From: Chrysemys picta bellii
Taxonomy: Eukaryota; Chordata; Testudines; Emydidae
Length of the DNA stretch: 64,000 nucleotides
Direction of reading: 5' to 3'
Assembly: GCF_011386835.1 (NCBI RefSeq)
Contig: NC_088795.1
Coordinates: 16,287,441 to 16,351,440 of the forward strand
Each line of letters opens with the position of its first letter. The first letter of the stretch is position 1. The notes beneath the pieces are model-generated. The model ran no database searches. It worked only from the letters and a program-made list of their open reading frames with translations, and had not been told where the DNA came from. The position numbers and the translations under genes are program-made. Shown in pieces: positions 1-64,000 of this stretch.

Positions 1-986
1 GGCATCTCGGAGCACGGACCTGTTATTTTATTTGTCTGTATAAGTACAATAGGCACCGATGGCGTTGTATAAATCATACGTATTAATAAAGGATAAACCA
101 GGTGGATGGCTGGATGTACAAAAGTATCTCTACCAAAAAACCATGTACTTTTTTTACATCCAGCCATCCACCTGGATGTAACCCCATGTAAGCAGGATCA
201 AAGAGAAGAAGGAACATGGCAGACAAAACAGAGGATAAATGCAATCTTATCAAATCAAATAGGTTGTGTATTCTGGGTATCTGACTTTTATCAGCACCGT
301 TATGATTGTCTGCAAAGTACCTGCTGTTGGATGAAGGATTAAGCCTGCTCCAATTGTTGCTTTTTACTTTACAGATGTCATAAAAAAGACATTCCTTCAA
401 ACCTGTTCATTCCCACAGTAATGCTTTTCCAGATGGGAAATTATGGAGCAAGATTCAACGAAATCTGCTTCTGTGTTACTTAACAAAAAAGAATATTACA
501 GTAACCTTTCTTTTCTAATCCATTCATTTCAGGTTTGATTTACCTGCTACGCTTTGATCAGAAATCTCTGTAGCTTTATAGGATCATGTATTTTCATGTC
601 CAGTTTTTGAACGAATCAAGTGTCTATATAAAATGTTCTATGATTATTATATTTCAAAAGCTCGGATTAACCTGTTGTTCTTGATTAAAAAGATATTACA
701 CTGAGATTGGATGGGTGTTCAAATTCTTTCTAGCTATCTCTCCTTTTGTCTGGCGGGAAACAAAACCAAAGCTGTCTCTTGGGCAGCATATTAAGCAGAA
801 CAGGAAAGTTGGTGAATGCAGTTATTACAAAAAGTATTGTTAATGTTGATTCTCAGTGCACAGTTGTCTTTCAATAAAAGGTCTGACATGCTTTAACCCT
901 GCCAAATTCCCTTTAAACCGCTTAGTGGTTGGCAGCCACTCTGTCATTGATTCATGGCATTTTTGACAATTTGAAGCCAACAATGT
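1..986. other. Unique AT-rich sequence, no gene seen
   Basis: Six-frame reading shows only short open frames (78 and 105 codons) with no recognisable domain. Both overlap the hairpin at 98-175 and are in opposite orientations over the same bases, as expected by chance. No CR1, SINE or transposon termini were recognised apart from the hairpin. Confidence 0.6.
98..175. repeat. Perfect 21-bp inverted repeat (hairpin)
   Basis: Bases 98-118 and 155-175 are exact reverse complements (21 of 21), separated by a 36-nt AT-rich loop. The stem stops abruptly at both ends (97/176 and 119/154 do not pair). It could be a short foldback repeat, a local inverted duplication, or a small RNA hairpin if transcribed. 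No matching second copy was seen in the window. Confidence 0.85.
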
Positions 987-1117
987 AGGCCCTGATTCAG
1001 CAGGGTATTTAACATGGGCTTGATTTTAAGCACTTTTTACGCTGTCTTGTTGGTTTCAAAGGGGTGGCCCATACTTAAAGTTAAGCCCATCCTTAAGATT
1101 GGATGAATTGGGGCCTC
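987..1117. repeat. Near-palindromic MITE-like repeat
   Basis: The segment starts with GGCCCTGATTCAGC and ends with a degenerate reverse complement (GGATGAATTGGGGCC). Internal TTTAAGCAC and TTAAGCCCAT motifs also form mirrored pairs. The same 'gattcagcaaag...cttaagtgc' vocabulary recurs near 31622, 39250, 40690, 42060, 47400 and 63840, so this is a dispersed family. Structure suggests a non-autonomous DNA transposon, but no clear target duplication was read. Confidence 0.6.
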
Positions 1118-1551
1118 AGAAACCAATATTAACAATTACTTGTGGTGGGTTAAATTATGGGTGCCTGTGACAGGGTGAAACAGGCAGGAAAGGGTTACAG
1201 GCTGCTTGCCTGTCCCATGATTCAGCGGGGGTTTAATTTCGGGGTCTTTTTCCAGGATGGAGAGAGTTGTTAGAGGACAGGCTGCTGGGCCCCTGCAGTC
1301 TGCTGTGCTCAGGGGACTAGCTTTGTTTTGTGGTTGTGTTTGAATAATAATCCGTGCCGGAGGCAAGGGTCTGCCTGAAAGGGATTTGGGCATATGGCCA
1401 TGGTTCTTTCCTGGCTGGTGAGGTTGTTCACCAAGGTACAGTGCCTCAGCATAAATGCACAGGACCACGTTGCAGGGAACCCATTTCCCATGGTGCTCCC
1501 ACACTGGAGGCATCCTTATAATTACCTACATGGAGAACAGATATCTAATAA
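1118..1551. other. Unassigned sequence
   Basis: A 125-codon minus-strand frame (1136-1513) has no recognisable motif, and its plus strand is moderately G-rich. The segment from about 1160 to 1260 has an LTR-like flavour (repeated 'acagggtgaaacaggcag' type words), but no TG/CA ends with target duplication were found. I see no supported gene. Confidence 0.4.
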
Positions 1552-1842
1552 TGAGCTCTTCAATCGATGAGTGAAAGGTATAACGCGATCCAAAGCTAGA
1601 CAAATTCAGAGTGGAAATCAGGCGTAATTTTTTAACGGTGAGACTAAATAACCATTGGAACAATTTACCAAGGGTCGTGGTGGATTCTCTATCACTGACA
1701 AACTTTTAAATCAAGATTGGATGTTTTTCTAAGAGATCTGCTCTAGAAATTATTTGGGGGAAGTTCTCTGGCCTGTGTTATACAGGAGATCAGACTAGAA
1801 GATCACACTGGTCCCTTCTGGCCTTGGAATCTATGAATCTAC
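1552..1842 (+). mobile_element. CR1 LINE 3' end, 5'-truncated
   Basis: The segment matches the 3' end of a CR1 non-LTR retrotransposon in sense orientation. It has a degraded coding tail containing 'ggaacaatttaccaagggt' (CR1 protein tail W-N-N-L-P-region), then a 3' UTR ending near 1842 in the typical 'ccttggaatctatgaatcta' terminus. CR1 copies are usually 5'-truncated and lack poly(A), as here. It is a decayed non-autonomous copy, with many substitutions and no open frame. Confidence 0.88.
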
Positions 1843-2289
1843 GCCACTAGTATTCCATTCATGGAGAGGAGATCCAGGAGTGCTGTTGGCATCACTATAC
1901 ACCACCGAAAGGTGCTTGTGGGTAGAGGGGGTGGGAGGTTATGGACACACTCATTCCTATGCACCGGTTAGCATCGGGAGGGCGGTAACAGTAGGAGCAG
2001 AAGCTGTGCTTGTTGTACAAGAGTAGTAAGTCCTGCAGATAGTATCCTCCACCAGTGCCAAGAGCCATTATGCTTGCTTCTACCCTATGAAGATATAATG
2101 CTTCCAGCTACTCCACTGTGACCATTTTCCCTCCTCCTCATCAGTGAAGCTCTGGGAGCCTTAAATGAGCCCTGAATTTGCATGAAGGGATTCACCAAAC
2201 CCTATCAGCCATCCTCTGTGGCTGCTGTGAGGCAATGTCTTTACCATCCTGTCACTGCCGTGGATCAGAAACTGGACACGAGACTGAAA
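1843..2289. other. Unassigned sequence between two CR1 copies
   Basis: No recognisable repeat termini or protein similarity. A G-rich patch at about 1925-1990 and an open frame of 64 codons starting at 2182 are unremarkable; the latter runs into the next CR1. Confidence 0.5.
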
Positions 2290-3765
2290 ACTAGTAATTT
2301 TCAACAGGACAGAAGGTTGACGGTAGGTGCCCCACGGTTCTCTACCGGGACTGGAGTTGTTTTATATATTTATTAAGAATTTAGAAAAGGAGGTGAACAA
2401 GGTGGCAACATTTGCAAATGACACCACATTGTTTAGGTTAGTCAAGACCAGAGAAGACTTGAGGAATATCAGAGGGATCTAACCAAGCTAAGTGAATGGA
2501 CAATATAATGATGGATGAAATTAAGTATAGAAAGATGCCTTATAATGCAAATTGGAAGGAATAATTTGAATTACCCTGGCCTATGAATTAACTGTAGCCA
2601 CTCAGGAAGATGACTTGGGTCTGTCTGTGGAAGCCCTCTGCTGAATATGCAACAGAGGTCAGGAAAAGCAAACAAATATCAAGATGGATAAGAACAGGAT
2701 AGAAAATAATACTAAAAATATTAGAATGCCACTAAATAAATCAGTGAAATGCCTTCTTCTGGAATATTGTGTTCAGTTCTGACCTCCTTATTTGACAAAA
2801 GAAACAGCAGAACTGGAAGGGGTCCAGACACAGCCAACAAAAATAATTACGAGTATGGCAAGAATTCTTTATGAAAAGAGATCAAAAAGATTGGTATTGT
2901 TTGGTTTCAAGAAGAGACATAATGCGTAAGAATGAATGTGGTAGAGAGAGAAAAATATACTGGCATAGAGAATGTTAAATGGGAACATCTATATACCAAT
3001 GGTCCATCCAGCCCAGTATCATGTCTTCTGACAGTGGCCAATGCCAGATGCTTCAGAGGGAATGAACACAACATGGCAATTTCCAGTGGATCCATCCTAT
3101 CGTCCAGTTCCAACTTATGGCAGTTGGGGGTTTAGGGACATCCGGAGCATGGGGTTGCATCCCTGACCATCTTGGCTAATAGCCATTGATGGACTATCCT
3201 CCATGAACTTATTTAATTCTTTTTTGAACCTAGTTATGCTTTTGGCCTTCACAACATCCCATTGCAATGAGTTCCACAGGTTCTCTGTGTTCTCATATTA
3301 CAAGAACAAAGGGTTGATCAATGAAATTAAAAGGCAACAAATGCCAAACTGATAAAAGGAAATACTTTAAAAAAAACCTGATGCTTATCCTGTGGGGCTC
3401 ATTACCACTAGTTTTCATTGGGCCACAAGAGTAGTGGGATTCAAAGAGGGTTAGACATTTGTAGGCAGTTAATAAAAAGAGCCTCAGTTGCAGCAGACAG
3501 AATTAGTAAGCCAAAAAAAAGTACATGAACCATAAGCCTTCAGGACATACACCAATCACTTACCAGTCCAAGAGTTAGCACTTAAATACCTTTAAAAATC
3601 TGGTCCTTACAGCTAGGTTTAGGAAGAAACTTCTCTTCTGGGTTATTCCAGTATTGTCCATTAATTAGATTCTAGCACCTTTTTCTGAAGCACTTAGTAT
3701 GGTCCACTGTTAAATATGGGCCACTGATTTGATGTCAGATCCCATTTTCTTATCATGGGGTAGAA
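2290..3765 (+). mobile_element. CR1 LINE, old copy with RT palm remnant, interrupted
   Basis: Translation from 2327 reads VPHGSLPGLELFYIFIKNLE, then VNKVATFANDTTLF, matching the CR1 reverse-transcriptase palm (family pattern VPQGSVLG...FADDTKLF). The catalytic FADD box is degraded to FAND at about 2411-2422 and a stop follows. Later pieces at 2780-2930 keep the CR1 order (ERVQT-like, LYEKRSKRL-like). The copy resumes after an inserted minus-strand CR1 (about 2975-3295) and ends at about 3765 with a CR1 3' UTR ('aggaagaaacttctcttctg' block). It is a pseudogene with many stops and indels. Confidence 0.85.
2975..3295 (-). mobile_element. CR1 LINE 3' end nested in older CR1
   Basis: On the minus strand the segment encodes the CR1 C-terminal block (VELIAMGCCEGQKHN-like remains of the 'NLWNSLPEDVVKAK' region) followed by the 3' UTR with 'actgggctggatggacca'. 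It lies opposite in orientation to the flanking plus-strand CR1, whose two halves join in register on either side. This is therefore a later insertion. It is 5'-truncated at about 3295; the 3' edge near 2975 is approximate. Confidence 0.8.
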
Positions 3766-4994
3766 AAATGTAGGAAATTGCTCCCAGAAACTCAGGAGTC
3801 AAGCAGAAGCTTTGTCATGGCTGGGTTTACATCTGGAAATGTGAAAATATCATATTTCCGTTACATTTCTTACGTCTATTTTTAATTATGGCATTATTTC
3901 CTGGGACCAAGAGAAGGAACGTTGCCTCTGTGTCTCGGTTTTCTAACCAATGAGTGGCGACATAAGCTCCCATTCATGGAAATGAGCTCTTCAATGTTTC
4001 TACTATTATTTAGCTGCACAACCTGGCTTGCTGGTGATGGTTCCACTGAAGTGAGTTGAATGTTAAGACATGCTAGGTTCATTCAGCAGTACAGCTGGTG
4101 TGTCCTGCCAGGCTTACCTTGCATGTCTAAAGGGCATGCAGTGGGCAACAGAAAGGACGGGTAAAACAGTGTTGATAGATGACAAAAAATTGATGCAAAT
4201 CCCTGTCCAGCGCTTGACGCAAATCAAACCTGAACATCTTCTGCTGTTTGAAAAGGTTTAGTTGACTTACAGATATGCACACTCTGCCAGACCCTGGTGT
4301 CAGCTAGGCCTGGAAGCACACTGTTCTTCTGGGATCAGCTTGAGGCTGGCGTATGCATGGATGCATAAGGTGGAGAAGTGCAAGAAGACTTGCGTACGCC
4401 AATGCAGGGACCAGGCACAATTATAGTCCATGTACTCTTCCAAGAACAGGGACTGCTCCTTCCTAGCATTGCCTGAGGTGCAAGCTACCCCCAACAGGAG
4501 CACGGAAGAGATTGGCCATGACTATGCCCTTCCCGGCACCAGTCGGCAGAGTGGGTTTGCTGCAGAGGTGAATTCATGCTGTGCTGTCCTAAAGAGTAGC
4601 ACAGTGAATATGCTTGAGCTGGGGAGCTCTGGGAGCTCTCATACCTCAGAGGGTGGTGCCTGTCTATATAGCCCCCAATTCAGACGTCTGCTTTCATGTC
4701 ACAACCTGACACTTTATATTTTGGAGTTAATTAAACCCAGGAATTACTGGAACTCTCATGCTCAAGGCTGTCCCAGGGGATTTCCATACAAAGTGGTTCA
4801 GGGAGGGGTTTCATAAATACCCGGGTAGGAGCTGCACGCGCATGTGGCTCAAAGATGCTAACTGTAATGTGCTGAAAATAATGCAATATAAAAACATTTT
4901 GCATTGATTTTACTTCCTGGGGGAAAATTAGTGTAGATTCAGTAATATTAATTGGTGCTGAAATAGCACTAGAGAGACTGTGTGGTCCTGAAGC
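3766..4994. other. Unique sequence, no gene seen
   Basis: Contains short open frames of 62-128 codons on both strands with no domain signature. The 128-codon plus-strand frame (4430-4816) and the 118-codon minus-strand frame (4731-5087) overlap each other and lack any family feature. No repeat was recognised. Confidence 0.5.
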
Positions 4995-5172
4995 GACGGT
5001 ATTGAACTGGGATTCAGGAAAGCTCGGTACTTTTCCTGCCACCCTTGTCCATTGAGATTGTAAAATCTTCAGGGCAGGGACTGTCACTTACTATGTGTGT
5101 AGACAGCGCTTAGCACAATGATGCCCCTATCTTGGTTGGGATCTCTAGACGCTACTTATAATATTAATAAGA
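4995..5172 (+). mobile_element. MIR/CORE-like SINE, internally deleted
   Basis: The head resembles the tRNA-derived part of the turtle MIR-like SINE ('aactgggattcaggaaagct'). It is followed directly by the tail: 'gggcagggactgtc', 'cagcgcttagcacaatgatg' and a terminal AATATTAATAA-type A/T run. The CORE segment in between is missing. It is non-coding and relies on a LINE for movement. Confidence 0.65.
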
Positions 5173-5387
5173 ACAGCTGCTGCAGTTGGGGTCAGGCTGG
5201 CTGAGAACATGGGAATGAAAAGGGGCAAGTGGGTAGAACGTGTTGCCCTTCACATTTAACTGCATTTTTGATCTTGGGACTGTAATGAGGGTAGGGCTAC
5301 TCAACAAGTCTCGCGTCGACTTATTGCAGAGTATGAAGTTAAGGGGGATGGGTGGGATCACAGTTTTCCATGTCAAAATAAAATAAT
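5173..5387. other. Unassigned spacer
   Basis: About 215 bp between a SINE and a CR1. No recognisable feature. Confidence 0.5.
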
Positions 5388-5700
5388 AGAATCATAGAAA
5401 TGTAGGGCTGGAAGGAACCTTGAGAGATCATCTAGTTCAGCCACCTGTACCGAGGCAGGACCAAGTAGACTTAGACCATCCCTGACAGTTGTTTGGCTAA
5501 CGTGGTCGTAAAAACCTCCAATGATAGTGATTCCACAACCTCTCTTGGAAGATTATTCCAGTGCTTAACTATCCTTGTAGTTAGAAAGTTGTTCCTAATA
5601 TCTAACCTAAATCTTCCTTGCTGCAAATAATTATACATAGAGAGGGAGAGGGCTGAAATCAAGGGAATTTCCCAGCTAAAGGGTTTACCATTCAAGCCCT
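5388..5700 (-). mobile_element. CR1 LINE 3' end with intact C-terminal protein fragment
   Basis: On the minus strand, bases 5695-5471 translate without a stop into 74 residues whose end is unmistakably the C terminus of CR1 ORF2 protein: QGRFRLDIRNNFLTTRIV followed by KHWNNLPREVVESLSLEVF. The 3' UTR runs to the left and ends at about 5388 in the CR1 terminal motif (TTTCTATGATTCTA on the minus strand). ORF2 encodes endonuclease and reverse transcriptase; only the tail survives, so the copy is dead. This is one of the least decayed CR1 pieces in the window. Confidence 0.93.
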
Positions 5701-6213
5701 AGTTGAGCAGGAGCATAAGGTGCAAAATTAGGACAAATGTTCCAAATAGCAGTAATGGAGTAGTTTATTTAACTCTATCCTGCTTTGAAAATCTCTTATC
5801 AGGATTATATGCTCTCAAGAGAGATTAGCAAGGCTGAGGAATCTTCAGGTTGGTAAATAGGAGGATTAAGACAGAAAGAGTGGGAAAGCTACTTAGCACT
5901 CTGAGTCTTTGCCATCAGAGCCAAAATAAAAGCTTATCTTAGAGAGTTTGGAATGAGTAAGGCTAAAATTGCAAGGAGTGATGGCAGAAGGAAGATTACA
6001 GCTGAATCCCAAGGAGCTTTTAGCTACTCCCACTTGCCATGGTGGGAATGGAACAGGAGGTAATACCGAAGAAGAGACCGACAGCTAACAGTGGACTGTG
6101 TTATGAATGCTTTCACAATCAAGTTAATGTGGTATCGGAGTCATTTGGTGCAAAGTGACTCTGGCACTTACTGTTCATGAAAAGAAAACGCTAATTGATC
6201 TTTACTTTTTTCT
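5701..6213. other. Unique sequence
   Basis: No recognisable gene or repeat. Confidence 0.5.
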
Positions 6214-6495
6214 TCTTTATTATTTGTATTAGAGCAACATGTAGAGGACCTAGCCAAGAGCAAGGCCCCGTTGTGCTAGGTGATATACATATTCATAGCA
6301 AGAGACGGGCCCTGCCCTCAAGAGCTTACAATCTAAAGAGAGAAGACCGGATGGGAGAAAGGAAAGGTTATTGCCTCAGCTTTACAGACGGGGAGCTGAA
6401 GTACGCAGGGCTTATGCAACGTGCACAATTTCACATAGAAAGTCTGGGACCAATCCAGGAATTAAACCCAGGTCTCTTTAGTGCCTGTCCAGCAC
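6214..6495 (-). mobile_element. MIR/CORE-like SINE, near full length
   Basis: Read on the plus strand it starts with the reversed tail ('tattatttgtattagagcaa', 'ccccgttgtgctaggtgat', 'aagagcttacaatctaa') and continues through the core ('cagacggggagctgaag'). It ends with the reversed tRNA-like head ('ggaattaaacccaggtctc'). The same tail appears as short copies at 9065, 21645 and 53146. The 101-codon frame through it is incidental. Confidence 0.8.
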
Positions 6496-7724
6496 CTTAA
6501 ACACCAGCTCATTCCTCCTTTTACATAGACCTAAGTATATACATAGAATAGATCCATGTATTTACAGGGATTTCTATGATGTTCATCATTATAGCTGGCC
6601 AGTTGCTGCAGAAACAGTGTTTGTGAATGGTTTGACCATGTTTATGCTCCATTTTATTTGCTACTTGCAATCACAATGGGTTTCTGTTCACAAGGACGTC
6701 TGGGAAGGGTTTATTCTTCATGCATCTAAACAATGGTGCACATGTTCCACCAGAAGTATTCATTATTCACTATTCTTCATTAATTATCCATCTGTTTAAA
6801 AAGTTTGTCATCCAGTCAAGGAATAGAAACAATAGCAGGTGACTTAGTTGACCAATCACACACTCCAAGAAACCAATTGTGACTAGTTGAATAGTCTGCC
6901 GACAAGCCACATGCTGACAATTGTTTGTCCAGACGATATGGGAAATACTTATAAATGAAAAACATATTTGCCAGAAATCAGAATCTGTTTGTGAGCAGAG
7001 AAAATGGCTAAAAAGAAAGAAAGTACCAAGAAAAGAGAGAGAAAGTTGAAATGTTAATGTATTTTTCAAAGATTTTCCCCCTCTTGCTCCCAGACACCTA
7101 TCTGAACTGAGCTTCCACTCACAGTTAATGTGAGCATTGCTGATCATGTAATCAAGTCAGCTTGCATTGGGGAAATGGAAAAAGGTTCAGAGGTTTGGTA
7201 TGGATAAGCACTTCAAACACTGGATGCTGAGTTGAACTTTATCTCAACAGATGTTGTAGGAGAGGCTTAGATTCATAGCCATGTTAATATGGGGGTTTGA
7301 GAACTGTGATTTGAGTATTCCTGCACAGAAATCTTACAAGACTGTTGTCTGTTCCTTTGAGATTTTGTGTGCACTTGAAACAAAAAATAGGTCTCCTTCC
7401 AATTTTGGATCCAACCCACACAAAACCCAGAGGGGAGGTTAAGATCTGGGATTTTGAATCTGAGCAGCCTGTACAGTATGACTGGATTAGGGTTAGAAAT
7501 AAGGCTTTCACATCGGAGAAGTGTAACTTCACGTAAACGTTTCAGACTGCACTGGTAATTCAACACAGGGCAGTACCACCTAAACTTACTGTTTTAGAAC
7601 ATGTAATACTGCTGCAATTCCAGCTACCCCTTTCCTGGAGAAAAAAATGGAATGAATGTGATGTTTGCAGATCGTCATTCTGCTTGTATGTTATATCCCT
7701 TGTCCACATCCTTTGTCTGTCAAA
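6496..7724. other. Unique sequence, no gene seen
   Basis: Short open frames of 60-125 codons on both strands show no motifs. The 125-codon minus-strand frame 6770-7147 is serine/phenylalanine-rich low-complexity. No repeat was recognised. Confidence 0.5.
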
Positions 7725-7817
7725 TCTACGTAGATTGTCAATGCTTAAGAGCAGGAACTCTCCATTACACTGTATAATGCACCTCGATCTGCAATGCAAG
7801 TTATTATTATATTAATA
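7725..7817 (+). mobile_element. SINE tail fragment (MIR-like)
   Basis: The order 'tagattgtcaatgcttaaga', 'aggaactct', 'tataatgcacctcgatctgc' and 'ttattattatattaat' follows the 3' part of the MIR-like SINE seen at 13322-13615. It is 5'-truncated and interrupted on its right by the hAT element at 7826. Confidence 0.6.
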
Positions 7818-8481
7818 ACAACACTCAGGGCCGGCTCTGGCTTTTTTGATGCCCTAGGCAAAAAAGCCACCCGCCGCCCACCCCCCCAGCGCAGCAGGGA
7901 GGGTGCTGAGCCCGGCTACGGGCCCGCAATCCCCGACCGGCCGGAGCGCCGGGAGCAGGGCGGAGAGCCCGGCTGGGGCTCTCCGCTGTCCCCAGCGGCC
8001 AGAGCGCCAGGAGGAGGCTGGCGAGCCCGGCAGGGGCTCTCCGCTCTCCCCAGCGGCCAGAGCGCCGGGAGCAGGCCGGAGAGCCCGCCACGGCGTTCCG
8101 CTCTCCCCAGCGGCCAGAGCGCCGGGAGCAGGCCGGAGAGCCCGCCACGGCTCTCCGCTCTCCCCGACCGGCCGGAGCGCCGGGAGCAGGGCGGAGAGCC
8201 CGCCACGGCTCTCTGCTCTCCCCGACTGGCCGGAGCGCCGGGAGCAGGGCGGAGAGCCCGCCACGGCTCTCCGCTTTCCCCGACCGGCCGGAGTGCCGGG
8301 AGCAGGGCGGCGAGCCCGGCCGGGGCCCCGCTCTCCCTGACCGGAGCACCGCAGGGAGGGCAGCGAGCCCAGTCGCGGCCCCGCTCTCGGGCCGGAGCGC
8401 CCCGCCTCGCCGCCCCCCTCCAGGTGCCGCCCCAAGCACATGCTTGTTGGGCTGGTGCCTAGAGCCGGCCCTGATAACACT
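7818..8481. mobile_element. hAT-type non-autonomous transposon with minisatellite core
   Basis: The element proper is 7826-8473 (648 bp). It begins CAGGGCCGGCTCT and ends AGAGCCGGCCCTG, a perfect 13-bp terminal inverted repeat. It is flanked by 8-bp target duplications, acaacact (7818-7825) and ataacact (8474-8481), 7 of 8 identical; 8 bp is the hAT signature. No transposase is present. The interior is a CpG-rich tandem array. The 222-codon plus-strand frame and the overlapping 208-, 204- and 145-codon frames are products of this array, not genes. Confidence 0.93.
7920..8405. repeat. About 58-bp GC-rich minisatellite inside hAT element
   Basis: The landmark 'gagcgcc' or a close variant recurs at 7944, 8002, 8060, 8117, 8175, 8233, 8291, 8344 and 8395, giving steps of 58, 58, 57, 58, 58, 58, 53 and 51. 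About eight copies of a unit of the form 'ccccgaccggccggagcgcc...gagcccgccacggctct'. Middle copies are most alike and end copies most diverged, as expected for unequal exchange. Confidence 0.92.
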
Positions 8482-9057
8482 GTTAATGTCTAGCCACTTC
8501 CCCTTTCTTTACGGATTGTTACTGAGTGGTGGTTGTCTAGTTGGCAAATAGAGAATTAAAAAGTTTATGTCAGTCGGAAGAGATTTCCTCCAAATGTATG
8601 TGAATAGTTTAGAATACCGAGCAAAATTTTTCCAAGTGGATTGCAGCTTCATACTCTCCTTGGTTCAAGTTGAGCTTGGAAACTGAAGTACTGAAATCCA
8701 GGAGAAAGGCTTTTCTTGTTAGCATTTCCATCCCAGCCAAGGGCAGTTAACCCTGGAAACCTCTCATAAACTCATGCTCCTATGAGACATTCAGCACATT
8801 TCTTCTGTGCATACAGTTTTTTTAGCAGCTTCAGCCAGTAGTCACTATATAGCAATGTTTCTTTTATGTATGCGTATTAGATTCACTACCACCAACTAAT
8901 AACAACGTAGGACATTTTCTCAATATGTTTTACTTGCCATAGTTGCTCCCCAGATGTCACATAAAATTATTTGTTCACGTCCGCTTGTGTTGGATTAGCA
9001 TTCCTGGGTGGGTGATTTCCTGCGATGGCCTCCATTCCTCTGCTGGGTTATTTATGA
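8482..9057. other. Unique sequence
   Basis: No recognisable gene or repeat. Confidence 0.5.
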
Positions 9058-9195
9058 TGTATTGTTTGTTTGTATTGCAGTAATTAGTAGGAGCCCCAGT
9101 CGTGGACAGGACTCCACTGTGCAAGGTGCTGTACAAACAGAACAAAAAGATAGTCCCTACCCCAAAGAGCTTACAGTCAAAATCAATCTAAAGGC
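9058..9195 (-). mobile_element. SINE tail fragment (MIR-like), reversed
   Basis: Contains 'gtaattagtaggagccccag', 'tgtgcaaggtgctgtacaaa' and 'ccaaagagcttacagtcaaa', the reverse complement of the MIR-like SINE tail. Head and core are absent. Confidence 0.75.
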
Positions 9196-9309
9196 TGGTT
9201 TCCTTTGAGAGAGGCAGGTTTAGAAAGAAATCAAATGGTTTAATTGGGTATGGAGGAAGCCAGGGTTTTCAGCTCTGTGTTCAGTGCCTCAGAGGCTCTG
9301 ATAACTTCC

Positions 9310-9390
9310 CCAAAATGATTCCTAGGGCAGTATCTACCACAACCCTTGGTAAATTGTTCCTGTGTTTAATTAATCTTCTCCCACTGGACT
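9310..9390 (-). mobile_element. Short CR1 fragment
   Basis: 'taccacaacccttggtaaat' then 'tgttcctgtgtttaatta' is the reverse complement of the CR1 tail block that reads 'ggaacaatttaccaagggt' at 1650-1680. About 80 bp survive. Confidence 0.6.
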
Positions 9391-10024
9391 CCCACACTTT
9401 TCAAATACTTTCACAAGGCCAACAAAAACTTCCCGGCTTGGTTGGAGGAGGTCCTCTCTTGACCCAGGAAAGTCGATGTCGTGCAGTACCAGTAAGTGCA
9501 CTATCCATCCCCAGGGGATGTTCCCGGGCTTTGTGCCAGTACTTGTTTGTTTCTTGCTGAATGATGCTCTGGGTCTCTTCATTGGCTCTTGGCTGTCACC
9601 GAGGATGTATTTCAGCTTCTGTTCACAGCTGATAAGAAAGAATGTGATGGGCAATGCTTCATGCAAACACAGGAGTTAGGAGATGAGTTTCCAGTTTCTG
9701 TTTCCTTACTCGCTAAGAAGGCATTTGAAGTCACTAAACAGAAGGAAACATAAAATCACTCATAATTAAGCACAAAAATCAGGTCCCTCTCTTTCTATCA
9801 TCATGCAGCCTTTGATTGTTCAGATGATAAAGACCAATATAATTCCATTTTCTAGAGAGTCAAAGAAGAGTCTTTTCTCCTCTCACTTGCCACTGCATTT
9901 ACCATGACTTTTTTTTTAACTTGTTAGTCTGACATCACTGAAGACTCCAATGTATCTGAGAGAGCTAGTTTGTAAAATGAATGGCCGTGAAGCTGATGGG
10001 ATTCATATATTCTGTACCCAGGTC
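9391..10024. other. Unique sequence
   Basis: Overlapping open frames of 67-98 codons on both strands have no recognisable domain. No repeat recognised. Confidence 0.5.
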
Positions 10025-12215
10025 AGATTATGAAGAAATACTGCAGACCAGTGATCCATCTAACCCTGTAACCTGATCCTGACAGTGGCCAGATCCAAAT
10101 GCTTCAGTGGAAGATTCAAGAAATTCTATAATAGAGAATTGTAGAATAACATGACACAGGGGGAAGTTTCTTCCTAAACCAACCACTAATTTGTGGTGTG
10201 AACCAAGAAGGTTTATATTAATTCTAAAACATGTTTACATCCTATTTAATGTGGATTTTCTCATTAATCTTTTTTTTTAAACCTACAAAGGTCTTAACCT
10301 TACTGATATCTTGTGGCATTGAGTTCCACAGGTTAATAATACTGTAATGGGGTTTACTCCTGTCAGCTGTTAGACAAGGGGGCTAAGTGCCAATTAGTGT
10401 AGCTGTTGACTGATTGATTACCTCCTGGCCTGAGAGGGCAGAACTAGGCAAGCATCGTTAGGCACTTGGTCTTTATAAGGACGAAGAGGGAATTTACTAG
10501 GGGAGGGACTGCAGAGAACAGGTCAGAATCCAGGGGTAGGGAGCCCTGAGATAGGGCTTAAACAAGCTAGAAGCCGGGTAGCAGAAGCCATAGGAGTAAG
10601 TTAGCGTCCTGTGTGGGAGGCTTTGAGATAGGGTCAGTGAAAGCACTTCAGAGGAGCCCGAAAGGGGTGGAAGAATGGCTAGTTCATCAGAGAAAGGAGA
10701 AGCTGGGAGCACCTAGGGAAAAGCCGGAGAGGCTTGGGAAGTGGGAACCAAAAGGAATCTGTGTTAAGCACAGGCTGCAGGGAAGCAGCACGAGGGGCTC
10801 AGAGGTAGGAAGTGACCCAGGGAAACAGCAGCTCCTAGCTGCTTAATACAGGTCCCTGGTGCTGAAACCCAGAGTAGGGGGTGGGCCAAGGTCTTCCTAC
10901 CAGCCCCTGAGGAAGGGGCATGCAAGGCCATGGAAGGATTATTGAGCCCTGGGTAGGGCTGAAGACTGACCCCAAAGAATGGGTTGAGGAATAGCCCAAG
11001 AGGGGGTCCTGAGGCTCTTTTATGTAGGGAAGTTTTGTGAACGTTCAGTGGAACCCTTTTGTTTCCCTGGAAGGGGTTTGGACTTTGTGACTTGGCTGGA
11101 GGGCTAAGGTGAGACGTGGGCAGCCAGCAGGAGGCACCGCAGCCAAGGATAATGGTGATGTTACGCCTGCCGTGAGGAGGTGCTCCAAGGGCAGGTTCCC
11201 TCATGACAAATATGTGATGTGAAAAAATATTTCCTGTATCAATTGTTAACTGTGGTGCCTTCCAATTTCATTTAGTGTAACCTAGGAAGGGTCTCTAATG
11301 AGTCCCACATACCATTCATTATTTTATATAACTGTGTCCTATTTTTTCCAATTATCTCCTTTCTAAATGAGACACTTGCAATTAAAAACAAATCTCTCTG
11401 TATGGAAGTCCTTCAATGTCAGTATCTGGGCCCCTTCTATTTCTGCTATAATTTATTTCAGATGGAGTGACCAGAGGAGAATACTATATTCCTGATGAGG
11501 GAGCATCATTGATCTATATAACAACATTATTATACTATTTCAGTATTCTTTTCTATCTCATTCTTTATCCATTCCAATTTTTTGTTTGCTTTTTTGACTG
11601 ACACTGCACATTGAGCAGAGATTTTCTTTGTGCTCTCCGGAATACCATCCTCAACTCTTCAGATTGGCAACAATCTATTTAGAATCTAGCAATATACATG
11701 AGTTGTTCCAATTATTTCTTCCAAAGTGCATAACTTTGTATTTGTCAACACTGAATTTCATTTGGTAGGTCTCTCTGAAGTTCCTCACAATCATCTTCCA
11801 GGTTTGACAAACCTAAAAAATTTGGTGTCATCTACCATTTCATGGTTCATCCCCTTTTCAAAATAATTATAGAGTACATTAAACAACTTTGATTGTAGTA
11901 CTTTGGGGCATCTCATTGTTAATCTTCTGCCATTATGATAATTGATCATTTGTTCCTATTCTTTTTTTCTCTATCCCTTCCCTCCTTTTAATTCATGACT
12001 GAATGGTACATCTCACCCCCACAACTACTTAATTTCCTTAGTAGCGTCTTGTGAGGGACTTCAGCAAAGGCTTTCTGAAAGTCCAAATAAATTGTCATCG
12101 GGTTCTCCTTTTTCTACTGTTTTGATGAATGCAAGTTTTTGGTATGATCCTTCCCCCAAAGATGTTGGTTGTTAATTATATTGTGGTCACTGTTACTTGT
12201 TGACTCCGTGAACCA
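10025..12215 (-). mobile_element. CR1 LINE with RT remnant, split by a solo LTR
   Basis: The CR1 lies on the minus strand. From 12098 leftward it translates as MTIYLDFQKAFAEVPHKTLL, the CR1 RT motif (family pattern YLDFQKAFDKVPHKRLL), soon reaching a stop. Near 11803-11837 the minus strand gives VDDTKFFRFVK, the decayed palm box (family FADDTKL), then a KVMHFGRNN-like block. The 3' UTR and C-terminal NLWNSMPQDI-like tail lie at 10025-10342. The two halves (10025-10342 and 11209-12215) join in register across the LTR. Dozens of stops and indels mark an old dead copy. Confidence 0.9.
10343..11208. mobile_element. Solo LTR, 866 bp
   Basis: The element begins TG (10343) and ends CA (11208) and is flanked by 5-bp target duplications, aatac (10338-10342) and aatat (11209-11213), 4 of 5 identical. 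TG...CA ends with a 4-6-bp duplication are diagnostic of LTR retrotransposons. A TATA-like 'ctttataagg' lies at about 10471-10480. No gag/pol sequence is present, so it is an LTR left after recombination. It may be Gypsy- or ERV-type; I cannot tell. Strand is not assigned, although the TATA reads on plus. A related degenerate sequence lies at 26750-27200. Confidence 0.85.
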
Positions 12216-13262
12216 ATTCCGTTTAGTGACTGTGTGGATCTTCTGGGGTGGAGAGGGTTAGGAATCAGGGGGAGAGGAAGACTTGAGAAAGAAGGTGAAT
12301 GTGACTGGGTAAGTGAGAGGAAGCATGTCTCTGTAATATCTCACTCAGCACATTTGCAGCCACCTCTCAGAACCAAAAGCCGTAGTTGAGCGAGTAGTTT
12401 ATATAAGGCATCCTTGATACTAATAAAATAAATAAATTCACACTTTATGTCTGAGTATCAGGTTATTTTCTGTCATTCACTCACTCTTTCTCCATTTTGG
12501 TACTATTTGTTTTTTTTAAAATATAACTTTGCCTGTTCCCTTCATTTTACAATAGCTATATATTTTGAAAATGAAATGAGGGTTGGGTCTTTTTTCCTTC
12601 CCTCTGCTCTAATGCAATAGTCTATGTTTTTAAAGCGTAGGACTGCAGGACATCTGCATAGGTAAATATAAATCTTGTTGGCATTTTAATTTTCTCCCTG
12701 CAAATCTTGTTTTGATGTTCAAGTGTTGAGGAATTCTGGGAGCTTTTTTCATTATTGCTGTCCTTATGAAAGCAGCTGTTCTATGAATGTTGTGTATTTT
12801 GTTACCTCATCAAGAAGCAGAGAGCGATTATGGGTTGATGGGGGTTGGTGTGGAATATTCAGCCCATTTCTTATTCATCGGAGTATTACTGATTGATTTA
12901 ATATGTCAGCTGTGGAGCAGTTACTCATCCTTGATAGTTGTCCAACTCAGAACTCGATGTTATTTATGTAAACGATGCTTTACTTTTCTTCTTCCACGCA
13001 AATAAATCCAGTTTGACAGAACTGTTTAGAAGACAAGTGTGCTTTCCTTGGGAGATTATGGCTGTAGTAGTGGTCTGTTTCAAATCTCATATCACTCTTG
13101 CGTTGAACTTTGAGGACTAAGACACTGGAAAACAACAATTTATTCCTCTCCTCAAGCAGGACACTACGGCAAAGGGAGGGAAAGAAGGGGGGGGGAGGGA
13201 AATGAAATTAAGGATGACTAATCACTTCTGAAAGAATAAGAACTGGCCCAAAATTTAGATAA
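12216..13262. other. Unique AT-rich sequence
   Basis: Two overlapping plus-strand frames (72 and 60 codons, 12787-13120) carry no motif. A short G-rich run lies at about 13180-13197. No gene supported. Confidence 0.5.
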
Positions 13263-13320
13263 CGGACCAGATCCTCAGCTGGCGTAAATCCTTGTGGCTC
13301 CAGTGACGTGAATTGAAGCT
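13263..13320. repeat. Half of a palindromic MITE-like repeat
   Basis: 'ggaccagatcctcagctggc' plus 'gtaaatccttgtggctccag' matches the left half of the palindromic repeat at 53910-53998. It ends at a self-complementary 'aattgaagcttcaatt'. The mirrored half is missing. Confidence 0.55.
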
Positions 13321-13321
13321 T

Positions 13322-13615
13322 CAATTGAAGGCAGGGATGGAATATGGTCTAGTGGATAGGGCACTGAATTGGGAATCAGGAGACTAATATTCTCAGGCCA
13401 GCTTTGCAACTAACCTGTTGTGTGATCTAGGGCAAGTCACTTTACCTCTCTGTGCCTCTCTTTCCTCTCCCACCATTTGTGGTCTGGACTATTTAGACTG
13501 TAAAGACTTTGGGCTAGGGACTACCTAGACAGTGGCTAGGTCAGAAGAGCCTTCATTCTGGTAAGGGTGCGCGGGGGAGGTTCTATGTGTTACTGTAATA
13601 TAAATAACAATGGAG
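13322..13615 (+). mobile_element. MIR/CORE-like SINE, full length
   Basis: All parts are in order. tRNA-like head: 'tctagtggatagggcactga' and 'gggaatcaggaga'. Core: 'gtgatctagggcaagtcact' and 'cctctctgtgcctctc'. Tail: 'ttagactgtaaagactttgg' ending 'actgtaatataaataac'. Heads of this type derive from a tRNA and carry a Pol III promoter; the tail is shared with a partner LINE. It is the best full-length copy here for orienting the fragments. Confidence 0.85.
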
Positions 13616-13924
13616 TGCTGCCAATTTACACAAGCTGGAGATCTGTCTCGAATCTCAGGTTTAAAAAAAAAAAAGGCAATAAGTCGTATTAAGCCTGCTG
13701 ACTCCTGAAGTCTATCTTGACAATAAAGTAGGTCAGAAAAGCTCTACTAGGTCTAAATATGGTTTTCAATTCTTGTGTGGTCTGGGTTTCTCTAAGGGTA
13801 GAGGGGAGGTACCTCTGACCCATTGGAAAGCCATGAGGCTTCTGAAATTGGAATACAGAGAGAGAGCGCAAGCAAGCATGCCATCTTGAGGAAAAAGCCC
13901 TTAAGATATCTTACAAAAAGTACG
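13616..13924. other. Unassigned sequence with A-run
   Basis: Includes an A-rich run at about 13662-13673. A 60-codon minus-strand frame has no motif. Confidence 0.5.
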
Positions 13925-14413
13925 GGGCATTCCCAGCTGAAGCTGGTTGGAAAATTTTTTGTTGAAAGTTTTTTGTTTCAAAAAAGCTGTTTCAATTAAA
14001 CTGAAAAATTTTATGAAATTGTAAAATTTCCATGGAAAACAATTTCAAATGGGGGAGGAGGGGAAGTGGGGATGGGAATTCATTTTGGAAAACATGTTTC
14101 AGAAAATTTAAAAACTTTGTGTCAGAATTTCAAATTCTCATTTCAAATTTGATCTTATTTTATGGTTTTTTTTCCCATTTTTATATTTATATTTTTTCAT
14201 TATTTCCTGTCATAATATAATTGAAATATTTAATTTTAATTTAAAAACATTAAGGTCTGCTGCTACTTAATGCTGACTGAAATGTCTTATCTTTTCAGAA
14301 GAAAGTGGCACCAGGTGGTGTTGTAAAGGAACAGTTTGACACAATTTGGAATGACAGCTAATTTTGAAATGTTGAAATTTCCCATGAAATGGAAATTCTG
14401 GGTTTTGATCAAC
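13925..14413. repeat. AT-rich foldback repeat
   Basis: It begins 'agctgaagctggttggaaaa' and ends near 'gggttttgatcaac', which is roughly its reverse complement. The interior is made of gaaa/tttc words that can pair over long distances. Similar AT-rich 'ctggtcaaaa' sequences lie at 36030, 40600, 43249 and 52025. Probably a family of non-autonomous DNA elements; no target duplication was confirmed. Confidence 0.5.
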
Positions 14414-14819
14414 TGTCCTGTGGCAGACCCTCTCTTGTTCCAGCCCCTCCTCGAGTCCCCAGATAGCTCAGAGATCTCTCTGCTGACAAAACACCCAGCG
14501 CAGTTTATTTACAATGTTGGTTCCCATCACCCTGGTACACTATACAGCCTTGCAGTGACAGTCTTAGCAAGCCCCTAGCTCCTTAGGCACACAGGGAAGA
14601 GCATTCTTTCTCTCCCTCTCTCTCTGACTCCCCCTCCCCCCTTCCTTCCTTCCTGTGCCATTTTGTATCCTCATCCTAATGGCTTAATTAGCCTCCCAGC
14701 TTCCCTCCACCCATCAGTTAGGCACAGCTGCTCTTAATGAGATCTGCTCTGCCGTATTTAATTGGAGCTGGAGTGACCAGAGTGCTGTCTCAGCTGTTGT
14801 TGCCCAGCACTCTGTCACA
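14414..14819. mobile_element. Possible LTR-like repeat
   Basis: The segment could start TGTCCTGTGG and end TCTGTCACA, giving TG...CA ends over 406 bp, and it abuts the right end of the AT-rich foldback repeat. Flanking five-base words (tcaac and tctcc) match only 3 of 5, so the target duplication is not convincing. It contains a pyrimidine tract and a (TTCC) run near 14640. Confidence is low. Confidence 0.35.
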
Positions 14820-16991
14820 TCTCCTCACAGCTCCCAGAGGGATCAGCAATGGGAGGTGTGGGGGTCCAGGCCTCTAAAAGTCAGGCTGTCTACTCAGGTG
14901 CTGAAATATGAATTTAGGGGTCTAGCTTTAGGCAACCACATTTGAAGATGTTGATGACAGAACATAGATGTGCTTTGCATTGTCCACTGAAGGCCGACAA
15001 ATTCGGAGTATGTCAGACCAAACGGGTGGGATGGAATTAATCCCAGTGTGGTAGACTCCTCTGGTCCATCTTTTTTCTCACTGCCACATTCTGGTGAGCA
15101 ATCTGCCATGTGCTGCGCTAAGGCCTTCTGTATTAACTGTGTATGTATGCAACGTCTGATAAGGAGATTTATTGTAGATCATTCTCAGAGGAGGTGAGGG
15201 AAGATTGTACTAACATTATCTCTTCTGGTCCTTGCATAGTTGATAAACACTTAAAAAAAATGATAGAGAGAGATGGGAAACAGATGGATAGACAAAGAGA
15301 CAGAATCAGATACTAGATGACTTACAACGGCAGACTTAGATCAGTATGGTCTTAATACAACACTAGCACAGCATCAAAGTCTCTCTACATCTGCACCCCC
15401 TCCCCTTCCTCCAACTGTACCGATTTATATGAAAATTAAGATTACAAATTAAAACCAGGCTATCCTGGAGTTTTCCAGTTCATCAGCCATCCAATAAAAA
15501 TGATGTCAAGCCTGTATGCATAATTCCCAGAAGATTACTCTGTCCTTACAGCTAAGCTCTGTCCCTGATATAAAAGATCTCTATCCAGTTTTATTGAAAT
15601 AAAGAACTAACATCATAATCCCAATATTGAAGTATAATCTTCATTATCTCCTGACCCTCTTGTGGGTTTTTTTCCACCCCCACGTCTCATCCTATATTGC
15701 TTCAGATTTATTTCATTTATAATTCCTATGTGTTTACCTTTATTGAGATAGGATTATTTATATTATATATATAATCCTAATATATCAACCATTATGATTT
15801 CATGACTGGTGCTAAACTGAAGTTCAATCAACTAATGTGTTACACTGAATTATTTTATAATGGTGGACTTGAGTCTTATTTATACTAATGCCCTCTTATA
15901 CCACGCTTTGCATTGCTGTGGCACATTTCCTATTCACACAAACATCCCACTTTGAAACCTCTTTACCCTGTTGGAATGATGTAAAGGGGCTTTGCTATAA
16001 ATGAGAATCAAGCCCTGTCCATGTAGCTATGTTGTACTGGCCTAAAATGGTAGAATTTGTCTGTGGTGCTTCTCGCGCTGTGATTATTAACTGACCTAAT
16101 CTAGTTTACAGCCCTGATATTTTCTTCTATAATATATCTGAACATAAAAAGACAAAGAAATGGTATCATCTGATGTGATTTTTTTGTCCACTTTCCCAGA
16201 AACTCTCGATTCAGCTGAGTATAGCTAATGACTATACTTTTTTCCAGAGCTTTAATGGCCATAGGCTATGCCTCAGGCCATTAACTACCAAACTAGTCAT
16301 TAAATACCAGTCAAGATTTCTCAGAGATTAGGGCTTATTTTCTTTTTCTGTGGTCAAAATGGCATTTCTGTGCTGCAAGGAATCGAAGGGTGGGAAAGGA
16401 AGGGAGAAAGAGAGATGCTCTGCAATCTTTTGTTTGTCAAGTATAATAGGGCTGTAGCCATGTAAGTACGTCATGCGCAAGTGTCTCATGTTACTTTAGA
16501 ACGCTAGACAGTCCGAGTGTGCCAAAATAAAAGCAGGCGTTTGCAAGGATGAGTTCATTAGCTGAGAGGAAGTCTTAGCGAGGATTCTTTCCTGTTTAAA
16601 TCAAGCCTCCTGGTGTTTTTAAGTTGAAAAGAAAGAGAGGCCTCATAATTATGTAGTCATATTATGGCATTTGATTGGTTTTGATTTTATATTGGTCCCC
16701 TAACAATTGCTTAAGTTCTTCACCTTACATTAGTCAGCAACATTGATGGGTTCCTAGATTTCCCAGCACGCTTTTCACTCACTTTATAAACTGGGTCCAT
16801 TTCAGGCATGTCTCTAATTCTGTCCACACTTGCACATCATTCTGTAGCCATGATTTGATTGCCTAATTTGTAATGCCTTGAAGATCTAACTCCAGGTTAT
16901 TGACCAGAACTTCAGAACAACAGAAGGAGAAGCTTGTTCGGAGAATCCTTTCTGGATTCTTTCCCTGAGCCGCATCTATGTTGAGAGTTTA
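14820..16991. other. Long unique AT-rich stretch, no gene
   Basis: About 2.2 kb with no recognised repeat and no open frame above 71 codons. It includes a short AT dinucleotide patch at about 15755-15775. It could hold conserved non-coding sequence; nothing in one sequence alone can show that. Confidence 0.5.
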
Positions 16992-17075
16992 AGGTGGGAT
17001 TTTCAAAAGAAGCTGAAAGAGTTAGGCGCCAAGTCTAGCCTCACTCTTTGAGGCTCCTTTGAGAATCCCAGCCTG
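16992..17075. repeat. Palindromic MITE-like repeat
   Basis: The left end 'ggtgggattttcaaaagaag' mirrors the right end 'cctttgagaatcccagcc'. It is the same family as the better-preserved 78-bp element at 51846-51923. Flanking trinucleotides do not match, so the target duplication has decayed or the ends are slightly off. Confidence 0.65.
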
Positions 17076-18224
17076 CATAAATAATTATGCACTGCAGACA
17101 TTTGCAAGGATGTTGGTTATTTCCTGTACCTTGGCATTGAGTCTCAGGACTCTGAGATTTGAGGTGTTCCTACTAACTTGGTGTTCACTAGGTAAAATAG
17201 TGATTTCAAGGAGTATAGGCAAAATGTATTTAATTAATTCTTATGGTATGAAATCCTGGCCTTATTGAAGTCAATTGCAAAACTCCCTCTGATTTCACCC
17301 ATGTGTTCTAAATGTATCGCAATTTATTTGGTAAGGTTTCCTATTCTACGAGGCGGGTGCACTGGAATTTTCTATGGCACTTCTGTAGAATTTTCTCATG
17401 TCTACCAGGGCTGGGAGGCATGCCCTTAGCTGTAGTATAGATGTACCTGAAAGGAGTTATAGAGAGGGAGGAAGAGAGAAAGAAGCTGAATGTGCATCGG
17501 TCAGAGTTACTCAAAAGCAGTTAAACTGAAATTGGGCAGTTGGTTAGTTCAGAAGAACGCTCAATGAATGTGGGTATTTTTTTTAAGATGGCGTATGCCG
17601 GTGACAGGGCTGAGTTACTGAAACTTTAAAAGCCGTTTGTGAGCTTAGGAGCTTGATCCTGCAAACACCTCTGCAACGTACCTGTCTTTTCTCATGTGAG
17701 CAGTGCCAGTGTGTAGCTCTAGAAGCAGCTTTTCCCAGATAAAGCTGGAAAGGAATTTTAATGCAGAAGACCTTTATTCTCCATCGTCCTCTGTCTTGTG
17801 TAGTCCTTTACATCAGTGCAATGGAAGCAGGTGTAAAACTGTACAAGCTTTACGTTGACACTCACTGACGGGCCCCTTTATACTACGAGCATTCTGATTT
17901 GGTGGTGGTGTACACGCATGTTATGTTCACTTCGCATGGGTGTAAATGACTGCCCAATGCAACCCTCAATCAGACTCTCATTCTTGGGGAGAGGTGAGCA
18001 GCTGGTTTGGGAGCCTTCAGGAAATTTTATCCCTCTTAAAAATGTGTCTGAAGCTTTTGAGGTTTTCTTGTTTTTCCTCATTCTTCCGTCTTTTCTGCTT
18101 TGTTCTATGTTCTTAACTGTTTTCCAAAAAAAACCCGGCATTGCCACTTTTGAGGGGGAAAATGAATTTTCTGGAAAAATGTGATCTGGTAATCAATGAA
18201 GAACTCTTCCTCACAATCTTTAAG
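17076..18224. other. Unique sequence
   Basis: Open frames of 109 (plus) and 89 (minus) codons overlap between 17855 and 18184 and show no domain. No repeat recognised. Confidence 0.5.
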
Positions 18225-18300
18225 GATTGACCCAAAGCCAATAAATCAGTGGAAAGACTTCTATTGATTTCAGTGGGCTTTGGATCAGGCTTTTGGTCCC
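18225..18300. repeat. Palindromic MITE-like repeat
   Basis: 'gattgacccaaagccaataa' and 'ttattgatttcagtgggctttgg'-type words are mirror images around 'gtggaaagacttct'. Similar 'gatccaaagccca' palindromes are common in turtle DNA. Non-coding. Confidence 0.5.
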
Positions 18301-18334
18301 AACGTGGTATAGAGACCTAGGATGGGTGTTCAAA

Positions 18335-18535
18335 GAGGCATTAGAATGAATACGGGGCTGGGACAGGCGTTAGGAGACCTTGTTTCTATTTACTGTTGAA
18401 ATAAATAGCCACTGATTCGCTATATGACCTTGACCAAGTCATGGCACTGCTCTGTGCCTCGGTTTCCCCATCTGCAAATTGGCATAACAGTGCTTATCTA
18501 TCTGAGATCTATTGCTGAAAAAGCACTAAGTGGGT
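18335..18535 (+). mobile_element. MIR/CORE-like SINE, first of a tandem pair
   Basis: Diverged head ('ggcgttaggagacct'), well-kept core ('cttgaccaagtcatggcact', 'ctcggtttccccatctgcaa') and a short tail ('atctattgctgaaaaagcac'). It is followed six bases later by a second copy in the same orientation. Confidence 0.75.
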
Positions 18536-18540
18536 GGAGA

Positions 18541-18763
18541 ATATATAGCCTAATGGATAGGGCACTAGATGGGGATTTAGGAGACCTGCATTCAATTCTT
18601 GGCTATGCAGTTGGTCTTCTGAGTTATCCTGGGCAAGTCACTTCTTTCCCTGAGGCTCAGTTTCCCATCTGTAAAATGGGAGTAATAACCTCTTTTGTAA
18701 AGTGCTTTGAGATCAAAAGATAAAAAGCTCTAAGAGCTTGGAATTACTATTGTCATTAAAGAG
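18541..18763 (+). mobile_element. MIR/CORE-like SINE, second of a tandem pair
   Basis: Head 'gcctaatggatagggcacta' and 'atttaggagacctgc', core 'cctgggcaagtcacttcttt' and 'gtttcccatctgtaaaatgg', tail 'gtaaagtgctttgagatcaa' ending in an A/T-rich run. Closer to the usual sequence than its left neighbour, so probably the later insertion. Confidence 0.82.
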
Positions 18764-19732
18764 GAAAGAATAGAGAAAGTTAAAAAAAATCAAAGCCATG
18801 TCACATGGCTAAAATTACTATGATTCCTGTCCTGGAGTAAATAAATAAATACATATGTACTAAGAGACCATGCAGGTAAGATGAGGTTTCCTTGTGTGTC
18901 TCCATCTGCTAAGCTGATAACAGGGAGACATATTGACAGAGGCTCAAGGAAAACATGAAATATTTCATCAGTAAGATTATACCCCACAGAGACAGATGTT
19001 GGGAAGCCATAATATTTAAAAATAAAGAGATAAACACATGCTTGCAGGAAGGATGGGGGGATTTTTCTGCTGTGTGCCGGTGTAGGGTGGGAGGCAAGGA
19101 GAGAGGAAGAAGGAGGTTTAGCATAGGAACAGAGAATGGGAAATTGCTATTACCTAAAAGCAGATTAAGGGGCAAATCCTGCCTGCCTGACACAGTCTCA
19201 TGGGAGTAATGTGAGCAGGACTGGGCCTTTAAATCCACAAGTGTAAATGTCCTGCGAGGCGGGTGGCTTTTGAATGTACTGGCAGTAATGCTGTTCGATG
19301 TTAGCTGGCTAGCAGTGATCTGTTCTCTAATGGCACGGCTCTCATTTGAAGCCACAGCCAGGAGACGGATGAACTGAAGCAGGTATTGCTCAGCATCGCA
19401 CAGGTAACTGAACAGCAGCAATGGTCAGGAAAGCAGGGTCAGCCTTTAGGTTTGGCATTTAGAATTATCATTGTTGATTATATAGTATGAGAAATTGAAC
19501 TAATATAAAACAGCCCCTCTTCATAGTAAGGCCCAGTAAAGTCACAATTTTTCTAATTGGTAGCCATGTTAATCTGTATGGACTCCTCATTATTTTTCTA
19601 ATGTGTGCTGGGTTTCTGGCTCTCACTCACACGCCAGCATTTTCTTCTCTCTCTCCCCTTCCAACTTGTCTGCTTCTATTTCTCTTTCCCTGTTGTGGTT
19701 TCAGTTGCCCCTGAGCTGACTCCTCCCCATCC
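18764..19732. other. Unique sequence
   Basis: A 170-codon minus-strand frame (18909-19421) has no signal peptide, repeat or family motif that I can recognise. It overlaps an 84-codon plus-strand frame. Treated as chance. The end of the segment (19640-19700) is pyrimidine-rich. Confidence 0.5.
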
Positions 19733-19790
19733 CTCTAGTCCAGGGGTTGGCCACCTATGGCACGCGTGCCAAAGACGGCACGCAAGCCGA

Positions 19791-19850
19791 TTTTTAATGG
19801 CACGCTGCTGCCTGCCAGAGTCCCGGCAGGCAGCAGTGTGCCATTAAAAA
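19791..19850. repeat. Subterminal hairpin in hAT element
   Basis: Bases 19791-19816 and 19825-19850 are reverse complements over 26 nt with one mismatch, leaving an 8-nt loop. It lies 50 bp inside the left terminus. hAT transposases often bind subterminal repeats, so it may have had a structural role; that is inference. Confidence 0.88.
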
Positions 19851-20149
19851 TCCTGCCCAGCCTGGCCCGGCCCGCTGTTCTCCGTCCTCCGCCAACCCCA
19901 CCCCCTCCTGCGGGGGCAAGGGGCAGGGGGCAGAAGCTTGGTCCTGCCGGCTCCCCTGCCTCTTCCCATAGTGTGCTGGGCTCCTGCCCCTCCTCCGCCT
20001 CTCCATCCCTCTCTCCCTGCCGGCCGATCAGCTGATGGCCCTTGAGAGGGAGGGGATCGGGAAGGAGCAGAGTCAGCGTGCTTGCTGCTCCCGGCGGAGG
20101 CAGAGAAGAAGCGGGGGCAGGGCCTTGGGGAAGGAGGGTGGTGGAATAG

Positions 20150-20600
20150 GATCATATCCCCCCCTGCCTTGACCCCCCCCCTCATTCACACCCAGCCCTC
20201 TGCCCTGAGCCCTGACCCCCCCCTCCACAGCCCTCTGTCCTGACCCCCCCTCACACACACCCAGCCCTCTGTCCTGAGCCCCACACCCCCGAGGCCCCTG
20301 CCCTGAGCCCTGTACCCCCCTCATACACACCCAGATCTCTGCATGACTTCTTCACACCCCCCCCACGACCCCAGCCCTGACTCTGGTGCCCCCACACATA
20401 CCGAGCCCCCCCACCCCATGCCCTGACACCTGCACCCTCTCACATGCCCCCAGCCCTCTGCCCTGACTCTTGCACCCCCCACACATACCCAGCCCCCCCA
20501 AGCCCCATGAACCCCCCACATCCCCCCTGCACATTCCCACCTGCACCCCTTGGACCAAATGGGAGCTGCTCAGGTAAGTGCCGCACACCCAAACCTCCTG
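20150..20600. repeat. C-rich degenerate tandem repeat inside hAT element
   Basis: Words such as 'ccagccctctgccctgagcc', 'acccccc' and 'cacacacccag' recur irregularly about every 40-60 bp. The opposite strand has long G runs and could form G-quadruplexes. It belongs to the surrounding hAT element. Confidence 0.75.
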
Positions 20601-21313
20601 CCCCAACCCTGAGCCCCCTCCCTCATTCTAGCTCCTGGCCAGACCCTACACCCCAACCCCCACCCTGCTCCTTCACCCCCAGCCCTGTGCTCAGTGCACT
20701 CCCACCCTCAGCTAAGTGCAGAGAGAGGAAGAGAATGGGCCAGAACCAGGGAGAAGGTAGGTACCTACTGTATGTGGGCAGGGCCGGGACCCCAGACCGG
20801 CAGCAGGCTGAGCGGGTCCAGCAGCGGGCTGAGAGGGTCCGGCAGCCGGGATCCTGGCTGGCAGGAGTCGGCAGATGGAACCCCTGAGCGGCAGTGGCCT
20901 GAGCCATTCAGCCCACTGCCGGTCTGGGGTCCCAGCCGCCAGCCCCGCACAGCCCGCTGCCAGTCTGGGGTTCTGGTTGCCAGACCCGTGCCAGCCGGGG
21001 TCCCAACCGCAGGCCCCGCTCAGCCCGTTGCCAGCCTAGGTGAACAGAACGCCAGACCAGCAGCGTACTGAGCGGGCCGGCGGCCTAAGATCAACATTTT
21101 AATTTAATTTTAAATGAAGCTTCTTAAACATTTTGAAAACCTTGTTTATTTTACAATACAACACTAGTTTAGTTATATAATATATAGACGTATAGCGAGA
21201 GACCTTCTAAAAAACATTAAAATGTATTACTAGCACGCGAAACCTTAAATTAAAGTGAATAAATGAAGACTCGGCTCACCGCTTCTGAAAGGTTACCAAC
21301 CCCTGCTCTAGAC

Positions 21314-21644
21314 TGTTAGCTCTTTATGCCTTTATGTTTTTTATATATTTATGCACATTCCATATTTAGTTCTCTCTCTTGTTCTTCCATCCTTTCTTTA
21401 CTTTCTCCCTATTTCCCCATTATTTTCTGCTAGTGTTTCGTTTCTTCTGTTCCTGCTTTTCACTAATTCTCTTTCTCATGTTCTGTCCTTTCTCTCTTTT
21501 TTTCCTCACCTCCCTGCTTGATTTTATGCTTCCTGCTTCACTTTCCTACACCAACCTTCTCCTATGTCTTCCCCATTGTTGTACAACTCGCCTGGATTCT
21601 CTTCTGACTTCTCTCCTGCTTGCTTCCCATGTCATGTTATTGTT
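21314..21644. repeat. Pyrimidine-rich tract
   Basis: The plus strand from about 21360 to 21620 is dominated by T and C. This yields a 215-codon frame (21379-22026) rich in Phe, Leu and Ser with a membrane-like appearance, but composition alone explains it. I see no gene. Confidence 0.6.
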
Positions 21645-21725
21645 AAATATTATTATCATTACATTATTATCAATAGCACTAAGGCATCCCAGTCAAGACC
21701 CAGTTGTGCTTTCCAGACATGGACC
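21645..21725 (-). mobile_element. SINE tail fragment (MIR-like), reversed
   Basis: 'attattatcattacattatt' then 'cccagtcaagacccagttgt' follows the reversed tail of the MIR-like SINE (compare 6214-6280 and 9065-9110). Short and diverged. Confidence 0.5.
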
Positions 21726-22931
21726 ATTTGCCTCTCCCGTTGTCCCATCTTCTTTCCCCTCCTCTTACCCATGTATCTTCCTGAGTTGTGCTATCCTCCA
21801 CTCACTGGCATTTGAAATATTGTGGGAACAAGCTGTTCTCATGCTATTTTTGCTAAAAAGAGCATGTGTTGAAGAGAAAACGGACCCAGAACGCTTAACA
21901 GCAGTGTCTGGCATGCGGATCGGCTCTCGCCATATTTGGGGATCCAAGAGGATACTTCTGATTCCAATTACAGATGCACTTGCAATCCCCCTGAGAGTTA
22001 GGAATGGCTGTCACTCAACTATTTGAAGGGCTTTGGTTGGCTAATAAATGTAAAGGTGGTCATGTTATTTAACAGGAAAGATCTTTTCCCTTTTAAGGAG
22101 TGCAGAGGGATGGAATGTATATCACCTGATGCTGACATTGGAACAATGGGGAAGTCACTCTCTTGTGGCTATTTCTGCGACAGCCATCCTTGTGGTACCT
22201 TAGTTGGCCGGGTGTGAAATAATCTGGGTTACGTTTTGGCAAAGTACTGCAAACTTTACTGACACCACCAAGGAGGCTTGTTGTGACTTTCTGCTGATAA
22301 GGTGACAGATGACAGCACAGGGGACATTCTGATCCTTGTACAAGCTCTCAGTATCTCTAAATGTGATATACGTACTGTATAAACGTCGCCATCTGCAAAG
22401 TGCTCCTTTATTAAGTATTTCCAGCTCAGTCTTAAATGGGAGGCTGGTGTGACAAAGTGACTGTGTCACTTTGCAACTGGCCCTTGAAAGTTGGTCCGTT
22501 CACTCTAGTAACCATCTGTAGACTCCTGTGCATTTGATGGAGTATTTATTGTGTTAGGTTGTAATGGAGAAGGGAGCGTAGATAATCTGTATTTGTACAA
22601 GTTTCTTCTGCTGGATTTAAAATGAGTTTAAAAGCCTTCTGCGGAGCTGTTTCCTTTGGCCTGGGGCACACTTGGTGGCTTAACATTCTTGAAGGTTTTA
22701 TGAAGCCCAAACCTTACAGAGGTGATTTAACAAGGATTTCCTTCCTCGTCTTTGGGAAAATAAGCCTCGTGTTTGCCAGCGATGTAATCAATCGACTCAG
22801 CAGGTTGGAAACGAGCAGTAGCCAAAAGAGTTTGTAAATCAGGAGTATTTGTTCTGAAGCACAATCTCTTTAATCTCTCCCAGGTCACAGTGCAAGGTTT
22901 AGAGCTGTATGAAGTACATATGAATTCAGCT
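21726..22931. other. Unique sequence
   Basis: No gene or repeat recognised. A small inverted repeat, 'aaagtgactgtgtcacttt', lies near 22454-22472. Open frames are 64-89 codons, without motifs. Confidence 0.5.
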
Positions 22932-23135
22932 CACTGGACCAGATTCTGATCTCAATTATGCTAGTGTAAATCTGGAGTAACTCCACTTCTTACCCCCAGG
23001 AGGTTTCTAGCACAACCGTTCGCACTTGCATTCCCAGACCATACATGCGGGGAGTGCGAGGACCAATTTAACGTCACTGGAGCAATGATGGATTTAGACT
23101 GGTGTAATTGAGATTAGAATCTGGCCCACTGAACA
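22932..23135. repeat. Palindromic MITE-like repeat with long centre
   Basis: The left end 'ccagattctgatctcaatta' and 'gtgtaaatctggag' mirror the right end 'ggtgtaattgagattagaat' and 'ctggccc'. The flanks cactgga and cactgaa may be a target duplication. About 90 bp of non-mirrored sequence lies in the middle. Confidence 0.6.
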
Positions 23136-23671
23136 TATGTGGCTTATATTTAAATGTGTTCTACTGAGTTATACGTGTTTGGATAATGATGAAATGGACA
23201 GTGTGGTAAAAGTGAAAGGAGATAAGTCAGCTGCTAGGCGCAGTTTAAATTGTGAGCTCGGATGAAAATATCTGATGGGCAGGATTCAGAGAGAAGAACC
23301 TACTGCACGGCTAATAGTTTTGGTAGCAGAAGTCACTGCATGTGGAAATAGAGCAGACAGCTATAATCATTAGGGGCCTACTAAAGTGTAAGCTGGAATG
23401 AGCTAAAAGGAGCTACTCTTCTAAACTAATACTTCTGATTCATAAACTCTTTATATTAGGACTGTTAGTAACAAAGGATGGATCGCCCATCTCAAAGGCG
23501 TGTGTTTTGTATTTGTGTGTGTGTATATACTATTGTGCTGAAAGAAGTTAATGGCTGCTATAAGGTGGGTCTTGCATCCAGAGACAATCACAGACTTCAT
23601 TAAACCCAAATGAGTTTGCCAAGCACTCTCACAGAAGGAGCAATCACCACCACCCCTTATGTAGTATAGGG
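23136..23671. other. Unique sequence
   Basis: Contains a short GT run near 23512-23526. No gene recognised. Confidence 0.5.
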
Positions 23672-23745
23672 TTACCATATTTCAGCAAGCAAAAAACAGG
23701 ACGGGAGGAGCCCCGGCCCTGCCCCTCCCACTTCCCACCCCTTTC
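23672..23745. repeat. Fragment of a dispersed repeat
   Basis: 'gttaccatatttcagcaagc' followed by 'aaaaaacaggacgggaggag' and 'ccccggccctgcccctccc' matches a repeat start I recognise in turtle DNA. Only the left part is present. Class unassigned, probably DNA-transposon derived. Confidence 0.45.
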
Positions 23746-24307
23746 TCAATTCTTTGCTGTTTGATAACACTTTCCACCAGTTTTATTTATTCTTTGGCTT
23801 TGAAATCTGCATTTCAAGTTGATTGGTGCATCTGTATTGTTGCTGTTCTCTGTCTGAATAACAGCACCTCTTAATATCAGGTTTCTGCTGTAAATGCTTG
23901 CAGAAAGTAAATTTAAAGTTAATTCATCATGAGGATACAAGCATAAAATGCACAGTCTGCAAGCATTTGTGCCATCAAAACTCAGTTGCTCTAATGTGCA
24001 CACAGTGGACAGAAAACAGTTGTGAGCACAGTGGAAGTGAATTTATTAACATCCCCCCTCCTCCCTCCCCCCCCCCCCCGGGGGCATTTCTGTGTTGGTC
24101 AGTTCATCCCTGTCCCCAGGAAATAACCTAGTGACAATTCACCTACTTCTAGAATTAATACACCCGTTACAGCAATATTCCCTTGCTATCAGTATTTCTG
24201 ATCTCAAGTTTTCTTCCTTTAGTTCACCAAGGTTTCCATTCTGTTTCCTAAGGTTTTAGGACTTTGAGCTAAAAGATAAGGAATTAAACATCCAGATTGA
24301 AGAAACA
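23746..24307. other. Unique sequence with C/G homopolymer
   Basis: A run of C followed by G (about 24067-24085) is prone to slippage. Open frames of 77-85 codons have no motif. Confidence 0.5.
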
Positions 24308-24530
24308 AAGACAGAAATGTCTAGCAGATAAGGCATTGGACTTGAATTCAGGAGACCTGGGTTCTATTTCCAGTTCTGCCATTGATCGGCTGGGTGACCT
24401 TGGGCAAATCCCTTTATCTCTTTCTGCATGTTTCCCCTTCCAAGTCACAGTGACTGTCTCCTTGAAACTCATTGGGACTTAGAAGCCTAAGTCACTTATG
24501 TTAGTGTGCTTTGGAAATCACCCCCCCCCC
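24308..24530 (+). mobile_element. MIR/CORE-like SINE plus palindrome remnant
   Basis: Head 'gtctagcagataaggcattg' and 'gaattcaggagacctgggtt', core 'gctgggtgaccttgggcaaa'. At about 24455 the SINE stops and a half-palindrome follows ('actcattgggacttagaagc', 'ctttggaaatcacc') belonging to the 51846 MITE family. Short open frames of 61-62 codons on both strands are the SINE itself. Confidence 0.7.
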
Positions 24531-24738
24531 ATAGTGAGTATTACCCCACCATGTAGAAAAGCCCTGAGAAATATTAGTGTAGCTATTCAGTGTTTACTAT
24601 CTTTTATTTCTTATTCTGGTTTGGCCAGTCCAGGGAAAATTTCAGTTTCACTTTGCATAACTCACCCACAATAGATTATTGCCTATCTAAATATAATACA
24701 CCAACCATCAAAAGGGTTCAGAAAAGCCTTTGCCGACA
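24531..24738. other. Unassigned spacer
   Basis: About 200 bp without recognisable feature. Confidence 0.5.
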
Positions 24739-24855
24739 AAGGGCCAGAATCAGCCATGCCAGTTCATGTTGAGAAGTCCCTTACTGTATAAGTAGTCCCA
24801 TTCATTTTAATGGGACTGTTTCCACAAGTAAGGGTAATGGAATCTGCCCTGCGAG
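24739..24855. repeat. Palindromic MITE-like repeat
   Basis: The left end 'gggccagaatcagccatgcc' and the right end 'ggtaatggaatctgccc' are mirrored around a central 'agtcccattcattttaatggg', itself a near-perfect palindrome. The same core word 'cccattgacttcaatggg' type recurs at 31700, 40840, 43600, 50770 and 63890. Confidence 0.65.
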
Positions 24856-26489
24856 GACTGTCCCTTTGAACTGCAGGGCAAAAAACACTGAGCTCAAATC
24901 CACAGACCAATGGAAAAAGGGGAAATCAAAAAATTCTTCCCAATGACAAATAATTCTATAAATAAAGCCCAGCTAATGAGAACTTAAAAACCATACGCTT
25001 CCCCCTTGTCTGCTTAAAAGATTCTGTAGTTGCATTTGAAGTCTATAGTTTCTGGCATATCTAGGATAAGGTTATACTTGGAACTTACCAGAGTTGTCAG
25101 TTTCTAACTTTGTTCCATATTTCATTATATCTTCTTGTTTATAATTAGTTGTCTACTAAAATTAAGAGCGGTCTAGCTCAGTGAGTGCTTATGCAAACAT
25201 TTAGCAACTTAGCGTTAGAGTGACAAGTCTCAGAGGAAGAGAGAGAGAGAGGACTATGGCAGTGCACCTTGTTAAATATCACAGCTCCATCTGCATGTTT
25301 GGTGGTGTTAGCCACGTGGGCAGTATATTCCTTGTCATGGCAAACTGGCAGTTTGATGGTGTTGTTGAGTCGGTGGGTTTGAACTGGTTGAGTTCACTGG
25401 TGTAGCTACCTGGAGACAATACTGTTGAGAGGAATTGGCTCAACTGGGTTGTTTGACACATCCCTCATTAGTGAAAGCTATTTTAATCATTAAGATTAAT
25501 TTCCTATCCAAGAACATGTTACAAAATATGCTCATGTGCCTCCTCGTATGTCCTCCTTCTTCCTGACCTCTTCTCTTCATATTGCCCCTAACTGAACTGC
25601 AGAGTTCCCCTGAAAAATGGAACTGCCAGTTGGAATTAAATTTGACTGGACGCTAACCGGGACTTGACTGGACGCAGTGTCAGCGAGATGTTTCGGCAGG
25701 AAGTGTGCGCGTGCGCATTTAATAACGAACTCACCAGAGGAACGCGCCAGTAGCTCCATTTTGTTGAAGCTGCCAAGGCACTTAGTAAGGTTACTTCCTC
25801 TGTTCCATAAGACAGGACTCTTTATGCAAAGCAGCTCAGCATTATGAATGTAGGCGTGTGTTTCCGTTGGGAAAGCAATTCACAAAAATCACTTCACCAG
25901 TTGCAAACTAGTTTGTGACTTGGTTTTTTAATCAAGCCAGGAAACATCAAACTTAGTTTTTTTCAATATTAGCCTCCCCCGCTTTTCTGTGACTCTGTCT
26001 CTCTCAGGCTTTTGTGCTGTCTCGCAGTTTCACCCTCACCAACACAGTACAGACTGAAAATGCAAAGCATACAACATTGTAAAGGAAAGATGACACTTTG
26101 GTCACTAGTCTCTTGGCTCGCTTTACTAATTTACTGGAACTGCTGGTGCTAATTATGGTGAGGAGCAAGCTGCTGTGGCAGAGCTGTTACTAGAACCGTT
26201 CGCTGTAATCTAGGGCACGTGGATCGTCTTAAAGAATTTCTCCATGCGAACAGTATGTTAGTGCTGTTACTGGCCCAACCCAATAAAACAAAAGATTCAT
26301 TCTTTCGTGGTCTGCCCCTGTCTCTTTTTAATGCCGGACATATTGGGAGGAGGGCACTAAGAATAAATGTGGCATGAAAATACAGCTTGATGGTTTTCTG
26401 ATGTCTGAATATTTGATACACACTAGATGAGAAACCTAAATGTCCATGAGTGATTCTCGTTACTATGAGGCACAGAAGACCCAAAGAAT
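24856..26489. other. Unique sequence, no gene
   Basis: About 1.6 kb. Open frames of 60-111 codons lack motifs. A short GA run (25239-25252) is present. No repeat recognised. Confidence 0.5.
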
Positions 26490-26560
26490 GGGGAGGAACT
26501 CAACGGTACACAACCTGCTTTGCACGCATGAGTCCTTGGGTTCAATCCCCAGTATCTCTT
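26490..26560 (+). pseudogene. tRNA-Ala(UGC)-like pseudogene
   Basis: The 71-nt segment aligns end to end with vertebrate tRNA-Ala. It has a GGGGA acceptor start, a degraded D-arm ('actcaacggtac'), the anticodon loop 'ctttgcacg' with TGC, and a well-kept T-arm/B box 'gggttcaatcccc'. The A box is damaged (tRNA TAGCTCAGTGG reads aactcaacgg) and the acceptor end no longer pairs fully, so it should not be functional. It could instead be the head of a tRNA-Ala-derived SINE, but no SINE body was recognised after it. Confidence 0.6.
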
Positions 26561-26749
26561 GTTTCCTTTGCCCTGGGGATTTGCTCGTGTATCTCGGCAC
26601 TCAGCTATTATGGTAAGGAATGCATTATAAGAATCAATCGAGAAGTTGCTCAGTTCTTAACAGAATATATATTGAAACCTTTCCAAGAAATACTATGGAA
26701 AGGACTTTATTTTAGGCACAGATCAGAGCAATTCAGTTGCTGGCTGAAG
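26561..26749. other. Unassigned spacer
   Basis: No recognised feature between the tRNA-like sequence and the LTR-like repeat. Confidence 0.5.
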
Positions 26750-27200
26750 CCCGAGGAGCAAGGATAGTGGTCTGGGCTGGCTGGAGCCAGGCTACGAGGA
26801 AGGTACTGGGGCTAAGAAGGGAAGTGGCCCAGGGAAATGCAGTAGCAAATAGTTAAAGGGAAGCAGCAGGTGGCTGCTAACTATAGGCTCCCCCCCACCA
26901 GCCAGAGTCAGAGTGGCTAAAACCCTGAGCAAGGCAGTAGCTCCGAGAGGGGCTGAAACCCCAGAAATTGTTGAACTTTGTTATCCCCTGGAAGGGGGCT
27001 GACCTATAAACAGTGACTCAGCTGGAGAGCTGGAGCACCAGGAAAAGAGTCTCCAGGGAGGAAGCCCTGGGGCATGGCTCCATATCAGAGCCAGGGACAA
27101 TACCTGAGCGAGGCCTGGACACTTGGACAAGTGACACTTGGAAAGCTAGCCCTGGAGGGGCAATACCCAGGGTACTGTGATAGGCCCTGTTGGACTGATT
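26750..27200. mobile_element. Degenerate LTR-like repeat related to 10343-11208
   Basis: It shares word order with the solo LTR at 10343-11208: 'gggaagtggcccagggaaat' here versus 'ggaagtgacccagggaaaca' there, then a 'ccctggaagggg' block and 'agctggagagctggag' versus 'ggctggagggct'. Neither end nor a target duplication could be defined, so boundaries are approximate. Confidence 0.55.
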
Positions 27201-27871
27201 GAGAACCTGAGCTTAGTTGAAACTGACCCTTTCCCTGTTTGAGTGTTGATGAATCAACATTTTCCAACCAAAAAAAGCACCCCTGGAAAATTCCCAATCA
27301 GTTCTACTTCCAGCTGCACACTACACACGTCAACAAATGCAATGAGTTTCATGGCCACTTTATTTTTGTCTGAGCAGCCACTGGGCTATGTGCTCCGTAT
27401 GATGGCTAGACTCAAAGAGCATTTAAAAAACAACAATCTTAGTGCAATCCATGGTAGCTGTAATGCCCACGTTTAATTAGATCTCAGGGCTACTACAGCA
27501 GCTGAGCCATTTGCTGTCTTTGTAAGCCACGTGCTGATGGAATTAGGGTGCACCTAATGGCACTTCTCAAATGTGCCCCATATACACCAGTAGGAGCAGG
27601 TTGGTCGAGGTTCAAGTGAGTTGCGTCTCCCAAAACAGGGTCTGCATCCCTCCCTAATTTTTTGCAGGTTTAGTACAGACATCAATGTAGTCATCCTGCA
27701 AAGGCTACAGCAGCTGCTTCATGTGCTATCCAGCTTCCCCTTAATGTATTCAGCTCAGTGTTTATTCTGTCAATAAACACTATCCATATAGCAGATGTGT
27801 ACATACTATCAGAAATAAGACAAGGAGCTTTTTCAGTGGAAAAACACAAAGCGGAGACAGTCCCACATTAG
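27201..27871. other. Unique sequence
   Basis: Open frames of 70-77 codons without motifs. No repeat recognised. Confidence 0.5.
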
Positions 27872-28390
27872 AATATCCCATAGCTCAATGGCTAGAGCAC
27901 CTTTCTGAAAGGTGGGAGACCCCTACTCAAATCCTTTCTCCTCCCTCAGGCAGAGGGGGAAATTGAACTTGGGCATCCCATATCTAACCACTGGGCTAAA
28001 AGTTATAAGATGTCTGCAGCACATGGAGGGGAGGGTGACACACAACTCATCCCTGCAAGAAATGCTTTAGACGCCTAAGCTGCATGACTCCTAGCGGAGG
28101 GTTCACATTTGTAGATTGCTCAGACTTAGACGCTTGTTTCCAAGAGATGGCTGGAGGTTAGCGGGCACCTCCCACTGGCTTTCTTAGCTGAGCTCCCTGC
28201 CTAGCGTGCTGGTTTTTGTAGACCACGTTCTTAGGCTCCTGTTTCTCCCACCCAATTCACTGTGGAAGGAGCGTAGGCACCTAACTCGGCTTTGAGGATT
28301 GCAGTGTCGTTCCTGTGAATTTTTTTTTTCTAGGCGCCAAAAAGTTAGGCATTGCAATTCCTAGAGTCCCTTCATGGATCTAGGATAAGC
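27872..28390 (+). mobile_element. tRNA-derived interspersed repeat
   Basis: It starts with a tRNA-like head: A box 'tagctcaatggctagagc' at 27881 and a B-box-like 'actcaaatcct' at 27933. A mirrored block follows ('gaacttgggcatcccatatc', 'taaccactgggctaaaagtt'). The rest carries 'gacgcctaag', 'taggcacctaactcggcttt' and 'taggcgccaaaaagttaggc' words known from a common turtle repeat. The length of about 520 bp suggests a composite of a SINE head and a palindromic DNA repeat. Confidence 0.6.
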
Positions 28391-29924
28391 GCGTGTGTTT
28401 GGGGGGGGGGGGAAGATTGAATACTATTGTTTATGCTTCTAATGAAAACAGCGCCCACCCTGTTTTAAAAAAAATCAGCTTTCTTATTTCGCAACAAAGC
28501 CACATTGAGTGAGTTGTATTTGCCGGTAAACGACGTGACCGTGATCCATTTAAGAATGAATGTCATCATGCAAAAATAGGTTGGCCATTACTTGGCGATG
28601 TAGCCACCAAATGATCACAGAAGCCTTAAACCTGACCAAGAGTGAAAAGCTGGGCTACTAGGCCTGATCTGAAGCAAAGTTGGTTCAAGGTCTGTAAATG
28701 GAAACATGCTGGAAGAGGGCTGGCTTGGAGCACTTCGTTATTATGAATGCCTGAGTAATGTTCATATTTTGCCATTGCTCACTTTTATGGGTGGGTTGGC
28801 CTGCAATGCAGTATATTATGCAATGGTTTTGTCATGTATCAGTGATGATATTAACAGTCTAATGCTAAACAGGTTCTGAGGAAATGAGGAGGAAAAAAAA
28901 TGACTTACTATATTTACCCTGAAACAAGATTCAATCTGCCACTGTATTTAATGCTATATTTTTCATTATCTCACAAGCATATGTTGGAACCGCTACAGAT
29001 GATGAAGTTAGCTGCTGGGCAGAGCTATCATTAATGCTTTCCATCTTTATTTTAATAAGAGGAATGAGCAAATTGTTTGTGACCTTTGTCAAGGGCTTCC
29101 TGGAAGACAAGAAACCTAGCTGCAATAGAATCTCTAGCCTGGAGCCCTGCTGAATATTCAAAGCCTTTGCCCTGAATAAAATGTGTTTTAACAAAGCCAT
29201 TGTGTCTGCCGAAGCCTTGTCTACTAAAGAAGAACAGGGTTCTGAAGGCAAAAGTTGTTGCATTTCTTTTCCCCCCCTCTATATCTAGAGCAATATGCTG
29301 TCTTGAAAACCGCTGTGAAAATATGTTCAGCGTAGGATGCTTAAAAATTTCTTCCCCTTGACATCTGTCTGATGTTACATGTTATGAACAGCCCCATTTT
29401 GGGAAACGGTTTTAAAAAAGAAAAAAAAGCTGACATATGTGATCTTGCTATGTGTCACACAAAGGGCACGTCCCCTATGGTTGGTGGTGTTCAGGAACTG
29501 GGATGCTCTGTTCTTAGATAGCTCTAACAAAGAAAGCCTTCTGTACACATAAGCACATCATGTGGTATATTATCAGTCAGAAGGCCAAGGATTTTTTTTC
29601 TGTGATATTAATAAGAGGTGAGGGCGGAATGTATTGAGGAGTGGGTGCAGAATTCTTACTCAGTTGCTTCCTGTAACAGAAGTGGTTCCTGAATAGGAGA
29701 TTTTGTTGTTGTTGCATCTCTGCATCCAGTATGTTAACTGAAGGCATCACAATTCAAAATAGTCTGCATGATGCAGTCTATGGGCACCCCTGTCTGAGAG
29801 TCCTGGTAGTTACGTCATTTCTCAATTGATTTCAGAGGCATTATGTGATGCAGTCATCTGTGTGATTAGGGATTGGAAGTTTGAATAACAATTTGAGGAT
29901 CCTTGTTGTCACACTGTCTAGAGT
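28391..29924. other. Unique sequence, no gene
   Basis: A G-run (about 28401-28412) starts the block. A 110-codon minus-strand frame (28931-29263) has no recognisable motif or signal sequence. About 1.5 kb without recognised repeats; candidate region for conserved non-coding sequence, untested. Confidence 0.5.
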
Positions 29925-30925
29925 GGCTCATGACTATGAGTGCCTGCCTTAGGGCAGACACCCCAAACTGGTAGTGTGTTCTATAAATAGATTTCACAAA
30001 GCCAGTGACCAATGTGAACTCCTGGATCACTATTGCAGTCTTACCATGGAGTCACAGACAGTCCCGTGAGACTGTCCAGTCTATCTTGCCACCCAGACAA
30101 ACTGGACTTAGTGAGAAATGGTCACTTATATCCAAAATCATGCAATATTCAAGTTGCATCCAGTCCCAAGAGACCAATAACTTACCCCAGATCAACTGGC
30201 ACTCTAGATCCTACACCAAAGACAATGCCTGTAGCCAATCCTGTAATAAACTAGCTAAAAATTTATTGTCTTTCAGGGCAGACCAGGAGGCAGCCCCTGA
30301 GTGTCTCTGGCTTCAGTTTAGAGTCTCTGGCCCTGTCAGAGTTCAAACAGCAAAAGATGCAATTTTTTCTTGTAAGAGATTTTTATTCCCTACCCCCAGA
30401 GTTTAAGATGATGGGATGAGTTTGCATGCACATTTTCTCTTCTCGGGCTGGGGGAGGGGTTGAGGGGAAAGAGAGGGAAGCAATCAACAAAGTCTTTTGT
30501 CCTCTGATGTTCCACAGTGGTTTGTCTGGTGCCTATGGGCCTTCTTTTGTTGGACAGGAGAAAACACCTCCTGTGACAAACTAGTATGTCACACTTGGTA
30601 ATGCTTTCTCCTGACTGGGGGTGGGGTGGGGTGGGGGGCCTAGAGTTTCAGAGCAAACATTTTTTCAATTACAGAGCACACACTTAAATACTACCTTATA
30701 ACATGGGATATCAATACTACAAGTGAGACTAGTATGTGCAGCAACATAGAAGCATTGCATACAGTCTAAACACTAAATACATTCTTATAGGACTAATACC
30801 GGTTTTGAACAAAACTAACATACAGGTGACCTGGTCTGGTCTCCAGCTACGAGCTTGTCAGTTCTTAGGTAATGCCAGGAGCCTGGGTGAGAGCTGGCAG
30901 GTGGCGTGTGAGTGTCACACATGTA
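29925..30925. repeat. Large dispersed repeat, class unassigned
   Basis: Segments such as 'gttctataaatagatttcac', 'cacccagacaaactggactt', 'gtagccaatcctgtaataaa', 'acatgggatatcaatactac' and 'ataggactaataccggtttt' follow an order I recognise from a roughly 1-kb turtle repeat, possibly LTR-derived. No TG/CA ends or target duplication were located. A 133-codon frame inside (30005-30406) shows no protein-family signal. Identification is from memory. Confidence 0.45.
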
Positions 30926-31066
30926 TGTTCCAGACAGCTCACATTCTGTCTTTGAGGGATGTAGTGCTGATGTCAGCCTGACGCTAAGTCAAAACACTCA
31001 TTTTCAAATCTGTTTCTAGGGCCAAGGAGCTACTCTTTAACAGTGGCGTGTCACTGTAAGAGTGCT

Positions 31067-31333
31067 CTTTGGAACAGGGCCGGCTTCAGGCACCAGCAAA
31101 GGAAGCAGGTGCTTGGGGCGGCCAATGGAAAGGGGCGGCACATCCGGTCTTCAGCGGCAATTCGGCGGCGGGTCCCTCAGTCCCTCTCGGAGTGAAGGAC
31201 TCGCCGCTGAATTGCCGCCGGAGATTGAAGCGGCGCGGTTGAGCTGCTGCCAAAGTGCCGCCGATCGGGGCTTTTCTTTTTTTCCTTCACCGCTTGGGGC
31301 GGCAAAACAGCTGGAGCCGGCCCTGCTTTGGAA
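31067..31333. mobile_element. hAT-type MITE, 251 bp, perfect target duplication
   Basis: The element proper is 31075-31325. Termini CAGGGCCGGCTTC and GAGCCGGCCCTG form an inverted repeat sharing the first 11 bases with the 7826-8473 element. The target duplication ctttggaa is exact on both sides (31067-31074 and 31326-31333). The interior has a second mirrored layer ('gcttggggcggc' near both ends, 'cggcaattcggcgg' against 'cgctgaattgccgccg'). No coding capacity. Exact duplications suggest a relatively young insertion. Confidence 0.95.
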
Positions 31334-31621
31334 ACCCTCCTGTTACTGTATTGAAATTGTTGTGTGACAATATCAAGAGTGTATATTACAGACTCTCCAG
31401 GGACTAGACTTGCCCATATAATCATTAGCAGTGCTTGTATGTGTTTACTTTTGCCCTTTTCCTATTGGTTTCTGGCACCCTGTTTTGAAACAGATGCGAG
31501 TATGACAGCAGGTAAACCTCATAAACTGGCTCTGAATGCACACTTCTGTGTCGGTATTGGCTTCCTAATTCCCGATGTCCCTTTTGTTGTATATTTTTGT
31601 GTTTCCTGTTGTGCTATGCAG
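31334..31621. other. Unassigned spacer
   Basis: No recognised repeat. It contains the start of a 121-codon frame that runs into the next palindromic repeat and is not convincing. Confidence 0.5.
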
Positions 31622-31915
31622 TTAGGCCCTGATTCAGCAAAGTACTTCATCGTGTGCGAGTTCTTTCCTCTATTCAGCATAGTACTTAAGCCCATGCGTA
31701 ATATTAAGCATGTGTTTAAATCCCATTGACTTCATTCATTTTAAAGTTAAGGTTAAGTATGTGCTTAAGTGCCAGATTCTGATACTTTGTTCAGGTCTTC
31801 ACACTGAGTAATATCTTACTCCACAAGTGGTCCCACTTACTTTGGTAAGCCTACTTAGTGTAAGGTACAATTCAGTATGAGCAAAGGTACCACAGTCTGG
31901 TCCTAAACAAGTCTT
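31622..31915. repeat. Two joined palindromic MITE-like repeats
   Basis: 31622-31780 carries 'ggccctgattcagcaaagta' with a mirrored 'gtgcttaagtgcc' end. 31780-31910 carries 'ccagattctgatactttgtt' with a mirrored 'ggtaccacagtctgg' end and a central 'gtggtcccacttactttgg'. Two elements of related families abut. Confidence 0.55.
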
Positions 31916-32479
31916 TACTTATGGCTAAATTGTGATTTCAGACACAACCCTGAGCAAGGGATGGTGCATGAACTACACCTCTAAGTCACTACTACTGCCC
32001 TGTATCCTACTTGCTTCAGGGTGCATGGGAGGGGGTAATTTACTCTGGGCCTACAGAAGCAAATTACAGCATCCCATACTTCAACTCAGTCCCTGCCCAT
32101 TACCTGTTCCTCCTTTCTCACTCCCTATCCATCTGCCCCAGAGAGAGAGGAAATAAGTGGGCAACCCATGTCCTGAGAAACCCAAGGAAAGTGAATTTTT
32201 TTCGAATCACTTAAATTGTTTGTAATAATGGAGCTGAGTCATGAGTCAAAATGAACAAAATCTGAGCAATCCGCAGCTGATACTAACCAATATGCAAATT
32301 AGCTGCAATTTCCCATATTTTCAACTAAACAGCCCTCCTACTCACCCTGCAAATGTTTGGATCTTTCAACAAGCTCTAATGCGAATGCATCACGTTTAGT
32401 AACATGGCAAAATGTGTAAGAGGTAAACTCCAGTAGGGGAGTCTGGCAGTGTTCAAGGTGCGTGAGTGCACCCCTGCCA
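31916..32479. other. Unique sequence
   Basis: Short overlapping frames (67-74 codons) without motifs. No repeat recognised. Confidence 0.5.
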
Positions 32480-33005
32480 CTGGGATGTGGTTTCGTCAAA
32501 TCTCCCCATCTGAATAGCATCAAGCTAAGCCAGTAACTGGATGGGAGGGATCCAAGGAAAATATTAGATTGCTGCAGGATATTATAATGGCAATTCAGAA
32601 GGGTTCACTTTTCCTTCTGAGTCAGCACTGAACCAGAGCCTGAGAATTGTGCTAGAGGGTAATGTGCTAAACCAAAGACCCTAGTCATTTATTTGGTGAG
32701 CAAAGATCCCGGGCTGGACTGTTGTCTTTTAAACTGATCTAAATGGGAAGTAAATTGGGCATCTTAAACCTTATGGCTCTTTCCATAAGAGTAGCAGTGC
32801 TAACTCTGGTGTCTTGGCCAAGTTCCAAGTTGGGTAACGACATTTTGCTTTCCTAAAGCAATCACCCTTTTCTTTCAGAGGATGTTTCCACTTCCCATCC
32901 TTGTGTAATGTTGCTGAACGCTGTAATACAGCCACCGCACTCCACACCAGAAGTGGATACATTTTAGTATTGCGTTAAATAATTGTTCTCTAGTTTGTAA
33001 AGGAA
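32480..33005 (+). mobile_element. 5S-rRNA-derived SINE, near full length
   Basis: The head retains the 5S rRNA internal promoter region: 'aagctaagc' at 32522 and 'ctggatgggagggatccaag' at 32537, as in 5S 'ggaagctaagc...cttggatgggagaccgcc'. The body keeps words I know from the long turtle 5S-SINE: 'gagtcagcactgaaccagag' at 32620, 'ggtgtcttggccaagttcca' at 32809 and 'agaagtggatacattttagt' at 32949. Tail ends near 33005. 5S-derived SINEs are transcribed by Pol III and moved by LINE enzymes. Diverged, hence old. Confidence 0.82.
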
Positions 33006-33594
33006 CGTATGCTAGGATTTATCTACTCAATAATTCTACAATTTTGAGTTTTTTTCTTTTGCAATTCTTTTCATAGTATACTTTCATACGGAGCATTGTT
33101 TGTGGTGGAAATTAAAGCTTGAATAACACATCTCTGTCTGACCAATATGCATAACTCTGTTAAATACTCCCAGCCTGTCGGCTTTTGTTGTTAACCATTC
33201 TAGCAGCATTAGGTTAGTTTCTAGGTCAAGCCTTCAACAAAGCTTCCTAAATGGTGACCACAAAATTAGCATGTGACTCTCATTTGTTCATGTAAAAAAA
33301 TGCATTTGAAGGAGCAAATCCAAATGGGCGCTTACCTGCATACTTTCACACACAACAATGGTGGGTTTTGTGCATGCACAAGCAAAGTTTGATGGCAGAA
33401 GTCAGGTCATGACTCGGGTCCAGAGGCTCAGGTAGTGTAAATCAGTTGACTTCAATGGAGCTTCATCATCAGCTGAGGAGCTGGCACTTTGGCCAAAGAG
33501 TATCACTTCCTGGTAATCTTGTCAATTTCTCTTTCAGGCACCTCTATGCTCCCCCTCCCCCCATCACCATAGTATCTTAAAGCCTTGTAATCTG
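33006..33594. other. Unique sequence
   Basis: No gene or repeat recognised. Confidence 0.5.
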
Positions 33595-33778
33595 TAATGT
33601 GTTTATCCTCACCGTGCCCCCCGGAGAAGTGCTGTTATACCCATATTATACGCATGGGGAGCTGAGGCACTTAAAGACTTGCCCAAGGTCACACCGGAAG
33701 TCTGTGGCAGGGCAGGGAATTGAATAGAGGTCTCCTGAGTCCCTCTTGAGGCCAGTGGCCTAACCACTGTACCATCTT
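33595..33778 (-). mobile_element. MIR/CORE-like SINE, reversed
   Basis: Reading on plus: reversed core 'catggggagctgaggcactt' and 'cttgcccaaggtcaca', then the reversed head 'ggaattgaatagaggtctcc' and 'gtggcctaaccactgtacca'. The tail beyond 33595 is missing. Confidence 0.82.
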
Positions 33779-34284
33779 TTCTCTCATTTCTTCAAACAAT
33801 GGAGCTTACGCTAATGCCCCTTGAAGCCAATGGAAAGCTCTCCATTGACATCACTGGCCATTAGAACACACCCCATGATCATGTATCTTTCAATTTTCTG
33901 ATAGTACAGACAGTGCATAAATAAATATAAAATCCACAGGAATAAAACTGCATCAGTGGAGACTGGGATTTTTCAAAAACGCTCACCATTGAGCTACCTG
34001 CTGTTCTTGAAGTCAACGGGAGTTTTACCCTTGATTTCGATGAGAGCAGAGCTGGGCAAATACTGAGTGCTTTTGAAAACCCCATCCTTAGAGGGACATG
34101 CTAAGATCGTTGCAAATGCTCACAGTATTTCAATCAAGGTCATAGGACGCTATGGTAGTTCCTGCCCTGTAAAGATCTATTTGCAGTTTTCCCCATTTGA
34201 AGACTGATTTGTTAGTGCCAATAATGAGCAGAATTCTGTTGATCGCTAAATTGTTAAGACTCAATCATGCATGTATATAACGGC
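33779..34284. other. Unique sequence
   Basis: A palindrome-like 'tggagcttacgctaatgccc'/'ccattgacatcactggcc' patch at 33800-33870 may be a decayed MITE. No gene. Confidence 0.4.
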
Positions 34285-34375
34285 CACCCCCTTGTCTGGC
34301 ACCAGGGATTGAACCAAAGACCGCCAGTGCTAAAAGCGTGAGCTGCTACAGCTTGAACTAAAAAGTCCCTGTCAC
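34285..34375 (-). mobile_element. tRNA-derived SINE head
   Basis: On the minus strand an A box 'tagttcaagctg' (34360-34349) is followed about 35 nt later by a B box 'ggttcaatccc' (34315-34305). The spacing is correct for a Pol III internal promoter. The tRNA fold is partial and the anticodon arm is not clear, so this is a tRNA-derived repeat rather than a tRNA gene. Confidence 0.62.
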
Positions 34376-34421
34376 TAGCTGAGAGTGGTAACAGACTCAT
34401 ATACTCTGGGGAGGGGGAACC

Positions 34422-34641
34422 TGTAACACATATCAGAGGGGTAGACATGTTAGTCTGTATCCACAAAAACAACGAGGAGTCCAGTGGCACCTTAAAGACT
34501 AACAGATTTATGTGGGCATAAGCTTTTGTGGGTAAAAAACCCCATCTGAAGAAGTGAAGTTTTTACCCACAAAAGCTTATGCCCAAATAAATCTGTTAGT
34601 CTTTAAGTGCCATTGGACTCCTCGTTGTTTATGTAACACAT
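34422..34641 (-). mobile_element. Penelope-like element 3' end arranged as an inverted repeat
   Basis: The insertion 34432-34631 is flanked by exact 10-bp duplications tgtaacacat (34422-34431 and 34632-34641). It carries the abundant turtle repeat with 'gcataagctttt', 'gttagtct' and 'ggtgcca' words. Sense is minus: the 3' tail is 34432-34468, the direct arm 34469-34539, the spacer 34540-34559 and an inverted arm 34560-34630. The arms match over about 70 nt with a few mismatches and one indel. Assignment to Penelope-like elements rests on remembering the longer turtle repeat as containing a GIY-YIG-type endonuclease sequence; that part is not in this window. Confidence 0.7.
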
Positions 34642-35519
34642 CCTGACCAGTGGGTTACACATGGCTTTAGTAATGAACTGAGCTTTGGGTTTCTTTGCTG
34701 GAGCTGGGGAGAAAGAATTTCCTCATCTGCTCATACTGCCTGTATTTCCACTCTTGGAACAATGTTCTGTGTATCCCCAAGGCAGTGGCTCCCACTCATC
34801 TCTCAGCCTGCCTCTGTCCCACCCCATAGCTCCTGCATAGTTGCATGCTGGGTGCGCCTGTGGAGCTGTGCTCTACAAAACACAGGGGGTCGTGGTCTCA
34901 GCTTCTCCAAAAAGGACTTCAAATACTAGAGCACCCCTTGCATCATGCTAGGAAATTAAATGGAAGCGAATGCAGCTTTTGGAGAACCGGTGTGGCATGC
35001 CCCTGGTACAGGTGAGTGCATTGCAATAATCCCTGTGTCAAAGGCACGAGTGACTATGGTGAGGTCACAGTCAAAAGAAAGGGTTGCACCTTTTTCGCGA
35101 AGTACAGGTGGATGAAAACACTTTTGGCCACTGCTGCCATCTGGACATGCAGAGGAAGCCAAGAATTGAGGACTCCCAAGATAGCAAAGAAAGGCCACAT
35201 CTTCCATCGAGAGGCTAGATACTACCTCAGCTGCTTTCCTCCATCTGTTTTTTCCCAGCTTACCAGCATTACCAATGTTTTACCTGGGCTAGGTCTCAGC
35301 CACTTTGATTTCATCCAACCCACTTCATTGCTTAATTCAATAGTTATTGCTCAAATAAGCTGAATACTCACGTTATTATATACCGTTACTAAGCATCATA
35401 GTAGGTTTACAGTATAAAGCATGATAGTAAGAACAGTGTATAGTATACCCACAGATATGTTCCTAACTCTAACCTGCATATATACTATACTGAAACAGCA
35501 TAGAAAAGCTACCTAGGGC
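34642..35519. other. Unique sequence
   Basis: A 115-codon plus frame and an overlapping 83-codon minus frame (34956-35363) show no motif. No repeat recognised. Confidence 0.5.
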
Positions 35520-35700
35520 ACAATTTTCAAACTTGGGTATGTTAGTTAAAGCACCTGGTTCCACATTCGGTTTCTCAAATTTGCATGTAGGTGCACAAGT
35601 ACCTCCTTTGTGGCTAGATTGGGACAGCATTACTCACACTGAGTAACATCTTCCTCCACAATTAGTCCCATTGACCGAGGAATTGGGACAGGTGTTTTTG
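35520..35700. repeat. Decayed palindromic MITE-like sequence
   Basis: 'cacaattttcaaacttgggt' and 'ggtgcacaagtacctccttt', then 'ctcacactgagtaacatctt' and 'ttagtcccattgac', resemble two of the palindromic families but without clear ends. Confidence 0.4.
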
Positions 35701-36029
35701 AAGAGCTCAACTCACACGTAGGCACTTAATGCTCTCAGAAATGCTTAGCATATTGGGTGCTGAGCTCCATGGCAAATCTAGCTCTAATTGTGATTGCAGA
35801 GCCTGTGGAAAAGGTGGCTTGTTAATGTCCAAGTACCTGCTTATATTTGCCAAATATCTATTACATTGTGTACCTAGTGCTTCTCTGAGCAGTCTTATGT
35901 GGAACTGTGGGGGCCCTTACCTAGGCATCCAAGTTTGAAAATGTGGCTCCAAAATTATTACTTGTGTTTTTCCACAGGTCAGTGTAATGCTACAGCAAAA
36001 TCAATGTGTACAATAGTTTCACGTATGCT

Positions 36030-36365
36030 AACAACTAGAGGTGAGTGAAAAATGGATTCCTCCTCCCTCTCCCTCTCTGGCAGTTTCAAGATATCAAAGT
36101 TTTGGTCTACTTGGGACCAAAATCAGAATTTTTCTGCAAATTTGAAAACTCAATTTTGTTTTGAAAAAGAAAATGTTTTTTGTTTTGCTTTGTTTTTTAA
36201 TTTTTTTTTAAACGTAAGATTACAGGGAGTTTTGAAATCAAGGCATTTCAATCCAAAACAGTGACATGTTTCATTTAAATATAAAAACCGACTGTTTCAT
36301 TTTTGGGGGGAAACTTTTTAAATTTTTGTCTGATATGAACGATTTGGCAAAATCACATGAGTCTG
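36030..36365. repeat. AT-rich foldback repeat
   Basis: Rich in gaaa/tttc words ('ttttgttttgaaaaagaaaa', 'aaagttttggtc'), in the style of the elements at 13925 and 43249. Ends are not clear. Confidence 0.4.
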
Positions 36366-39207
36366 TGCTATTTCAGTGTTACCTAATTTGCATGTTTCCA
36401 TCCCAAAAAACTTGACGGCTCGAATAGCAACTGCATGTCCTCAGCACATGCATTCCATATGCACTTGCATAGCCTGTCTGCTGACACTCATTTGAGAAAA
36501 TAAATGAAATGACCATGAGCTGAAAGCTTATGTGGATGCTATTAATAATGCTACATGCCACTTCTTAATTTCCTATTGATTGAGTGGTTTTTTGCTTAAA
36601 ACCAAACACTGCACTGGTGATCAGAGACCCTTATTGCTACAATTCATTAATGCTATTTTGATTTTTGGTGCTTGAGAAATGGTATGTCTGAACAATGGGG
36701 GAGTTTAAGCAAAATATTTCTGGCATTTTGCTAACATTAGTGTTCCTGCATGAAGCCATCTGGTGGAGAGCTCCGAGTGCTGAATGAAAGGTGTAAACCT
36801 GGATTAGCATTGATATGGTTTTCTATTGCATTTGGCTGGTTCGCGTCTGGCTGGATGTTATCCAGGTTCCCTTAGAAGAGCCAAGATTGCCATCATACAG
36901 CGTAATGCCATATGTTGAGATTCATATGACATATTACCTAAAAGTCATAAATTATTATACTGCGTCTCTTTACAGGGCTGTGATTAGAAATGTTTATGTA
37001 AATGCACCTTCCAGAGAAAAATGGCACATGGTGTTAGACAACAATATGCATGGCAGCTCTAATGAGATACTTTGACTCAGGCAGGATGTTGTCTCAAAAA
37101 CAATCTGATCCCAGTATAATGAAAAATTAATGTCCTTTTAAAAATGCACTGATCTTAGATGAGCTTGCTGCTGGAATCATCAAGGAAGAAAAATGTAGCT
37201 TTTAAACACTAAAATCACAAAAGGGGGAAAATGATTTAAAAAAACAAAAGACAGAAAACCATATTCTTAGGGAACTGATATCTGCCCATATCTCGCCACT
37301 CTGCAGCGCAGAATTGCAAGCAAGCATAACAACCAGTGTCATGGGGGCTATGTTCTAGGCAAACAGAGGGATTTTATAATTGCTTGACAAAAAGGATTGG
37401 TTTAAGAGAATTCAAAGGGGCCTTCAAGACATTATTTGAGTCATTTAGTGAGAATTTCCGCTCTGGTGGTTGAATTCAGTTCTGTATGAGAAATTTCCAA
37501 AATGTTTGGGTTGTTTACATCAGTGCATCTGGTTTGACTGTTAGCAGCAGCCTCCGATTTCTATAAAGTTCAGATCCTTATCAAAACATCACCGATGTTT
37601 GCATATGCTCAGACCTAGAGATTTTTGTTTGTCCCATTTCTAAATATCTCTGTTAGATATGTCACGTCGTCCAGCACAGACGTATGAGATGACCATGACA
37701 AGCATGCTTGATAGATTTCTCTCTTAGAAAGTTTAGCTAAAGCCTAAATCAGCATCACCAAATTAACCCTTATTTTTCTTGTACAACAGAGTCTGGAATA
37801 AGCGTTGTCCCTCTGAAATGTGTCTGATGTTTAGCAGTGTATTTTTTAGACAGTCAAGTTAGCCCTAGATTTTCTGCATTACAGCTTCAGAGATAAAAGC
37901 CAACCCGTCAATCATTCGACAAACAAAGATAAATACACTTATTTATAAAGCAAATATAACTGGGGCTAAATATTTACATGCATAATTAATGAGTCAGACT
38001 TTCAACAGTATGTGCCAAAGACTATCAAGACACCACTTTTTAATAACTAAGGACTTAAACAAAAAAACAGAAAACCCTTTTTACATTCACGAAGTTATGT
38101 CCTTAACTGTGTTCGATTTTTTTTCAAAGCATGTAACGTCTAGGAGCGGATTCTCACTTACTCACAGTCACTTTACACCGCTCTGGCAGCGCAATGGGCC
38201 TTGAAGTGCGTGTAAGTCATTGTTTTTCTTTTGCAATCTTTTATATGGGGCGAGAAATCTAATATCACGGAGAACGTGTAAGACCGGGATAAACTGAATA
38301 ACTGGTTTTTGACCAAAGCTTCATTGTCAATATATTTGCTGAACCCCCATTCCTTAACAGGCAGATCTAATATATTGTCACATTCTAACAATAATGGAAC
38401 CACAGAGACCCAGAAACGTTGGGTTTGTGCTAAGGATTGTCCTTCCATTTAATCAACTACACTAAGCCTGTGGTGGTGGCGGCGGCTTTTAGGGTGATAT
38501 GCAAACTGTGTGTGTGAGAGGACACAATTCGTTTTAATGTGACCATTCACTCATAATAGGATATGCATGGTGAGCCTGACCCTCAGCTGGTTTAAACGGC
38601 ATGGCTTCTTTGCCTTCAACTGAGCGACACAGATTTACATAACCGGGGGGGAGGGACACCTCTGATGGACGCCTATATGTGAGAAATAGACCGTGATACT
38701 GTGAGTATATGAGATATTTACACCCAGACATATACATGTGTATCTATATTTTTTGTATCGATGGGCATGTTCCCAAGGCTCAGTGTCACCGTGGGATCAG
38801 CTCTCACATGATTATGTGAGGGATCAGCATGATCGGCTGTCACTGATTTCGCTGACATCTGTCTCCACAGTGAGACAAGCTGCAACATGAATTATTGAAG
38901 ACATACACATGCAGATCGGTGTCATGATTACGCCAGACAATACACTCTGCCACGCTCTTGAGAGCTGAAGGGAGCCATGCGGACAGCTGCTTTAAGCCTT
39001 TTTGACAAGCTGTTACCATCTTTCAGGCACAGAAACTTTCCATGAGGCTTGTGAGAATTTGGTAGGCCTATTGTCCTACAGGTTACCTAGTATTTATTTC
39101 TTCCCATAATACCTTGTTGTCTGCTGCTTTTGGATATTGCCAATTGACTGGGATTCTCTCTATATGGTACTTCTAGGCCTATTAAGACTTGAGGTTTCCA
39201 AAGTGAG
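36366..39207. other. Long unique stretch, no gene
   Basis: About 2.8 kb with no recognised mobile element. Open frames stay below 92 codons. Two patches, about 36380-36600 and 38800-39010, have balanced, non-repetitive composition with homeodomain-type words (ATTA/TAAT), the look of conserved non-coding elements. This is only an impression; conservation cannot be read from one sequence. Confidence 0.45.
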
Positions 39208-39391
39208 TAATACCTATGGGCTTGATCCTGCAAGGTGTTGTGCACTCTGATCTTGATCCAGCAAAGCAGTTAAGCATGTGCTTAACTTGAAGCAGGAATA
39301 GGAGTACTCACGTGCTTAAAGTTAAGAATGTGCTTAAGTTTTTGCTGCATTGCGGCCAGAGAGCTCAGCTTGCTGCAGGATCGAGCCTGAC
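39208..39391. repeat. Palindromic repeat nested in another palindromic repeat
   Basis: The outer element has 'gggcttgatcctgcaaggtg' at the left and 'gctgcaggatcgagcctg' at the right. Between them sits 'gatccagcaaagcagttaag' with mirrored 'gtgcttaagtttttgctgca'. The outer halves would join around 39245/39360, indicating insertion of one MITE into another. Confidence 0.6.
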
Positions 39392-39630
39392 ATTACATTA
39401 CCAGAGCTCCTGATACCTTTTTCTTACAGTGAATTCTATCCTTACTGATTTGTACCAAATATATTTTCACCTGTTCCAGAGGTGAATCATATATCAATGC
39501 CTTGACTAGAACTTACCAGAAACCTTACAAAAATACTGCATGACGTTTTCTGGTTGACAATGACAGCTCCAACGCTATAGTGATTATTTTTATTTATTTG
39601 TATTAATTGTGAGCCATATGGTTAACTACA
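39392..39630. other. Unassigned spacer
   Basis: No recognised feature. Confidence 0.5.
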
Positions 39631-40100
39631 GAATACTGCATTATATACAGAATGAGTTGGCAGATTTGTAGACACCACAGTAGAAGTAGATCTTGAGGAA
39701 GGGTTTGAAGGATGAGAGGGTAGTCGTCTGATGGATCAGATTGTGGTGGGTATTCCAGACACTTGGGCTGGTGTAGAAGGAAGGTCGAGTCTGGCAGCAT
39801 AAGAGGGGTGATGAGAGTCAAAAGTGGTCAAGGAGGAGAGGGGTGGAGTTGTGAAGATCCCTCAAGGTGAGGAATTGAACTTGGTGGAGTAAAACGGGAG
39901 CAAATGGAGAGATTCACACTGGGGGTGATCTGTTCAGATCAATAGGTAAGTAAGATAATCTTAGCAACTGAATTTAGTATGCAAAGAGAAGAGGAGGGGT
40001 CAGTAATCAAGACATGAGGTGAAGAGGACTTGGACAGAGTTGTTTGGACAGAAGGAAGACTACATTTTAGATATGTTATAGAGGAAGAAACAGCAGAATT
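39631..40100 (-). repeat. Purine-rich dispersed repeat, probably LINE-derived
   Basis: A long purine-rich run of words such as 'gaggaagggtttgaaggatg', 'gtattccagacacttgggct' and 'gatccctcaaggtgaggaat' resembles an antisense LINE-type repeat seen in reptile DNA. Family undetermined. The 72- and 96-codon minus-strand frames show no domain that I can name. Confidence 0.4.
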
Positions 40101-40679
40101 TGGACGCTTCCTGGAAATGTGAGGGCAAAGGATAGCGGGGAGTAAAAGATGACTAATATTATTGGCCTGAGTACAGACAGGATGGTGTTAGCAGTGGTAG
40201 AGAAGGATGGAGTGAGTGTTGTGTGGTAAAAAGGCTTTGTCAGCATGCATGTGAGGTGACTCTTCCCCCGGGTGAGTTTTTTGCAAGTCATCCCAAAGTA
40301 GTGCCAATAAAACTTCCACGCAACACCAGCAAATATTGTGCACAGACCAGATTTTTCACAAGACACTATTTTGGAAAGTTTTTCAAAATCTATTTTTATA
40401 TCCTTCTAAAAGTAAAGCCTTGTGCCTTAGTAATTGTTACATCAACTCCACAGCCTTCAGGGGAGAGGAAAATTATTACCGATACATCTTGGCACCCTCT
40501 ATAAAGTAGCTTTTCAATATGTGGTAGGATGGTAATTTTTAAAGTCTGATACCTTAGAAACATCCAGATCTAGACTCAAGTGCACTTTGTCCCACTGGTT
40601 GAAAATATTTTGAAAAGTTAAATTTTTGACAATTTTTTTTCACCAAAATATTTGAACATTTTCCACCCTGCTCAATTAA
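40101..40679. other. Unassigned, AT-rich end
   Basis: Contains an AT-rich 'ggttgaaaatattttgaaaa' patch (40595-40675) of the foldback type. No gene. Confidence 0.45.
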
Positions 40680-40960
40680 CAAAGGCCTCAGTTCAGCACA
40701 TCACTAAGCTTTGTCCAGCCCTATTCATCTGTGCAGTTTAAGCACATGCTTAGCTTTCACTGTAAGATAAAGTTCTGTTGACTTCACTGGGCTCTTTGCA
40801 TGTACTTAATTTTAAGCACATGATTAAAGAGCTGACCCAAGTCAATGGGAGTCTTTCTGCTCACTTCAGTGGGCGCCCTTACACCCAGATTTTTAAAGGT
40901 ATTTAAGTGTCACTTTGCTCAGCATTGCAATGCCTAACTGACTTTGACTTCCAATGAGAC
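40680..40960. repeat. Palindromic MITE-like repeats
   Basis: 'ggcctcagttcagcacatca' with 'tttaagcacatgcttagctt' and 'taattttaagcacatgatta', followed by 'cccagatttttaaaggtatt' words. At least two degraded palindromic elements. Confidence 0.5.
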
Positions 40961-40964
40961 TCGG

Positions 40965-41940
40965 GCTTTGTGTACACTATGCAAGCAAAGTACTGTTGCT
41001 GTACCTATACTGGCATAACCCTCTAGTACAGAAACAGCCTACACCAACTAAACTTTTTTTTTAATTGGTATAGGGACATCACCAGTGATGAGCTCCCAAA
41101 ATCCTAATAACTGGTTCCCTACCGGGTCCTCGGCGGCACTTCAGTGTTGGGTCCTTCAGACCTGGAGCGAGTGAAGGACCTGGTAGGGAACCGCCCAGTG
41201 AGTACAAGCCCCACCTGCCTCTCTTCCCCCCCCCACATCCGACCCCCACCCACGTCCTGCATCCTACCCAACTCGCCCCGCTCCCTATCCCCTGACTGAC
41301 CCGACCCCATCCACCACCACCACCCTGACAGACTCCCGGAACTCCCACGCCTACCCAACCCCCCCCCATTCCCCGTCCCCTGACCACCACCCCCAGAACC
41401 TCCGCCCCCTCCAACCACTCCCTGCCCCTTATCCAACCCCTCCTCCCAGCCCCGTCCCGGCCCTCTTACCATGCTGCTCATGGCAGCGTGTATCGATGCC
41501 GCGCGGCCCGCTGGAGCTCACAGCCCCACCCCGTTACCATGGCACTCAAAGCGGCAGGAGGCACGCTGAGGCTCTGCCAGAGGGGGGAAGGTGGGGGAGG
41601 GGCCGGGGGAGCCTCTCCAGCCGGGAGCTCAGGCGGGCCGGACAGGACGGTCCTGCGGGCCACATAGTTTGCCCACCCCTTTACAACCGGTTCTAAACCG
41701 GCTTCTAAATTTAACAACCGGTTCCCGTGAACCAGTGCGAACAGGCTCCAACTCACCACTGGACATCACCTCCCTGAACAAAGTTGGCTACATTGACAAA
41801 TAGCTTTGCCAATGGAAGAACGTGTCTACACTTGGGATTAGGTTGGCGAAGCTACGTCAGTCTGGGGTGTGTTTTTTTTTTTTTTTTTTTTTTCCATATC
41901 CCTGTCTGATGTAACGGTTGACCTTACTTTTAAGCATAGA
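40965..41940. repeat. DNA-type repeat interrupted by a hAT element
   Basis: The left half 40965-41082 ('gctttgtgtacactatgcaa', 'ctatactggcataaccctct', 'taattggtatagggacatca') and the right half 41770-41940 ('ctccctgaacaaagttggct', 'acgtgtctacacttgg') belong to one repeat with 'tgtctacact' type ends. They are separated by the insertion at 41083-41761. A 22-T run lies at 41872-41893. Confidence 0.6.
41075..41769. mobile_element. hAT-type non-autonomous transposon, 679 bp
   Basis: The element proper is 41083-41761. It begins CAGTGATGAG and ends CTCACCACTG (inverted, 9 of 10). The 8-bp target duplication gacatcac is exact on both sides (41075-41082 and 41762-41769). The interior has a C-rich tract (41205-41465) and an inner inverted 'ggttccctaccgggtcct'/'aggacctggtagggaacc' pair. 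The 120-, 111- and 93-codon frames inside are Gly/Pro-rich by-products. No transposase. Confidence 0.94.
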
Positions 41941-42120
41941 CCAGGTCTCAGGCTCCAAGCTCCTATAACTTTTGAAAAATGAGACTTAGGCTTCTAAATC
42001 ACTTAGGCATTGCAACATTGGGTAGAGCAATGTTTAAATACCTATTAAAATCTGGGCCTCGGTGCTGTGCTGAATAGGTATGAACTTAAGCTTGTGCTTA
42101 AGTGCTTTGCTGAATCAAGG
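41941..42120. repeat. Palindromic MITE-like remnants
   Basis: 'gagacttaggcttctaaatc' with 'aatacctattaaaatctggg' and 'cttaagcttgtgcttaagtg' with 'ctttgctgaatcaagg' are right halves of two palindromic families. Confidence 0.5.
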
Positions 42121-43194
42121 TTTATACAATAAAAAAAACATGCTCACAGAGGGACCTATGCACAACTTACTCCCTAAATATATGGCTTAAGGGTTGTGCG
42201 GACAGGGACTGTGCATGAACTTCACTCTTGATGAAGTATTGGACAACAGAACAGTGGAGAAGTTTAAAACAACAACACCCAAACCTTCGCCTGTTAAAAT
42301 ACTTCCCATTGTGCTAGTCCTTTTTTTTTTTTTTTTTTTTTTTAAGCATGTCCCCTAAACGCCCTCTTAGTTTCTCTTAGGAGAGATCTGTCGATCACAG
42401 TATAGCTCATTCAATATTAGTAGGCCATTGAGCAGGATAGGTTTGTCTACACATACAGCACTTAGTGAAGACACTACCTCCACCGCCTGCAGATGGTCAC
42501 TCAGGGGTGTGGCTTTTCCTGTATGGTAGAAACTTCGTATCTTTTAGCAGCTGTTAATTTTGGTTAATTAGGGTTCTTTTCTGTAGGGTTCTTTCTCCCT
42601 TTCTCACCCTTTTGTTTCCTTTTTTATTTTCCTTACACAACAGATCTCAAGTAAAACAAAGACTTAACAATGGCTCCTACACTATCAAAGAGAAAGGATG
42701 AGCTGTCTTAAAGGGCTTATCAAAAATCAGACATCACTCCCCCCCCCCCCCCACTGCAGAAGTAATCATAATCCAACCCTTGGACATGGCTTCCTGTATC
42801 AGAAGCTATGAATATTTGGAGCTTTATGAGAATGGATTATTTATTCTAAATATACTCAGAGTAATTGTATAGCTCATATCCAGCAGGTCAGGATTACAGA
42901 TTTCATTACAATTTTCAGAGATTGGAAGCCTTTATACAATTACTGTAAGTCCAACTAAGAGGTAAAATCATTTCCTCAATATGGAACAGGAGAGTACACT
43001 GATCTGACATTACTTTCTCTAGGCTTCAGTTTCATTATGAAAATAAAAATCCTCCTTCATTTCATCCTAGGTTTGATATGTCCTCTGACATATGGCAGAT
43101 CAGGTATGATATATGGTTGGAATTCTTCCCCCCCCTCACCCCAAATATTTCTTGTATACAGCGATCTAGGTTCTTAAGGCCAGATTCTGCTCCC
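42121..43194. other. Unique sequence with homopolymers
   Basis: A 23-T run (42321-42343) and a C run (42739-42752) are the only simple features. No gene. Confidence 0.55.
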
Positions 43195-43248
43195 TTACTC
43201 ATTTTGGGCCAGATTCTAGTAACCATATGCGTGTTGAATAGTACCTTA

Positions 43249-43586
43249 TTCTAGAGCTGATCGAAATGTGGAACTTTTGTTCTGTCGGAAATTCTCTTGT
43301 TCAGATTCTGAACAAAACAAAACAAAATTCCAAAATTACCCATAAAATGAAATTTTAGGAAAAATAATTCATTTCAGATCCATCAAAATACTTTGTTTAG
43401 ATAAAACAGAAATGTTTTGTTCCAATTTAGACCTTTTTTTAAAAAAAAGACATATTTTAGTTATAGTTTATCAAGTAAAATAAACTTTGAAACAAAATAT
43501 AAAAATAATGTTTCATTTTGGATGAAATGGCATTTTCAGACGGACACGTTCCAGGTAATTTTGGAACATTTTCAACGAGCTCAACC
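43249..43586. repeat. AT-rich foldback repeat
   Basis: Starts 'tctagagctgatcgaaatgt' and ends 'attttcaacgagctcaac', mirrored. Interior words 'gaaacaaaat', 'gttttgttcc', 'aaaatgaaatttt' pair with each other. A 120-codon frame through it (43417-43779) is composition-driven. Probably a non-autonomous DNA element. Confidence 0.55.
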
Positions 43587-43589
43587 TTA

Positions 43590-43775
43590 TTCCATGAATA
43601 GCCCTACTGAAGTCAATGGGACTATTAATGGAGAAGGTGTTATGATTGGAAGGGCATCAGAATCTGGCCAGCGAGGATTACTTTATTCTAGGGAAATAAA
43701 TGGGACTATTATGGAGTATGGTACTACTGAGCAAAAAGGTCTGAGTACTTGTCCCTTAATGACACGGACTAAATC
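43590..43775. repeat. Decayed palindromic repeat
   Basis: 'cctactgaagtcaatgggac' and 'gggcatcagaatctggcc' are the right half of the family seen at 24739 and 50600. Confidence 0.45.
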
Positions 43776-44109
43776 ATAGCCACAAGCATTTTCTCTTTTC
43801 TGTTGTAAGAAGCTAAGGTTTACGATTTGAACTGGAATGTCTAAAAATGTATCAACTTGCTACTGATATGTGACTATCTACCATTCCTACTTGGTCTATA
43901 AAAGACACATTTCTTTCTTTCTGGTTATAACCGTCCAGATTGTAAACCTTTTACTCCCACTGGTAAGCGGTTACAATTGTCAAAAAGACCACTCATGTGA
44001 GCGATTATTTACCAATAGGAGTAATCTGCTCCTGTGTTACCAATTTACTCCAGTGCAGATAGATTTACCTCAGAGGTTTGATGCTGGAGTTCTCACTGGC
44101 TATGTTGTC

Positions 44110-44402
44110 AATTACTAGTTCCTGATGATCACTACAAAAGTTTTTTTTTCCCCCTTCTGATAATAGCCCACCTTACCTGATTATTCTCGTTATAGTTGGT
44201 GTGGCAACACCTATTTTTTCATGTCCTCTGTGTGTGTGTGTATATATATCTTCCTACTGTATTTTCCACTGCATGCATACGATGAAGTGGGTTTTAGCCC
44301 ATGAAAGCTTATGCTCAAATAAATTAGTTAGTCTCTAAGGTGCCACAAGTATTCCTCATTCCTTTTGCTGATACCGACTAACACGACTACCACTCTGAAA
44401 CC
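44110..44402 (+). mobile_element. Penelope-like element 3' end, non-palindromic copy
   Basis: Contains the same 3' words as the copies at 34432 and 50138, in plus sense: 'gatgaagtgggttttagccc', 'gaaagcttatgctcaaataa', 'gttagtctctaaggtgccac', 'gactaacacgactaccactc', ending at about 44402. Upstream 'gataatagcccaccttacct' and 'ggtgtggcaacacctatttt' extend it leftward as one continuous piece. No inverted arm adjoins. The assignment shares the uncertainty noted for 34422. Confidence 0.68.
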
Positions 44403-47339
44403 TACACTATTCAGTTTCTTTATCTCATCTCCCTTTCCCTTTCCGCAAAAAGTACAAAATTAAAGCATTATGTAAACACATTCAATTATGGCCGGCGTTC
44501 TCCACTGCCCTGCACCTACTGTCATCATTTATATCTTTACAAAGTCTGAGTAAAATGCTACCGTTTGGATTTAGTGGTGTTTTACATCCACTTTACAGTC
44601 TCACTTTGTAAATGAAAATGGCAGTGGAGAGTCACCTTAAAGTCTGTCCTGTTCAGATCCTGGGTTTTGGTCTGATCCATCTCTAGGTTACATGACTTAC
44701 AAGATAAATTCCAGGTTTAAGATGCAGGAATTCCTCATTTCAAAGCACAGACCCTAAAACCATAAATGTACACAGGATGAACACAATTCTGAAAAGCAAA
44801 ACTGACGGTCTTAGAGTGTATTAGTCTCATGTCAGGAGATAATTAACACTCCAGAACTATTCACCACACAGTGCAGTGTTGCCAGTGTTCCAGTTTAAAA
44901 ATAATAATTTTTTGTGAGGGGTAAAGTTTCCCTTTCTGTAATGGGGAAATAGGCATTTTTGCATCGTTTAATGGTTGATGTTTCTCCCAAACGGTGGAGA
45001 AATCCTCCAGATGGCTTCAGAACGCAGGTATTCAAAGGGTGACCGAGAATGGGGCTAAAAGCCATGTGCTGATTGTTAGCCTAGCAACCCACAGATACTG
45101 GACAGTTTGCATTCTAATGATACTGGACTGACACAGCATACGTGGAGAAACAATTTTTTTTCTTTCCTCAGAGCTTTGAGTTATACACCTGTTCAGTAAC
45201 TGGGTGGCTGAATGTAGGCAAATATCACAGTGATGCACATGGAGCCGTGTGAACAATGCTCATTAGTGACAGTTAATCTTTGGTAACATTTATTGAGAAC
45301 ATACAGAGAATGTTGTTGGCCAAGCCTCCAAGCCCATCCTTCCCTCCCTGTAAAACCATGGCACTTAAGCTTTATCATAATCTGAACAATGACAGATGAA
45401 TGGGATTGCACCTCTAAATGGACGTCTCCTTTCAAGGATCGCTCCCTTGTTTGTATGGCATTGTTATATTTGCCAGCAAGAAGGTTCTTTCCTAGGAGAC
45501 CATTAAAGAGTTTCAGGGTAGTATTGCGGGGGGTGTATCAACTTTTTTTTTATATGGGACAAAGTGGACGCTACTGACAGCTTTCCAACCAACCAGATTC
45601 CTTGTATGTGACAGGAGCAAGGCCCACACTCTGCATGTCTGTCATATTGTAATGAATTGCAATGATATTTATTCTTATTTTCAGTAGCTTTTGATTCTTA
45701 AAGTAGTCTAAAGATGGTATAGAGAGGATTTTGTTTGCCATGCATGTATCTGGGTCAGTTTGCAGAATGAAGGGAAGGGATGACAGTTTCACGCAGCCTA
45801 TTCAAGACGTCATCAGAACGAGAACTTTAATTCCTAGGATCTCTGAGCCTCATGCTTCTTAAGCTATCCGTGTGTCAGGACCTGCAGCTCTTTATTGCCA
45901 TGGTTCTGACGATGCAGTCGTAGGGACTGAAAAACAGCACAGCCATCAGCTACAATGTCCCTACAGAGCGCAGAATAAATGTACATTAACACAGTGAGGA
46001 AAGGAATGAGGAATTCTCCAGCAGGAAATCACACAGTTTGCGAAAGTCCTTTCCTGTCCGTGGAGCAGTCGGATGTGCTCTGGCATCTCTCTTTACAAAG
46101 CAGAGGTAATTTTAGTTCTCTTAGGAAAGGAATAGAGGCTCAATAGCAAGCTGATGTGGCCAGAAGTGAGCAGCAATCTTTGACAAGCCTACGTGCTGCC
46201 TTCTCTCTCTCTCAAATTTCAGGTGGAGGCCCAGCTCTGTCAGTTCTGGGACCCTGCTATAGTGTTGCCCCTCAGAATTGCCCAGTGTTTCGGCCTTCAC
46301 TGGGGCCTGCAGAATTCTAGTGTTGCATTGAGATTTGAATTGCTTATGTCCAGGAAAAACTTCACCTACCCCTTAAAGGTTGTTCTATCTGGGATGGAAA
46401 GCCACAGCCATTCTATACTGGACCAGCAGCACCACACAGCAGTCTTAGGAGGGGAGCTGAAGAAAATAGCATACTTCCAAACGTAGATTTTTGCAGCATG
46501 ACATATCCACCATATGCAACAAAATATATATTTTTACTTTAAAAGGGGTGGAGAATATTAAGACAATTTACAGATGTTCGGCTGCCAGATATGATCCTTC
46601 TCCCATGTAACTGCTAATATTCTTCTCATGCTTCTTTGTCATATTACATCTTAAGAAAATGAAAACAGTGAGGTGCAGAAACTTCAAATTTGGTTATTTG
46701 TGAAGGTTTTGCTGATTTCTATTGCCTCCTACTGTCTCCTAGGGCTGTCCCAACCTATTGGGAAGATAATCCCTGGAGAATTAGGTGTGTTGGAATTCTT
46801 CTTTGGCATGTTGCAGACTTTTAAGGAGACCTATTTAAGCTTCCTCAGTAGAAATGGAGAAATGTTGAACTTGATGTATTCTTTCCGATGAACTTCAGGA
46901 TTCTGGCAGAGCTTCTAAGCACTGCAAGCCCTCTGGCAGATAGTCGGAATAAAACATAAATTACGATTCTATAGTAAGTCCTTCAGCGGCTTCTGCTGGA
47001 ACTCCGATGCCCCAGGAGCTCCTGAGGTCTATAGGAATTCCTGCAGTGTTCTTGGTATTACCATGTAGGTTGAAGAATTTTGACGTCCACTGCACAATTC
47101 TAGCAAGCAAGAGACCGTAATGCTGCATGCTATTGAATGCCAATGTCAAATTAGAATGACTCTATTTTACATATTTGTTGGTGAATACGTGTGCCTATGT
47201 AGCAGAGATACTGGTATTTTGTAACTTGACAATAGAAAAAAGTGAAGGAAATTCCCTGACACAGAACTTAAACTGGAGTTACAGATAGAAAAACACTAGA
47301 ATGCACTAGTCCAGTAACCAGCTCCATTACTATACATTG
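44403..47339. other. Long unique stretch, no gene
   Basis: About 2.9 kb. Open frames up to 97 codons (46193-46486) without motifs. No repeats recognised with confidence. Confidence 0.5.
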
Positions 47340-47465
47340 GGTATAGCCTGATCAGGCAAAAGTACACAAGCACATGCTTCTCTTTAAGCATGTGACTTCA
47401 GAGGGGCTACTCTCATTCTGACATATAAACACATACCCGAGTGCTTTGTTGAATCAGGGCCTTAA
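47340..47465. repeat. Palindromic MITE-like repeat
   Basis: The left half 'gcctgatcaggcaaaagtac' with 'agcacatgcttctctttaag' and the right half 'gagtgctttgttgaatcagg' with 'gcctta' are mirrored. Confidence 0.6.
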
Positions 47466-49738
47466 ATCCTAATCCAGGCCGATAGGTTTTTGGAAGCCAT
47501 TTAGATGCAGCCATAGGCATGAGACAGCTAGCACCTGGGGTTTAAGATGTCAGATGAGATGTTACCATCCTCATGCCTGCAGCTGCAGCACTGAGCTTTC
47601 TAGTTACACGTAAAATAGTAGTGGATGGTGGCTGTTAATTCCAGGAGGTGAACAAACTGGTCTCAGTGTTTTCCATCAAAATAGTAGCATTGTGTTTTGG
47701 ACTTCTCACAGTCATAAGCCACTTAAATCAAACTAACAGTACATTAAGGTTGTTTGAACTATTGATACTCCGTATTTCCATACTCTTCAGTTAAAAAAAA
47801 TAAAATAACTTACCTTAAAACTTAGGGGTTTCTCAATGTTTGGTATGTGTTTTTCCCACTTCAGTGCTTATTTAAGGGTCTTTATTTGCTTGCCTATAGA
47901 AAATTGATGTATTTAAAACCATTAACTCCAATTTAACTGTGGTTTTTGGGGGGGGGGGGGGGGAGGAGTATTTGTCGATATACATAGACAGTACCTGTGG
48001 GTCAAAATCAGTGTTCTTGGCTGTCCCAGTAATCTCCTCCTCAAACATGTTATTAGCCTTCGGCTCTGGAAAGCCATATGGCTAGCAAATCTGGCCAGAA
48101 GCAGACTGAATCTAATTCATAGAAAGCTGGTAAACCTGGATTTGTTGCTATGTATGGCCAAATGTTGTCTTTAGTCAGCCAAGAAAATACTAGTAGCCAA
48201 AGTATTATGGTAAAATAGAAATGATTACTGTATTTTCAGCCGACAAGCCCAGATGATCTATGGGTGGGAGAGGAAAAGCAGGGCACAGCACAACCACCTC
48301 CTCTTTAAAGCTTTATACCTATAAAGAGAAGGCCTGCATCCGATCTCATAGCAGTTTTACGTTGATGTGACTCCCTTGGCTTCGGTAGGGTTTCTCCTGA
48401 TTTACATCAAGGAGAGAGAGAAGAGTCAGGCCCAAGTTCTTTCTCTTCTTCTGCTTTTTGTAGTTTGCATTTGAGAATAAGGACAGGACTTTATCAATGC
48501 TATATAGAGACAAGACTAGTCATCATTATTATTAGTGGGGATGGGAATGGGAATTGAATTCATGGAACCTATAGGACTCAGAGATATTAATGTATTCTTT
48601 TTTTAAGGTGACAGAGATGGAGCTTTAATTGTCGCGATGTGTGATTCTGTTTTGCTTAGCTTCCTGCAAGAATGGCTTATTTTTGTTATTATCTTTTAGT
48701 TTGTAAGAGTTACTCACTTAAGAAGCTTTCAAAATATTAACTAGTCGCTGAAGGTTCTTTGAAGAAAAATATGACTGCTCGTGTAAACAATTAATGGTTG
48801 TTAAGCATGGCAGTGTATATTATGACAAACAACACATGCTACATTATGCCAGCTGGTGTAATGATGTGATAATGTCTGACTCATTAACTCTGGCACACAG
48901 TTTACGATGCCCTTCTATGACAGGATTAATTGATTCACACATACATTAAAACAAAAATAACTAAACTGAAATTCAGCTGGAAGCCTGGCTTCTCATTTGT
49001 CATAAACCCTGTTGGTGGTTAAAGCTGATGAAGGCCTCAGTGCAGAAGGAGTTGAGGTTTGCCCACTGACCTTTGTTGTGGCTAATCTGGATCAATATTC
49101 TGCAAGCAGAAAATAAGTTATATTTAAATATTGGCAATGATTTCCATAGAAGTCTCCCAACTATGGTTTTTTTTTTTGGTGATTATTACAATTATTAGGC
49201 CAAATCCTGAAGTCATTAGGCAAAACTTCCCTTGCCTTCAAAAGGAATTTTTGCCCATGCATGGACTTTAGGATCGTGCCCATTGTTTGCTAATGAAGTA
49301 ATAGCTGATTGTATCAACGTGATAAAGGAGGAGAGGATTGGTTAACAACTATGCATCAATTAATACATAGGTATTAATGTTGAACCAATGTTTCCAACAA
49401 TACATTAGAATTTAAAACTCATGCCATGAAGAATTGTTATACAGTATAAGTATAAGTAGAGCTGGTCAAACAGAGTGAACTGAGAACTGATACATATATT
49501 GTCAAATGAATTATTTGTGAATATTATTTGACCCTCTCTATGAATAAATGATCAGTAGTTCATTTAGTCTGATATTCTCTCTTTGGAGTGACCGTTGTGA
49601 TGGAGTGACTGGATGTTTCATAAGGAGTCAAAAACATACCATAATACACCTGCTGTATTTCTGCAATCCAGCTATATCATGGAGGGACATTCCTTCCTCA
49701 CCTAAGCATGTGATGCTCTAAGTTACCTCAGCCTGTGT
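47466..49738. other. Long unique stretch, no gene
   Basis: A 16-G run at 47948-47963 is the only simple repeat. The stretch 48600-48960 is AT-rich, repeat-free and full of ATTA/TTAAT words. It is a reasonable candidate for conserved non-coding DNA, not tested. No open frame above 60 codons in most of it. Confidence 0.5.
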
Positions 49739-49822
49739 CATGAGTTATGGTAACTTGTATAATTTATAGTCTAGCTAGCATTCCCTCTGGGGCCATGTAG
49801 ACCCTTTAATGCTGGGCTGGGA
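49739..49822. repeat. Short duplicated segment, copy A
   Basis: The 41 bases from 49739 are identical to 50643-50683, and the following 'ctctggggccatgtaga' is also identical. Copy A is shorter by about 12 nt in the middle. See copy B at 50641-50751. Confidence 0.85.
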
Positions 49823-49849
49823 CTAGATGGCATAACTGAACCCAGTGTT

Positions 49850-49985
49850 TAGAGCAAGCAGGTTATTCAAGTTTTATTCCTGGCTTTACTTCGACACGCC
49901 TTGATGTTGGGCAAATTACTGTGCTTCTGCGCGCCTTAATTTATCCTTCTCTCACATAGGTGTAATAAAACTAAGCCACAAGGAG
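49850..49985 (+). mobile_element. Diverged MIR/CORE-like SINE
   Basis: 'caagttttattcctggcttt' (head end), 'cttgatgttgggcaaattac' and 'gtgcttctgcgcgccttaat' (core) keep the SINE order. Tail lost. Confidence 0.55.
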
Positions 49986-50124
49986 GGTATGTGGCTTATT
50001 GTTTACTATGTAGGCGTATATTTTTGTTGTTATTATGCAGACATAGTATTCTGGAATATCTGTCTATTACCTTTCAAATGGCACTGTCCAGGGATGTTAT
50101 TAAGAGAAAATGTTGTGAAGCTTA

Positions 50125-50381
50125 GAAGGATGGAAATCGCAACAGAGGGTCCTGTGGCACCTTTGAGACTAACAGAAGTACTGGGAGCATAAGCTTTCGT
50201 GGGTAAGAACCTCACTTCTTCAGATGCAAGACATCTTGCATCTGAAGAAGTGAGGTTCTTACCCACGAAAGCTTATGCTCCCAGTACTTCTGTTAGTCTC
50301 AAAGGTGCCACAGGACCCTCTGTTGCGTTTTACAGATTCAGACTAACACGGCTACCCCTCTGATACTTGAAGGATGGAAAT
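50125..50381 (+). mobile_element. Penelope-like element 3' end as a perfect 94-bp palindrome
   Basis: The insertion 50138-50368 (231 bp) is flanked by exact 13-bp duplications gaaggatggaaat (50125-50137 and 50369-50381). Bases 50138-50231 and 50234-50327 are reverse complements over 94 of 94 positions with a 2-nt loop. A 41-nt unpaired tail (50328-50368) carries 'ttcagactaacacggctacc'. Sense is plus: inverted arm, direct arm, 3' tail. A duplication of this length points to target-primed retroposition, not hAT or Harbinger cut-and-paste. Arm identity implies a recent insertion or ongoing homogenisation. Confidence 0.9.
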
Positions 50382-50599
50382 GTGTACTGAAAATTGCCTT
50401 CAAACTCCTATTTTATTACACTCTGGGCTCAACTTTGCTTGCAGTTGCACACTGCACAAGAAGAGATTTTCATTTAAGTTACGAGTCACATGCATAGCCA
50501 GGCCCTTGCAAATTATTTAAATGAATGTTCTCCCATCAATACATACATTTTAAAGAAAGACAAGCAGATGGGAAAGGAAAAAGGAATAAAATAAAAGTG

Positions 50600-50835
50600 C
50601 ACACTGTGGACCAGATACTTCAAGTTACTCAAGTATTACTAAATCATGAGTTATGGTAACTTGTATAATTTATAGTCTAGCTAGGGGAGCTCCTACGATT
50701 CTCTCTGGGGCCATGTAGATCCCTTAATCTTGGGCTGGACCACACAGTATTAGTATTACTCAAGTAATACTTAATCAATGGGACTAGTTACAGAGTAATG
50801 CTTTATGAGTAAAGGTTGCAGAATTAGGTCTTATG
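50600..50835. repeat. Palindromic MITE-like repeat interrupted by copy B
   Basis: The left part 'ggaccagatacttcaagtta' is mirrored by the right part 'gttgcagaattaggtc', with a central 'caatgggactagttacagag'. The element is split by a 111-bp insertion at 50641-50751. Confidence 0.6.
50641..50751. repeat. Short duplicated segment, copy B, with target duplication
   Basis: This segment repeats copy A (49739-49822) in the same orientation about 0.9 kb away. It is flanked by exact 9-bp agtattact (50632-50640 and 50752-50760), so it was inserted into the palindromic repeat. No terminal inverted repeats, no poly(A), no tRNA-like boxes. Either an uncharacterised short mobile element or a templated insertion from the nearby copy. 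Confidence 0.8.
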
Positions 50836-51273
50836 TGAGAGGTAAATGATAAACAGTGGTAGAGGTCACAGAAAACAAGGAACCAGTGCTAGTTCCTCAG
50901 AATATAAATTATCTATAGCAGCTATAATAACTAAACTGCTCTCGCAGTCCACATTCTAACATTGTCTCCTATTTTCTCCCACCAATTCATAATGTCTGAG
51001 GCCTGGCATATAAAGAAGAAGACAAAACTAATTTTAGATTATCTATGGGAAAGGGTGCAGTCAGTACCATTAGATAATCTGTGTTATACAAGAAATATAT
51101 AACAATGAAACTTTCCACTGTATAAAATATTGCAGTGTTTTTGGTTTTAAATAAAATTAGAAATGCAAATGGAAATTCATTACAAATGAAACAAAGTTAA
51201 TTTCTTTAGGTAGTTTCTTTATGCAAAACAGGGAGTCCCTGGGCACGTGTTATGGGGCTGCAGAGAGATATAC

Positions 51274-51274
<1 letters not shown>

Positions 51275-51309
<35 letters not shown>
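51275..51309. repeat. (TA)n microsatellite
   Basis: About 35 bp of alternating T and A, nearly uninterrupted from 51278. Capable of cruciform extrusion. Confidence 0.97.
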
Positions 51310-51311
<2 letters not shown>

Positions 51312-51582
51312 ATGATATCAGCCTGAAGGTCCTATTCCTGGGCTCTATGCTTTCATTGATGGCAGAACAGGTTCTTGAGCATTCTTAGCAATGGCCAGAA
51401 AAAGGGTAAAACCTGGTCATTCCCTACTGCCATTTTGAACGTAGAACCATATATCACTCCTGTTAAACTTGTGCAACGGTCAATGGTAACAAGGTGGCAG
51501 CTCTCTGCTCCATGTGCCTGAAGTAGTTCCTGTAAAGTTAACATTAGCCCAACTTAGGGGTAACTGAAGCTCTTCCTATCAT

Positions 51583-51845
51583 TTAGGGTACGTCTTCACT
51601 ACCCGCCGTATCGGCAGGTAGCAATCGATTTATTCGGGATCGATATATCACGTCTCGTTAAGACGTGATATATCGATCCCCGAATGCACTCACCGCCGAC
51701 TCCGGAACTCCACCAGAGCGAGCGGCGGTAGCGCAGTCGTCGGGGGAGCCGTGGCCATCGATCCCGCGCCGTCTGGACCCCAGGTAATTCGATCCAAGAT
51801 ACTTCGACTTCAGCTACACGAATCCCCAGTGTAGACCAGCCCTTA
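51583..51845. mobile_element. PIF/Harbinger-type MITE, 257 bp
   Basis: The element proper is 51586-51842, starting GGGTACGTCTTCACTAC and ending CAGTGTAGACCAGCCC (inverted, imperfect). The 3-bp target duplication TTA is present on both sides (51583-51585 and 51843-51845), the PIF/Harbinger signature. Inside, 51632-51655 and 51661-51685 form a 24-25-bp hairpin around a 5-nt loop, rich in CGAT words. No coding capacity. Confidence 0.87.
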
Positions 51846-51926
51846 GGCTGGGATTTTCAAAAAAGCCTAAGGGAGTTAGGCATGGACATATAACCCCTTT
51901 AGGCTCCTTTGAAAATACCAACCTTA
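51846..51926. mobile_element. PIF/Harbinger-type MITE, 78 bp, abutting the previous one
   Basis: The element 51846-51923 starts GGCTGGGATTTTCAAA and ends TTTGAAAATACCAACC (inverted with a few mismatches). The left TTA (51843-51845) is shared with the preceding MITE and the right TTA is 51924-51926. Same family as 16992-17075. Confidence 0.82.
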
Positions 51927-52019
51927 GATATTATAGCTAAAGCTACATTGGATTTAACTTGAGAGATGCTTATAGAAATAGTCATGGATAATAAACACAA
52001 TGTGGCAAAAATGTAGGTC

Positions 52020-52265
52020 ATGAGCAAGGCTGGTCAAAAATCTTTAATCAAAAATGATAAAGGGGGGAGACTTTGGTGAATATTGGGAGATGTCGTCCAA
52101 CCAGGGTGTCCAGTTTATAGCAATGAATGGGCTCACGGGGCAGCCAAACTTCAACTCACATGGGGCACTATGTGGTATTTCCGAATCTAAATATTTCAGG
52201 TTTTGGCCAAATTATTTTAGTTCTTTCGGTTTGACTGAAAAGTCAAATTTCTGAAAGGGGGAAAA
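52020..52265. repeat. AT-rich foldback repeat
   Basis: 'gcaaggctggtcaaaaatct' at the left and tttc/gaaa-rich words at the right ('gactgaaaagtcaaatttct') suggest the 43249 family. Ends unclear. Confidence 0.4.
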
Positions 52266-53145
52266 AAATTCCTATCAATTTTAGTCATGAAAGGGTTTTC
52301 TTTTGTGAAATGGTCTGTCTTTCTGACACTTTTTTTTAGTTACCCATACTTGATATTAATGGAAGGTGCTTTCGTGGATCAAGTGTCCTTAAAGATGTAA
52401 AATTAAAAAGCATCCAAAAATCACCTCATGAAGGGAGATCATTATACAAACCCTACAAGATGATTACAGTGTTAAATGTACTCTTCTCTGTATTAGGCTA
52501 CCAGATTAGGAGCCAGTGGCTTTACCAGCCTTTTGATTTATCAATGTTTATCCTTATGGAAATCAGTTTAATTGTAAGGCAATATTTTGGCCAGGCTGCT
52601 CTTGAAAAAGAAAGGTAAACTACCTGGTTAAGTTCATAATCTTTTCCTGTGGTTTTTCAACTTTTGCCACACTGCAGTTTTACTCAGTCAGTCTTTCTAT
52701 ACAAGGCTCTCATGTGTAAGTCCAATGTAGGTTTAGATGTAACATCTAAATGCAATAAGAACCCTGGATACCCCAAGGGTGGGCTAATGTTAATTACACT
52801 GGAATACCTCCAGGCAGCTGGAGCACAGAGCTACTGTTGAGTTATCAGCTCATACCTATTTATCTGAGTTGAAAGCCAAGGCAATGCGCTAACCCAACAT
52901 CCTGATGACTTGTCATAGTTATCAGATGTGACATGACTGGCCACTACAAATTTTTTTTTTTTTTTTTTTTTTTACACAATACATTCTTTTGGAGAATTTA
53001 GACTGTTTTACATTGAAGTGACAGGACAGAACATAATAAACAAATTGCAGCACAGCATGTACTTGCAAACTTTGTTCACTATGCAGAATCTACTTCTCTT
53101 ATGTCTCTAATTGTAAAGCTCTGAGTTTTGGATCTGGCAATAATA
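52266..53145. other. Unique sequence with a 23-T run
   Basis: T run at 52951-52973. Open frames no longer than 63 codons. No gene or repeat recognised. Confidence 0.55.
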
Positions 53146-53340
53146 AATTAAAATTCCTACATAAAGGTACCAACTAAGATCAGGGCCCCATTGTGCGAGG
53201 CACATAGTAAGAAATAGTCCATACCTCAAAGATCTTTCAGTGTAAATAGACAAGACAAAAAAAGAGTCAGAGAAAAGAGAGATTATTATTCCCATTTTAC
53301 AGCTAGAAAACTGAGGAACAGAAATCCAGTCAACTATCCT
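53146..53340 (-). mobile_element. MIR/CORE-like SINE, reversed, head missing
   Basis: 'cagggccccattgtgcgagg', 'catacctcaaagatctttca' and 'cccattttacagctagaaaa' with 'ctgaggaacagaa' are reversed tail and core. The reversed head is absent. Confidence 0.8.
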
Positions 53341-53909
53341 GGAGTTGCTTACAAAATGTAATTGATATTCAAAATTATTTGTCAGATACTTCTGGTAAAC
53401 AATTATTGGTCTGTAGCTAGGGCATGTGAATACTTAGTATTTGAAATTTGAGTTGTGTGATTGGTTTTGACTGGATACATACATTGCATGGTATGTTTGT
53501 GTTCACTAATTGGATGAACATAACTCTTTGAATCAGAGTTCCAGTGCTAACACTTGTGATTATGAATTCAGAATTTGCTTTAGCTAAATATTGTCCAATA
53601 TTCACTTAAGATTAATTGCTTCCACAAACATTTCTGCCAGAAAACTCCATGCTAGAATATTGACAAAAAGCTAACATAAAATGGGAAAAACATGGAAGTG
53701 ATTATTTAAATATTCACATAAACATCAATTTCCGCCCCCCCCCCCACATTTTTTCTTTAGGATTTGCCCAATTCTAGTACTGGCATTGCTGGATTTGGAG
53801 GATGTGGCATTAGAATGAAAAGGTTACATTTAACCTCATGTATTCAATTGCAGAATTATGGAAAACAGCTGCCTCCCTGGAGTCTCCCTTCAGTCCACAT
53901 TTGTGGCAC
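53341..53909. other. Unique sequence
   Basis: C run at about 53735-53747. No gene recognised. Confidence 0.5.
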
Positions 53910-53998
53910 ATTTAGGGCCAGATCCTCAGTGGGAGTAAATGAATGTGGCTGTTTTGACTTCACTGGAGCTAGGCCAATTTACACTGGATAAGGATCTG
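53910..53998. repeat. Palindromic MITE-like repeat
   Basis: The left end 'gggccagatcctcagtggga' mirrors the right end 'ggataaggatctggccc'. Possible 4-bp flank ttta on both sides. The centre contains 'tgacttcactggagct'. Confidence 0.72.
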
Positions 53999-54021
53999 GC
54001 CCTTTAATATTTATTTGAGAT
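53956..54021. repeat. Right half-palindrome plus flank, copy 1
   Basis: This 66-bp stretch matches 54696-54760 at roughly 80 percent, including the downstream 'ttaatatttattt' that lies outside the palindromic element. Confidence 0.65.
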
Positions 54022-54637
54022 TAATAGTGCATCTCTTACCTTCTTGAGTCAGACACAGTTAAAAATGGCACACACCTACCATTTACATATCACATAGCAG
54101 TATCCGTTTTTTGCTTCAAGGCAAACATGCTACAGTAGGTGGAGAGAGTCAACTGGACACATCAAGATCGGGTTAGATTCCTTTCTTCCTGAAGGCAGCT
54201 GGTTCTAGTTCATTGAGACCCTTCTGATTTTTCTCTCCCTGAGGAGGAGCGTGTACATCAACAGTCCTCTCCACACACCCTGCTAAGGAACTGGTACCAA
54301 ATGGTCTTCTGTGTAGAGGTGCTGGCCCTGGAGCAGATTAGAGAGGACATCTGGACAGCTGTATCCTGTCACAGTATGCCATCAAGATCAATGAAACACA
54401 TGCACAGCCCCAATGCTCAGCCGCACAGAAATACCTCTTAATCAGCACTAATAATTATGCCTGTCTTTGCAGCTGAAAATATGTACTTGATCTCTTCAGA
54501 GTACAGAAACATTGCTGTAGCCTGTGAAAGAGCTCTGTATGTGTCATCAATCCTAAATTATTATATATACACACATACTGTACACAATATTATAATACAA
54601 TATAGAAGTTCATATATCATATTGCTAGTATTAAATA

Positions 54638-54639
<2 letters not shown>
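54022..54639. other. Unassigned sequence
   Basis: No gene or repeat recognised; AT-rich towards the CA microsatellite. Confidence 0.5.

Positions 54640-54672
<33 letters not shown>
54640..54672. repeat. (AC)n microsatellite
   Basis: About 16 uninterrupted AC units, then ATATATG. The 78-codon frame running through it (54457-54693) is not a gene. Confidence 0.97.
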
Positions 54673-54677
<5 letters not shown>

Positions 54678-54695
54678 GTATAAAGATATATAAAA

Positions 54696-54760
54696 CTTCA
54701 CAGGAGCTATGCCAATTTATGCTGGCAGAGGTTCTTGGCCCTTAATATTTATTTAGAGAT
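54696..54760. repeat. Half-palindrome plus flank, copy 2
   Basis: Second copy of the 53956-54021 segment, without the left half of the palindrome. Confidence 0.65.
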
Positions 54761-55792
54761 TTTTATATAGGCTTACAAAAATTTGCTGTATCTAATATTG
54801 TGTACAGTATACGTGCGGGGGGTATGTAAGACTGGCATCAAAGAAAACTATTTCTGTATTTTGAATGCTTGGTTAAGAATAAGCTTGATCTCCGCTAAAA
54901 GAATTATCTTATGACTTTGGAAAGATAAACATTCAATTATGGAGGAGGAAGGGATCCCATCATTAACTCATATGGCATCTTATGAAAAGGTGATTTATGG
55001 GCTACAGGCAAGCATGGACAGATGCCATGAAATCTGGAGTGCTATTTCTGGACTATTAGTAACATTACTGATGTACTGGATCTTCATAGAGTAAAGGAAG
55101 CTCACTGTTACTATTAATAGTTCAGGGTTTAATTGTGTTTTGTTTGTATTTCCTTTATCCACACACACACTTCTTTATTGTTATAGGATGATTTGGGCTG
55201 GAAGGGAACTGTTAGGAATCTTAAAAAAAAATGTGTATATGTATTGATTTTCATTTATGTATGTAATGACATAAGAACATTTGTGTTTACCTTTGGAGAA
55301 GATGTTTTATTTAGGGTGGAATTTTTACTTAGGTGAACAGTAGAACTCCAGCTGACTCCCAGGGGAACAAAGTTAGGCCAGTGCTGAGTACTTTTGAAAA
55401 TGATTTCTTGTGCACCTGGCACTAGCATCTGGGCACGTGACAGATTAAATTCTACTAAACATTAAATCAAACATTGCATGATATAAATTATGCACAACCC
55501 TCTTCTCTGGATTGTCCCAATCATTGATTGATAATCTACTAATGCTCCATATTATTTTGACCAAAAAGATATGTCTTGCACTGTGCTCTCAAGATCAGTA
55601 AATTGGACTTCTGGTGCACAGCCATAGGGAGGCAACATTCTCCTTTCAACCCCCACAGGAGCCCATCAACAAATTGTCAGAAAAAAATCTCTGGATGATA
55701 TCAGCCATCATAGTGATAAATGGAGAAGAGAGGCCATCCAAGAGTGACAGCTTCAAACCCATTTATGGTTTTCTAATTAGAATCCTTGAAGT

Positions 55793-55795
<3 letters not shown>
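54761..55795. other. Unique sequence
   Basis: No gene or repeat recognised. Confidence 0.5.

Positions 55796-55838
<43 letters not shown>
55796..55838. repeat. (GT)n microsatellite
   Basis: About 21 GT units followed by atatac. A 142-codon frame (55614-56042) spans it and contains a Val-Cys run encoded by the microsatellite; not a gene. Confidence 0.97.
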
Positions 55839-55843
<5 letters not shown>

Positions 55844-58800
55844 CACGCACTTAGGTACCTTGAATTGTACCCAGAGGAAGATGAGAAGACAGAGCAGTTC
55901 CCAGAGCACAGGGGTAGTGTGCTCACATCAATTCACTCTGCTAAACAAGCATAGGTCACAGTCCAAAGCAGAATGCACTGGTGATAGAGGCCTGAAAAAC
56001 TGTGGACACGTTCACATAATAAGGAAAAGACTGACTTATTAGCAACCAGCAGATGGGAAAAAAAAGAGGTAGAGTCACTCATCCTTCCTGGGAATCCAAG
56101 AACAGTCAAGGATCCAAAAGTATCTCAGGATAACAAACTTCTCCGGCGAGGTGTGGAAATACTATTGTCAATTCCTCAAGTTGCTTCCTCTTGCTAGCCA
56201 TTATCACATCCATCTTTTTTGGGATGAATTTCAGGTAGTTTGTCTATCCTTACCCTTCTCTCAGTCAGGCATTCAGAAAGCAAATAAACTGTGCCACCTA
56301 GATATAATGAAACGGAGATGTAGAGCTGCTAGTCATCTACATTCTGATAGCATTGCAACCCAAAATACCTGTTCTCACATACACATTGGACCGGGGGCTG
56401 ACAGAACAAGACCATTGATGGAGGTTTTGGGGAAGGAACAGCTGTCCAGCAAAACTCTTTGAGACCTTCTACAAAGGAGCAGAACCATTGAAGAACAGTT
56501 GTATATTGTATAAACTGCTATCAGCTGTGTCTAAAATGGATGAAAGACATAATGCACTTGAATTTTGACCATCTCCAAAAAATTGTAAGAACTTTGGGCA
56601 AAAGCCTTTTTTTCTCCTTCATGATCTGAGAGTCAGATGACACATTCCTTAAACACTTGCATGGACTCTGCTGTATTACTTTAATCCGTGCCTATGCATA
56701 GCATGCAATGTCCTATTTCCTTACTGGCTTCATGCTTTCAACAGATCTTTCCCTCTTCATCCCTTAACACAAACTTCATCCTCTCTTCTGCCCCACCCTT
56801 ATATATCAGGAATATAGTGAGCTGCTGAAGCCTAATAATTGGGGTCAATCCACCTTTGTTACAGCATTGCAATCCCATTGAAAGCAAAGGGGATACCAAG
56901 GCAGCTGACAGAAGGTTTTGGTCCCTTATTTTGTTTTTTGAATATTCTGGACAGTAATCAAGATGGAAATTCCTTGCCAAGTTGGGTTCACTGGAAAATG
57001 TCCAGGCATGGTCCCGATTCAAGATGTGGAAATGGGACCAAGCAATCTAAGCTGAAATTTTGCATGATCAGATAATAACCATTTCCCTTACGTTGAAAAA
57101 TTGGTAAAAAGATTACAATAAAGGGCCCAATTTGTATTATTTACTCACTAGCCTGCACTGGGGGCCTGTGGGAAGCTGCATCACCTTGTGTCTTCTGAGC
57201 CCTGGCCCCGCCTGCAGCTCCCCAGCTCTGGTGGCCACTCAGCCACTCCGTTCGCTATACCTATTCTCTAGTCAAAAGAAACCCTGTATTTTTATCTTCC
57301 CATTAAGTAACGTTTGTCAGTGTTTTGGTGCTATGTAGAGGTGCCAGATGTTACATTGAATATGAACTTTTTCCTTTTCTATTCCTCTATTTCCAGAATT
57401 CCAAACCACCACTTCTATGAATAGAGCATGGTGGTTAAAACAGTGGTGACTTTATCTAGACTAGAGAACCAAACAGAACCGGCAGAGCATGGGTAGTGAG
57501 AAAACAAGCTTTTCCATGCTGCCCTATCCACGCATTCTACCCCTGATCTGAATGGATCCCCTTTAGGAGTTTAGTTCTCGTGGCCCTGGTGGATCTCTTT
57601 ATTGAGACTCTCAACACGGGTATCAGTGCTGACTCAGGTGGTTGTTTATAAGGTGTGGGAATAGAGATTGATGGTCCCATTCCAGCCCCCAGATGAATCT
57701 ATTTCACATCAGATGGTGACAATTTTTAGGAACCGCTGACCGGAGCTCAATTAGATATGGGCAACTGGGAACTGGCAGGCTCTATATCACATTACCAATA
57801 CTCTGAACCAGGCAGCTCCCCGGCTAATATTGCAACTGCATTCCTTGCTTTGGCAGAATCCTAGGCAACAGAAGTCTAGGGTTTATCATAAAGTTTCATC
57901 ACTTGTTCATTAGACACTGTGTGTGTGTGTGTGGGAGGGAGATGCCTAGGTCTATAGAAGAGTAGAGCCCACAAATCACCTAGTAAACTGCTATGTCTAC
58001 ATGCTTATGTCTTTAAAGTTAAACAGTGCAATGGGATTTCAGCAAGCCCCACTGACATGCTTAATTCCTGGGTTAAAAATGCCCCTTGGATAAGAATCTG
58101 CACTCTCTCCCAGGCCTCGTGTGTTATTAAATCCCTATTATGTTGTTCTTTCCCTTGGGGAAAGGCTGGAGCTTAAGGCATCCCTGGAGAGCTGACAAAC
58201 AACTTTATTACTCTGTGATGTTGCTGGCTGTCTTCAGTTCTTCTGGCAAAGAACAACCTCTCACTCACTCAGCACTTAAATAAAACTGGCATTTGCAAGG
58301 AAAACTTGGTCAGGCTCATCTATTTTGTGTTATAATTAAGGAATCCTCTGTCAGGCACACCTTTGTAAGCCTTCAACTCGTGTCAAAACTGTCACAGATA
58401 TAGGAGGAAACATGCATATCGCCAATGACAATTAATCACCAAATGTCTTTGGCAACTATTAATCCCCATGGGGCTTTCACATCAGGCTGTTAGTTCAGCT
58501 GCAAAGGAGACAGTGTTTGAGGGTTTCTACTGTACTATTCGAAGGGACCCAGTCCTCTTATACTAGGCAACTATTTATTACAATAATGAGATTCTTGTTA
58601 ATTATAATTAAGTAGATTGTCAGTATCTTTAGGGAAGAGGCTTTCTCTCTTTATTTGTTCAGTAAAGCACTTATCACATACTCTAATAATAATTAATAGA
58701 TAACAGATGCCATAGGGTATCTGTTTTTTATTTTTTTTCAGGCTTCAGAATCCAGGAATATTTTTGCGACATCTTGGTTGATATATATGCAGTGAGAATA

Positions 58801-58849
58801 TTAAAAGTGAGAGTGAGTGAATACGAATGATAAGAAATGGGAATAAATA
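55839..58849. other. Long unique stretch, no gene
   Basis: About 3 kb. Open frames up to 103 codons (56151-56462) without motifs. A short GT run near 57919-57932. No repeats recognised. Candidate for conserved non-coding sequence, untested. Confidence 0.5.
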
Positions 58850-59342
58850 CCGTATATACTCGTTCATTAGCCTGTTCGTTTATAAGCCAACCCCCCCAAG
58901 CTCGATAGGTAAAAATAGCAAAAACTGTATGACCCTTTCATAAGCCGACCCGGTATTTCAGGGGTTGGCAGTCTTTGGCTCCTGGCTCATTAGGGTAAGC
59001 TGCTCGCAGGCCTGGACGTTTTGTTTACCTGGAGCGTTCACAGGCACGGAGCCCATCAGCTCCCAGTGGCCGCGGTTCGCCGTTCCCAGCCAATGGGAGC
59101 TGCGGGAAGTGGTGCGCCACTTGGCTGGGAACGGCAAACCGCGGCCACAGGGAGCTGAAGGGCTCCATGCCTGCAGATGCTCCAGGTAAACAAAATGACA
59201 GAGTATTAGATATTCAGTTCAATGATTCCATAGAGTTTAAAATCATCAAATTTTGGTGTAGACCCGTTTATAAGCCGACCCCCACTCTTTGATGCGTCAC
59301 TTTTTTACCAAAAATATTCGGCTTATGAACGAGTATATACAG
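58850..59342. mobile_element. Composite foldback transposon
   Basis: The outer termini CCGTATATACTCGTTCATTA and its mirror at 59318-59342 form a roughly 24-bp inverted repeat with few mismatches. A second layer, 'gtttataagccaaccccccc' against 'cgtttataagccgaccccca', lies as direct internal words. From 58959 a different element starts ('caggggttggcagtctttgg', a hAT-type start). It contains the 70-bp foldback at 59023-59191 and lacks its usual right end. Target duplication of the outer element not resolved. Confidence 0.78.
59023..59191. repeat. 70-bp inverted repeat with 29-nt loop
   Basis: Bases 59023-59092 and 59122-59191 are reverse complements with roughly seven mismatches in 70. The core 'gtggccgcggttcgccgttc' is GC-rich. 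It belongs to the inner element of the composite. Confidence 0.9.
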
Positions 59343-60454
59343 TTCTTATTATATCAAACATTCGACACATTATTTGTTAGAGATTCTACTGTAATGAAAG
59401 TCACTCTTTGCCATGGAGAGAGAGACCAGAATCGTAGTAAATTACTGCATGCTTTTCCATGCATGTTCATCTGCAAGGCATTAACCAGCTTGTTCGCTCT
59501 CTCTTACGTTAGTGAATATGACTAGTAACTAGCATATGGTTTCCCTCAGCAGAATCGGTGAACTGGTGAAAAGGGGTTGTGAAATTTGGTTTTAGTTCTT
59601 TTGTGTGTATGGGTCTGCCTGGGTGATGGTGGTAGCACCTTTGGGGCGTCCCTGTTTTTGGGAAAGTAAGAGCTTTCTTCTGGAAATGCACAGCATTGTG
59701 AAGCAAAAGTCATTTGCAGCACCATTTAAACAACTACCAGATTAATGCAGTCTTCTCAAAGCTGGGCTGTGCCAGGAAGACTGGAACCTAAAGCAATCCT
59801 TTCTGGGACCTGTCTATTCCTTCCTTTTCTTCTCTCTATCCATACGTGCAGAGCTGACATCTTTCACGCTCAGGATTGGCTGCCTCTTTCTGAGCCGTGT
59901 CAGGCACTAGGAATCATTACTGAGCAATACAAGTTGCTTCCTCTCTTCGCAGCTGAGCATACATGCTTCGTCTTTTACCGTTCCCAGGTATTCGGCATTT
60001 GCGGTCAGATCCCCAGCATGGTAGCATGTTATAGTATTGCCATTGCCAAGGATTCAAAAGCCATGTATCAGACTCTCAGAAATTATGAGATTGGTTTAAA
60101 AACCAAGAGATTTTTAAAAAATAATAATTTGGGGGTCATTTTTATTCTCTACTGGTTTTTGGGTGCTTAGGATGGGCTCGGGTCATGTCTTTGAGCTTTT
60201 ATTCATAAACATGAGCAAGAAACTTACTTTTTTATTTTTAAAGGAAAGCCTAGGTTTTCGTATTCACATAGCTCCAGGAGCGGGGGCTTTAAGAAACACC
60301 AAATATTGTGAGACTCATGATAAAATCACAAGAATTAGCATCATTGTGCTGTACACTCACTACCCCCCCACCCATTGCTTGCCATTGTGTTTTGACTGAG
60401 GTAAGAAAGCAGAATGTAGTTGTTTTGTTTTCATGTGGGTCTACATTTTCAAAA
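59343..60454. other. Unique sequence
   Basis: A 141-codon plus frame (59745-60170) has no motif, signal peptide or family resemblance that I can recognise. No repeat. Confidence 0.5.
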
Positions 60455-60590
60455 TCTCAGGGTTAGATTTTCCAGTATCTAGGAGCACCCACAACTTGGA
60501 CCAGATTTTTCAAGAACGTAGCATCCAGCAATTCCCATTGTGACACGGGCTGTGGGTACTGAGCAGATCTGAAAATCTGTCCCTTTGCTA
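60455..60590. repeat. Palindromic MITE-like repeat
   Basis: 'ggttagattttccagtatct' plus 'aggagcacccacaactt' mirror 'gtgggtactgagcagatct' plus 'gaaaatctgtccc'. Confidence 0.6.
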
Positions 60591-60847
60591 AGTCGTATAT
60601 ACAGCTCTCCATCTTGTTTCTTTCCCTTGTTTATTCCTGAGGGAATTCTGCGCCAAAAAATTAAAAATTCTGCATATTTTATTTGTCAAAATAACTCAAC
60701 TCAATATAATCACGCCATTTTCAATTATTTTGGTAATTTATTTCAAAATACCAGTCAGTAAGTATGTCTGTAACAATACAGACGACAAAGGAGATTCAGG
60801 GCAGAGGGCAATAATGATATTTCCATGTACATCAAGCACAGAAGACT

Positions 60848-61022
60848 TTAAGAGTAGGTCTATACAGCAAAGAAGAACCTGCGGCTGGCCCATGACAGCT
60901 GACTCGGGCTTGCGGGGCTCAGGCTGGGGGGCTGTTTCTTTGCTGTGCAGACTTCTGGGCTCAGACTAGAGCTGCAGCTCTGGGACCCTTCCATCCTGCA
61001 GGGTCCGAGAGCCTGGGCTCCA
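60848..61022. mobile_element. Truncated MITE nested in hAT-like repeat
   Basis: After TTA (60848-60850) it starts AGAGTAGGTCTATACAGC, similar to the start of 51586. It continues 'cggctggcccatgacagctg', 'actcgggcttgcggggctca' and a mirrored 'tgggacccttccatcctgca'/'gggtccgagagcctgggctc' centre. The right half expected of this palindromic family is missing. Confidence 0.6.
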
Positions 61023-61119
61023 GCAATGAAACAGAAAGACTCCGGGGCCCTGCCCCTCTGCGCAGGGGGCACCACAAAAACAGTCCCGTACGCAGGCCCA
61101 GCCCTGCCCCCCGATCCAG

Positions 61120-61535
61120 GTGTGGGGCAGGCAGGCTCAGCCCCACAGGATCCAAGTGTGGAGGGGCTTAGTGTGGCGGAACTAGGTATGGGGTGAGAGG
61201 GTTTTGTGTGGGGCAGCTCAGTGGGGGGGTCTGGGTGTGTGTGGGGGATCTAGATGCATAGGGGCTCATTGGGGGATTCTGGGTGTAGGGGGAATGGGAC
61301 CCTATGGGGGTGTCCCTGGAACGTGGTTTGGGGCTCAGCAGGGGGGGTCTGGGTGTGAGGAGGATGGGGCTCGGTGTGGGGGATGGGGCTCAGCATAGGG
61401 TTGTGGGGGTTGGGGCTCAGCAGGGGGGTCTGGGTGTGGGGGGGAATGGGGCTTGAGTGAGGGAGGCTCTGTGGGGGATGGTCTTGGTGCAGGGGGTCTG
61501 GATGTAGGGGGTGGGATTCGTCAGGGGAGTCAACC
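61120..61535. repeat. G-rich degenerate minisatellite
   Basis: 'ggggctcag', 'gggggtctgggtgt' and 'ggggatgggg' recur about every 35-50 bp on the plus strand. Many runs of three or more G make G-quadruplexes plausible. Confidence 0.8.
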
Positions 61536-61540
61536 TGCAA

Positions 61541-63679
61541 GGCCCCAGAATGCTACTAAATGCAGCAGAGAGGTGACGATGGTCTTAGTAGGGGAACACT
61601 GGTGTCATCAGAAGGGCCACTATATCTGCATGGTTATCTATTGCTTAATACATAGGGAGAAAAAAGGTGCAGGATTAAAATTTGAACTTACTTTCAAGGA
61701 GGCATCAAACTGGCAACCTCTTGTATTTTCAAGAAAAAAACAAGCATGACATATCCAGTGCCCACCAGATTATATTTGCACTCGCTTGTCCATCTATTTC
61801 TGTGTGAATGTGTAAGTAATTTTCCTTTGCAATCAGTGCTAAAATAACTCCCATATTTTTTTCACCCCACTTCAGTAAACTCAACCTAAAGTCACTAGCT
61901 ATGCATACGGCAATTTCTACAGCCTTGGTCCTTCTTCTTTCCCTCCCCATCTAAGATCAGAATCTTTATTTTCTTTTCCTTTTTCCCCCTCCTTTTTTTG
62001 TGTGTTTTGAGTTGCTTGGCCAGAGCTGATAGGATAATAATGAACTGTATTGTATGCTAAACACACAGGCCAGGCATTGCAGACAATTTCACCAATGCTC
62101 AGATAAATCACGTGGGGAAGGTTTTACTGGAAACTCCAGTGGATAGTTCAATATTCTCTGGGTTAAGTTTATTCATTTTGTTTTGATTGAAACAATCAGA
62201 AAAGATTGTGAGGCTGTAATTTCGATGGGAGGTTAAAGTAGGAGACTGACCGGGATATGATCGTATTTGCTTTAGACTTTGGGAGGGAGATTACTCCTGG
62301 AGATCTTATTAGACTGCATGATTAAAAAAAAAAAAAAAAGGAAGCAAATTTTCTATATCTAACACTCATACAGTTGCTGCATAATGTTCTACCTATATGG
62401 AGGACTGTTTAATTTAACATTTAGCCTCATATATTGGGGGGAAAGGGCTTACTCTGAGTCAAACAATAGCTTACTCCCAGGGGATTAGGGGTATTAATAT
62501 CAAAGTGATAACACAAGTATCAGAAACCATGCCAAAACAGATAGTTGGGGATTCAAAGGAGCCTGATCCTTATAAAGGCTGACTTATTTGGTTGTCTTCC
62601 TTGTAACATTTACTTTCTAGAAGAAAAAGAGCATAATAGGTTCTTATTTTGTGCCTGTAGGTGAAATCAAAGACTCTCCTTGTCTCCTGTGGAAGTTCCC
62701 CAGTGAGATTTGTACAGCACATCTTGTCTTTCAGTTAAACTAATAAGCTCTGGTCTCTGACTGAGTTCCGATACCTGTACCATAACTAATTCCAAACCTC
62801 TCCACCTGCACCCACGCTCCTCCTGGACAATCTGTATTTACCAGGTTTGATTCATTTTAATTTGAAAGTGCATTCCTGGAAAGTGGCATGAGAAAGAGCG
62901 TTATTCTGTCTAGCAACCCAGCGCGCTTGAACACAATGCTCACTCGTGACATTAAATAATGACTTAGTGTCTTAGAATGTGCGTGTAATGAGACACCATC
63001 ATCATAATTTAACCAGGTAGTTCTGCTTAGTGGCAATATAGAGAAATTATTAATTAACCAATTTTATAATAGAATATACAGAGGCTATCTAGTAGCCTAA
63101 GGGGAAAGTGCTGTAATTTACTAATATCAGATGAATTAAATTATGAAAATGAGGTTCCAGTAGCCAAAGAAAGAGGGTGGAAGATTTAGCTCTAAAGGGG
63201 GTTTTGGATTTTCCTGATTTGCTAATGATGTTTGTTGCATGTCCACCCTTAAGGTCATTTGTAATGTGTGCCATGCTGAGAATTATGACCCGAGCATGAA
63301 ATGAAAAATTAATTTGTTTTAAATGATACTAGACATTATCGGGAGAGAGACTACATTCCAGCCTCCGAAATGACTTCTAACGAAGGGCTTACTCCTACCC
63401 TCAAAGGCGTGTGGGCCCAGAGTGCTGTGCAGTTTGCAAAATCAGCCACTGCAAGCGATGGAAAAAAACACAAATAAAAAACAGCTGCAAGCTGAGGTTC
63501 TTCTCCAAGCAGCATTTGGCTCCCAGAACTCAGAATACACAATGAAATATAAAGGCTATAAGCCAAGTTCAGCTCTAGTGAAAGTGGGTAGAACTGAGTT
63601 GACTTCCGGTTGAATTGCACATGCTGACGCCGATATGGAATTTGGATCTCTGTCTGGACTCCTATTAAAATCAATGGAG
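61541..63679. other. Unique sequence, no gene
   Basis: An A run at 62324-62339. Open frames below 75 codons. The stretch 62860-63080 is repeat-free with balanced composition and may be conserved non-coding DNA; untested. Confidence 0.5.
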
Positions 63680-63945
63680 AGATTCCCTCTTGTGAGTTGA
63701 GGACCCTCAGCACCTCACAGGAGTGCTCAGCACCCACCAGGTTGGATTGACCCCTTAGGCTCCAAGGGCTTGATCCAGAGTCCAGTGCGATGCAGAGGAA
63801 TCTGTCCATTGACATTAATGAGGATCAGGTCTTAAATCAGCAAGTTACTGAAGCAGATACCTAACTTTAAGGACATGAGTAATCCCATTTAATTCAATGG
63901 AACTACTCACATATTTAGTTCAGTTTAAGCATGTGGGTGGGGCTC
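63680..63945. repeat. Palindromic MITE-like remnants
   Basis: 'gaccctcagcacctcacagg' with 'agtgctcagcaccc', then 'cagcaagttactgaagcaga' and 'cccatttaattcaatgg' with 'agtttaagcatgtggg' belong to two palindromic families seen elsewhere. A 154-codon minus-strand frame (63351-63815) overlaps this and is not supported as a gene. Confidence 0.5.
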
Positions 63946-64000
63946 TTAGGCACTGCCACCATACAAATAAGCGTATAATAAAAAACAAAAGATTTATAAC

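Follow-up and report, generated by a model that had tools for sequence, protein, structure and literature searches.

Palindromic insertions with a short tail at one end have their closest described counterparts among the Penelope-like elements (PLEs). In rotifer Penelope elements, inverted and direct pLTRs adjoin each other head to head, and an optional tail of 31 bp is found on one inverted pLTR; several of the described copies are surrounded by duplications of 8–10 bp, and one Pen2 subfamily is without any (PMC3846280). The inverted junctions of these elements show a palindrome or an overlap, and self-priming was inferred by the authors in 2013 (PMC3846280). Inverted pLTRs and short 3′ extensions are also named as peculiarities of PLEs in a curation guide (PMC8969392).

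A PLE of Anolis was studied biochemically in 2024 (PMC11167929). According to that report, the purified protein, assayed in vitro, cuts both strands of the target and extends them, reverse transcription begins at internal sites, and the optional tail of 30–40 bp is the stretch separating two reverse transcriptase (RT) start sites. The commonest start is located in an AC-rich stem loop, 111–118 bp into the open reading frame (ORF), and the start site is described as being without apparent difference between the strands (PMC11167929). By word count, the main text of the same report contains "inverted" once (for a blocked DNA end) and "orientation" and "palindrom" not at all. A Repbase protein, Penelope-2_CPB, is on record (PMC9004415), which makes the presence of PLEs in turtles plausible.

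The DNA analysed here (the window) is a stretch of 64 kb from Chrysemys picta bellii, and all coordinates refer to it. An insert of 231 bp (50138–50368, copy 1) is bounded by two exact copies of a 13 bp target-site duplication, GAAGGATGGAAAT, at 50125–50137 and 50369–50381 (both on the plus strand). The left duplication is adjoined by the outer end of an inverted arm of 94 nt (50138–50231, minus strand), which is without a tail and is followed by a centre of 2 nt, CA (50232–50233, assigned to neither strand), by the direct arm of the repeat unit (94 nt, 50234–50327, plus strand) and by a tail of 41 nt (50328–50368, plus strand). The two arms are exact reverse complements of each other over all 94 positions. 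The tail extends the right arm, has no counterpart on the left arm, and carries a CAGA-N16-TCTG motif near its end. The perfect 94 bp palindrome with a 2-nt loop and the 13 bp target duplication, both reported in the initial annotation, were thus confirmed to the base.

The palindrome of copy 1 exceeds chance expectation by far, because the runner-up exact inverted repeat in the window (loop of up to 10 nt) is only 20 bp long and the longest exact inverted repeats in five Markov simulations of the window were no more than 8–11 bp each. The runner-up is found at 51636–51680 and has a loop of 5 nt. On either side of the insert region there is also a direct repeat (49738–49820 and 50644–50738) with 77 identical columns out of 95 aligned, a single gap accounting for 12 of the 95; a further dispersed repeat and a duplication of local origin are both possible explanations.

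The repeat unit was used as a BLAST query against the window to look for further copies. Three recognisable copies were obtained in the 64 kb, two of them head-to-head palindromes; the other matches were weak (E≥0.27). When the three copies were combined into a profile, this profile necessarily returned the loci from which it was made, and beyond them the best match had an E value of 0.063. The weak unit matches, beginning at E=0.27 for BLAST and at E=0.063 for the profile, were excluded from the copy count. Copy 2 is the second palindrome and lies on the minus strand (34422–34641, including its duplications). Its 10 bp target duplication, ATGTGTTACA, is located at 34632–34641 on the side of the inverted arm and again at 34422–34431 (both minus strand). 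Between them are the inverted arm, which is without a tail and is 89 nt long if an additional base at the junction is counted (34543–34631, plus strand), the direct arm of 76 nt (34467–34542, minus strand) and, on the direct arm only, a tail of 35 nt with CAGA-N16-TCTG near its end (34432–34466, minus strand). Copy 3 consists of one arm and the tail (44256–44400, plus strand); its exact 5′ end is uncertain, and no inverted arm was found at about 44256–44400. A candidate target duplication of copy 3 (CCTACTGTATT/CCTACACTATT) was dropped, as its score was reached by 105 of 300 shuffles.

Comparison of the two palindromes revealed a common outer boundary. In the alignment, the ends of their inverted arms are no more than 2 nt apart and immediately precede the tail, which is absent from both inverted arms and present on the direct arms with lengths of 41 and 35 nt. 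The centres differ: a symmetric one in copy 1, where 2 nt separate the arms, and an asymmetric one in copy 2, whose inverted arm extends 12–14 nt past the direct arm. In copy 2, each arm accordingly holds sequence that is missing from the other, the inverted arm 12–14 nt at the centre and the direct arm the 35-nt tail. Identity between the arms of one copy is 94/94 (copy 1) and 69/72 aligned columns (copy 2); identity between copies is lower (73/88, 59/71 and 90/110). Because the arms agree far better within a copy than between copies, the simplest reading of the alignments is that copies 1 and 2 look like independent insertions that ended in the same architecture. Deletion at the centre is a common fate of palindromes, and the asymmetric centre of copy 2 could be a later deletion of this kind.

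The 3′ ends of the copies read GATACTT, CTGAT and about CTGAAA, with neither poly(A) nor a simple repeat, unlike a LINE or SINE with a poly(A) or microsatellite 3′ end. Retroposition, as proposed in the initial annotation, is well supported by the unequal ends, by target duplications that measure 13 and 10 bp and by the relatives elsewhere in the window.

The insert is non-coding. One open frame of 56 amino acids crosses it, and no homologue of this frame was returned by a protein search. Matches in sequence collections (one viral and five prokaryote records) were rejected, since only 17–21 exact bases were shared with the element; a second sequence pattern of the element gave no matches in a collection scan, and short sequence strings of the element gave none in literature text. 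In copy 3, the distance from an ATG to the end of the tail is 119 nt. The frame opened by this ATG closes after 18 codons, so that, as it stands, it is not the start of a PLE ORF.

The CAGA-N16-TCTG motif near the tail end is present in copies 1 and 2, and the 5′ half of the stem is CCGA in copy 3. Its loop is rich in A and C (12 of 16 positions in copy 1, 11–13 of 16 across the copies). In the fold predicted from the alignment, CAGA and TCTG are not paired with each other and a pairing of TGTTAGTCT with AGACTAACA is favoured instead; in copy 1 these correspond to 50291–50302 in the arm and 50337–50348 in the tail, which can pair in the predicted fold. Seven of the nine predicted pairs of this helix are unchanged in the three copies and two are broken in one copy, with no covariation.

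Copy 1 also contains a stretch that, compared by eye with the consensus, we take to be a hammerhead-like core (CTGAAGA...GAAA-GC-TTAT-GC-TC). There is an extra A after CTGANGA, and stem I is not clear. The Rfam hammerhead families gave no match for copy 1 or copy 3 at E values up to 10, and none at gathering scores in the whole window, the latter being the sole search that covered copy 2. With one arm and the tail as query, Rfam gave no matches. With the whole palindrome as query, 14 rows were obtained, none of which reached the gathering score (13 microRNA precursors, one snoRNA); they were discounted because any long hairpin gives such matches.

Three other features of the window were recorded. 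A separate imperfect palindrome at 59019–59195 (81 % over 177 columns) has TTTTGTTTACCTGGAGC at both ends; it is MITE-like and does not match the Penelope-like repeat unit. A GC-rich minisatellite with a 58 bp unit and 7.2 copies is located at 7930–8344. A tRNA-like Rfam match at 24310–24381 scored 30.1 bits, against a gathering score of 29, and was not called by ARAGORN; it is possibly the head of a SINE.

We consider it somewhat probable that the insert of copy 1 was made by a Penelope-like reverse transcriptase primed on both cut strands of the target. An enzyme with two active units would have cut the target in a staggered manner, about 13 bp apart. On one target strand, reverse transcription of a short non-coding RNA would have started at the outer (tail) site, and on the other strand about 41 nt further in. 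Both antisense cDNAs would have extended almost to the template start before being joined head to head, and gap filling would have produced the 13 bp duplication. The family would then be a non-autonomous, Penelope-like one mobilised in trans, with the repeat unit as its tandem-repeat (pLTR) part. Both the joining step at the centre and the assignment to this type of enzyme are points that we infer.

Priming on both strands would place an RT start at each outer end of the insert, with the tail at one of them and not at the other, and so predicts the boundary that was seen twice. It is favoured over a self-primed hairpin because the layout of tail and inverted arm matches that of PLEs and because the Anolis enzyme acts on both strands (PMC11167929). 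Several observations speak against it. Only two palindromic copies are present in the 64 kb window; a different start on each strand is needed in both of them, whereas no difference of this kind is apparent for the Anolis enzyme (PMC11167929); and the asymmetry at the centre of copy 2 could be explained by a later deletion. Against the PLE reading as such stand the lack of coding capacity in the insert, the early closure of the ATG frame in copy 3, the imperfect hammerhead-like core, on which Rfam is silent, and the alignment fold without CAGA/TCTG pairing. The rotifer Pen2 subfamily without duplications also shows that a target duplication does not accompany every published inverted PLE copy. 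The likeness of the target ends to the template was also considered: the last seven bases agree with the tail start at five and three positions in the two palindromes. Random sites in the window match the tail start as well in 2.4 % (5/7) and 25 % (3/7) of cases, and this likeness was dropped as too weak to serve as evidence.

If a target-primed cDNA had instead folded back at its 3′ end, copied itself and been joined as a hairpin to the other target end, the 2-nt centre and the perfect arms of copy 1 would be the expected trace. Self-priming is also the published reading of the palindromes at PLE inverted junctions (PMC3846280). A self-primed hairpin has only one RT start, and its other end should lie wherever copying stopped; the second strand, however, stops at the same tail boundary in both palindromic copies, and if stops were random along the roughly 135 nt of the unit, simple arithmetic puts the chance of agreement within 2 nt at about 5 in 135. 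The 12–14 nt by which the inverted arm of copy 2 exceeds the direct arm also argue against snap-back copying, unless they were deleted from the direct arm later. A cDNA made as a hairpin, or by a switch onto the nascent strand, had been suggested in the initial annotation. This suggestion would serve for copy 1 taken alone; it does not predict the inverted-arm end shared by both palindromes, and it sits poorly with arms in copy 2 that were not wholly copied from each other, the latter objection being weakened by the possible deletion. Two separate starts fit better, because the inverted arms share the tail boundary and the arms of copy 2 hold private sequence, and we regard the self-primed hairpin as unlikely, if still deserving of serious weight. 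The notion of a one-off hairpin accident lost ground, as a second, apparently independent copy has the same boundary.

A source element that was already palindromic, and was copied as a heritable hairpin family, would agree with the finding that two of the three copies in the window are palindromes with a common outer boundary. A heritable palindrome should not, however, leave centre junctions that differ between copies 1 and 2, arms that are closest within a copy (94/94 and 69/72, compared with 73/88 between copies) or a single-armed copy 3, and this origin is judged to be quite improbable. A DNA transposon with inverted repeats (a MITE or foldback element) would likewise be a short non-coding insert with inverted arms and a target duplication; the duplications vary in length (13 and 10 bp) where a fixed length is characteristic, the terminal repeats are not symmetric, the tail being at one end only, and a single-arm copy exists, all of which renders such an element very improbable. 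Artefacts are known to take the form of perfect palindromes with very small loops, which is the form of copy 1, but a fold-back read or chimera from assembly or library preparation is the least credible origin of all, since the duplicated stretch stops at the element boundary, without the tail and inside an exact 13 bp duplication, and the layout is repeated by a diverged second copy. As a caution, a perfect palindrome in an assembly is not necessarily an error.

The reading with priming on both target strands may tentatively be extended beyond this locus: it is conceivable, if slightly doubtful, that every inverted Penelope-type copy is the fossil of a two-ended, target-primed reaction by a dimeric enzyme that copies from both cut strands simultaneously, one active unit beginning at the tail site and the other about 35–41 nt further in. 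Were this true, the tail would mark which strand was copied from which start, and head-to-head inverted pLTRs would be explained without a self-primed hairpin. Self-priming was put forward in 2013 (PMC3846280), and in 2024 both strands were reported to be primed in vitro (PMC11167929); judging by the word count of its main text, the later report does not tie its finding to inverted copies. Clean end points are offered by a small, non-coding family whose palindrome is perfect and probably recent: a count of the inverted arms that do or do not stop at the tail boundary would by itself tell self-priming from priming on both strands.

In L1 twin priming (5′ inversion), the other target strand primes a second time, and an inverted 5′ part results. 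The inverted upstream part is not duplicated in such insertions, whereas the copies in the window hold most of the unit twice, so that twin priming would have to draw on a pair of template RNAs or on two units in a multimer. Like the element, the animal non-LTR retrozymes are small, non-coding repeats without LTRs and with duplications of more than 4 bp, and they have a hammerhead-type core (PMC7229834). The possible counterpart of that core in the element differs by its additional base and by the absence of matches to the Rfam hammerhead families.

The Poseidon PLE of Anolis carolinensis (PAc) is similar in its tail of 30–40 bp (41 and 35 nt here), perhaps in its AC-rich start region 111–118 bp into the ORF (119 nt from the ATG to the tail end in copy 3) and in priming on both target strands, which is proposed for the window element; it differs in being a coding element, studied in vitro, with a start site that does not apparently differ between the strands (PMC11167929). 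The Penelope elements of Adineta vaga (Pen2a_Av and others) have the same head-to-head inverted and direct units, a short optional tail (31 bp) that is carried by one of the inverted units, an inverted unit that is shorter than the direct one with a palindrome or overlap at the inverted junction, and short target duplications (8–10 bp in named copies) (PMC3846280). Pen2a_Av differs by an ORF of 842 codons between direct pLTRs, the window element being without an ORF and having a single direct unit, and among the rotifer Penelope families there are some in which all pLTRs are direct or the duplication is missing (PMC3846280). Of the features that define PLEs, an encoded telomerase-like RT with a GIY-YIG endonuclease is lacking in the non-coding 231 bp insert; inverted and direct units, presumed here to be pLTRs, stand head to head in two of three copies, a tail of 41 or 35 nt is present at one end, close to the 30–40 bp of PLEs, and short target duplications (13 and 10 bp) surround copies 1 and 2. 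The insert thus behaves like a PLE insertion, and the family in the window is, at best, probably a non-autonomous relative of the PLEs.
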